Virus record (IMG/VR): IMGVR_UViG_3300048904_000049
Coordinates: 1 to 34,969 of that record
From: a virus
Reading direction: 5' to 3' (one strand)
Length of the DNA stretch: 34,969 nt
A model generated the notes under the pieces. The model did not search any database. It was not told the origin of the DNA and saw nothing but the letters and a program-made list of their open reading frames with translations. Below, one piece after another: positions 1-34,969 of the stretch. Every line of letters starts with the position of its first letter. Within the stretch, counting starts at the first letter, position 1. Both the position numbers and the translations under genes were made by a program.

Positions 1-402
1 GAAATCAGCGCGCTGGTTGCGCTGCATGATCCAGATCGGATAAGGGAGCATGTGGATGCCGTGGCCCTTACCGCGGTGATGGCGCTCGCACAGAACGAGC
101 ATGTTGTATTCGGAGTCGATGAAGTCGCTCGGATCATTGAACGTCGACCAATCGAAGTTAGGATGCAGTTCGCGCATCTTCTCGAAGTCGATGCCAGCCG
201 CATCTGCCCATTCAGCGTGGAAGTGATGGACCTCGCGCTTATCCTTCGACCCGCACACCCAGCACGGCGTATCGAGAACCGCGACAAGGTGATGCTTGGT
301 CTTGCGGAACAGTGCTGATTCGGTGCGAGGCGCGTGGTCGGGGTAGAAGATGTCTATCTCGATCGTTTCATGCTGCGCGTGCTCATGTGCAACGTTTGTC
401 AT
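1..402 (-). CDS. HNH-like zinc-binding protein (partial, C-terminus off window)
   Basis: The frame stays open for 134 codons from an ATG at 402 to the window edge, so the C-terminus is missing. Visible motifs are CWVCG (residues about 47-51), a HHFHAEW stretch just after, and LCERHH near residue 110. This spacing of a CxxC knuckle and His clusters resembles HNH/zinc-ribbon nuclease folds, so a nicking or packaging-associated nuclease role is possible but inferred. It is the last late gene visible and lies directly behind an intrinsic terminator, with no clear Shine-Dalgarno sequence, so its expression may depend on read-through. It could instead be a non-catalytic zinc-binding phage protein. 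Confidence 0.7.
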   Translation of the reverse strand, partial: MTNVAHEHAQHETIEIDIFYPDHAPRTESALFRKTKHHLVAVLDTPCWVCGSKDKREVHHFHAEWADAAGIDFEKMRELHPNFDWSTFNDPSDFIDSEYNMLVLCERHHRGKGHGIHMLPYPIWIMQRNQRADF

Positions 403-411
403 AGCCGTAAA

Positions 412-435
412 CGAAAAAACCGCCCGAAGGCGGTT
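412..435 (-). terminator. Intrinsic terminator (cUUCGg hairpin)
   Basis: On the minus strand a 7-bp stem (AACCGCC/GGCGGTT) closed by a TTCG tetraloop is followed by TTTTTT. It lies after the stop of the gene ending at 456 and before the ATG at 402. Confidence 0.85.
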
Positions 436-455
436 GTGTGTGGATTGGGCTTGAG

Positions 456-815
456 TTACTGCGCAGCCATAGGCAGCATCGCTTTCAGCGTGAGCGTCTT
501 GTTAGGATTGCTCGTCTGACAGATGACGCAGATCCAGTATTGCGAAGAGAACGACCCACCAGAGCAGACCGCCTGGACGGCTGCACCGATTGCGATGGTC
601 TTGCCATTCAGCAGCGTCAGCGGAGCCGAATTGATGATGACGCCCGATAGCACGAGGGTAGGTGTTGCATCCGCGCCGATATTGGTTGTGATAGCTACCG
701 TTGGCGTGCCCGTCAGTGTTTCGCCAGTCGCAAGCATGGCCGTCGCGTCGAAAGTGAGCGTCACCACCTCGCGCGGGTCTTTGAGGTCAAACTGTGGCGT
801 TACGATGAATTGCAT
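456..815 (-). CDS. Putative phage fibre-tail adaptor-like protein
   Basis: This 119-residue protein starts at an ATG that directly follows the stop codon of the upstream fibre gene, so the two are probably translationally coupled. The N-terminal half (FDLKDPREVVTLTFDATAML, then repeated TGTPTV/TTNIG strands) is a soluble beta-rich fold. A CICVICQTSNP-like segment near the C-terminus reads as a conserved YWICVICQT strand. Small proteins of this size and composition beside fibre genes are often annotated as fibre-tail adaptors; that match is from memory of the family and is not proven. No signal peptide or membrane segment is present. The position after the repeat fibre suggests it joins or caps that fibre. 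Confidence 0.6.
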   Translation of the reverse strand: MQFIVTPQFDLKDPREVVTLTFDATAMLATGETLTGTPTVAITTNIGADATPTLVLSGVIINSAPLTLLNGKTIAIGAAVQAVCSGGSFSSQYWICVICQTSNPNKTLTLKAMLPMAAQ

Positions 816-2078
816 CTATGCACACTTGACGTAGAAGTAGCGGGCCGATGCCGCCGAATAGAAGAGTCGCGCCGACGTACTGACGCAGAACGCGCGTTGC
901 GGGACGCTGATGAGATAGTTCTGGTCAAGCGCGTATGAAGGGGCGGTTGTCTGGCCAGATGCAGCACTCGCGTTAGATAGCTGAACTGCAGACGCGGAAC
1001 CCGACACAACAACGACACCAGACGCCGAGTCACCATTCGCCGCCTGTACCGAAGCCGCCGAGCCCGAGACGGCAACCGTGCCGATCGCCAGCGAAACGTT
1101 CGCACGTTGAACCGATGCGCCAGACCCAGCGACAATGACGCCACCAGACGCCGACGAAACGTTCGTGGCCTGCGTGCTCGCGCCACTGCCTTGCGAGACG
1201 TTACCGATCGCGCCAGATGCGCTGGAGACGTTCTGGGCTTGCGTGCTCGAAGCCGATCCGCTGATGCTTGCCGACCCGCTTGCAGCGCTGATGTTCTTCT
1301 GTTGCGTCGACGCGCCCGAGCCCGACACCAGCACGAGGCCCGAACCAGACGCTGTGTTACTGGCCTGATTCGCCGCCGCGGTGCCGCTGATCGCGACCGC
1401 GCCAACTACAACGCTGGTGTTCTTCGCCTGCGTCGAGGCTGCTGAGCCAGAGACAGCGACGGAACCGGACGCGGACGACGTGTTAGCCGCTTGCGTTGAC
1501 GTGCCCGAGCCTGTGACTAGGAAGTTCCACGCAACACCCTGAAACGCAATCTCGTCCTGGCCGTCGACGGTGACATCGGTGGTCAGCTTGACCGTCAGCG
1601 TCTGGCTGGCCGATCCCGCCTGCCATTGGATCGTCGAGATGAAACCGAAATTCTGGACGTCGGTTGCCGCAGCGACCGTGTGCGTTTGCGCCGATGCGCT
1701 GCCATCAGACAGCGTGGCAGTCAGCCGACCGGTCGTGCCGCTCTCACCCCAGTAGATCGTCGCCGTGCGGACGCTGGTATCCGCTGGCAGCGTGATCTGT
1801 ACGCCATTGCCTGTCGCAAACGTCGAAGCGGTGACATAGACGATGCCGGTCGCACTACCCGCACCGCCTGGGCCATCCGAATAGTTGAGGACGAAGTTAC
1901 CCGAGCCAGCCGGCGCAGTGTGCTGTACCGCGGTGCCGATGTTCGTCAGCGCGATCGTCGATCCGCCCGACGCCCTGCGCGTCAGCGTCCACGAGCTATT
2001 CGCGACCGCCCAGTCAGCGCCAGAAATCGTGAATGTGCCGCTATCCTGATGTAGTGATGAAGCGCTCAGACTGGCCAC
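816..2078 (-). CDS. Fibre-like virion protein with nine 21-residue repeats
   Basis: This 420-residue protein probably starts at the GTG at 2078, with GGAG seven bases upstream. Residues 1-189 form a beta-rich head domain made of Thr/Ser/Gly strands. Residues 190-376 are nine tandem copies of a 21-residue unit of the type GSGASTQATNVSSASGGVIV; the ninth is truncated. Residues 377-420 are a distinct tail domain (QNYLISVPQRAFCVSTSARL) that looks conserved. Regular Gly/Ser/Ala/Thr repeats with beta-alternating Val suggest an elongated fibrous shaft, by analogy with phage fibres. It lies between two other small beta-rich proteins. It is probably a receptor-contact or side-fibre component; the exact location on the virion is unknown. 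Confidence 0.75.
   Translation of the reverse strand: MASLSASSLHQDSGTFTISGADWAVANSSWTLTRRASGGSTIALTNIGTAVQHTAPAGSGNFVLNYSDGPGGAGSATGIVYVTASTFATGNGVQITLPADTSVRTATIYWGESGTTGRLTATLSDGSASAQTHTVAAATDVQNFGFISTIQWQAGSASQTLTVKLTTDVTVDGQDEIAFQGVAWNFLVTGSGTSTQAANTSSASGSVAVSGSAASTQAKNTSVVVGAVAISGTAAANQASNTASGSGLVLVSGSGASTQQKNISAASGSASISGSASSTQAQNVSSASGAIGNVSQGSGASTQATNVSSASGGVIVAGSGASVQRANVSLAIGTVAVSGSAASVQAANGDSASGVVVVSGSASAVQLSNASAASGQTTAPSYALDQNYLISVPQRAFCVSTSARLFYSAASARYFYVKCA
951..1511 (-). repeat. Tandem 63-bp coding repeats (9 units)
   Basis: Nine in-frame units encode residues 190-376 of the fibre protein. The unit core is G-S-(G/A)-x-S-T-Q-A-x-N-x-S-x-A-S-G followed by a short Val-rich strand. 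Unit 5 is two residues longer (it ends GNVSQ) and unit 9 stops after 17 residues. The units have diverged at the DNA level. Confidence 0.9.
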
Positions 2079-2090
2079 GGGAGCGCTCCA

Positions 2091-2504
2091 TCAGTTGGCG
2101 TTAGTGAACGTCCAGCTCGTCACCGAGACCGTCTGGTTTTGCGCGATCGACACGTTGTTAAGGTTGAGGTCCGCGCCCGACGTGCCAACCGTGCCGTCTA
2201 TGTGGGCAGTGCCACCTGACGTCGTGATGCGGAAAAACGTTGCACTCGTGCCAGCGCCAGCCGCCGCCAGGCCAGTACCGTTCGTGATGCTGTTAAGCGT
2301 CAGGACGCCAGCAGAAGACGCAGGCGCAAAGGTGGCATTGCCCGTCAACGTGGCAAGGAGAGTTTGCGATGTGATCGCAGTATCAGGACTCGCCGGTTGC
2401 GTGCCCGCATACAGGTTGATCAGGCAACTAGCGCCGATCGTCGAGGTAAGTTGATTCTGTTGATTGTTCTTCAGCGTTGCGCTGTATTTGAGATTTGAGG
2501 CCAT
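2091..2504 (-). CDS. Small beta-rich phage structural protein
   Basis: The ATG at 2504 has AGGAA eight bases upstream. The 137-residue product begins MASNLKYSATLKNNQQNQL and then carries a LINLYAGTQPASPD segment, followed by Ala/Thr/Gly-rich beta strands ending in VTSWTFTNAN. The pattern (short N-terminal helix, an I/LYxGTxPA motif, beta-sandwich) recurs in small proteins beside phage fibre genes, and no enzymatic motif is visible. It is probably a virion protein associated with the neighbouring fibre. The 154 bases upstream hold only short GC-rich hairpins without a clear U-tract for this strand. Confidence 0.65.
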   Translation of the reverse strand: MASNLKYSATLKNNQQNQLTSTIGASCLINLYAGTQPASPDTAITSQTLLATLTGNATFAPASSAGVLTLNSITNGTGLAAAGAGTSATFFRITTSGGTAHIDGTVGTSGADLNLNNVSIAQNQTVSVTSWTFTNAN

Positions 2505-2658
2505 AGGGTTCCTGAGACGTGTGGTCTAAGCGAGCCCGGCCGGCCTCCGGGCGTGTTTGGATAGCCGATGCGTTGTCGGGCGTTTTTATGTGTGTGACAG
2601 GTAAACTGGATTTAGCTGTTTGGCTGCTATCCCTTTGCATGGGATGCGAGGGGATAAA

Positions 2659-3231
2659 TTAGGCGAGGCCCATCGCTTTCTTGCCAGCAGAATAGAGGGC
2701 GAGGCGTTCGGAGTAGCCGTTCGGTGTCTTCGTCGAGTTCGGATTGCCGAGATTCACGGCGCGCGATACGCCGTCAAACCGGCCAGCGTCGGCGAGTTTG
2801 TTCAGATCGCGGTTGTCCCAATACCATCCGGCAGACATAGCGGCGTTATCCGGCTGCGCGAGCAATTCCGGGTGATCGACCAGAGGAAGATTCAGCGCGA
2901 GACTGCAGATGGCGTAGTTAGCCTTTCCCGTGATCTGAATAAGTCCGCGGCCCTTGTACTTGGCTCCATCGCCAGGATCAGTGTTGCCGAGCGATTTGGC
3001 TTTGTCCGATGGGGGCTCGTATGCCTGTTGCTCGAGTGTTGGGCCCCATAGCTCAGTGAGGAAGCACAAACGGCCAGACTCGACGCCGACCGTTGCCAGA
3101 AACGCAGCGATGCGGAGAGGCGTGTTGATGAAGTAGCGGTCGCAGGCGGATTGGAGCGGGGCAACCCAAGCCGAGGCGCGCAGGATTGTGGACCCACAGC
3201 CAGCCGAAACGATTGAGGCATTGAGTTGCAT
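2659..3231 (-). CDS. Endolysin, glycoside hydrolase family 19 (chitinase-like)
   Basis: This 190-residue enzyme has the GH19 signature. The first catalytic Glu lies in ATVGVESGRL (E51) and the second acid is probably E60 in CFLTELWGP. The substrate-cleft motif YKGRGLIQITGKANY follows near residues 92-106, and a WYWDNRDLN/LNKLAD segment covers the C-terminal lobe. GH19 phage enzymes cleave the N-acetylglucosamine/muramic acid backbone of peptidoglycan to release progeny. GGAG lies six bases before the ATG. There is no signal peptide, so access to the wall needs a holin. The membrane-anchored coiled-coil gene sits 17 bases upstream in the same unit. Confidence 0.92.
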   Translation of the reverse strand: MQLNASIVSAGCGSTILRASAWVAPLQSACDRYFINTPLRIAAFLATVGVESGRLCFLTELWGPTLEQQAYEPPSDKAKSLGNTDPGDGAKYKGRGLIQITGKANYAICSLALNLPLVDHPELLAQPDNAAMSAGWYWDNRDLNKLADAGRFDGVSRAVNLGNPNSTKTPNGYSERLALYSAGKKAMGLA

Positions 3232-3248
3232 GGCGGCTCCAGAGGGGA

Positions 3249-3521
3249 TTACTTGTCGGCCTTCGATTCAAGACGGCGATCGAACTTCTCATCCATTTGC
3301 TCGAGCTTTGCAAAGACGGCATTGATCGACTCACTAAGCCGATCAATCGCCTTCTCAAGGGCGCTTGATGTGACAAAGGTCTTAGCCGCTTCCAGCTTGA
3401 ATGCAGCCAGTTCCTTCTCATTCGCCTCGACACGTGCAACGAGACTTCGGAGCATCCAGAAAGCAACTGCGCCTACTCCAGACGCAACTGCGCCGCCTAC
3501 GTAAAGGACCGTGTTGTCCAT
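3249..3521 (-). CDS. Single-TM coiled-coil protein of the lysis module
   Basis: This 90-residue protein has one membrane helix at about residues 5-27 (LYVGGAVASGVGAVAFWML). The remainder is charged heptad-like sequence (VEANEKELAAFKLEAAK and AIDRLSESINAVFAKLEQM) predicting a long coiled coil. GGGG precedes the ATG. Its place immediately before the endolysin suggests a holin-like or lysis-accessory role, and no other classical two- or three-TM holin or Rz/Rz1 pair is visible nearby. The topology also fits generic membrane-tethered phage proteins of unknown function, so the holin assignment is inference. Confidence 0.75.
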   Translation of the reverse strand: MDNTVLYVGGAVASGVGAVAFWMLRSLVARVEANEKELAAFKLEAAKTFVTSSALEKAIDRLSESINAVFAKLEQMDEKFDRRLESKADK

Positions 3522-3533
3522 TGATGCCCCGTT

Positions 3534-3560
3534 AAAACGAAAAGCCCGCGCGTGGCGGGC
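3534..3560 (-). terminator. Intrinsic terminator/attenuator before the lysis genes
   Basis: On the minus strand a GCCCGC/GCGGGC stem is followed by TTTTCGTTTT. It sits between the regulatory gap and the ATG at 3521, so any minus-strand transcript starting in the gap must pass it. Confidence 0.75.
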
Positions 3561-3826
3561 AGGTTGGTTGGTCGTGTTTTGGTTAATCCGGGCCGGTCGT
3601 GCAGCACGGTTCGCGGCCCACCGTCAGAGCCTTATCTGATAAGGCTTTGCGCGGTTTTTAAGGGGTAAAAATGCAGCTTGGCGGACCACCGTCGGTGCAC
3701 GAATGCTGCACGCGATGGAATCCTTGCCAGATAAGGCTCGCAGAGATTTGAATGGGCGAAAATGGCGATTTTGTGCACGCCGGATGCGCGTCGCCGGGGC
3801 GGGCGCGAAGTGTCGCTATTTAGTTG
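3561..3826. promoter_or_regulatory. Intergenic control region with repeats (no gene seen)
   Basis: No credible protein is seen between the lysis genes (minus) and the regulator (plus). The region holds a perfect inverted repeat AGCCTTATCTGATAAGGCT (3628-3646), a third copy of its half-site GATAAGGCT at 3730-3738, a direct repeat CGG(C/A)CCACCGTC at about 3614 and 3682, and an inverted repeat GTGCA-N7-TGCAC (3695-3711). This looks like an operator array for divergent control, but the binding proteins are unknown. Confidence 0.55.
3628..3646. repeat. Perfect 9-bp inverted repeat, possible operator
   Basis: AGCCTTATC-T-GATAAGGCT is palindromic around one central base. A partial copy of one arm recurs at 3730-3738. 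The single-base centre favours a dimeric protein site over an RNA hairpin. Confidence 0.6.
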
Positions 3827-3855
3827 TTGACATATGTTCCTTTAAGGAACATAGT
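3827..3855 (+). promoter_or_regulatory. Sigma70-type promoter with palindromic operator in the spacer
   Basis: A perfect -35 box TTGACA (3827-3832) is separated by 17 bp from CATAGT (3850-3855), a 4/6 match to the -10 consensus. The spacer region is a perfect palindrome with 10-bp arms, TATGTTCCTT-T-AAGGAACATA (3833-3853). A dimer bound here would block RNA polymerase, so this is probably the repressed promoter of the plus-strand cassette. The adjacent XRE-like protein is a candidate ligand. Confidence 0.75.
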
Positions 3856-3954
3856 AGAGCCGTTGGGTACGCAGACCTGCGACAACCCGCTACTCCGAAA
3901 GGATGACTACCGTGAGAACCACATTTCGCGTGCACGCGTTGCACGGCATCGTCA

Positions 3955-4215
3955 ATGACCATCCAATACGAAGCACCGACGCCGCAGGACATGCGCAACC
4001 TCAAGGACCGTCTCGGTTACTCGGGGAAGCAAATGGCCGACCTGTTCGGGCTTGCCAGCTCGCAGCAATGGCACAAGTACTGCGGGGGCAACGAGCCGCG
4101 GGAAATGAGCCTGCCGATGCTGTTTCTGGCGATGGCACTTCTGAATCGATCGGCTACGGTCGAGCAAGTATTCGACTTGTGTCGTCAGGTCGGGGCCAAA
4201 ATAGAAGAAGACTAG
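3955..4215 (+). CDS. Small XRE-like HTH transcriptional regulator
   Basis: This 86-residue protein carries a helix-turn-helix of XRE/Cro type at about residues 9-45: DMRNLKDRLGYSGKQMADLF is helices 1-2, then SSQQWHKYCGG is a recognition-helix region. The C-terminal helix is LFLAMALLNRSATVEQVFDL. An upstream stop in this frame rules out a much longer form. The ATG has a weak ribosome site, while a strong GAAAGG lies further up in front of ATG/GTG codons of another frame that overlaps this start. It is the first gene behind the palindromic promoter, so autoregulation or control of the cassette and lysis genes is likely. It is too short to carry a cleavable CI-type domain. Confidence 0.75.
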   Translation: MTIQYEAPTPQDMRNLKDRLGYSGKQMADLFGLASSQQWHKYCGGNEPREMSLPMLFLAMALLNRSATVEQVFDLCRQVGAKIEED

Positions 4216-4288
4216 GCTGCACCGTCTGGCGTGCGGTCAGAAGACGCGCACCTGAGCGTCAATGCACCTCTTCTATGCGGGGTGCGCG

Positions 4289-4846
4289 ATGAAAATCATC
4301 TATACCCGCAAAGGAGAGGAAATCTTCGTCGACGACGAGGATTACGAGCGGCTTAATCAGCACACCTGGTGGCTTGACAAGGATGGTTATGCCGTTCGCG
4401 GCATACCGCACCCGATTGAGGGGCGGCCAAGAACCAAGTCAAGAATGCACCGAGAAGTGATGGGGCTTGGGTTTGGAGACCCACGCGAGGTAGATCATCG
4501 CTTCGGCATACGGACGGACAACAGGAAATCCGAACTGCGTGTTTGCGCGAGAGGCCAGAACAAGCTGAACCGCGCAGGGTCCTCGAAAAGTTTATCGGGA
4601 CTCAAGGGCGTTAAATGGAAGCCACGGAAAAAGAGATGGGAGGCTTACATTCAGCTGAACCGCAAAAGGACATATCTCGGTTCATTTGCCACAGCTGAGG
4701 AGGCCCACGAGGCGTATTGCAAAGCTGCTCCGATTATCCACGGAGAATTTGCCAATACTGCCGTCGATTCCGCTCCTGGGCATTCAAAGTCACAGAACGA
4801 ACTGGCAGTCATCGCGCCCATGGTGAAGGCGCAGATAGGGGAATAA
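4289..4846 (+). CDS. HNH-AP2 homing endonuclease
   Basis: This 185-residue protein starts most plausibly at the second Met (MKIIYTRKGEEIFVDDEDYE), the usual start of this family; an ATG 27 bases earlier is also open. The HNH part shows MHREVMG, VDHRFG and NRKSELRVC, the counterparts of the common VDHxxGN and NRxxNLR motifs, with a Gly-Asn region that has drifted to FGIRTDN. Residues about 113-160 form an AP2 DNA-binding domain (GVKWKPRKKRWEAYIQLN, then YLGSFATAEEAHEAY). Such free-standing enzymes cut cognate alleles and spread their own gene. It ends two bases before the start of the beta-barrel gene. Drift at the HNH core leaves activity uncertain. Confidence 0.88.
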   Translation: MKIIYTRKGEEIFVDDEDYERLNQHTWWLDKDGYAVRGIPHPIEGRPRTKSRMHREVMGLGFGDPREVDHRFGIRTDNRKSELRVCARGQNKLNRAGSSKSLSGLKGVKWKPRKKRWEAYIQLNRKRTYLGSFATAEEAHEAYCKAAPIIHGEFANTAVDSAPGHSKSQNELAVIAPMVKAQIGE

Positions 4847-4848
4847 AA

Positions 4849-5661
4849 ATGCACACGCAAAATCGGGTGGTTCAGGCTTCGCGCGGTCGCCGAGTTCCGC
4901 GCCAACAGGTTACGGTAGCGCGCACGAATCGCCGCGTTGGGTCGCGCTGGCGTGCGGCGACAGTGGCCGGAATGCTTGGCTGCGCTGCTGCTTCGGCGCA
5001 TGCCGATCTGATCGACGACTACGTCGCCCATCCATTTGGCATACACGTACAGGCCGGCATCGGAGTTTCCAAGGCTGACACGCCCGATGGCCGTTGGCAG
5101 CAGGCCGGCATTCCAGGCGGAAGTCACGTCACGACCAAACCGCCGACGTTCTCGCTGGGACTTACCGGGCCGGTGATGACACGCGGAGCCTGGGGCGTCG
5201 ATTGGCACGCGGATTACACGAACCTTGGCCGTTTCGCCGCCGCCTGCAGTTGCACGCCAGACGATCGAAACTACGATCCGAAAACGCATCAGTACACGAA
5301 CAAAACTGGCGTGCCGACTGCGTACTTTACCGGCGAAGGGCGATCGCAAGGCGCTACGTTGACGCTCGAACCGTACTATTGGATCGATGGATTCCGTTTC
5401 GCTGCCGAGGTCGGGGCGTACATCCATCGCGATTCATGGTCCGAGGACATCGCTGGCTGGCAGGTTGGCGGTGTACCACCTCAGAACCTGCACCTCTCGG
5501 ACGCGTACTGGGCTGTCGCGCCGGTGGTCGGCGTCTCAGTCGGCTATGGGCGCGTGAGCGTCGCAGCGCGGCACTATTTCACCGGTCTCAACTCAAGGAA
5601 CCGAAATGTGCCGCCATTGTGGAACGACGTCACGACGATTGAGTTGAAGGTGAAGTTCTGA
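4849..5661 (+). CDS. Outer-membrane beta-barrel protein (conversion gene candidate)
   Basis: Start chosen at 4849: AGGGGA sits six bases upstream and it follows the previous stop by two bases. The 270-residue product has a long basic N-region, a hydrophobic core (WRAATVAGMLGCAAASA) and a signal peptidase site after AHA (residue 52). The mature part has alternating amphipathic strands, many Tyr/Trp girdle residues (HADYTNLG, LEPYYWIDGFRFAAEVGAYI, VSVAARHYFTGL) and ends in a terminal Phe (IELKVKF), the BAM-recognised C-terminus of outer-membrane proteins. The fold resembles small 8-10-strand barrels. No catalytic motif is apparent. A prophage gene of this type may change surface properties or exclude other phages; that role is inferred. 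Confidence 0.8.
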   Translation: MHTQNRVVQASRGRRVPRQQVTVARTNRRVGSRWRAATVAGMLGCAAASAHADLIDDYVAHPFGIHVQAGIGVSKADTPDGRWQQAGIPGGSHVTTKPPTFSLGLTGPVMTRGAWGVDWHADYTNLGRFAAACSCTPDDRNYDPKTHQYTNKTGVPTAYFTGEGRSQGATLTLEPYYWIDGFRFAAEVGAYIHRDSWSEDIAGWQVGGVPPQNLHLSDAYWAVAPVVGVSVGYGRVSVAARHYFTGLNSRNRNVPPLWNDVTTIELKVKF

Positions 5662-5809
5662 CGGGGACGGAACTTACGTGCTGATGGCGCAGTATCGGGC
5701 GAACGGTGTTTGGATGGCTTCCTGCGGAGGATTCGTGGATTGCGATAAAATGCGCGCAGCAAATATTTCCAATGCGCAGAAAAATCTAACCGAAAGGTGG
5801 AGAAGGTCC

Positions 5810-6988
5810 ATGGATCTGGGGCATCAGAATAACAGTGCGGACCGCCGCATGCCATCGCTCGATGGCCTGCGCGGGATCGCAGCCTTGGTAGTGGTATTCG
5901 GCCACGCGATGCTGACGCAACCGTTTTTTTGGGTTCTTAACTTCGGCCCTTTTGCCGGCCATTCGACTAACTATGACTGGCTGCGCACAACCCCACTTCG
6001 ATTGCTATGGTCCAGTGACAAAGCGGTTATTCTGTTCTTTGTCCTAAGTGGGTTTGTATTGGCTTTGCCGTGGATAAACGGACGCCAGCGTCCATATTCG
6101 AGCTTTGCGATTTCTCGCCTGTGCCGGATATATCTACCGTACTGCGCAGCCATGCTATTCGCCGGCATATTTGCCGTTGCATTGGGTGGGCAGCGGATAC
6201 CGGGCGCCAGCGATTGGGTGAATGTCTACGGTTGGGCGAACTACATTTACCGTCCGACCATTCCGAGCACTATCCTCATGCTGGGCAACGATTACAGCAC
6301 ATGGCTCGACAACGTTACATGGTCGCTTGTCTGGGAAATGCGCGTATCGCTCCTGTTCCCCCTGCTTGTGATCCCTGTCATCCGCTGGGGCTTGCGTGGC
6401 GCAGTTATTGTGGGCGCTGGATTGTGGGTTGCATTCTCTCTTAGTCAAGCGGCAGATACAAAATTCCCGTTCGCCTCCTACATCCTCGGACACCCACACG
6501 ACACGTTCTATTTCGCCGCATTTTTCCTGATCGGTATCGTCTTGGCGCGATACCGCGATGTGCTTACAGATCTGGCCTCTAAGGGTAAGGGGCTCGGATC
6601 GATAGCGCTCGTCATCGCGGGTTCATGGGTTTGGCTGCACAATTGGACAATTCAACCCGAGTTCATGAAGGCACTCGGAGCAGCGCTGTTTCTCGTGGCT
6701 GCGGCATCAGACGGACTGCCGCGCAAGCTTCTAACCACGATTCCCGTCCAATGGCTCGGCCGCGTCTCCTATAGCCTCTACCTCATCCACGTTCCGATCA
6801 TACTTATCGCAGAATATCTGCTGTATCCGAGGCTATCTCACGTTGCCATTGTGGGCGTCGCCATTCCAACGGCACTCCTCGTCGCGGAACTATTCCATCG
6901 CTCCATTGAGCGGCCAGCGCACGAACTCGGGCGCTATCTGGTCCAGCGGAAAGCCGCCCCAAAAAAACAAGGCATAGAGGCGGCGTAA
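5810..6988 (+). CDS. Acyltransferase-3 family membrane protein (O-antigen/LPS acylation candidate)
   Basis: Start chosen at 5810, where GGAGAAGG lies about five bases upstream; earlier in-frame ATGs lack such a site. The 392-residue protein begins with the family signature SLDGLRGIAALVVVFGH (conserved His at residue 32) and has about ten hydrophobic segments, FFVLSGFVLALPW among them, and the late motif VSYSLYLIHVP. Family members transfer acetyl or other acyl groups to extracytoplasmic sugars such as O-antigen. Phage-borne versions commonly cause serotype conversion that blocks superinfection. It is last in the plus cassette after a 148-base gap. By eye its base composition looks less GC-rich than the structural genes, hinting at separate acquisition. 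Confidence 0.9.
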   Translation: MDLGHQNNSADRRMPSLDGLRGIAALVVVFGHAMLTQPFFWVLNFGPFAGHSTNYDWLRTTPLRLLWSSDKAVILFFVLSGFVLALPWINGRQRPYSSFAISRLCRIYLPYCAAMLFAGIFAVALGGQRIPGASDWVNVYGWANYIYRPTIPSTILMLGNDYSTWLDNVTWSLVWEMRVSLLFPLLVIPVIRWGLRGAVIVGAGLWVAFSLSQAADTKFPFASYILGHPHDTFYFAAFFLIGIVLARYRDVLTDLASKGKGLGSIALVIAGSWVWLHNWTIQPEFMKALGAALFLVAAASDGLPRKLLTTIPVQWLGRVSYSLYLIHVPIILIAEYLLYPRLSHVAIVGVAIPTALLVAELFHRSIERPAHELGRYLVQRKAAPKKQGIEAA

Positions 6989-7007
6989 TCGCCAGCGTTG
7001 AGGCTAT

Positions 7008-7181
7008 TTACGTGGGACTGAAGGTCGTTCCATTCCATGTGTGGCCGATGTTTGGATAGCCAGTCGTCCCCGTAGATTGGACCAGCACCATGCCCTGGGG
7101 CGGCTGCCATTTCGAGGTATCGCCATCCCACATGATTGCGTTCGTTACGACACCGTTTTCAACTATTGCGTAAGTATTCAT
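7008..7181 (-). CDS. Short fibre-associated protein
   Basis: This 57-residue protein starts at the ATG one base after the stop of the glycine-rich fibre gene. It reads MNTYAIVENGVVTNAIMWDG with a later PPQGMVLVQS and GHTWNGTTFSP. The YAIVENGxVxNxxxWDG pattern is a small beta unit found after many phage fibre genes and as the terminal domain of some fibres. It might be a fibre tip, trimer component or chaperone; the sequence does not decide. It is convergent with the acyltransferase, with 19 bases between stops and no terminator seen. Confidence 0.7.
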   Translation of the reverse strand: MNTYAIVENGVVTNAIMWDGDTSKWQPPQGMVLVQSTGTTGYPNIGHTWNGTTFSPT

Positions 7182-7182
7182 G

Positions 7183-8547
7183 TTAGATCGTCCCGTATTC
7201 TTCGATGATGCAAATACCCTGACTGCCTGCGCCCCCTGCAAGTTGCACGCCGCTAACGGTCTGATACACCCCCCCACCGCCCGCGCCAAATCCCGTTGCC
7301 GCCTGTCCGTTTACTGCCGCTGAGGACGCACTGCCGCCCGAACCGAGCAGCGAGTTGCCGCCGACACCACCATAACCGCCGGCATTGCTAAACGCGACCG
7401 ATACTCCGCCCGCACCACCTGTGATTTTCAGATAACCACTACCCGTTGCCGCCGCACCGCCGTTGCCGCCTACCGATGCTGGCGCAGTGCCTTGGAACGC
7501 TGCCGCCCCCGAACCGCCAGCGCACGACATCAAGCCGCCAAAAGACGACGTCCCGCCCGCGTTAGTGCCGTTGGCGACCGCCGCGCCCCCCGCACCGATG
7601 GTGACGGTGACGCCGCTGAAGCCCGACGTGAAGAAGCCTTCCTGATATGCACCTGGGGTGCCACCCGAGCCGACCGCGATTTGTGACGAACTATTCGCTG
7701 GCGTCCCGGCGCCGCTACAGCCTCCGCCCTGCAGTTTCACCTTAACCGCTGTCGTACCCGCGCCTGCGTTATAAGTCTGCGTGGAAGTGATCGTCGTGAT
7801 GCGCAGCAACCGTCCGGTAGCCTGCCCAAGTTGAAGCGCATGCTGGCTCTGCGTGGCGGGGGGGATTTGGAGGGCGTCATTGAGCACGTTGGTGCCGTCG
7901 CCTCGCACCCATGCAGCACCGCCTTGCGCGATCGTAAGCGGCGTGCCCGATGCAGTGAGCAACTGCGTCGTGAATGCGCCAGTCGTGCTATTGACGACGT
8001 ACCACATGCCGACGAGCTTCGGCATAGTCAACTGAACGTTACCGGTCAGCGTGCCCGTCAGAACGATGATCGGCTTCGAGAACTGCGCCGGCGTCATCGT
8101 GACGTTTGCATTCGTCAGTGCGATCGACGTCGCGCCATAGGCATCGATCGGCGCCCAGTTAGCCGCGCTGCCGTCCGTCGCGTCCGGGTTCGTCGTGTTG
8201 TTGTCGGCAAGGTTGAACCACATCCCGTCGTTGGTCGAGTTGATCAGTACGGCGCCCTTCGGATAGCCGCCCACCGACGTCGAGAATGCAGAGTCCCACT
8301 TAAAGTTGCCGCCGGCCGATTGCCATTGCTGGATGGCCGTGACCAGGTTCAGGATGCCGTTGAAGTCCGCGCCAGCAGGCGGCACGCCACCCGATGCGAG
8401 GGGCGTGAAGGTGAGCGGCGGAAATCCATCCGTGAGCGATGCAGCGCCGGGCGTAATGCCGATCTGCGATGCGGTCGGAATCGTGTTCTTCGTGCCGCTG
8501 TTTGCGAACGGAAGCGGAACCTTCGACGGGATGTTTGAGGCTTGCAT
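7183..8547 (-). CDS. Tail fibre / receptor-binding protein with glycine-rich C-terminal domain
   Basis: This 454-residue protein has AGGA about eight bases before its ATG. Residues 1-130 form the proximal virion-attachment part (PFANSGTKNTIPTASQIG, then SGGVPPAGADFNGILN, a motif common at fibre N-termini). Residues 130-260 are beta-rich (LTGTLTGNVQLTMPKLVGMW). From about 265 on, the sequence is strongly Gly/Ala/Ser-rich (TYNAGAGTTAVKVKLQGGG, GAGGAAVANG, GGAGGVSVAF, GAGGGGVYQTVSGV) and ends GICIIEEYGTI. Such domains in phage fibres and adhesins can form polyglycine-helix bundles with variable loops that touch the receptor. It directly follows the baseplate genes behind a terminator hairpin. 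Confidence 0.88.
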   Translation of the reverse strand: MQASNIPSKVPLPFANSGTKNTIPTASQIGITPGAASLTDGFPPLTFTPLASGGVPPAGADFNGILNLVTAIQQWQSAGGNFKWDSAFSTSVGGYPKGAVLINSTNDGMWFNLADNNTTNPDATDGSAANWAPIDAYGATSIALTNANVTMTPAQFSKPIIVLTGTLTGNVQLTMPKLVGMWYVVNSTTGAFTTQLLTASGTPLTIAQGGAAWVRGDGTNVLNDALQIPPATQSQHALQLGQATGRLLRITTITSTQTYNAGAGTTAVKVKLQGGGCSGAGTPANSSSQIAVGSGGTPGAYQEGFFTSGFSGVTVTIGAGGAAVANGTNAGGTSSFGGLMSCAGGSGAAAFQGTAPASVGGNGGAAATGSGYLKITGGAGGVSVAFSNAGGYGGVGGNSLLGSGGSASSAAVNGQAATGFGAGGGGVYQTVSGVQLAGGAGSQGICIIEEYGTI

Positions 8548-8562
8548 GTATATCCTGGCAAC

Positions 8563-8586
8563 AAAAAAGCCCGCCGAAGCGGGCTT
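8563..8586 (-). terminator. Intrinsic terminator between baseplate and fibre genes
   Basis: On the minus strand an 8-bp stem AAGCCCGC/GCGGGCTT with a TTCG tetraloop is followed by TTTT. It lies between the stop at 8606 and the fibre start at 8547. Confidence 0.88.
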
Positions 8587-8605
8587 GATGCGGAATGGAT
8601 GAGAG

Positions 8606-9268
8606 TCAGGCTGCGTTCAGCAGGCCAGTCGATTGATTGAAAAGCGTGCCGTGGCCAAAGTTTTGGTAGATCCCGGCCTCTCGAAATCCGAATGTGGTCG
8701 GGATATCCACCTGCAGGATCTTCGCGTTCACTGCCGCAGGTCGAGGCACTGCTCCCGACTGCGTGAGAATTGCGATCTCGTACGGAAGCAGTGCGAACTC
8801 AAACGTGAAGCGCATCTGCATGCCGCCCGTATCGCTGACATAGCAACGCCCGCGACCGGCAAACAGGTTTTGTAGAAGCTGATTCAGGCTGCGTGCCGTG
8901 CAACTCGAGATATTCGCCAGCGCCTTCACCAGAATCAGCGTGCGATACGCGGAGTCAGTCAGGGTGTAGGTGTTCGTTGCCGGAGTCCCGCTATAGAACG
9001 GGGCTTGCCCGAACGGCTGATAGTTCAAGCCTTCTTTGTAGCCGAGATATGCGGCTCCGGCGGGAATCGTGAGTTGGCGGGATACTCCGACAATCTTGCC
9101 CCAGTAGTCCAGCCCAAACCCGACAGCGGTATCAACATCCCAAACCATTGAGAAGAACAGGTCGAGATCGGCGCGCGGATCGATGTACTGATTGAAATTG
9201 TTGATCAGCTGCGTGATCGTCGCGCCGTTTCCGTACTGACTGAGGATCGTCTGCTGTACGTTCAGCAT
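8606..9268 (-). CDS. Baseplate protein, DUF2612-like (TmpI/gpI-type position)
   Basis: This 220-residue protein follows baseplate J by two bases. The N-terminal segment (QYIDPRADLDLFFSMVWDVD) and the GFGLDYWGKIVGVSRQL motif are characteristic of the DUF2612 family. This family occupies the place of P2 gpI/T4 gp53-type proteins and links the baseplate wedge to fibres. Other recognisable stretches are YRTLILVKALANISSCTARSL and a C-terminal beta region ending GFREAGIYQNFGHGTLF. No membrane or catalytic motifs are present. Its position (J, then this, then fibre) fits the canonical baseplate order. Confidence 0.85.
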   Translation of the reverse strand: MLNVQQTILSQYGNGATITQLINNFNQYIDPRADLDLFFSMVWDVDTAVGFGLDYWGKIVGVSRQLTIPAGAAYLGYKEGLNYQPFGQAPFYSGTPATNTYTLTDSAYRTLILVKALANISSCTARSLNQLLQNLFAGRGRCYVSDTGGMQMRFTFEFALLPYEIAILTQSGAVPRPAAVNAKILQVDIPTTFGFREAGIYQNFGHGTLFNQSTGLLNAA

Positions 9269-9270
9269 GG

Positions 9271-10677
9271 TTACACCAGCGTTACGGTTATGTTCGCCGC
9301 CGTGACGGTCGGAGTCTGGTTAATGCCAATCGTCAGCGACGAGAGGTTCGCCGTCGTGGTGCCAATCAGGATCGACAGAATCGAAACATTGGTTCCGATG
9401 GCGGCGACTGGAGCGTAGAACCGGCTCGCGAAGATCGTCGACCCGATACGCGCTCGGGGGCCGCCGTCTCCACCCGCGAAGGCTGAGATGATCGCGTTCT
9501 GCACGAGCGAAATGATGTTTGACGGCAGGCTCGCACTGTTGGCGATCTGCACCGCAAAAAGGATCGGCTGCGCTGCGGGAACCTGATAGGTGACGTTGTA
9601 GGTCGGATATGGGATGTTGTACCCGCTTGTGTCCGTGACTACGACCGTCGTATTGCCGTTGTAGTCGGCCCCACAATCCTTTTTCAGCCAGATCGCATTA
9701 GCTATGTCGGTGGACGCTCCACCTACAACCGCGACATAGATTGAATGCGGTGCCAGCGGAAACCCGCCGACTGCCGATGTCATCGTTGTCGAGCTCGCCG
9801 TCTGGCTGATACCCACGGTATAGGTCCCGGTACCGCCCGAACCCGTCCCCAGCGCAGTGATGATCGTCCCGACTGCCACGCCCGTTCCGGTCACCATCTG
9901 GCCAACGGCGATCGTTCCCGAGGTCATTGCCGTAACGGTCAGTGTCGTCGTCGCAATGGAACCCGTGAAGACGGCACCGCTCGTTACGCTCGTCGTGTTT
10001 TCCGAGGCGTAGACATCAAGCACCCCAGAAACTGCGAAGACATTCGCATAGATCGACGGCAGCGAGCCTTTCCCGTTCAACGCGACCGACTGTTTGCGGC
10101 GAAACTCAAAGGCCGATCGGCTCTCAACGTTCTGGCCAACAGTACCGGAAACCAACGTTGCCGTATCCCAGCCAACGATCGTCTTGTAGATCGAGACCGA
10201 CGCCGGCACCGCAGTGGGTCCAGTGACCGTGCATGCAAACGACAGTGCGATCGATCCGCCAGAGGGGATCGTGCCTGCGCCGGTACAGGAATAGATATTC
10301 CCGTTTGGATCGGAAACGAGAGCACCAACCGGGATCACCGTGCCCGCTAGTCCAACACACGTGACCTGAAGCGTGGTCGGCAGGGCGGGGTTGCGGTCGA
10401 GAAAATAGATCCGCGCAATGGCATCCTGCATCCTGCCGTCAGCCAGATCCGGATTGATGTTGTTGACGTACTGGGCCAGCAACGCGTTCTTGTCGCCGAT
10501 GATAGCAGCCATGCTCTGCGCGAGCTGACCCTGCGGCGTATTCAGTGCAGGATTAACCCCGCCACCAAACGCAGCATTGATGTCCGCCTGAACGCCCGTG
10601 AGAATATCGGCTTCCGCGGGCAAAACGAGGCCCGTCGTGCCGAACTGCACATCCGGCACGCTTGTCGTTATCGTCAT
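9271..10677 (-). CDS. Baseplate J / gp47-like wedge protein with inserted Gly-Thr domain
   Basis: This 468-residue protein matches baseplate J: N-terminal [38 protein letters not shown] and the long [20 protein letters not shown] helix, then [20 protein letters not shown] and [19 protein letters not shown]. Two gpJ-like proteins bracket each wedge of a contractile tail and trigger sheath contraction. Residues about 236-300 are an extra domain ([18 protein letters not shown] ... [19 protein letters not shown]) that splits the J core and recurs in two other virion proteins of this window. The usual C-terminal part resumes with [20 protein letters not shown]. The gene is preceded by gp25-like and followed by DUF2612-like genes. 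Confidence 0.92.
9778..9972 (-). repeat. Gly-Thr beta domain, copy in baseplate J
   Basis: This segment encodes residues about 236-300. The core is FTGSI...[46 protein letters not shown]. It has counterparts at 18514-18711 and 22687-23058. Confidence 0.88.
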
Positions 10678-10685
10678 GAGAAGCC

Positions 10686-11036
10686 CTAGAAACTAATGTT
10701 CTGCGATTGCCCGGTTGTATCGATGACTTCGATGGTTCCGGTAATCGAGCGATTGGCAAAGCCGGTAATCAGGCACCTGGCCTGCACTACATCGGGCACC
10801 GTGAGCGCCTGCTGCTCAATCAGCGATTTGATAAGCGACACAGGCGGCCACTGTCCCAGCACTTGCTGGAAATAGGGAATGCCAATGGTTGTGTCGTACC
10901 AGCACTCACCAATGAACGTTTTCACAGCGCTCGCGACGTCCTGCGCAATGCTGTATGGCTCGTCGGCGAGCGCGATGTTGCCCGAGGCATCGAGAACGAG
11001 ATCCCAGGCCGTGCGGTCCAGAAGAAGTGTTTTCAT
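10686..11036 (-). CDS. gp25-like baseplate wedge protein
   Basis: This 116-residue protein has the gp25/gpW-type layout. The start [20 protein letters not shown] leads to the conserved [21 protein letters not shown], where Glu and the aromatic residues match the gp25 EPR-type core region, followed by [14 protein letters not shown]. gp25 stabilises the wedge at the start of the sheath. The ATG overlaps the stop of the spike gene (ATGA), so translation is coupled. The Glu-Pro-Arg triad typical of T4 gp25 is not intact here, as is usual for distant homologues. Confidence 0.82.
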
Positions 11037-11734
11037 CAGTTCGGAGGCCCTGTGTTGCCGCCTTGCGGATCGCTGTGAGTGTGCCCCTTCAGGCTCTTTC
11101 CGCCGCCAACCACATCCGTGGTGACGGTTAGCGTGCCGCCCATCGTTGCGTTGCCCGCATTCGATCCCTGACCCTGCTGCAGGGCGCCGTTAAGCACGAT
11201 AGCTGGCGCGTCTACTTCGACGGTTGGTGCGGCTAGCGTGATCTTCGTTGGCGAATTCAACGTGATTCCACTGGTCGAAAACTGTACATACTGGGTCGGA
11301 GCACCATTCAGGACGCCGCCGATGTACAGGCCATCCGCCATATCGAAACGCCGCTTTGATCCTGGCGTCGACTGAGCCTTGCTGGTTTTAACCGCAGAAA
11401 TGTCATGATCCGCGAATAGACAGATGCCAATATCATTGACCTGCGGATCGATGATGACCGCGTTCGTGCCACCCTGAAGCCTGAAGTACGGGACGTTGTG
11501 AATCACTCCATGCGGCATCGCGTTGTTGTTGCCGTCAACCTGATTGACGAGAGGCAGAACATCAACGAATCCCACGGGAGAGACCCCACCCGAATTCGTG
11601 ACGCCTTTGATCTGCACCAGCGTAGCCGTGCTGACCTGGCTTAGGATTTGGCGGATCAGGAAGGCATGCGCGTTGTAATCGGATGTAGATGACGACGGGT
11701 CTTGCGCGCCCTTGTAACCGAGTTCCGTCGTCAT
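11036..11734 (-). CDS. Baseplate spike protein, Gp138/gpV-like membrane-puncturing tip
   Basis: This 232-residue protein has an N-terminal OB-fold-like region (ATLVQIKGVTNSGGVSPVGF, VDVLPLVNQVDGN, VPYFRLQGGTNAVIIDPQVND), as in Gp138-type spikes. The helical-prism repeats follow (GITLNSPTKITLAAPTVEVD, APAIVLNGALQQG). The C-terminus carries GHTHSDPQGG, with His218 and His220 forming the HxH motif that in P2 gpV-type spikes binds iron at the trimer apex. It pierces the outer membrane at contraction. The start overlaps the end of the hub gene by four bases. Confidence 0.88.
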   Translation of the reverse strand: MTTELGYKGAQDPSSSTSDYNAHAFLIRQILSQVSTATLVQIKGVTNSGGVSPVGFVDVLPLVNQVDGNNNAMPHGVIHNVPYFRLQGGTNAVIIDPQVNDIGICLFADHDISAVKTSKAQSTPGSKRRFDMADGLYIGGVLNGAPTQYVQFSTSGITLNSPTKITLAAPTVEVDAPAIVLNGALQQGQGSNAGNATMGGTLTVTTDVVGGGKSLKGHTHSDPQGGNTGPPN

Positions 11735-12609
11735 TGAGAAGTCAATCCTGTATCAGTGCCTGGATAGCACTGGATTTGCGTGAACCATGAACCGCCCGGC
11801 TGCTCGCTCTCAATCGCGTGATTGATGTTGAATACCGTCCAGATCCCGTTCGCCATCTGCACCGAACTCTGCACCTGGATCTGGCCGCCAATCTGGATGT
11901 TCGGATTGAACGGTATCGTTACCGTCAGTCCGTTACTCGCGAACGATGGATAACCAACAAGGCCCGTTGCAGGGGAAATCACCGGAATGCCGCCGGCTCG
12001 AGCGCCGTTCTTCGGCCAGATGGAGAGCGTGCTGCGGTCCAATGCGAACCGGATATCAGCGGCCCGCGCGCATGCCTGAACCTGCTGCCATGCTGTTCCC
12101 GGAAGATACGGATTCGATAGTTGGGCAGTCACACCGTTGTTCTCGAAATTGACGCCCATCGTCTTCGCGAGGCCGGACATAATGGTTGCCACGTCCGCCG
12201 ATCCCTGAAAGCTGATCGGCTGAACCGGTTTGACCGCTTCAAGCAATCCAGCGAATCCGGTCACGTTGAACGATACTTCCGGTGCGCCCTGGTAATCGCC
12301 CCATGCCTCGTTGATCGTGCCCACATAGATTTCGCTCAGCCCCGTGACGTTGTCGCCAGCAGAAATCGAAATCGTGTTCCTGGCGCGGATCGCGCTATTG
12401 ATCGGCCCGATGGTCGTCAGCGTATTGATCAGGTCATTCCTCAGGCCGTACATGCGCATCTGCAGCGCGCCCATTGACTCACCACCGGCGCAGCCGATAT
12501 TGACGACTGTTCGATGATTGGTCAGCGTGACCTGATTTGATCCGTCTTCCCCAAACTGACCTTGGCCCAGCGTGATCTGGACGCTGATCTGTTTGTGCGT
12601 GAAGCTCAT
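11731..12609 (-). CDS. Baseplate hub protein (gp27/gpD-like)
   Basis: This 292-residue protein sits between plug and spike, where the hub is found in compact contractile tails. Segments include GALQMRMYGLRNDLINTLTT, RNTISISAGDNVTGLSEIYV, SFQGSADVATIMSGLAKTMG (a LysM-like or hub helix), AWQQVQACARAADIRFALDR and a C-terminal GGSWFTQIQCYPG strand. These match the general pattern of gpD/gp27 hubs, which form a trimer carrying the spike. Both ends overlap neighbours by four bases, indicating coupled translation. No catalytic residues are apparent. Confidence 0.85.
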   Translation of the reverse strand: MSFTHKQISVQITLGQGQFGEDGSNQVTLTNHRTVVNIGCAGGESMGALQMRMYGLRNDLINTLTTIGPINSAIRARNTISISAGDNVTGLSEIYVGTINEAWGDYQGAPEVSFNVTGFAGLLEAVKPVQPISFQGSADVATIMSGLAKTMGVNFENNGVTAQLSNPYLPGTAWQQVQACARAADIRFALDRSTLSIWPKNGARAGGIPVISPATGLVGYPSFASNGLTVTIPFNPNIQIGGQIQVQSSVQMANGIWTVFNINHAIESEQPGGSWFTQIQCYPGTDTGLTSQ

Positions 12610-12905
12610 AGGTCGGATTCTGCAAGGTAAACCAACAGGTAACGTGTGCCAAAACCGCTATTGGTCGGGTCGCTCGTACCTTGCGTGTCATAGAAGGCAA
12701 GATCACCAACGAAACCGAGATAGTCCTCGCGCACCAGCAACACGCGATCCCGGCAAATCACGCCTGTCATGATTGGCGCGTTATTGACGTACAGGTCGAG
12801 GAATACCCCGGTCGACTTCTCGTAGACGTTGATCTGGCAATTCTGCGAAGACAGCAGGACAGTCAGCGACTGAGAAGGCATCGCGGAGAGTGGTATAACG
12901 AGCAT
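12606..12905 (-). CDS. Baseplate plug protein (Pam3 gp18-like)
   Basis: This 99-residue all-beta protein begins with a typical SMPSQSLTVLLSSQNCQINV and contains VNNAPIMTGVICRDRVLLV, YLGFVGDLAFYDTQGTSDP and a terminal RYLLVYLAESDL. These blocks are characteristic of small plug proteins that seal the hub channel in compact contractile phages. It overlaps the hub start by four bases and lies two bases after the preceding baseplate gene. Identification rests on motif memory plus position between tape measure/Dit-like and hub genes. Confidence 0.82.
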   Translation of the reverse strand: MLVIPLSAMPSQSLTVLLSSQNCQINVYEKSTGVFLDLYVNNAPIMTGVICRDRVLLVREDYLGFVGDLAFYDTQGTSDPTNSGFGTRYLLVYLAESDL

Positions 12906-12907
12906 GG

Positions 12908-13567
12908 CTAAACCGGTGTGGGGCCGAACAGGGTTGCCTGGGTGGCCGTAGGACTTGCCGCCTGGACCTGGCCGAAGTTGTACGGGCTGACCGCCCCTAC
13001 GCTATTTGTCTGGTTCGCACTGATCGCATTGGTATTCGAATACATGGCCAGCGCAATCTGGCGAATCTCCTTCAGCCAGAGATCAACCACCAGCAGACCC
13101 GCGCCGTTATGCTGCTCGCGACGATAGTCGTAATGCTCAATCGTGGCGCTCAGGTAGGTCGCGTCCGGTGTCACGACGCTATACAGATTCAGCGACTTGA
13201 ATGCCGCATCAATCGCCGTCAGGAAGGCCGTGCGCGCGACTTCGTTCTGCCCGCACGATAGGCGAACACGCACGTCATAAGGTGTTGCCACCTTGTTGTA
13301 TGACGCAAACGAACCCTGCTCAACTGGATAGTCCGATACGCGTGACTCGTTGCGATATTCAACACCGAGGAAAGAGTCGGCAATTGCAACGGGGTTCATG
13401 CTGGCATCGTAGACACCCCACCGCGGCGCGAGAAAGTTCGCCAGGGATCCGAACTTCTCGACCGTCGCAATGGCTCCCGAGACCGCCGTGCCAATGTTCG
13501 AAATATTGCGAAACAGCGGGGGAACGCCGGAGACGTTCGGCACATTGGGAAACAGGATATTAGGCAT
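12908..13567 (-). CDS. Tail/baseplate protein upstream of hub (Dit-like position)
   Basis: This 219-residue protein overlaps the tape-measure stop by one base. It contains a hydrophobic N-terminal stretch (FRNISNIGTAVSGAIATVEK), an adaptor-like beta region (DSFLGVEYRNESRVSDYPVE, SFASYNKVATPYDVRVRLSC) and LLVVDLWLKEIRQIALAMYS. The SDYPVEQGSFxSYNKV block is typical of proteins in this place in DUF3383-type myoviruses and resembles a distal-tail/adaptor function joining the tube to the hub. The precise orthology is uncertain. The N-terminal hydrophobic segment is short and probably buried, not membrane-spanning. Confidence 0.78.
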   Translation of the reverse strand: MPNILFPNVPNVSGVPPLFRNISNIGTAVSGAIATVEKFGSLANFLAPRWGVYDASMNPVAIADSFLGVEYRNESRVSDYPVEQGSFASYNKVATPYDVRVRLSCGQNEVARTAFLTAIDAAFKSLNLYSVVTPDATYLSATIEHYDYRREQHNGAGLLVVDLWLKEIRQIALAMYSNTNAISANQTNSVGAVSPYNFGQVQAASPTATQATLFGPTPV

Positions 13568-15501
13568 CAGCTAAGCCCCCTGTTTGCCTGAGGAACGATC
13601 ATCGGATGCTTCGAGAAGGCAACCTGGGCATCCCGCGCGATACCATTCGCATCTGTTGCCTGCGTCTGGATTGTGACTTGCTGGATGTTCACTTCGCTCG
13701 TTGACGACCCCGCTCCGCGACCGGAAACAGACATGCGCGCGTTCTGCAAAGCCTGCGTCATCTGAGCCACCGAGATTGAGGCCTTGTTGTTGCCAACGCC
13801 GGCATAGTGGCTCAGTCCAGTATCGGGATCTGCCACGCTTGCCCATTCCATCGATGCAGCCTTGATCGCGGCGCCGATGTTGCTGCTCCTGCCGTTGATG
13901 AAATCGCCGATCGCCTTGCGTTTGTTGTTGACAAGGTATTGCTCGAAAATCTTGTCCTGCGTTCCCTTGTCAAATTTCTCGTCGCCCTTCAGACCCATCG
14001 CCTTGACGGCATCGGACAGGGTGCTACCGATCAGTTGGTAGCGACCGGCAGCGTTGAATTTTCCGGATTTTTGGGCGGCCATTACTTCGGCGACGGTCAT
14101 GCCGGCGAGGTTTTCGGTTCCCGCCTTGTAGCCACCGCGCGCGCCGCGATTGACGCTGTTGTAATCACCTTCACCCTTCGAGATCAGGGCGCCGAACGCC
14201 GACTCGGCGATTCCCTTGCCAGCCTCCTTCACAACTTGTTTCACACTAGCAACGGTTGATGCAACTGTCTGCGCGGACGCAGCGGGCGCTCCATTCCCCG
14301 TGTTGAAACCATATGGCGCACCCGAGCCCGTTACGCCCAGCACGGATGATCCCGAGCCCGATGGGCTATTGATCTTCCCCACAATGTCTGACGCTTTCGA
14401 GTTCGTCAGCTTATTCCACACTGTGCCGAGAAAATCGCCCGCCGACATATGGGCGGAAGCAGCCAGCCAATCACCTTTCTTGACGTCTTCCTGACCTTTC
14501 TTTGCATCCACATCGGGAAGACCGGCCGCCTTGGCGACTTCAAGCCCAGTCATGGCGGCGGCACCAGCGACGCCCAATTTTCCGAGAACGCCCAATGCGC
14601 CCTTGCCAGCCCCGCCGCCGATTATCGATAGCGCCGAGCCAACCAGCTTCAATGCCGCAGCCAGCGATGTAAATGCGACCGCTGCGGCGGCAATCTCCGG
14701 ATGTCGGCTCATCAGTGCTATGAGCTTGGTAATAACCGGCAACACATCAATCAGGACCGCATTGGCGATGCCCTGAAATTGAGTCTTCAGGTCAGCCCAT
14801 TTGGCATTAACTTCAGCCAGCTTCTTGATCTGGTCATCGTTGAGGCCCAGCAACTTCTGCTGGGCGGCGACCTGCGTTTCCAGTGCTTCCGGCCCTGCCT
14901 TGAGTACTGCGAACTGGGCGTCACTCAACCCCATCTGCTGGGCGCGAGCCCTGGCAAGTGCGGGGTTGATCGCATTTAGGCGGGCGAGGACGCGCGATTC
15001 CTCGAGGACCATTTCGCGAGGGCCTTTCAGCGCCTCGTTAATATTGCCCCCCGACATGGCAAGGCCTTTCAGCGCCTCACCCATGCCCTGGCCAGTCTTC
15101 AGCTTGCCGATTTCCGTTGCAGCCGATGTAAACAGACTCGTCGCATCGGCTGCGGACGCACCGGCGCGCTCAAACGTCTTCTGCCACGCCTGCACATTGG
15201 TCGCAGACATCTGCAGATTGCCGGCGAGATTCTGAAGCTGCGCGCTTGATGCCAGCGTGTCAGAGATGAACGCCTTCAGCCCCTTGCCGGCGGTAAAGAT
15301 CGCCAGCACCGAGAGTGCTTCAGTCTTGATCGAGGCAAAGAACTGTGCGGCCTGCTTGCCGCGAGCTTCCATCTCCTTGGCTGCGCGGGTCGCCTCGCTC
15401 GATGTGTCCTTCAGCGTTTTTTGGACCTGAGCCGATCCCTGCTTGAACTTCGATGCGTCAAGCCCGAACGTAACTACCAGAGCGTCGATGATAGTTGCCA
15501 C
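13567..15501 (-). CDS. Tape measure protein with lysozyme-like C-terminal domain
   Basis: The start is the GTG at 15501 with AAAGGA six bases upstream, giving the usual N-terminus (ATIIDALVVTFGLDASKFKQ) and 644 residues. Residues 20-270 are helical, and residues 275-330 are a hydrophobic Ala/Gly/Leu-rich stretch typical of tape measures. Residues about 440-568 form a peptidoglycan-hydrolase-like domain: SKGEGDYNSVNRG with a candidate catalytic Glu, then FNAAGRYQLIGSTLSDAVKA. Such domains open the wall locally during DNA injection. The length predicts a tail of roughly 95-100 nm at 0.15 nm per residue. The gene begins two bases after the end of the frameshifted chaperone. Confidence 0.92.
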   Translation of the reverse strand: MATIIDALVVTFGLDASKFKQGSAQVQKTLKDTSSEATRAAKEMEARGKQAAQFFASIKTEALSVLAIFTAGKGLKAFISDTLASSAQLQNLAGNLQMSATNVQAWQKTFERAGASAADATSLFTSAATEIGKLKTGQGMGEALKGLAMSGGNINEALKGPREMVLEESRVLARLNAINPALARARAQQMGLSDAQFAVLKAGPEALETQVAAQQKLLGLNDDQIKKLAEVNAKWADLKTQFQGIANAVLIDVLPVITKLIALMSRHPEIAAAAVAFTSLAAALKLVGSALSIIGGGAGKGALGVLGKLGVAGAAAMTGLEVAKAAGLPDVDAKKGQEDVKKGDWLAASAHMSAGDFLGTVWNKLTNSKASDIVGKINSPSGSGSSVLGVTGSGAPYGFNTGNGAPAASAQTVASTVASVKQVVKEAGKGIAESAFGALISKGEGDYNSVNRGARGGYKAGTENLAGMTVAEVMAAQKSGKFNAAGRYQLIGSTLSDAVKAMGLKGDEKFDKGTQDKIFEQYLVNNKRKAIGDFINGRSSNIGAAIKAASMEWASVADPDTGLSHYAGVGNNKASISVAQMTQALQNARMSVSGRGAGSSTSEVNIQQVTIQTQATDANGIARDAQVAFSKHPMIVPQANRGLS

Positions 15502-15503
15502 AA

Positions 15504-16114
15504 TCAATCCTTTATTTCATTCAGGACGCTCTCGTTGTAGCCATCAACAATCGCGATCTCAATCAGGTCCCACATGTCTTCCGAGCCGTAGACCGTATCG
15601 AGTTCGTGCAACGTTGCAAGGCGCCGCGAAACGAGCAGGCCGATGGAGCGCGGAACGTTCGCATAGTCGATCAGTTTCGCGCTACCGGGAGGCCCGCCAA
15701 CTCCTAGATCGAGCCGGCGCCTTTCGGAAAAAAACTCATATGGAGCTTGAACAGCTCGATGCGAAGTTTCAGGCGCGTCGTGACTTCTTCAATGTCGTCT
15801 TCAATCAGAACGCGGGTCACGCCAGGCTTTGCCGGATCGGGAAGGATGGAGATGCACTTGAACATCTCTTCAATCAGAGGTTCCGCCTTTTCCCAAGGCA
15901 GACCGCCGAACGCCTGAACACCCAGACGCGCAACGCCAGCCAGGCCGGCAGTCACGATGTCATCGGGCACTTCGACGCCAGACGCCGCGAGAGCGGAAAG
16001 AGCGCGTAATGCCCAGCGTTCCGCCTGCGACGCCGGCATTTCCGTCAGGATGAAGACCTTGCCCTTGTCGCGACCTTCATCCGTCACCGTATAAGTAAGG
16101 GTTTTCCGTGCCAT
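15504..16114 (-). CDS. Tail assembly chaperone, -1 frameshift (G-T) product
   Basis: If the ribosome slips back one base on the T7 run at 15734-15728, the first 129 codons of the chaperone continue for 74 more in the -1 frame and stop at 15504, giving 203 residues. The extension reads SERRRLDLGVGGPPGSAKLI, then DYANVPRSIGLL and a well-formed MWDLIEIAIVDGYNESVL. It exactly fills the gap up to the tape-measure start. This is the classic G/GT arrangement in which the long form recruits tape measure and tube subunits. The continuous open frame, slippery site and fit make it convincing without experimental proof. Confidence 0.85.
15704..16114 (-). CDS. Tail assembly chaperone, short (G) product
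   Basis: This 136-residue form is read without frameshifting. It starts TLTYTVTDEGRDKGKVFILT, then MPASQAERWALRALSALAAS and RVLIEDDIEEVTTRLKLRIE, and ends SFFPKGAGSI. The MPAxxAERWALRAL motif is usual for chaperones placed between tail tube and tape measure in contractile phages. Its ATG overlaps the stop of the tube gene (TAATG). It is probably made in excess over the frameshifted form and bound to unassembled tape measure. Confidence 0.88.
   Translation of the reverse strand: MARKTLTYTVTDEGRDKGKVFILTEMPASQAERWALRALSALAASGVEVPDDIVTAGLAGVARLGVQAFGGLPWEKAEPLIEEMFKCISILPDPAKPGVTRVLIEDDIEEVTTRLKLRIELFKLHMSFFPKGAGSI
15728..15734 (-). promoter_or_regulatory. T TTT TTT slippery heptamer for -1 frameshifting
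   Basis: Seven consecutive T on the minus strand are read in zero frame as AGT TTT TTT CCG, so both P- and A-site tRNAs can re-pair after slipping -1. The zero frame stops 24 bases later (TAG, 15706-15704) and the -1 frame stays open for 74 codons. Confidence 0.85.
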
Positions 16115-16545
16115 TAAATCGGTGCGCCTATGATGGTTTCCCAGGTGATCGAAAACTTACGCGGCTGCAATACTTTCTTCGCGTCTGCGATCGGCATATA
16201 GCTCGTCAGGATGCCGTTGGTCATGACGAACGACTTGCTGACACTAGGCAATCTGACGATGCCGCTACAGAAAAACACTTCTTTCGCGGCCTGTTGCGAT
16301 GCCTGCCAGATGTCGAAGATCAGGTTGGATGCGCTGTCAGCCTGCAAGGAAATGTTCTGGCGGATCGGAACGGGCGTATAGCCAGCCGACAGCTTTCCGT
16401 CGACGCCCATCAGGACTTCGGCCGGCGTGATCGCTTCGGTATCGAAGACGTCGTCAGCAGCAAAGCCTTGCAACTGTTGGGGCACGGGAAACAGGCCGGT
16501 AACCGCCAGCATGAACACTGCGTTAGCAGAGGTAATCGTGGACAT
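16114..16545 (-). CDS. Tail tube protein (DUF3277-like)
   Basis: This 143-residue beta-rich protein has segments typical of the family: ANAVFMLAVTGLFPVPQQLQ, ADDVFDTEAITPAEVLMGVD, GYTPVPIRQNISLQADSASN and a final PRKFSITWETIIGAPI. Tube subunits stack as hexamers around the tape measure and give the inner tail channel. It follows the sheath gene as in other contractile phages, separated from it by a terminator hairpin, and its stop overlaps the chaperone start. No unusual features. Confidence 0.88.
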   Translation of the reverse strand: MSTITSANAVFMLAVTGLFPVPQQLQGFAADDVFDTEAITPAEVLMGVDGKLSAGYTPVPIRQNISLQADSASNLIFDIWQASQQAAKEVFFCSGIVRLPSVSKSFVMTNGILTSYMPIADAKKVLQPRKFSITWETIIGAPI

Positions 16546-16554
16546 TCAATGCTC

Positions 16555-16581
16555 CAAAACAAAAACCCGCCGAAGCGGGTT
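16555..16581 (-). terminator. Intrinsic terminator between sheath and tube genes
   Basis: On the minus strand AACCCGC/GCGGGTT closed by TTCG is followed by TTTGTTTTGG. It may attenuate transcription between sheath and tube, or stabilise the sheath mRNA 3' end. Confidence 0.8.
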
Positions 16582-16602
16582 CTGTTGATTTAGTGAGGTC
16601 GG

Positions 16603-18123
16603 TTACTGGACTACGATGCTTGCGAGATTCAACTGCTGAACTGCGCCACCGTCCATGTACCAGAGGGTCATCGGAGGAGATTGGCGGGCGCCGCGGACCT
16701 GGGCCGTCGCAGCCCGGATCTGCAGATACCAGCCGCGCGAGCTCAGCGTCGAGTCGATCGCGATGCCGGCTGCGTTGTTAACCTCTGCGATCTGCAGGGC
16801 AGACAGCGGAACGCCGGCGCGGATTGAGCCGAAGTTCAGCGCCGCATTGATCGGATCGGCGCACGCCGCAGAAATCAGCGCATAACCGGAGTCGTTGTAT
16901 GGGACCGACGTCACCTGCGTGAGTAGCGTCATCAGCGCCAACTGGAGAGCGTTGTTCATCCAGATTTCGTTGATGTACTCATCGAGCCACGTGAACTTGC
17001 CGCCTACCGAGCCGTTATAGAAGAACGTGAAGCCCTGATTGGCAGTCGCATACGCGCCGTAGAACGAATAACCGTTCGCAATCAGCGTGTTGCCGGTCGT
17101 CTGATCGGTTACCACTGCCGACAGACCGCTTTGTGACTTGAACGCGAATGTGATACGACCATTCGTGCGCGTGAAGTCGATGGAGGCGATCGAGCCGAGA
17201 ATGAAGGCGGCGATCGGCGGGAGCATCGCAGCAAGCGTTGAGCCAACTGCGGCTGCAGCGGCTGCATTGCCGCTGATCGGCACCGAGCCAGAATACGAGT
17301 TCGCGATTACTTGCGCGCCGAAACAGGTCGTGTTGCCCGGAACGATCGCGTTCGAATCTGTATCCCAGCAGATGTACGCGTAGCGGTTGTTCGTGCCGGC
17401 GGTCCAGGTTGCGAACGAAACCTTGTCGGCAAGTACCGGCTCGAACACCGTCATGAACGCTGCCCAGTTCTGGGTCAGCAAAGTGATTGCGTTCATCGCG
17501 CCAGCAGGCGTCGCAGCAACTGCGCCCTGCGAAAGCACTGCGCCCGTCGCGGACGTCAGATTCAAGCCCGCCGACAGAGTGCCGGTCGCAAACGTCATCG
17601 TGGAGGTCGCGCCCGTCGTCGTGGACGTGAACACGAACGCCGAAAGCTGGCTGTTGTACGTCACGGTCGGGCCAGTAGTGAAAGCCGCCGCGATGATCGT
17701 GGCCGCGTTCGAAAAGCTGGTCGCTGACGACAGGTTGATATTGCTCGAGGTCTTGACCGTGCCATCAACCGTGATCGTCAGAACGCCCGACAGCGCTTGC
17801 AACTGCGTAAGCGTCAGCGATGCCAGCGAACCGCTACGCAGATATGCGCTAACGGGTGCAGTCGGGTACTGATAGAACAGCAGATTGCCGGGCTTCTGGG
17901 TCGAGTTGTCGAACCCGTTGAAATAGTTCTGCGCCAGACTGGCTTCGGTCGAGAGGGCGCCGAAGAAGTTGGCGACAGCGGTATAGCTGGCAAACGGCTG
18001 AACGGTGCCGATGGGAATCGACGCGTTGGTCGTCAGCATGAGTCCATTGAGGACAAGCGCAGACCCGCCGGCAGATATAACGCCAGGATTTACGCTAACT
18101 ATCGCCGAGGCGGGAATCGTCAT
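16603..18123 (-). CDS. Contractile tail sheath protein (DUF3383-like)
   Basis: This 506-residue protein begins [20 protein letters not shown] with [20 protein letters not shown], the family's usual N-terminus. A central inserted beta domain ([37 protein letters not shown]) is typical of DUF3383 sheaths. The C-terminal assembly domain includes [40 protein letters not shown] and ends [20 protein letters not shown]. It forms the contracting outer tube. A terminator-like hairpin lies on each side, so sheath mRNA may accumulate as a discrete species. Confidence 0.92.
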
Positions 18124-18137
18124 TTTTGCTCCACAAA

Positions 18138-18161
18138 TGAAAAAGCCCGCGCGCGGCGGGC
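18138..18161 (-). terminator. Intrinsic terminator before the sheath gene
   Basis: On the minus strand GCCCGC/GCGGGC with a CGCGC loop is followed by TTTTTCATTT, between the neck/terminator gene and the sheath. Confidence 0.8.
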
Positions 18162-18186
18162 CTCGAAAACGAAAGGGGGACTGCTT

Positions 18187-18909
18187 TTAAGCGGGATACG
18201 TCACATCGACGTTGGTGAGACCTATGCTCAATACGGCGGCGAATTGCTGGGGCACAGTGATGATGGGGTTGCACTGCATGACGACATCGATGACGTATCG
18301 CTCTTCGATCTGCTGCTCTCCATTGAGAAATGGAACCTGATGTGCGTTATCCGCATAGAGCGGCTGCACATCGAAGCCAGAAGAGAGAAAAGACTGCACC
18401 GCGTAATCGTCGCGGAATGTCGTCGTTATGATCGCGGCATTGTCCCCGGAGGCCGGCCCGTGCACGTCAAGCTGGATAGTCACCTTGGTAGGCTGAAGCA
18501 AGGATTTACCGCCGCATGCCAATGTTTCACTTGAGACAGTCTGTGATGGGCTGACGGTGTATGTCCCGACACCGCCGCTTCCTGTGCCCAATGCGGTGAT
18601 CGTCGTGTTCGCAGCGACGTTGGTTCCAAACAGTGTCGCGCCAGGGCTGATGGTGCCGAGGCTCATCGCTGTGACGGTCAAGGTGGTTCCGATTATGGAG
18701 CCAGTAAAGGCGCAGTCCTGGAACGTATCGACGTTTGTGCTGAGACGATCGCGCAACATCGGCGTCATCGTGACGAAATTGGCACCTTGTGGCTCAGGCA
18801 CCCGATTGTCCTGCCCGCGGATTACTTCCGTTCCGGCCGGCAAGACAGATAGCAGGTAAGTGCGCAGCGCCGTTAGCGTCTGCACTTCGGTGAGGCTGAT
18901 AGATGGCAT
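18187..18909 (-). CDS. Tail terminator / neck protein (gp12-like) with inserted Gly-Thr domain
   Basis: This 240-residue protein starts [20 protein letters not shown] with [20 protein letters not shown], the usual start of phage neck/tail terminator proteins. After a roughly 65-residue insertion it resumes [20 protein letters not shown] and [20 protein letters not shown], and ends with [11 protein letters not shown] and a VPQQFAAVL segment. The inserted part (residues 67-132, [18 protein letters not shown] ... [18 protein letters not shown]) is the domain shared with baseplate J and the cement-like protein. The core probably caps the tube or sheath at the head-proximal end; position directly before the sheath supports this. 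Confidence 0.82.
18514..18711 (-). repeat. Gly-Thr beta domain, copy in neck/terminator protein
   Basis: This encodes residues about 67-132 of the neck protein. It has the same strand order and the [20 protein letters not shown] signature as the copies in baseplate J and the cement-like protein. Confidence 0.88.
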
Positions 18910-18910
18910 G

Positions 18911-19294
18911 TCAAGAACCGTTCTGTTTTACTACAGCCACCTTGGTCCAGCCATCCTGGAAGCCCCAGTTCTCCAGCACACAAACGATGAGCCAGACCGA
19001 CCCATCGCCCAGCGTGACTAGATCGCCACCTCGTCCATCGGGGCGCGCGATACCTTCCCATGTGCCATTGATGTACATCGCCCGCTTTTCGCCGTTGATG
19101 TTCAAACCATCGACCTGCACCAGATCGCGGTATGTCATCGCCTGCATCTGCACCTGCACACTGACGGGCGACGCATACGCCGGCTGACGGTCGCCGTCTG
19201 GACTCGTCGCGTACCCTTGGGAAGCCTGGATAGAGGCTGTTACCCAAGGATTGACTGCGGCGACGTAGTTGCCGACGATTCCGGAGAGGTTCAT
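18911..19294 (-). CDS. Head-tail joining protein, unassigned (stopper-like position)
   Basis: This 127-residue protein ends one base before the neck gene start. It begins [20 protein letters not shown] and has [40 protein letters not shown] and a final [20 protein letters not shown]. The Q-x-x-x-YxDLxQ-x-xxLNxxGxxR pattern is seen in small proteins between connector and tail terminator genes of DUF3383-type phages, often annotated hypothetical or stopper. The position suggests a head-completion/stopper role. No membrane or enzyme motifs. Confidence 0.78.
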
Positions 19295-19298
19295 AGCA

Positions 19299-19928
19299 TC
19301 AGTTATTGAACGCGATGTCGAAAAGTTGACCGACCACGTCGTTAGCTGCGCCCGTCGTCGGGCTCGCGCCCGTGATGGTGATGTTGATCACGCCGTTTTC
19401 CGCGGCGGTCAGCAGCGTTGGGGCGGCCGTGCCAAGGTGCGTAGCGCCAGCCACAACCTGGGCGTTTGTACCGATCTGCGTGTTGGAGCCGTTGGCACCG
19501 TACTTCTGGATCTGGACAGTCGCTGTCCATCCGCCACCGTTGGTCGTTGCGACGCCAGAGTCGGCGATCAACGTGCCGCCAGCCACAGCAGCGCCCACGG
19601 TTTGCGTCGTGGTGCCCCACCAGATCTTGATGCGCTTGTTGTTCGCAGTCGATGCAAACTTGCCAGCAGCGGTGACTGTGATCTGTCGTCCTGCGGCATC
19701 CATCGCATTGGCGGGAAGCGCGTACGTGAACAGCACATCATCAGTCGTGTCTGCGCCATTTCCCAGGCCGGCGGCGCTGACCTGTACGCTCGCATTGCCG
19801 CAGCTACGGACGAATCCTGGCGTTGCAGCCGATCCACCCTGGATAGCGCCAGACGAGAGAGCGGTGCCATTCGAAGAAAACGGCAACTGCACGTCGCCAA
19901 GTGAAGAACTAAAAACGGGGATGCCCAT
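19299..19928 (-). CDS. Beta-rich virion protein (decoration/jelly-roll type)
   Basis: This 209-residue protein starts GIPVFSSSLGDVQLPFSSNG. A sandwich of Thr/Ala/Gly-rich strands follows: SVQVSAAGLGNGADTTDDVL, FTYALPANAMDAAGRQITVT, KRIKIWWGTTTQTVGAAVAG and VINITITGASPTTGAAND, ending QLFDIAFNN. The pattern (LxxGxDTTDDxLFxYxLPAN, then W-rich strand) recurs in viral structural proteins of unknown name, possibly a jelly-roll decoration or neck whisker. It lies among connector genes. I do not recognise an exact family. Confidence 0.7.
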   Translation of the reverse strand: MGIPVFSSSLGDVQLPFSSNGTALSSGAIQGGSAATPGFVRSCGNASVQVSAAGLGNGADTTDDVLFTYALPANAMDAAGRQITVTAAGKFASTANNKRIKIWWGTTTQTVGAAVAGGTLIADSGVATTNGGGWTATVQIQKYGANGSNTQIGTNAQVVAGATHLGTAAPTLLTAAENGVINITITGASPTTGAANDVVGQLFDIAFNN

Positions 19929-19942
19929 GAGGTGGATGCTCC

Positions 19943-20527
19943 TTAAGATTCGTTGACTTCGGAATCGACGCTGTTCTGCATGTGAGCGGAATCGACTAGA
20001 GGCTTGTCAAACCCCTTCTTTGCAACAGTCGATTTGGCATTCGACGGATCGCTGAAATCTCGGATTGACTCCTGCAACTGGTCGGCGACATGCTTGCCAA
20101 GCCTACCCAGCGCAACTGCTGAGTCGTAGTCGGCGGCCTTGATGATCTTGCCAAGATCGGCCGGCCATTCGCCCTTGTGCTTCGCAATCATCCCGCGGAA
20201 GAATGGTCGCGCTGGAATATCGATCGTGTATTCCTCGACGTGATGCGTGGTCGAGAAGTTTGCCTTGTCGGCCTTCACGAACTGACCATTCTTGTTGAAC
20301 GTGCCGTCAGCCTTGATGCTTCGGTTGATCGTCACGTCATGCGCGGGCACAGTCGCAGTCCCGCCGTACTCGTTGATGGCCGCGATCTGAGCGACTGGCG
20401 TGCCATCCGGATAGGTAGCACCCTCAAGAAAGCCGACATTGACCGTATTAGCCTTGCCGACCTTCTCGGCGATCTCGCGTAACTTCGCCTCTAGCGCGGC
20501 CCCGCCGGAGAATGTCTGCGTTGCCAT
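19943..20527 (-). CDS. HK97 gp10-like / virion morphogenesis tail-completion protein
   Basis: This 194-residue protein shows the family pattern VNVGFLEGATYPDGTPVAQI with AAINEYGG, a variable middle, then EYTIDIPARPFFRGMIAKHK and the C-terminal helix DSAVALGRLGKHVADQLQES. The IPARPFxR block followed by a W and a long helix is characteristic of gp10/gpG-type head-tail or tail-completion proteins that sit under the portal. Its ATG shares a base with the stop of the DUF4054-like gene. It ends with DSAHMQNSVDSEV. Confidence 0.82.
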   Translation of the reverse strand: MATQTFSGGAALEAKLREIAEKVGKANTVNVGFLEGATYPDGTPVAQIAAINEYGGTATVPAHDVTINRSIKADGTFNKNGQFVKADKANFSTTHHVEEYTIDIPARPFFRGMIAKHKGEWPADLGKIIKAADYDSAVALGRLGKHVADQLQESIRDFSDPSNAKSTVAKKGFDKPLVDSAHMQNSVDSEVNES

Positions 20528-20973
20528 CAGTGACGACCAAAAGGTGAGTACGGGTCCATGTTGCGTTCGTGGCCGTGGACATACCGGAAGGTCCGGAACT
20601 GAGCCATCGCCTGCCAGGCCGCTGCGCCGTACTTAGTTTGCGTAAACCACGCCATGGAGCCGGGCACTTGCGTTGCGTATTCGGTCTGAACCGACACGCT
20701 GCCCTGCGTCGCGTTGCTGATCCGCCCGACCAGCGGTGAGGATGGCTGGAAATTGAGCGGAGCATTCAGCGCGGCAATGTGCGCCGTCACCATGTTCAAA
20801 ATCATGTACCGCTGGCCGCCTACGCTGTCATCCGTAATCGGGCTGCATGCCGTGTTGTCGACGTATAGGGTCGCCTCAGAAAAATAGGCGGCTGCCAATG
20901 GCTGCGCTACATAGGTGGCAAGCTCAGGGTAGCGAGTGCTCCAGCCGGCGTAATCAAACACCACGGCAGCCAT
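20527..20973 (-). CDS. Head-tail adaptor, DUF4054-like
   Basis: This 148-residue, mainly helical protein starts VVFDYAGWSTRYPELATYVA with YFSEATLYVDNTACSPITDD, then GGQRYMILNMVTAHIAALNA and RISNATQGSVSVQTEYATQV. The FxxRYPEF-like start, the helix ending in NMVTAHIAAL and the GRISNATEGSVS strand are the hallmarks of DUF4054 connectors that bind the portal clip. It stops at the gp10-like start. The gene order portal...capsid, adaptor, gp10-like, stopper, terminator is canonical. Confidence 0.87.
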   Translation of the reverse strand: MAAVVFDYAGWSTRYPELATYVAQPLAAAYFSEATLYVDNTACSPITDDSVGGQRYMILNMVTAHIAALNAPLNFQPSSPLVGRISNATQGSVSVQTEYATQVPGSMAWFTQTKYGAAAWQAMAQFRTFRYVHGHERNMDPYSPFGRH

Positions 20974-20975
20974 GA

Positions 20976-21401
20976 TCAGCTCTTCGGCGACAGGTCGGAC
21001 TTCTGGATACCCTTCGGCAGCTTGGCCGGGTCCAGGCGCTCAAGACCGGATTTCACAGTCTTCTTGTCCTTCGCTTCAGCTTCCGCGTTAACGGGCTTTT
21101 CGTGCGCGAAGATCAGGCCATTTCTGACCGCGTCGAGTTCCTGATTCTGGGTGAGCCACGCATCCCAGAAATCCTTGTCGACGTTCGGTGTCAGAGCGAA
21201 GCCGCCGATGATCGGGGCATTCGGTGCCATGTTTTGTGCGTGCGACCAGCCCTTGAGGGTGATGCGGTGGGGGCGTTCGCGCGCAACCTTGACGGCGCGG
21301 TATCCGCCACCCATGACGGGCTCTTGCGTTTCGACCATGTCGAACACGCGCAGGACGAGGCCAGCGGGCAGCTTGCAGGCAACAGTTACGGTTCCAGCCA
21401 T
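20976..21401 (-). CDS. Conserved phage protein after the capsid gene, function unknown
   Basis: The start is at the ATG at 21401 (GTVTVACKLPAGLVLRVFDM) with GGAG upstream; the open frame extends further but crosses a terminator. The 141-residue product begins with a beta segment, then RERPHRITLKGWSHAQNMAP, FALTPNVDKDFWDAWLTQNQ and a Lys-rich tail (AEAKDKKTVKSGLERLDPAK). The pattern DxxFWxxWLxQN followed by a GLERLDP element recurs in proteins found just after phage capsid genes; the function is not known to me. A decoration or capsid-associated role is only a guess. Confidence 0.78.
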   Translation of the reverse strand: MAGTVTVACKLPAGLVLRVFDMVETQEPVMGGGYRAVKVARERPHRITLKGWSHAQNMAPNAPIIGGFALTPNVDKDFWDAWLTQNQELDAVRNGLIFAHEKPVNAEAEAKDKKTVKSGLERLDPAKLPKGIQKSDLSPKS

Positions 21402-21425
21402 GTGACTTCTCCAGAAAGGTTCTTT

Positions 21426-21466
21426 TGAAAAAGAGAAAGGCACCCGGATTTCTCCAAGGTGCCCTT
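21426..21466 (-). terminator. Intrinsic terminator after the major capsid gene
   Basis: On the minus strand AAGGGCACC pairs with GGTGCCTTT (9 bp with one G-U) around a 13-base loop and is followed by CTCTTTTTC. A terminator after the capsid gene fits the high level of capsid mRNA expected. Confidence 0.75.
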
Positions 21467-21510
21467 CTTGAAAGGCCGCCGCGAGGCGACCCCTGGATTG
21501 CTTTGGTCGA

Positions 21511-22581
21511 TCAGACGCCAACCATCTGCGAGATCGCGAACGGCTGACGGATCACCGCGCCCCACGAGCCTTGCGTCATCTTCTGTTTGAACGACGACAG
21601 GTCGCGAACGATGACACCGCCGCGGAGCTTCTCATTGAACGCGCAATAGCCCGAATCCTGACCTTCGACTTCGTCGGCGATCAGTTGAACCACTTCGCCA
21701 GCGGCCGAACCTTGCGGGTTCTGCGTCGAAAGTGCGCCATACTGAACGGCAGTCTTCACCGTCAAGCCGGGGAAGTTCTTCTTGAGCAGGTCCGACACGT
21801 TCACATTGAACGAGTTCGTAGCCGTCAAAGCGACTTCCGAAACCGGCGACATGGCCAGCGTCATCTTCGACTTCTGGTCGATGTTGCCCGACGACTGAAT
21901 AACCAGCTGGACGAACAGCGCCTGAATGTCTGCGTAGACTTCGTTGGCCGTCGCATTGATGACGCCATTGTTGATCCACTTGACGCCGCCAGCGGCTTTC
22001 GTTGCCGGCGAAATCGGGGCGGTCAGGCTCGGATCGTTCAACAGGCCATAGTTCTGCAGGCCTTGCACGCCGTAGAAGTACGTCAGGTTCTGGAACTTGT
22101 TCAGGTTGATGATGGCCGACCGCTTGAGTTCAGCAGCCCAGCCAATCTTCGCCAGACCCGCACGTTCCATTTCCAGCTCGCCGTACTCGACGACGGTCTG
22201 GTACAGATACGCTTCGCGTTGCGGGAAGTTCGTGTTGGCACCCGACTTGCCATCCGCCGAGAAGTCGCCATAGCTCGACACCTCACCGGTATGTTCCACC
22301 ACCGGGAACATCGCGACTGCATCGACGAACGAACCCTTGCGGGCTTCACCGAAGATGTCGGCCGCTGCGTTCTTTGCGGTCAGGATGTTCAGGATGTCGG
22401 CGTCGACGAACGTCGTCAGGAACGACGGGATTCCGCTGTTGGGCGTCGTGACCAGGGCCGGCTGGGCGTCCATTGCCATCTGGAAATCGGACTTCCATTC
22501 CGGCTTGATAAAGTCCACCGCACCGGGGAAGGAAATCCCCCAGTCGCGCTCGAAAACAGCCAAATCTTGATTGCGTTGCAT
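21511..22581 (-). CDS. Major capsid protein (DUF2184-like)
   Basis: This 356-residue protein is short for an HK97-fold capsid without a delta domain. Family-type blocks are NQDLAVFERDWGISFPGAVD, FLTTFVDADILNILTAKNAA (N-arm region), GDFSADGKSGANTNFPQREA, ELEMERAGLAKIGWAAELKR, NKFQNLTYFYGVQGLQNYGL, SPVSEVALTATNSFNVNVSD and a terminal KQKMTQGSWGAVIRQPFAIS. The ERDxGxSFP..VDFIKPEW start and a Tyr-rich spine helix are typical of DUF2184. The protease/scaffold gene and cement-like gene immediately upstream match a head-assembly cluster. A terminator follows. Confidence 0.92.
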   Translation of the reverse strand: MQRNQDLAVFERDWGISFPGAVDFIKPEWKSDFQMAMDAQPALVTTPNSGIPSFLTTFVDADILNILTAKNAAADIFGEARKGSFVDAVAMFPVVEHTGEVSSYGDFSADGKSGANTNFPQREAYLYQTVVEYGELEMERAGLAKIGWAAELKRSAIINLNKFQNLTYFYGVQGLQNYGLLNDPSLTAPISPATKAAGGVKWINNGVINATANEVYADIQALFVQLVIQSSGNIDQKSKMTLAMSPVSEVALTATNSFNVNVSDLLKKNFPGLTVKTAVQYGALSTQNPQGSAAGEVVQLIADEVEGQDSGYCAFNEKLRGGVIVRDLSSFKQKMTQGSWGAVIRQPFAISQMVGV

Positions 22582-22596
22582 GATTGTTCCTTTGGC

Positions 22597-23496
22597 TTAG
22601 CCGAGGAGATACGTGGACATCTTGACGAGCTCGCCGGGTGCACCAACGGACAGAGCAACCCACTTCGTTTGCGTGCCGGCCGCGACAGTGATCGCGGTCG
22701 ACGATGCGGTCTGGCCGATGCTGACCGCATACGTTCCCGTACCGCCCGTGCCAGTGATGAAGCCCGAGATGAACGTGCCTGCGGTAACGCCCGAACCGCT
22801 GATCGGATCACCGACAGCCAGCGTGCCCGACGAAACGGCGGTCACCGTCATCGTGCCGCCCGAGCCCGTGATGGTCGTGCTCGCGACGTTCTGCGCGATG
22901 TTCACGATGTACGTGCCCGTACCGCCCGTTCCCGTGCCAAGCGCCAAGATCTGCGTGCCAGCGGCGACGCCGGTGCCCGTGATCGTCTGGCCGACTGTCA
23001 GGACGCCAGTCGTAACAGCCGAGATCGTCAGCGTCGTTCCCGAGATCGAGCCCGTGAACACGTTGGCCGCGATCGAACCCGTCACGCTTGCGCCCGTGAA
23101 GTTCGAACCAAACTGGACTGCGCCAGTCGAGTTGTTCGCGAAAGCAGCCTGACCAATCACCGAAGCCGAAGCGCCAGCGTTCTTGACCCAGAAGTCACCC
23201 GTGCTGAACAGCGTCATCTGCATGCCAGCCGGCACAACCATCGAGTTGTCGGCGAGGAACTGCGTGATCAGGGCTTGTTGACTGCGAGCCACGAAGCCGG
23301 TCGGCGCACCACCACCGAAGTTGCTTACGGTGCGGTTTTGCGCGTCAGCCCATGCGAAGAGGCCAACAGCACAGCCATTCGGGCCAGCCACGAAAGCACC
23401 CGGACCATTCACCACGCTCGCGCGCGGGTTGGTCGATGCGAAGTCGCCCGCGACACCAACGCCCGGCACGACATTAACTTGAGTAGGGAAACCCAT
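22597..23496 (-). CDS. Capsid cement-like protein carrying two Gly-Thr domains
   Basis: This 299-residue protein starts [20 protein letters not shown] with [20 protein letters not shown] and [20 protein letters not shown], then [20 protein letters not shown]. This is the usual form of phage structural cement (Gp24-like) proteins that bind between capsomers. Residues 147-210 and 211-270 are two consecutive copies of the domain also present in baseplate J and the neck protein. The chain then returns to a typical end ([20 protein letters not shown]). The gene lies 15 bases before the capsid gene. The extra domains would project from the capsid surface if the cement core is in its usual place. 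Confidence 0.85.
22687..23058 (-). repeat. Tandem pair of Gly-Thr beta domains in cement-like protein
   Basis: Two adjacent units encode residues about 147-210 and 211-270. Both show T-T--AV-SG-L-VG--I-G-GV-AGT-I followed by [17 protein letters not shown]. Similarity to the copies at 9778-9972 and 18514-18711 is also visible at the DNA level. Confidence 0.9.
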
Positions 23497-23506
23497 TTCT
23501 TACTCC

Positions 23507-24358
23507 TTAGACTTTGCGAACTTGGGCGTTGGGGAAGCGATCCGCGAAGCCTTGCGGACGGCTGTCGGCAGCAATACGCGGCTGCACGACGGTGCCCGGC
23601 TTCGGTTGGGCCTGGAGGATGGCGCGGAAGGCGCTCGGATGAACGTCCGAAATGTCGACGCCCATCGTCTCGAGCGCGGTCTTGTAAACCGTCTCGGCGC
23701 TGTCGGCGGCGATAGCCAGCTTGCCGACCCACGGTTGAACCGCAGTTTCGGCATCAGCGATATCGCGCATGCGCTTCACGGCTGCGGCTTCAGCGTTCTT
23801 GACGGCGGATTTAATCGCCGCATCCATTGCAGGCTTGCTTACCACGTCATCGTCCTTTTTCGGTGCGGCTGCGGTAGCCGGGGCAGCGGGAGCGCCCGCG
23901 GTCGGGGGAGGGGTATCCATTGCCGGCTTTTCTTCCGGCTTCGCTTCTGGCTTTTCTTCCTCGTCGCCAGCGATCTTCAGGCCGCGCAGCTTGCCTTCTA
24001 TGGCGCTGTAATCGTCGTCGCTGATCTTGCCTTTCAGCATCGAGCAGATTTCATCGACCGGGCTTGCATCCACTGCACCGACTTCCGGCGCCGCCATGTC
24101 GTCATCAAGACCAACGTTGTCGTCTGCGCTGTCCAGGCTGTCGAGCAGCGAGACCAGGCCTTCGAGGTCCGCATCTGCAGCCAGCTTCGGCTTGATCGCA
24201 GCGACGATGCCAGCTTTCTTGGTCAGCCAGTTCGCGGCCGTGATGCCGGCAAGGATGGGGTTAAGTTCCAACTTTGCATCGGCGGCCAGCTTCGGCTTGG
24301 CGGCCAGCAGGGCCCCCTTCGCCAGCGCTGCCTTCCGAGAAAGGGGCTTCTTGCTCAT
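23507..24358 (-). CDS. Putative separate scaffold from an internal start
   Basis: Inside the protease gene an in-frame ATG at 24358 (Met362, MSKKPLSRKAALAKG) is preceded by GGAGAAG and a six-base spacer, a much better ribosome site than that of the full gene. It would yield a 283-residue protein equal to the scaffold region. In lambda, Nu3 scaffold is likewise made from an internal start in the protease gene C, so this arrangement is plausible. The product would outnumber the protease fusion and be digested during maturation. This is inference from the ribosome site and domain boundary. Confidence 0.65.
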   Translation of the reverse strand: MSKKPLSRKAALAKGALLAAKPKLAADAKLELNPILAGITAANWLTKKAGIVAAIKPKLAADADLEGLVSLLDSLDSADDNVGLDDDMAAPEVGAVDASPVDEICSMLKGKISDDDYSAIEGKLRGLKIAGDEEEKPEAKPEEKPAMDTPPPTAGAPAAPATAAAPKKDDDVVSKPAMDAAIKSAVKNAEAAAVKRMRDIADAETAVQPWVGKLAIAADSAETVYKTALETMGVDISDVHPSAFRAILQAQPKPGTVVQPRIAADSRPQGFADRFPNAQVRKV

Positions 24359-25441
24359 GTTTTGCTTCTCCAAAGGTTTGCTGTCGCCTACGACGACATC
24401 AGGACCAGCGCGGCCAGCGGCTACCAGTGCGACGTGATTGCCGCGGATATCACGCATGACCCCATCGAAATGGGTGCCCTGGTAGGTTCCGGGCGTCATA
24501 TCTGCCCGATAGTGGTAAGCGCAGGAGATTTCCTTGCGCTCTTCGTTTTCGATGTTCTGGATAGACTTGGCATCCCAGATCACCAGACTGTTTCGCAGGT
24601 AGGGCGCTTTAAATTCAGCGTCCGTGCCCGTACTGCCAACGACGATTTCCTTGCGCGGATCGGATGCGAAGACCGGGATATGCTCCTTGCCGGTCTGCTC
24701 GTATGCGTCGATCAGCGGAATGTTGTTGAACGTCGGCGCCGCTTTCTCGAGTTCGTCGGGATCGCGAAGCAGCATGTAGACCTTGGACGGGTCAAGTCCT
24801 AGCGCCTCGCCGTCAGGTATTTCATTTCCCTGATATGGATTGACTGCCGCCTTGCTGATGTTGCTGACCTCGACATGCAGGCGTCCGTCCTGATCGGTCC
24901 GACGCACGGTGCCGCGATCGAAGGCGAGACGGTTTGAGGCATTCATTCTTGCGTCCATTGCGATTCGGGATAGAGCGGCTTTGACGCCGGGGTGCGTCGG
25001 CTCTGGTGGGGCGTTTGTCGGTGCCCACATGTAATCGGTGTGTTCGTCGTTGAGCGTAGGCGTGAAGCGCTCTGGCACATCCTGACGGAACGTCGTGAAA
25101 TCGACGCCTTCGTCACTCACCAGGTGTGCGAGTAGCTTTGCCTCGCCATCCGGAGCGCTGCCGATTTCCTCAGATGCCTCGCGACGGGCGGCGTCCTGTG
25201 CGGTTTCGCCATCTTCAATACCGCCGCCGGGCAGACACCATTCGCCAGGGTGATCGCCGTCGTTTCCGCGCTTGAGAAATAGCGCATAGCCATCGGGGGC
25301 TACGAACAGCGTGCCAGCGGCCTTGACCGCTGCATCCGCATTGACAAACTCCTTACCAACTGACTCCGGGATGCCGAGCGTGCCATGCCCGTGCGCTGCG
25401 GCTTCCATGGCACGTCGCTGTCTCTCACTTGTCGCGGGCAT
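23507..25441 (-). CDS. Nudix domain fused to DUF2213-like prohead protease and scaffold
   Basis: This 644-residue fusion has four parts. Residues 1-33 are a short motif with SERQRRAMEAAAHGHGTLGI, like small DUF3008-type tags. Residues 40-150 are a Nudix hydrolase with a complete box G73-x5-E79-x7-REASEEIG (73-95). Residues about 165-360 match DUF2213 prohead proteases (VEVSNISKAAVNPYQGNEIP, YMLLRDPDELEKAAPTFNNI, IENEERKEISCAYHYRADMT, GVMRDIRGNHVALVAAGRAG); the GNHVALV and SCAYHY segments are candidate catalytic His and Ser. Residues 362-644 are acidic, Ala/Pro/Lys-rich scaffold with two KPKLAADA repeats. The Nudix substrate is unknown. Confidence 0.9.
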   Translation of the reverse strand: MPATSERQRRAMEAAAHGHGTLGIPESVGKEFVNADAAVKAAGTLFVAPDGYALFLKRGNDGDHPGEWCLPGGGIEDGETAQDAARREASEEIGSAPDGEAKLLAHLVSDEGVDFTTFRQDVPERFTPTLNDEHTDYMWAPTNAPPEPTHPGVKAALSRIAMDARMNASNRLAFDRGTVRRTDQDGRLHVEVSNISKAAVNPYQGNEIPDGEALGLDPSKVYMLLRDPDELEKAAPTFNNIPLIDAYEQTGKEHIPVFASDPRKEIVVGSTGTDAEFKAPYLRNSLVIWDAKSIQNIENEERKEISCAYHYRADMTPGTYQGTHFDGVMRDIRGNHVALVAAGRAGPDVVVGDSKPLEKQNMSKKPLSRKAALAKGALLAAKPKLAADAKLELNPILAGITAANWLTKKAGIVAAIKPKLAADADLEGLVSLLDSLDSADDNVGLDDDMAAPEVGAVDASPVDEICSMLKGKISDDDYSAIEGKLRGLKIAGDEEEKPEAKPEEKPAMDTPPPTAGAPAAPATAAAPKKDDDVVSKPAMDAAIKSAVKNAEAAAVKRMRDIADAETAVQPWVGKLAIAADSAETVYKTALETMGVDISDVHPSAFRAILQAQPKPGTVVQPRIAADSRPQGFADRFPNAQVRKV

Positions 25442-25446
25442 AGATG

Positions 25447-25452
25447 TATACT
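25447..25452 (+). promoter_or_regulatory. Possible -10 box for the plus-strand moron
   Basis: TATACT lies 25 bases before the ATG at 25477, within the 35-base gap between divergent starts. TCACTT 16 bases upstream is only a weak -35 match, so the promoter is tentative. Confidence 0.35.
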
Positions 25453-25476
25453 TTCGGCACTAATTCCGAGGGAAAA

Positions 25477-25779
25477 ATGAAGAAACTATTGATTTGCGCC
25501 GCTCTCGTTGCGGCTAATGCCAATGCCGCCGATGCGAACTATTGCTCGCAGGTCGGTTCGGTCTATCAGAACGCCGCACAGATGCGCGATCTGGGTAATC
25601 CGCCCGAAATGGCACTGGATATGACGCGGTCGTACCAACGTGTCAGCGAGAAAGAAAAGAAAGCTGCGATCAATCGCGTCTACTTCGATCCGGCATTCAC
25701 CAACGCAGGCGGGACGGCGCTACAGATGCAGGTAATGCGCGCCTGCATGGGGCAAGGGCAATATCAGCCGCTGAAGTAA
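25477..25779 (+). CDS. Small secreted periplasmic protein (moron)
   Basis: The start is at 25477, with GAGGGA just before the ATG. The 100-residue product has a textbook signal peptide (MKKLLICAALVAANANA, cleavage after ANA). The mature 83 residues are mostly helical and contain two Cys (ANYCSQVGSVYQNAAQMRDL and QMQVMRACMGQG) that could form a disulfide in the periplasm. It is transcribed against the head operon and fits precisely between the starts and stops of the flanking minus genes. Such added genes usually act in the lysogen; the function is unknown. I do not recognise a named family. Confidence 0.75.
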   Translation: MKKLLICAALVAANANAADANYCSQVGSVYQNAAQMRDLGNPPEMALDMTRSYQRVSEKEKKAAINRVYFDPAFTNAGGTALQMQVMRACMGQGQYQPLK

Positions 25780-26625
25780 TTAGTCGATGCCGGGGATGAC
25801 AGACTGGCTTGTACACCGGCAGTTCGGGAGTTGGCCGGGCCAGATGTATTCGCCGTCGATAAGACAACCTTTTGCCGTGTCGTACAGCATTCCCTTCCCG
25901 CTATCCGCCTGACTGGCTGCGATATGGGATTGCCGTGGCTTTTTGCCGCCATGCGAGTGCCGCCATCGGGCTTGTGTGATGCCTAACTCGTTCTGGCGCG
26001 TCCGGTTGATGACCGCCGTCATCTTATTGGCCTGATCACGCGCGATAAATGCCGCACGCTTTTTCGTGATGTCGTAGCGCTTCGTCAGTTCTTCTGTCAG
26101 GTCGCCGAGATTGCGCCCCTGCTGCATCGATCGCATTACCAGACCCTCAACCTGAGTCAGGTGCTCCGATGCGATGCTGCGGATCAGTCCAACGTTCTCG
26201 CCGATAGCCGCCTGCATGGCGTTATTGATATCAGCGGTCGTCTTGAACTCAACCGTAAATCCGGCCTTCTTCAGCACATCCTTCAACTGGAGGTCTGTTG
26301 CGCCGGCCGCTTTGTCGACGAAATACTTGGCGAGGTCTTCGGAACCCTTATCGAAGTTCTTCAGCCATCGCCGCGACATTCTGTGTATCGCACGGCGCAT
26401 CGCATTGGCTGGACTTCCATCGCGGAACGACTCCATGCCCGCATCCTGCGCAAGGCTCGGCGGCGGATTCGCTCTATACTGTGCCGTTATCCAGTACAGC
26501 AGCGATTTGTGCATCGCGGAAATCCAGCGATCCAACTCTTTCTGGTATTTCGCCTCTATGCCTGCATTGGGCCTGACGGGGCGCAAGACAATGTCTTTCC
26601 CTGTCGGTGAAACAAGCTTTGGCAT
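25780..26625 (-). CDS. Minor head protein, Mu gpF-like (PF04233 type)
   Basis: The start is at the ATG at 26625 (MPKLVSPTGKDIVLRPVRPN), since the family begins with this RPNAGIEAxYQKEL block; the frame extends further upstream, but only as the antisense of a plus-strand gene. The 281-residue protein continues with SLLYWITAQYRANPPPSLAQ and ANAMRRAIHRMSRRWLKNFD. The C-terminal MuF core is KRAAFIARDQANKMTAVINR, ITQARWRHSHGGKKPRQSHI, then CLIDGEYIWPGQLPNCRC with a closing His/Cys set typical of the family. MuF proteins sit near the portal and may be ejected or aid head assembly. The end abuts the stop of the plus-strand moron. Confidence 0.9.
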   Translation of the reverse strand: MPKLVSPTGKDIVLRPVRPNAGIEAKYQKELDRWISAMHKSLLYWITAQYRANPPPSLAQDAGMESFRDGSPANAMRRAIHRMSRRWLKNFDKGSEDLAKYFVDKAAGATDLQLKDVLKKAGFTVEFKTTADINNAMQAAIGENVGLIRSIASEHLTQVEGLVMRSMQQGRNLGDLTEELTKRYDITKKRAAFIARDQANKMTAVINRTRQNELGITQARWRHSHGGKKPRQSHIAASQADSGKGMLYDTAKGCLIDGEYIWPGQLPNCRCTSQSVIPGID

Positions 26626-26634
26626 GGAGTCGGG

Positions 26635-26883
26635 ATGAAACAGGATATTGACGTCGATTACGTCGGCTACGACCACGAGGAAGCGCAGCGTGTCGTCGTC
26701 TACGTTGGCGAGAACGATGAGTATTCGGCGCGCTTCAATCTCTCCGACCTGCTCGACACGGAACTGGATATGTTCCTGCTGAAGAACGGCTTGATCGATA
26801 GCGCCGGCAAGCCACGATTCGACGCTATGGAACTCGAACTGACCGAGATGGTTCGCCGGATCAGGGCTATCAAGTACGGCTAG
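26635..26883 (+). CDS. Small acidic protein on the opposite strand (moron-like)
   Basis: This 82-residue product, KQDIDVDYVGYDHEEAQRVV then LSDLLDTELDMFLLKNGLID and ELELTEMVRRIRAIKYG, is acidic and looks like a compact alpha/beta protein. GGAG lies about seven bases before the ATG. It begins 10 bases from the start of the minus-strand MuF-like gene and its stop shares four bases with the stop of the next minus gene, so it fills the gap exactly. Without it the head operon would have an otherwise empty 250-base gap. No family is recognised. A role in the lysogen or against host defence is possible but unsupported. Confidence 0.68.
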   Translation: MKQDIDVDYVGYDHEEAQRVVVYVGENDEYSARFNLSDLLDTELDMFLLKNGLIDSAGKPRFDAMELELTEMVRRIRAIKYG

Positions 26884-27350
26884 ACGATGACCGATGCGCC
26901 AATGGTCGCGGTCACAGCCGGCGTCGTGCCGCCGATCGCGTACAGCACGCGCCACGTGCGCGGCAGCACTTGAGGCGACGAAACGTTAGCCGTGGTCGGC
27001 GCACCAGGATAGACAGTCAGCAGCGTGAAGCCGGTCGCGTTGATTGCTGTCGATGCCAGGATCGTGTAGTAGGTACCCGAAGCCGAATCCTTGCCCTGCA
27101 CCGTGACGGTGAGCGTCGGCGACGTACCAGTGATCGCCGTCACGTTGATGCCAAGTTGCAACCCGCGACCGTTATAGTTGGCCTGGTCAGGCGAGTTGCC
27201 GCCAGTCGATGCCGCCGCCAGCGTAACCAGCGCGCCAGTATCCAGATTGCCGCTGACCGCCTGCGGAGTGCCCGCAGCGTCGAGCGACATCGGCACAACG
27301 CCCACGACCGATCGCCCAGACCCGATATTAAATTCAGCTTGCGATGTCAT
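26880..27350 (-). CDS. Beta-rich head protein, unassigned (decoration/head-fibre type)
   Basis: This 156-residue protein starts TSQAEFNIGSGRSVVGVVPM. Strands follow: GRGLQLGINVTAITGTSPTL, TVTVQGKDSASGTYYTILAS, TGFTLLTVYPG and PRTWRVLYAIGGTTPAVTAT. The pattern Rgl-x-xxInVTAitGtsPTLTvtvqgKDsaSGtYyti is recurrent in tailed-phage proteins, usually annotated hypothetical; it looks like an Ig-like or jelly-roll fold. The gene overlaps the portal start by four bases (ATGA), so it is translated with the portal. It might decorate the capsid or the portal vertex. Confidence 0.75.
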   Translation of the reverse strand: MTSQAEFNIGSGRSVVGVVPMSLDAAGTPQAVSGNLDTGALVTLAAASTGGNSPDQANYNGRGLQLGINVTAITGTSPTLTVTVQGKDSASGTYYTILASTAINATGFTLLTVYPGAPTTANVSSPQVLPRTWRVLYAIGGTTPAVTATIGASVIV

Positions 27351-28855
27351 TCTTCATCTTCCGTTTGCTGGCCGCTTAGCTCTTCTGCCTGCTTGAGCGG
27401 CCCGGTTTCTGGCTCCGGCACTTCCGGAAGGTCTTCGGTCAGATCGAGCCCGCTATAGGGTCCGTCTTCCTGGCTCGCCAGGCGGACGCGCGCTTCCTGC
27501 GGAGTGATCACGCCTGCGCCGATCAACTCGATGTCGGTATCCGCTTCAAGCTTCCGCGTGTTGGCCATTTCCTGCTCATTCAGCGGCTCAAGCGGTTCAT
27601 ACATAAACCCGATAGTCGGATCGATCTCTCCATACAGCGAAAGCTGAATGATGTTGATCAGCCGCGACAGGTTCGGCGTGAAGAACTGCTCCTGCATCGC
27701 CATGATCCAGGCGTAGAAGGCCTGAAGTTCTTCCTTGCTCGATGCATTCAGCCCGGATGGCGTGATGCCCAACAGGATGACCAGCGGGATACCGTCAACC
27801 GCCGCCATGTGCTCCTGCGACTGAGCCTGGAGTTTGTCCAGACTGCCGAGCGGTACTGCAATATTGAAAAATTCCTCGGTATCCTTGTCGATCACCATCA
27901 GACCGCGGTTGCTGCGGTGACGGTTAAACAGTTCGGCGCGCTTATGCAGTTCATCGCCGCCACCACCGTTCAAGGTGGCTGAGAGATTGGTCGCCAGCCC
28001 AAGGACGCTGAAATTGTTGATCAGGTCCGAGACCGACTGCCGGGTTCGCAGCCAGTTGTCGACGTAAGGCTTGGCGATCTGCGACAGGCTCAGGCCACCG
28101 AATGCATAGGCCGGCTTGAGTAGATCCGGCACCGGACGGCTAACGAACGTCAGCAGACGCGATGAATGGACTTCCTTGCCCATCACAAACCAGTTCTCTG
28201 GCCTAAAGAAGTTGGGGGCCAGAGGGTCGGTGCTGTTGTAGGCGTTCGGGTATGTCCAGATCGGCTCGACGACGCGGATAGCCTTGAGCGACCCGATGCC
28301 GACCTTCGCCTTGCTCACAACCAGATCGGTCTTGAGTTCGGGAAGATTGTTCGTGTCGCCTGTGTCCAGATAGATCTGCGATCGGCCGAAATAGCCATCC
28401 TGCTCAGCGGCCTTCTGGAATGCAGACTGCACGCCGAGCCGCTTCATCTCGGCTTCGATGGCCTTCAGTTTTTCGCTCTTGTCTTCGTCTCCAGTGCATT
28501 GGAGGCGAATCCATTTGCGCGTCATCTCCTTGGCCAGCACTTCAGCAGGGCGACGGTATTCGGCGCGCTGCGTGAGCTCGCTTAGATACGAATACCCCAT
28601 AAAGCCGAGGCCTTCGCTAAACGCGCTCTGCACCGCAAAGGCGAAATTGCCATCCATCGCCGAGTCACAGGCCAGCTTCGTCTTCTCGGGGATGACACCA
28701 GGCGGAACCTTGGGCGCCTGAAACGCGACCATCGGCGGCACTTCCGCGCCGTAGTTAGTCAGCAACGCCCGGTCACTGATCGTCATCCCTTTCTTCGGCT
28801 CTTCAACGCGAGCGGGGGCCGGCGCAGCACGTCGCCAGAAACGAAAGTTGATCAT
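27347..28855 (-). CDS. Portal protein (DUF1073-type)
   Basis: This 502-residue protein has the portal architecture: N-terminal acidic/proline region, YLSELTQRAEYRRPAEVLAK with EMTRKWIRLQCTGDEDKSEK (wing), LEADTDIELIGAGVITPQEA (clip/crown transition), GIPLVILLGITPSGLNASSK (the LxGxxPxGxxSS/T motif of portals) and ELQAFYAWIMAMQEQFFTPN. It forms the dodecameric DNA channel. It is followed by TerL four bases upstream on the transcript and overlaps the beta-rich head gene. The C-terminus is strongly acidic (QAEELSGQQTEDEE). Confidence 0.92.
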   Translation of the reverse strand: MINFRFWRRAAPAPARVEEPKKGMTISDRALLTNYGAEVPPMVAFQAPKVPPGVIPEKTKLACDSAMDGNFAFAVQSAFSEGLGFMGYSYLSELTQRAEYRRPAEVLAKEMTRKWIRLQCTGDEDKSEKLKAIEAEMKRLGVQSAFQKAAEQDGYFGRSQIYLDTGDTNNLPELKTDLVVSKAKVGIGSLKAIRVVEPIWTYPNAYNSTDPLAPNFFRPENWFVMGKEVHSSRLLTFVSRPVPDLLKPAYAFGGLSLSQIAKPYVDNWLRTRQSVSDLINNFSVLGLATNLSATLNGGGGDELHKRAELFNRHRSNRGLMVIDKDTEEFFNIAVPLGSLDKLQAQSQEHMAAVDGIPLVILLGITPSGLNASSKEELQAFYAWIMAMQEQFFTPNLSRLINIIQLSLYGEIDPTIGFMYEPLEPLNEQEMANTRKLEADTDIELIGAGVITPQEARVRLASQEDGPYSGLDLTEDLPEVPEPETGPLKQAEELSGQQTEDEE

Positions 28856-28858
28856 GGG

Positions 28859-30256
28859 TCAGGCTTGGGAAAGGGCGTCGTCGGAAATGCGCATTGGCGC
28901 GCGGTCAATCAAATGAGAGAAGGCTCGAGACAATCCGTCGACCTGGTCGTCATGCGCCCCATTTGGGAACATACGCAGCTCATCCACGAATGCCTGGTTC
29001 CACTCGCCGCGCAGCATCAGGACATTGCCAACGTTAATTTGTGCCGCCACTGGTTCAGCACGCGTCACCTTGTCGCCAGATTCGGGCGAACTGGTGACCT
29101 GATAGCCAGCCAGGGCACGCGTTAGATAAAGAACTTGGGTCTTGCCAGCCTGGCCTGGGTCTTGCGGAATACTGATTCGCACTCGCTGGCCATCGCGCGC
29201 CGCAGTATTGACGAGTGCTGCATCACGTTCATCCGGACCAGCCCGAAGTCTCGTTACATCTCCAACAATGAACCGCCCATCAGCCAGGCGTCCAAGCTTC
29301 GGTCCGGCAGTCCAGTCGCCATCGGTCGTACTTGCCAGATCCCATCCGCGCACCCAATCGATGTAACCGGCTGGAAGTGCGTCAACAACCTGTATCTGGT
29401 CGGGCTTGAAGATTCCGCCCTCAGCCGGCGCCGGTCTTTGCTGATACTGTCCAGCGAACGTATAGGGCGATGCCGCTTCCATGCGGCGCAGTTCTTCGAT
29501 GCTGTGCTTTTCAGGCCAAAGTGCCGTGCCGTCATCCTGCAGGGCGGGGAGACAGACATGCTCCCATTTCTCGCCGTTTCCGCCAGCCAGCAACCAGCCA
29601 GCCAGATCGCTCTCATGCAACCGCTGCATGATGAGGATGATCGGCGTGTCAGGTGAGTTTTTACGGGATTCGAACGTGGTCTGGAACCAGTCAATCACGT
29701 TCTGGCGCATCACATCGGATCGCGCCTCGTCCGCCTTGTGGGGATCGTCGATCAGCAGTGCGCCGCCGAATCCTGGCCGATGCTTGCCAGCGCCATAGCC
29801 GGTAATCGTGCCTTCAGAGCCAACCGCGTAGACGATACCACCCGCGGTCGTGCGCCATTCGTCCTTGGCCTGACTATCGTTCCGAAGCATGACGCCAGGA
29901 AAGATCGCCTGATACTCAGGCTCTTGAATCAGCCCGCGCACGTCCCAAGAGGAAGCGGCAGCCAACCGGCCAGAATACGAGGTGTAAATGAACTCGCTGT
30001 CAGGCGCATGGCCCAGCGACCATCCAACGAAATTCTTGACAATCTCCGTCTTGGAATATCGCGGCGGGATATTGATGATCAGCCGTTTGCATTCGCCCCG
30101 GAACACGCGCATCAGGGCGTCGCAGACCAGCGCATGATGCCCGGCCTGCTGCCACGTATATCCGCGGCGATTGACGAACATCCAACGCGTGAACCAGTAC
30201 AGGTCGGCCATCGACAGCGAGCGATAAGCCCGGCGCTCAGTGTCGGTAAATTCCAT
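28859..30256 (-). CDS. terL: Terminase large subunit
   Basis: This 465-residue packaging motor has an ATPase domain with a Walker-A-like PPRYSKTE (residues 64-71, the variant common in this class), Walker B ALLIDDPHK (about 166-174) and the coupling motif MQRLHESD (210-217). The RNase-H-like nuclease domain shows RGWDLAST with Asp306, SIPQDPGQAGK (362-372) and HDDQVDG (435-441), giving the usual acidic triad. It binds the portal and TerS, translocates DNA and cuts concatemers. Order TerS-TerL-portal is canonical. No truncation is seen. Confidence 0.96.
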   Translation of the reverse strand: MEFTDTERRAYRSLSMADLYWFTRWMFVNRRGYTWQQAGHHALVCDALMRVFRGECKRLIINIPPRYSKTEIVKNFVGWSLGHAPDSEFIYTSYSGRLAAASSWDVRGLIQEPEYQAIFPGVMLRNDSQAKDEWRTTAGGIVYAVGSEGTITGYGAGKHRPGFGGALLIDDPHKADEARSDVMRQNVIDWFQTTFESRKNSPDTPIILIMQRLHESDLAGWLLAGGNGEKWEHVCLPALQDDGTALWPEKHSIEELRRMEAASPYTFAGQYQQRPAPAEGGIFKPDQIQVVDALPAGYIDWVRGWDLASTTDGDWTAGPKLGRLADGRFIVGDVTRLRAGPDERDAALVNTAARDGQRVRISIPQDPGQAGKTQVLYLTRALAGYQVTSSPESGDKVTRAEPVAAQINVGNVLMLRGEWNQAFVDELRMFPNGAHDDQVDGLSRAFSHLIDRAPMRISDDALSQA

Positions 30257-30260
30257 GGCC

Positions 30261-30923
30261 TTATACCTTCGGGGCGGCTGCGCTCTCCCTCAATACCTGT
30301 TGGATCTCAGCCAGCGTGGCTGACGGTGCGTTATTGACAATGACAGACGGTTGGGCGGGAGTGGGCGCCTCGTCGGCCAGACCGTAAGCCTCGCGCTCCA
30401 ATCCGATCAGCGTCTTGAGCGTGTCGGCCAGCTTCTTCATACTGTCCACCCGACCAGCGCTAGATATGACTTTCTGGTACAGGTCGTTACGCTTGTCGCT
30501 GCCCTTATCGTCTTCGGAGCGGAGTATTTCGCCCAACTCCTGGAACAGCGCGAGGTTGTCCGTCTCCGTTTCCAGTTCGGCCAGCAACGACATCGCGAGA
30601 GTTCTGGCGCGCCCAATATCCTTGCGCTGGGTGATCTGTACGCCGGCGACAGCCTCGCTGTTAATCGCGACGATCTCTTTCTCGGAGTACGCGCTTTCGG
30701 TGCGTACTGAACTGCGTACCAGCTCCTTGCGTACCAGTTCGGCGGCCTTTGCCTGCACCTTTCCGGCGAGGTCGCGCGCCCACTCGTCGCGCTTTGCCCG
30801 CTTCCGGATTGCGCCTTCAGTGATGCCGTGTGCGCTGGCTATTTCCCGGATCGACAACACGCCGGCTCGGTAATCAGCTTCGATGCGCTCCCAGTCCGGC
30901 GCAGGTTTCTTTTCTTGCGCCAT
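30261..30923 (-). CDS. terS: Terminase small subunit
   Basis: This 220-residue protein has an N-terminal HTH (WERIEADYRAGVLSIREIAS, then AHGITEGAIRKRAKRDEWAR), which recognises the packaging start. The middle is a long helical oligomerisation region (RARTLAMSLLAELETETDNL, VISSAGRVDSMKKLADTLKT). The C-terminal tail is Pro/Ala-rich and would reach TerL. It ends four bases before TerL. The HTH type (Sigma-70 region-4-like IREIASAHGITEGAIRK) is common in small terminases of Burkholderiales phages. The pac or cos site cannot be identified. Confidence 0.92.
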   Translation of the reverse strand: MAQEKKPAPDWERIEADYRAGVLSIREIASAHGITEGAIRKRAKRDEWARDLAGKVQAKAAELVRKELVRSSVRTESAYSEKEIVAINSEAVAGVQITQRKDIGRARTLAMSLLAELETETDNLALFQELGEILRSEDDKGSDKRNDLYQKVISSAGRVDSMKKLADTLKTLIGLEREAYGLADEAPTPAQPSVIVNNAPSATLAEIQQVLRESAAAPKV

Positions 30924-30935
30924 AGTGTGTTTCAG

Positions 30936-31010
30936 TTATGTGGCGGCCACAACCACGCAAGCCGCGAGAAATATTGTGTAGGCGAGGAGTAGGGTATCGG
31001 GGGTGATCAT
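30936..31010 (-). CDS. 24-residue single-TM small membrane protein
   Basis: An ATG at 31010 with GAGG six bases upstream opens 24 codons, MITPDTLLLAYTIFLAACVV then VAAT, almost entirely one hydrophobic helix. It fits between TerS and the next gene (seven bases after its stop) with no overlap. The ribosome site and position favour translation, but so short a frame could be chance. A membrane effect such as holin tuning is speculation. Confidence 0.5.
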   Translation of the reverse strand: MITPDTLLLAYTIFLAACVVVAAT

Positions 31011-31017
31011 GCCGACC

Positions 31018-31302
31018 TCAGCAAATGATCGTGCCGGGCGGATGGCTGCCGAAAGGCCACGGCTGGCTCGGCGGAAGCGATTCACGATACTTAAGCATCG
31101 CCTCGGCCAATTCCGAGATGGACTTCTGCGCATGCTTAGTGTCGACCTTCACCGTTACTTTGCTTTCGACGGCGGGCGTCACCTTCTTGAACACCAGATC
31201 CAGATGCTCGCGGATTGCTTTCCATTGAGCGGGGTCGGGTGTCTGGCCGCGCGTCAGTTCGGTGAAGCCGTGTAGCCAGTAGCAAAAGTCTTGTGCGTTC
31301 AT
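31018..31302 (-). CDS. Small conserved phage protein before the terminase genes
   Basis: Two adjacent ATGs (31305 and 31302) open a 94-95-residue protein; I prefer 31302. It reads NAQDFCYWLHGFTELTRGQT, then PAQWKAIREHLDLVFKKVTP, and ends with a Pro-rich PWPFGSHPPGTIIC tail. The pattern xxDFCYWLxGFxEL...QxxxIxxHLxLVFxKVTP occurs in many phages as a hypothetical protein near terminase genes and its function is unknown to me. Its ribosome site is weak (GGCGG). It is downstream of the GIY-YIG gene. Confidence 0.78.
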   Translation of the reverse strand: MNAQDFCYWLHGFTELTRGQTPDPAQWKAIREHLDLVFKKVTPAVESKVTVKVDTKHAQKSISELAEAMLKYRESLPPSQPWPFGSHPPGTIIC

Positions 31303-31382
31303 CATGCCGCCAATAGTTCGGTTGCCGCACGTTCGTAGAACCGCCCGCCGATCACCGCATGCCCGTGCGAGCAATCGATGTA

Positions 31383-32072
31383 CTACGCAGCGATCAGATC
31401 CTTGCGTCGCCCGCGGTGTGGGTCGGCTGTCAGGGCGTCTTCGAGAGGCATGCCAGAGCGCTTAAGCCGATTTCGCAGCGTCGCTGGGTTTAGCCCATAT
31501 TCGCGGGCCCAGTCGTTGATGTGCTGGGTCTTGCCGAATGCCGTCAAGGGCTGGGCTCCGCTTTTCGCCAACATCAATTCGCGCTGCAACGTGCGCGTTT
31601 CCTCGGTGCGCTTCAGCCCCTTGGTTTTCGCTACACGCTTGGCGATCGTTTCGGCGGATTGAACCTTGCCAGTGAGCGTCGCAGCGATACGCTTCCGGGC
31701 CTCATCCGTTAATGTGCGGCCTTTTTGCGCGACGCTCATTTTCAGGCGCGACGCTTCGCTGTATTTGAGTCCGATATTGCTGCCGGCGACCGGAGCCTTG
31801 TTGTATCCCTTGGCCCAGTCCGACGACGAGTGAGCGTCAATGTGGCGCTGCTCGGCCTCCACTAGCATGGCGTTCGGCACGTCACTTTCCAGAATCTCAA
31901 ATACGAAATTCTGTTCTCCGTGCGCAAGCCATGCACGCTGGAGGTGTTCGTTCTTGTGCCGATTGGAGCGGAGTTCCCACAGATGGCGCGACTTCCGTTT
32001 CTCGAAATTGACAGCCTGGCCGATATAGGCCTTGCCATCGACAAGATTGCGAATCCTGTAGATTGTTCCCAT
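31383..32072 (-). CDS. GIY-YIG homing endonuclease
   Basis: This 229-residue protein has the GIY-YIG nuclease at residues 1-90: GTIYRIRNLVDGKAYIGQAV (TIY and YIG elements), then catalytic-type Arg/His in KRKSRHLWELRSNRH, and a conserved Glu in MLVEAEQRHID. Residues about 100-165 carry NUMOD3-like repeats (KYSEASRLKMSVAQKGR and TDEARKRIAATLTGK), and the C-terminus has an HTH (HINDWAREYGLNPATLRNRL). This is the standard layout of free-standing Seg-type enzymes that cut DNA lacking the element and copy themselves in. A strongly structured 96-base leader precedes it. Confidence 0.92.
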   Translation of the reverse strand: MGTIYRIRNLVDGKAYIGQAVNFEKRKSRHLWELRSNRHKNEHLQRAWLAHGEQNFVFEILESDVPNAMLVEAEQRHIDAHSSSDWAKGYNKAPVAGSNIGLKYSEASRLKMSVAQKGRTLTDEARKRIAATLTGKVQSAETIAKRVAKTKGLKRTEETRTLQRELMLAKSGAQPLTAFGKTQHINDWAREYGLNPATLRNRLKRSGMPLEDALTADPHRGRRKDLIAA

Positions 32073-32168
32073 CTTCTGCCTTGACTAGAGGCGACCGTTT
32101 GAGGAGGCACGGCAGGCGGGCGGTCAAACCCGCTTTTCTCTCCGTCGAGATAGCCGTGCGCCTATATT
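32073..32168 (-). promoter_or_regulatory. Structured leader of the homing endonuclease gene
   Basis: Between the phosphoesterase stop and the GIY-YIG ATG the transcript can fold. GCACGGC (about 32156-32150) pairs with GCCGTGC (about 32117-32111), and inside it GCGGG pairs with CCCGC. This might limit translation or end read-through; no U-tract directly follows. The role is inferred. Confidence 0.4.
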
Positions 32169-33329
32169 TTACGCTGCTTCGAACATCTCGGGGCAAACGA
32201 TCGTACGACCTACCTGCCCATATTTTTCGTGGTACGTGATGAGCGATGCCGCGCGCTCCGAGATCCAACCGCCGCGGGATGAGTGCGCGTCTCGAGCGGC
32301 CAGCGTCGGATGTTGCGTGACCGTCATGCCGGCGTATTCTTTCTCGTCGACGTGGTGTCGGTGCCCGCAATGGGCGTAACGCTTCACAGTGTTTCCCCAC
32401 ATCTTGGGGAACTGCGCGGCGAACAACATCGGCAACTGTTCGTTGGAAACTTTGTGCCCGTGGTGAAAGGCGAGCATCACCTCGCCATGCTGGTGAACAT
32501 AGAACGGGAGTTCCGAGTCATTCACCGTCAGGCGCGTCTCATTCTCAAGCAGCGCGGCGAACATGTGCCGCAGCCATAGCGAGCCCGATTCGTCGTGGTT
32601 GCCCTCGCAGATGATCAGATGCACCGCTTGGTGTTTAGTCAAGGCATGACTGATCAGCCGACGAAGAACGCGGATTGCCGCGGCGACGATCTTGGAGAAC
32701 CGTCCGTCTGTGTCCAGGACGTTTTTGTGTGCCGGCGTCAGCGGCAAAAGCCCATCGCTATGCAGGAAGTCACCTTGAATCGTCAGCACGCATGTGGCGG
32801 CCTGGGGCGCGGCTTCGACCATGTGGACGAAACTCGCGAGCAACAGGTTTTCGGCTATCTTCAGATCCCAATCAGCGCCGCCTTCACGATGCCAGCTCAA
32901 CTGGCCCATGTGGTAATCGGTGAAAACTATCAGGTTGCACAGCGCGGCGTCGATCTTCGCAGGAGGCGCAACGGCGCTCACGCGCGGCAAAGTCTCGGCG
33001 AATGCCGCGGCGGCCGCCTCGAATATCTCGCGCTGCCTGTCGTGGTCAATCTGATTCTTGACCCATTGGCCAGCAACTACGCCATCCTTGTTGATGTACG
33101 TCGATGTGCCGCGCAGAAAGAATCCATCGGGAACTGGGCGCGTCATGTCACATTCGGGCGCGTAACCCATCCTGGCCGCTTTCTTCTTCGCCGCGGCAAC
33201 CAGGTCGCCAACCGTGCCGTGAGCCAAGCCCAGCGCTTCCGCTGCGGCCCGCTGTGTCCCATGCTCCTCGACTGCCTTGAGGATTTCCGCCTGTCGCGGA
33301 GTGCAGTATTCGAGAAGCTTTGGATCCAC
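32169..33329 (-). CDS. wHTH-metallophosphoesterase (calcineurin-like)
   Basis: This 386-residue protein begins with a winged-HTH-like region (CTPRQAEILKAVEEHGTQRA with EALGLAHGTVGDLVAAAKKK). From about residue 130 it is a calcineurin-like phosphoesterase with all metal motifs: DYH (138-140), GD (186-187), GNHDE (243-247), HHGH (289-292) and GHRHH (322-326). The fold is shared with Mre11/SbcD-type nucleases and phosphodiesterases, so DNA end processing or nucleotide hydrolysis is plausible. The N-terminal HTH suggests DNA targeting. It is in the same minus transcript as the metallopeptidase-like gene and the terminase genes. The substrate is unknown. Confidence 0.9.
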   Translation of the reverse strand: MDPKLLEYCTPRQAEILKAVEEHGTQRAAAEALGLAHGTVGDLVAAAKKKAARMGYAPECDMTRPVPDGFFLRGTSTYINKDGVVAGQWVKNQIDHDRQREIFEAAAAAFAETLPRVSAVAPPAKIDAALCNLIVFTDYHMGQLSWHREGGADWDLKIAENLLLASFVHMVEAAPQAATCVLTIQGDFLHSDGLLPLTPAHKNVLDTDGRFSKIVAAAIRVLRRLISHALTKHQAVHLIICEGNHDESGSLWLRHMFAALLENETRLTVNDSELPFYVHQHGEVMLAFHHGHKVSNEQLPMLFAAQFPKMWGNTVKRYAHCGHRHHVDEKEYAGMTVTQHPTLAARDAHSSRGGWISERAASLITYHEKYGQVGRTIVCPEMFEAA

Positions 33330-33338
33330 GGTTTCCCC

Positions 33339-33743
33339 TTATGAACGCAATTTTGGTTGTTTAGCCGTCGCCGCCTGAAAGACCGGAAACGTCTCGCGGA
33401 ACAGCCAAGAGAGCAAATATGTATGCGCCTCGTTCGCGCCACCGTCCTCGAGCGGTATTCCTACATCGCCCAGGATATGAAACGTCGTGTGATCCAGCTC
33501 GTGCAGGAACGTATCTGCGGCGCCGTCAAATACACCGATCACATACGTGCGGCCTTCGCTGTTCAGATACCGTATGGCTAGCCCTTTGCACCCTTCAGTG
33601 TCGGGGTCGCCCTCGTACATCAAGGCGATACCGGCCCACTCTTCGCGGGTTACGCACAGCAATACTTTCCCGTTGTAGATCGGAATCTGGAACAGCGGTA
33701 TGTATGCGTACTCGACCGGCTCAGCTTTGGGTTTGCGAGCCAT
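33339..33743 (-). CDS. HExxH metallopeptidase-like protein
   Basis: The start is at 33743 (MARKPKAEPVEYAYIPLFQI); an earlier ATG at 33755 lies next to a terminator U-tract. The 134-residue protein has a zinc motif HELDH at residues 81-85 within DTFLHELDHTTFHILGDVG, then NEAHTYLLSWLF (104-115), whose Glu is positioned like the third ligand of gluzincin-type peptidases. Similar compact HExxH plus NEAxxYL proteins occur in phages without known substrate. There is no signal peptide. It is the first gene after the candidate RNA and its terminator. Confidence 0.75.
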   Translation of the reverse strand: MARKPKAEPVEYAYIPLFQIPIYNGKVLLCVTREEWAGIALMYEGDPDTEGCKGLAIRYLNSEGRTYVIGVFDGAADTFLHELDHTTFHILGDVGIPLEDGGANEAHTYLLSWLFRETFPVFQAATAKQPKLRS

Positions 33744-33756
33744 CGATCGCACCATC

Positions 33757-33783
33757 AAATAAAAACGCCCGCACTCGGCGGGC
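33757..33783 (-). terminator. Intrinsic terminator closing the candidate RNA
   Basis: On the minus strand GCCCGC/GCGGGC with loop CGAGT is followed by GTTTTTATTT. It follows the 666-base non-coding stretch and precedes the metallopeptidase-like start. Confidence 0.87.
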
Positions 33784-34199
33784 AAATCGTCGTGAAGTGA
33801 CGAGGGGATTTGTGGTGAAGGCTCGACGCCAGTCCGCATGGGCGCATACCCCGCAATCGCGGCGCGCGACCGTTTGTGTTGCCTTCGTGGATGGATACGG
33901 CCAAGCCCTCGGGAAGGATCTGCTAACTAGGTCCCGGGCCTACAGCGATCCTCTGTCGCCATATCCACTCATGAAGGCGCTGGGTACGGGTTCCAGCATC
34001 CGGCCTATCTTCCGGTCGATTTCGCTGCGCCACGTTTAAGGCGCAGACTCAAGCCCCTGACGGGTACTCGGTGAGAGCGGGCGGATTGCCTCCCCGCCAT
34101 GCCAGTTCGCCACCGGAGCTACCGGCTGCTTATGGCTCTGGGCGCGATCAAAGACCTTTCGGCTAGCGCCACGGCTACATAGTGTTGTTTCGCCCTCGT

Positions 34200-34280
34200 G
34201 CATGGCGGATGGGACCTCTATCCCCATCGACCTGCGGGTTTTAGCCCGCCGCTCTCTCTGGTTTCTGAGCTACGCCATGC
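34200..34280 (-). ncRNA. tRNA-like cloverleaf inside the large RNA
   Basis: On the minus strand an acceptor-like stem GCATGGCG/CGCCATGC encloses three arms in tRNA order: TA-GCTC...GAGC (D-like arm with the box-A-like TAGCTCAG), GCGGG-CTAAAA-CCCGC (anticodon-like arm) and ATGGG...CCCAT (T-like arm). It departs from a working tRNA: the anticodon-like loop has six bases, the T-loop lacks TTCGANT, the D-loop lacks GG and no CCA is encoded. It may be a degenerate tRNA, an RNA structural mimic or a processing signal. Confidence 0.5.
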
Positions 34281-34449
34281 ATGAAAGCCCGCGTTTCGTG
34301 CGGCCCCGGCTTGCCCCGCAAATGCGGCAAGCACCGAATTGCATGCCCTTTCGGGTCTTAGCCGATTACATTCACGGCCATGGAGTTCGTCGCGTACGTT
34401 TTCCACCCGCCGTACGCCTTTCCCGTACACGCTGCGGCAAGCGTACAAG

Positions 34450-34557
34450 TCACTCGTCGCCTTCCATCTGCTCGGCGGCATCCATCAGGACTTTGCTGGC
34501 ACCGAGAAACATCGTCGACCACCAGAGCGTCCATACTGTTAGCGGATTCAGTCCCAT
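34450..34557 (-). CDS. 35-residue overlapping hydrophobic protein
   Basis: The ATG at 34557 overlaps the stop of the previous gene as TGATG, a typical coupling arrangement. The 35 codons read MGLNPLTVWTLWWSTMFLGA followed by SKVLMDAAEQMEGDE: a Trp-rich hydrophobic segment and then an acidic helical tail, which looks like a real small membrane-associated or capsid-associated peptide. No family is recognised. The candidate RNA begins right after its stop, so 34449 is used as the RNA 5' limit. Confidence 0.65.
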   Translation of the reverse strand: MGLNPLTVWTLWWSTMFLGASKVLMDAAEQMEGDE

Positions 34558-34676
34558 CAGAGCATCCGTCGAAGTTCGTCTAACCGTGCAATCAATGACG
34601 CCAACAGCGCCGCATCCAGATTACGGACGCGCGAAATGTCGGCTTCGATGCTGTCTATTACTTGCTGGGCGTTCAT
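34557..34676 (-). CDS. 39-residue helical protein
   Basis: The ATG at 34676 has GGAAAG six bases upstream. The 39 codons (NAQQVIDSIEADISRVRNLD then ALLASLIARLDELRRML) form one heptad-patterned helix, suggesting an oligomer or a protein-binding peptide. Its stop overlaps the following 35-residue gene. A CTCTCCGGAGAG palindrome lies 17 bases upstream of the start. The function is unknown; the amphipathic pattern and ribosome site argue for a real gene. Confidence 0.6.
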   Translation of the reverse strand: MNAQQVIDSIEADISRVRNLDAALLASLIARLDELRRML

Positions 34677-34741
34677 AAATTCTTTCCGGAAACTCTCCGG
34701 AGAGAGCCGTATTGCGCGGCATGCTGCGGGCTTGGTGCGAC

Positions 34742-34942
34742 TCAAGACCTTCCGAGTCGCGGCGGGAGGTCAAACAATGCTTCTGCGGCCTTACGCGCCT
34801 CACTCCAGCCTTCGCGGACATGGAGTGTGCGGCGCTTCTCGGCGCGCTTCTGCTCATTGGCTTGGCGATTCTGCTCCCGCTCCACTAGATCCATCGGGTT
34901 CACGCCGAACGTGCGCGATTCGAATGTGATTGAGCGAGCCAT
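34742..34942 (-). CDS. Small basic protein near the window edge
   Basis: An ATG at 34942 opens 66 codons: ARSITFESRTFGVNPMDLVE, then a charged helix REQNRQANEQKRAEKRRTLH and SEARKAAEALFDLPPRLG. It follows a partial terminator-like hairpin and has no strong ribosome site. The highly charged Arg/Lys/Glu helix suggests a nucleic-acid or protein-binding function. The pattern FxSRTFGVNPMDLVxRE looks conserved but I cannot name the family. Confidence 0.6.
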   Translation of the reverse strand: MARSITFESRTFGVNPMDLVEREQNRQANEQKRAEKRRTLHVREGWSEARKAAEALFDLPPRLGRS

Positions 34943-34949
34943 GGGAGCC

Positions 34950-34969
34950 AAAAGAAAAAAGCCCCGCAT
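34950..34969 (-). terminator. Partial terminator cut by the window edge
   Basis: On the minus strand the visible 3' arm GCGGGGC is followed by TTTTTTCTTTT. The other arm would lie outside the window. The layout matches the other terminators here. Confidence 0.55.

Follow-up and report, generated by a model that had tools for sequence, protein, structure and literature searches.

A modular structured RNA with tRNA-like arms, absent from Rfam, at the head of the late region of a Burkholderiales-type phage

The minus strand of positions 33757-34449 in the IMG/VR virus record IMGVR_UViG_3300048904_000049 (hereafter the window, the whole stretch of 34969 bases that was analysed) is, judging from comparative evidence, a genuine structured RNA without protein homology. 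It is a large folded RNA built of interchangeable parts, including real or remodelled tRNAs. We consider it probable, though by no means assured, that this modular structured RNA is expressed late, acts in trans and represents a class that Rfam lacks. The boundaries proposed by the original prediction were correct. The 3' end is the terminator, and the 5' end was set by the end of the upstream ORF rather than by a mapped transcription start: the segment abuts the stop codon (TGA, 34450-34452) of a small ORF, and a search for a sigma-70-like promoter of the window RNA found none. None of the ORFs crossing 33757-34449 on the minus strand had a PHROG match, so that a protein-coding reading was rejected and the earlier view that the segment has no credible ORF was borne out. 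The parts of the RNA, from 5' to 3', and the genes that follow it are listed below.

33757-34449, minus strand: whole structured RNA segment, 5' end at the upstream ORF end, 3' end at the terminator
34392-34447, minus strand: two 5' hairpins (UGUACGC..GCGUGUACGG; GCGUACG..CGUACGC), folding weak (z -0.28)
34289-34386, minus strand: 5' block (ACUCCAUGGCCGU..AAUUCGGUGCUUGCCG) with hairpin CCGCACGAAACGCGG
34273-34287, minus strand: strand (1) of unit 1, CUUUCAUG, and arm base
34201-34279, minus strand: arm of unit 1, tRNA-derived element aligning with the tRNA-Ile arm of relative L038 (z -5.58)
34073-34197, minus strand: core of unit 1, strand (2) GAGGG to strand (3) CUCUC (z -0.32)
33979-34069, minus strand: linker (GAGUACCC..CUUGAGUCUG; AAAUCGACCGGAAGAUAGGCCGG; GCUGG-AACCCGUAC-CCAGC), last two hairpins covarying in 14 sequences
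33968-33978, minus strand: strand (1) of unit 2, GCCUUCAUGAG
33887-33968, minus strand: arm of unit 2 (z -2.61), inner ~60 nt 98% identical in relative L047
33811-33886, minus strand: conserved core of unit 2, strand (2) GAAGGC to strand (3) GCCUUC, with helices P1, P2, GAUN-loop hairpin P3 and short P4 (model R1, 69.9 bits)
33783-33807, minus strand: small hairpin CUCGUC..GACGA between core and terminator
33758-33784, minus strand: intrinsic terminator TGCCCGC-CGAGT-GCGGGCG TTTTTATT, stem 33784-33766 and T-run
33339-33743, minus strand: first downstream gene, phrog_1365 (unknown function)
32169-33329, minus strand: phrog_704 DNA repair exonuclease / metallophosphoesterase
31383-32072: GIY-YIG homing endonuclease gene, after the exonuclease
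30261-30923: TerS
28859-30256: TerL

The folding energy of the whole segment was moderately better than that of 20 shuffles (z -2.10). When pieces were folded separately, the signal was concentrated in the tRNA-like arm (-5.58), the terminator (-3.25), the unit-2 arm (-2.61) and the linker (-2.02), whereas the 5' domain (-0.28) and both cores (-0.32 and -0.64) were near chance. Energy alone is insufficient to settle the structure, because the whole-segment value is modest and most other pieces are near chance. GAAA-type loops, which had been noted earlier, are present (CCCGAAAGGG and GCCGAAAGGU). The decisive support for a structured RNA is comparative, namely compensatory changes in the 3' core and the linker.

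Relatives were gathered through the neighbouring genes, phrog_1365 (L002-L007) and the phrog_704 exonuclease (L013-L076). Direct blastn of the whole window RNA against phages and plasmids gave no match, and single-module queries were needed; these demonstrated that the RNA is a mosaic in which short blocks are common to different phages and their order varies. The 5' block at 34289-34386, for example, shares its first part with L058, L066 and L014/L020. An alignment of the 3' core (A1) contained 39 distinct sequences from phages and prophages; homology and a DNA pattern had picked them out of 36 IMG/VR stretches and two Paraburkholderia genomes. Two pattern matches in Deltaproteobacteria MAG sequence (L112 and L113), which had neither the (1)/(3) strands nor an arm, were dropped as chance. 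A genome search found the 3' core in 3 of 399 Burkholderiaceae genomes. Across helices P1-P4, 97.7% of the cells in A1 are paired and 12 pairs are changed on both sides, with 119 cells changed on both sides compared with 31 in shuffles. The covariation was 0.510, against 0.181 in shuffled alignments and at most 0.098 with slid partners, controls that ignore kinship. Compensatory base changes among homologues, on which the earlier proposal depended, were therefore found. An RNAalifold consensus of A1, made independently, was nearly identical to the P1-P4 model, and the last two linker hairpins (A3, 14 sequences) covaried at 0.400 versus 0.104, again with kinship ignored. An alternative 3' core carried by L007, L015, L066 and others also has a consensus fold, with three pairs changed on both sides. 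For the core of unit 1 (34073-34197), a close homologue of the interior was sought and none was found, and, folded by itself, this piece gave no signal.

Model R1, built from A1, scores the window at 69.9 bits, the window sequence itself being part of the training alignment, and in the window this match is preceded by an arm helix and followed by a terminator, the combination by which we provisionally define the class. An intrinsic terminator lies within 150 nt after the core in 21 of 38 relatives' loci but in only 4 of 380 random control windows, and the predicted terminator of the window RNA (stem 33784-33766 and T-run, z -3.25) held up. A pyrimidine motif, UCUCCUC, recurs just 5' of the terminator in relatives (for example L003 3923-3932, L058, L066 and L078); it is complementary to Shine-Dalgarno sequences and its window counterpart is CCCCUC.

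We compared the RNA with known families. Rfam 15 yielded nothing at 33757-34449, either at gathering thresholds over the whole window or at E<=1 on the minus strand of 33300-34969; the window strand had no covariance-model match to GOLLD, ROOL or pRNA at E<=1, and the Rfam group I intron, group II intron and tmRNA families did not match the window RNA. The lack of any Rfam match indicates that it is none of these. In sets of 12, 9, 7 and 6 relatives, Rfam reported only tRNA, one permuted tmRNA (in phage PHB04) and sub-threshold noise, and int-alpA elsewhere in the window. A resemblance of GAGGAAAGCUCCGG to RNase P was dropped as sequence likeness only, without an Rfam match. Literature searches by sequence string and keywords returned no earlier description; subscription journals were outside their coverage, and a prior account is possible. 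The RNA would thus far stand as a class of its own, separate from GOLLD and ROOL, within the large structured phage RNAs and not in Rfam. A large structured RNA outside the known classes in a Burkholderiales-type phage had been anticipated, and the covariation, the terminator, the missing Rfam match and the occurrence in Paraburkholderia prophages and Burkholderia phage CSP3 agree with it. The two-unit mosaic, the tRNA-derived arm and the spread to gammaproteobacterial phages had been overlooked.

In the architecture of a unit, a hairpin linker is followed by strand (1), an arm, strand (2), a core, strand (3) and the terminator, and strand (2) is complementary to both strand (1) and strand (3). 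The window RNA consists of two units, with strands CUUUC / GAGGG / CUCUC in unit 1 and CCUUC / GAAGG / CCUUC in unit 2. The (1)/(2) arm helix scored 35.6 with its own upstream sequence versus 22.3 +/- 4.5 with foreign upstreams, and the (2)/(3) pairing is helix P1 of the core alignment. Comparison shows each unit to be an arm helix on (1)/(2) joined to a core closed by (2)/(3). Since strand (2) is unable to pair with both partners at once, it may alternate between two states or pair between molecules, giving oligomers.

The second option touches on the kinship with GOLLD and ROOL suggested by the original prediction. GOLLD is described in PMC12286853 as a phage RNA of unknown function near tRNA islands, with a conserved 3' portion, a variable 5' portion and a tRNA in the linker. 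The class described here is similar in its conserved 3' and variable 5' portions, its tRNAs inside or adjacent and its phage setting near tRNA islands, as judged from the relatives; it differs from GOLLD in repeating a (1)-arm-(2)-core-(3) unit whose cores can be exchanged and in its host phages of Proteobacteria. ROOL is likewise a phage or prophage RNA near tRNA islands with a complex fold, but there is no covariance-model match, and arm swapping is not among its features in the descriptions available. The kinship thus stands for the GOLLD-like habit and fails for covariance models of both families. A homo-oligomeric cage or complex of the GOLLD/ROOL kind, held together by (2)/(3) or (1)/(2) pairing between molecules, would suit this shared habit, and a strand with two complementary partners could exchange between molecules. 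We regard such a complex as a minority possibility, given that neither sequence nor covariance models relate the RNA to GOLLD or ROOL and that single-unit members measure merely ~160-400 nt. It is compatible with a trans-acting modular RNA, of which it would specify the physical form.

The arms of the relatives were examined for tRNAs. ARAGORN or the Rfam tRNA model recognised a tRNA in L007, L034, L037, L038 and L039, including a tRNA-Ile within the arm of L038 and a tRNA-Trp within the arm of L037, but neither detected a cloverleaf in the window. Aligned with the L038 tRNA arm, the unit-1 arm of the window has neither the D-loop GG nor the T-loop UUCGA, and its anticodon loop is altered; it is a tRNA that has lost its D- and T-loop signatures and kept its fold. 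The L040 arm lacks the entire anticodon arm. The unit-1 arm shares 95-96% identity with arms of L066 and L025, and this remodelled form recurs in L066, L025, L007, L039 and L083, on different cores and in either unit. The inner part of the unit-2 arm, 98% identical in L047, has a different closing stem there and its unit lies elsewhere in the genome. The presence of such arms on different cores and closing stems in different phages amounts to domain swapping. Sequence comparison demonstrates that arms and cores have been exchanged between phages, the arms being tRNAs, remodelled tRNAs or plain hairpins.

Like phage tRNA arrays, then, the class has some arms that are tRNAs or tRNA-derived; unlike them, it sets the arms in a conserved non-tRNA chassis, and the window arm has no D/T-loop signatures. 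One might still see the segment as a graveyard or processing precursor of a tRNA array, where decaying tRNA genes and spacers have kept their folding and chiefly carry and release functional tRNAs, since tRNA genes are common in the island (nine in L038) and several arms are damaged tRNAs. We find this improbable. The non-tRNA cores and linkers keep their helices through compensatory changes in 14-39 sequences, and many members have no tRNA at all while architecture and terminator remain constant. The nine tRNA genes of L038 lie in one island at 2804-4569, and one of the nine sits within a unit's arm.

Downstream of the RNA, the genes are ordered phrog_1365, exonuclease, GIY-YIG, TerS and TerL. 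In phages without the phrog_704 exonuclease, the 3' core lies ~1-4 kb upstream of the terminases wherever the neighbours could be identified as such, and the downstream TerL families differ (phrog_38, phrog_15 and phrog_2). These arrangements show that the predicted RNA heads the late/packaging region in unrelated phages. The phi29 pRNA, which also lies upstream of terminase genes, is part of the packaging motor. The earlier analogy with packaging RNAs therefore retains its positional basis, at the head of packaging operons with unrelated terminases, but not its mechanistic one: there is no pRNA match in Rfam, and contact with packaging proteins has no support in this class. Several other features were noticed in these regions. 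An int-alpA RNA (RF02996, 51.4 bits) occupies 32095-32160 on the minus strand of the window, directly 5' of the GIY-YIG gene and between the exonuclease and TerS. HNH-like ORFs lie between the core and the phrog_1365 gene in L004 (~3430-3910) and L038 (~3900-4370), and an unrelated ORF is inserted at the same gap in L002. The head maturation protease (DUF2213) of the window, at 23507-25441 on the minus strand, has a fused N-terminal NUDIX domain.

Another module, X (GGUGAAUGCGCAGGCUGAUGCGC ... GCCGGAGAUCAGCACCGGCCACC), forms the unit-1 core of the close relative L066 and of Burkholderia phage CSP3; X occurs in at least 120 IMG/VR stretches. A 161-nt X query gave matches, many of them partial, to 397 INPHARED records at E<=1, of which 197 passed E<=0.01; it also matched 687 plasmid records and 1284 of 5426 E. 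coli genomes at E<=0.1. The closing stem of X covaries, positions 4-8 being paired in 78% versus 55% when shuffled (maximum 62%), and of 133 loci 50 have strand (1) upstream of X, where 8.8 would be expected (maximum 17). The relatives could form a loop-loop pairing, GCUGAU/AUCAGC, in nearly invariant sequence; a second scan for variants of this kissing loop returned mostly AGACUGAU and chance matches. The X-type architecture is found in HK620, phage P1, many Klebsiella and E. coli phages and Burkholderia phage CSP3, and the X hairpin was absent from the CPS-53 prophage of E. coli K-12. HK620 has the X core in its late leader, between pR'/qut and the tQ terminator. Phage P1 has two tandem units after tRNA-Asn and tRNA-Thr (CACAAC / GUUGUGAUG / CAUCACAAC), and the arm of the first bears a T-arm. 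In lambda, the triple CACAAC / GUUGUGCUG / CAGCACAAC lies between tR' and S, in a segment at about 44785-44944 of NC_001416, and a lambda isolate has a 44-nt arm stretch 95.5% identical to that of a Klebsiella phage member. When the lambda leader and phage P1 were each shuffled 300 times, any such triple arose in 2 of the shuffles in either case, and the extra pairs vary (CUG/CAG, AUG/CAU, GUG/CAC), as expected of compensatory change. Lambda therefore apparently carries the same architecture with another core, although the link between the window and lambda is drawn from shared modules and architecture, with no end-to-end sequence homology. The lambda element is distinct from the sRNA PreS, which lies between ea10 and ral.

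The HK620 and lambda elements lie in the same late leader transcript region as the lambdoid late leader RNAs (pR'-tR', lambda 6S RNA); the lambda element is not 6S RNA itself, as it lies 3' of tR'. This placement bears on whether the RNA acts in cis. Put-type antiterminator RNA of phage HK022 acts in cis, the polymerase then ignoring terminators, and the window RNA could similarly control its own late operon as an attenuator or put-like polymerase modifier with the terminator as control point. That the RNA heads the late/packaging operon in unrelated phages and lies between qut and tQ in HK620 and between tR' and S in lambda is equally compatible with a cis role, and a strand (2) with two mutually exclusive partners is reminiscent of a riboregulator. 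Relatives of the class, however, also occur outside late leaders, in Jedunavirus, Taipeivirus and IME207, upstream of yfdP on a plasmid and after tRNAs in phage P1, which favours action in trans; moreover, the lambda element is 3' of tR', and embedded tRNAs and tandem units would be superfluous for a leader. A cis-acting leader thus seems rather unlikely to us.

Most likely, the window RNA is a trans-acting scaffold RNA with a GOLLD-like habit that belongs to a separate class, a function that we infer. Its transcription would fall early in the late programme and its release at its own terminator; from then on it would serve in trans as a stable scaffold on which exchangeable tRNA-like arms are displayed. 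Rapid swapping, together with a fold kept while decoding features are lost, suggests that the arms are perhaps recognised as shapes. Tentatively, host factors that bind or cut tRNAs may dock on them or be drawn to them as decoys, which would fit better than translation. Equally tentative is the larger picture of an ancient modular superfamily of phage RNAs, hitherto unrecognised, from Burkholderiales phages to lambda and phage P1. During the lytic cycle its three-strand chassis would hold out rapidly exchanged arms that mimic tRNAs and serve as docking sites or as counter-defence baits; by analogy, such a chassis might evolve by arm exchange, as tail fibres do. If the trans-acting class is real, it adds one more to the few large structured phage RNAs such as GOLLD and ROOL, its exchangeable tRNA-like arms could be seen as the trace of an arms race, and the late leader of the best-studied phage would contain a structured element that Rfam has so far not listed. 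Because there are apparent members in lambda, HK620 and phage P1, its function, unlike that of GOLLD or ROOL, could be tested at once in laboratory E. coli.

Two further RNAs were observed among the relatives. Bordetella phage vB_BbrM_PHB04 (L119, 3245-3616) carries a permuted tmRNA (RF04321, 104.5 bits; tag ANDDYIRAAA) inside an RNA island with tRNA-Met, tRNA-Asn, tRNA-Pro and a GAGGAAAGC linker module. Klebsiella phage Magnus (L251, 1196-1358) has a weak alpha_tmRNA match of 24.7 bits, below gathering, near its X-core RNA.
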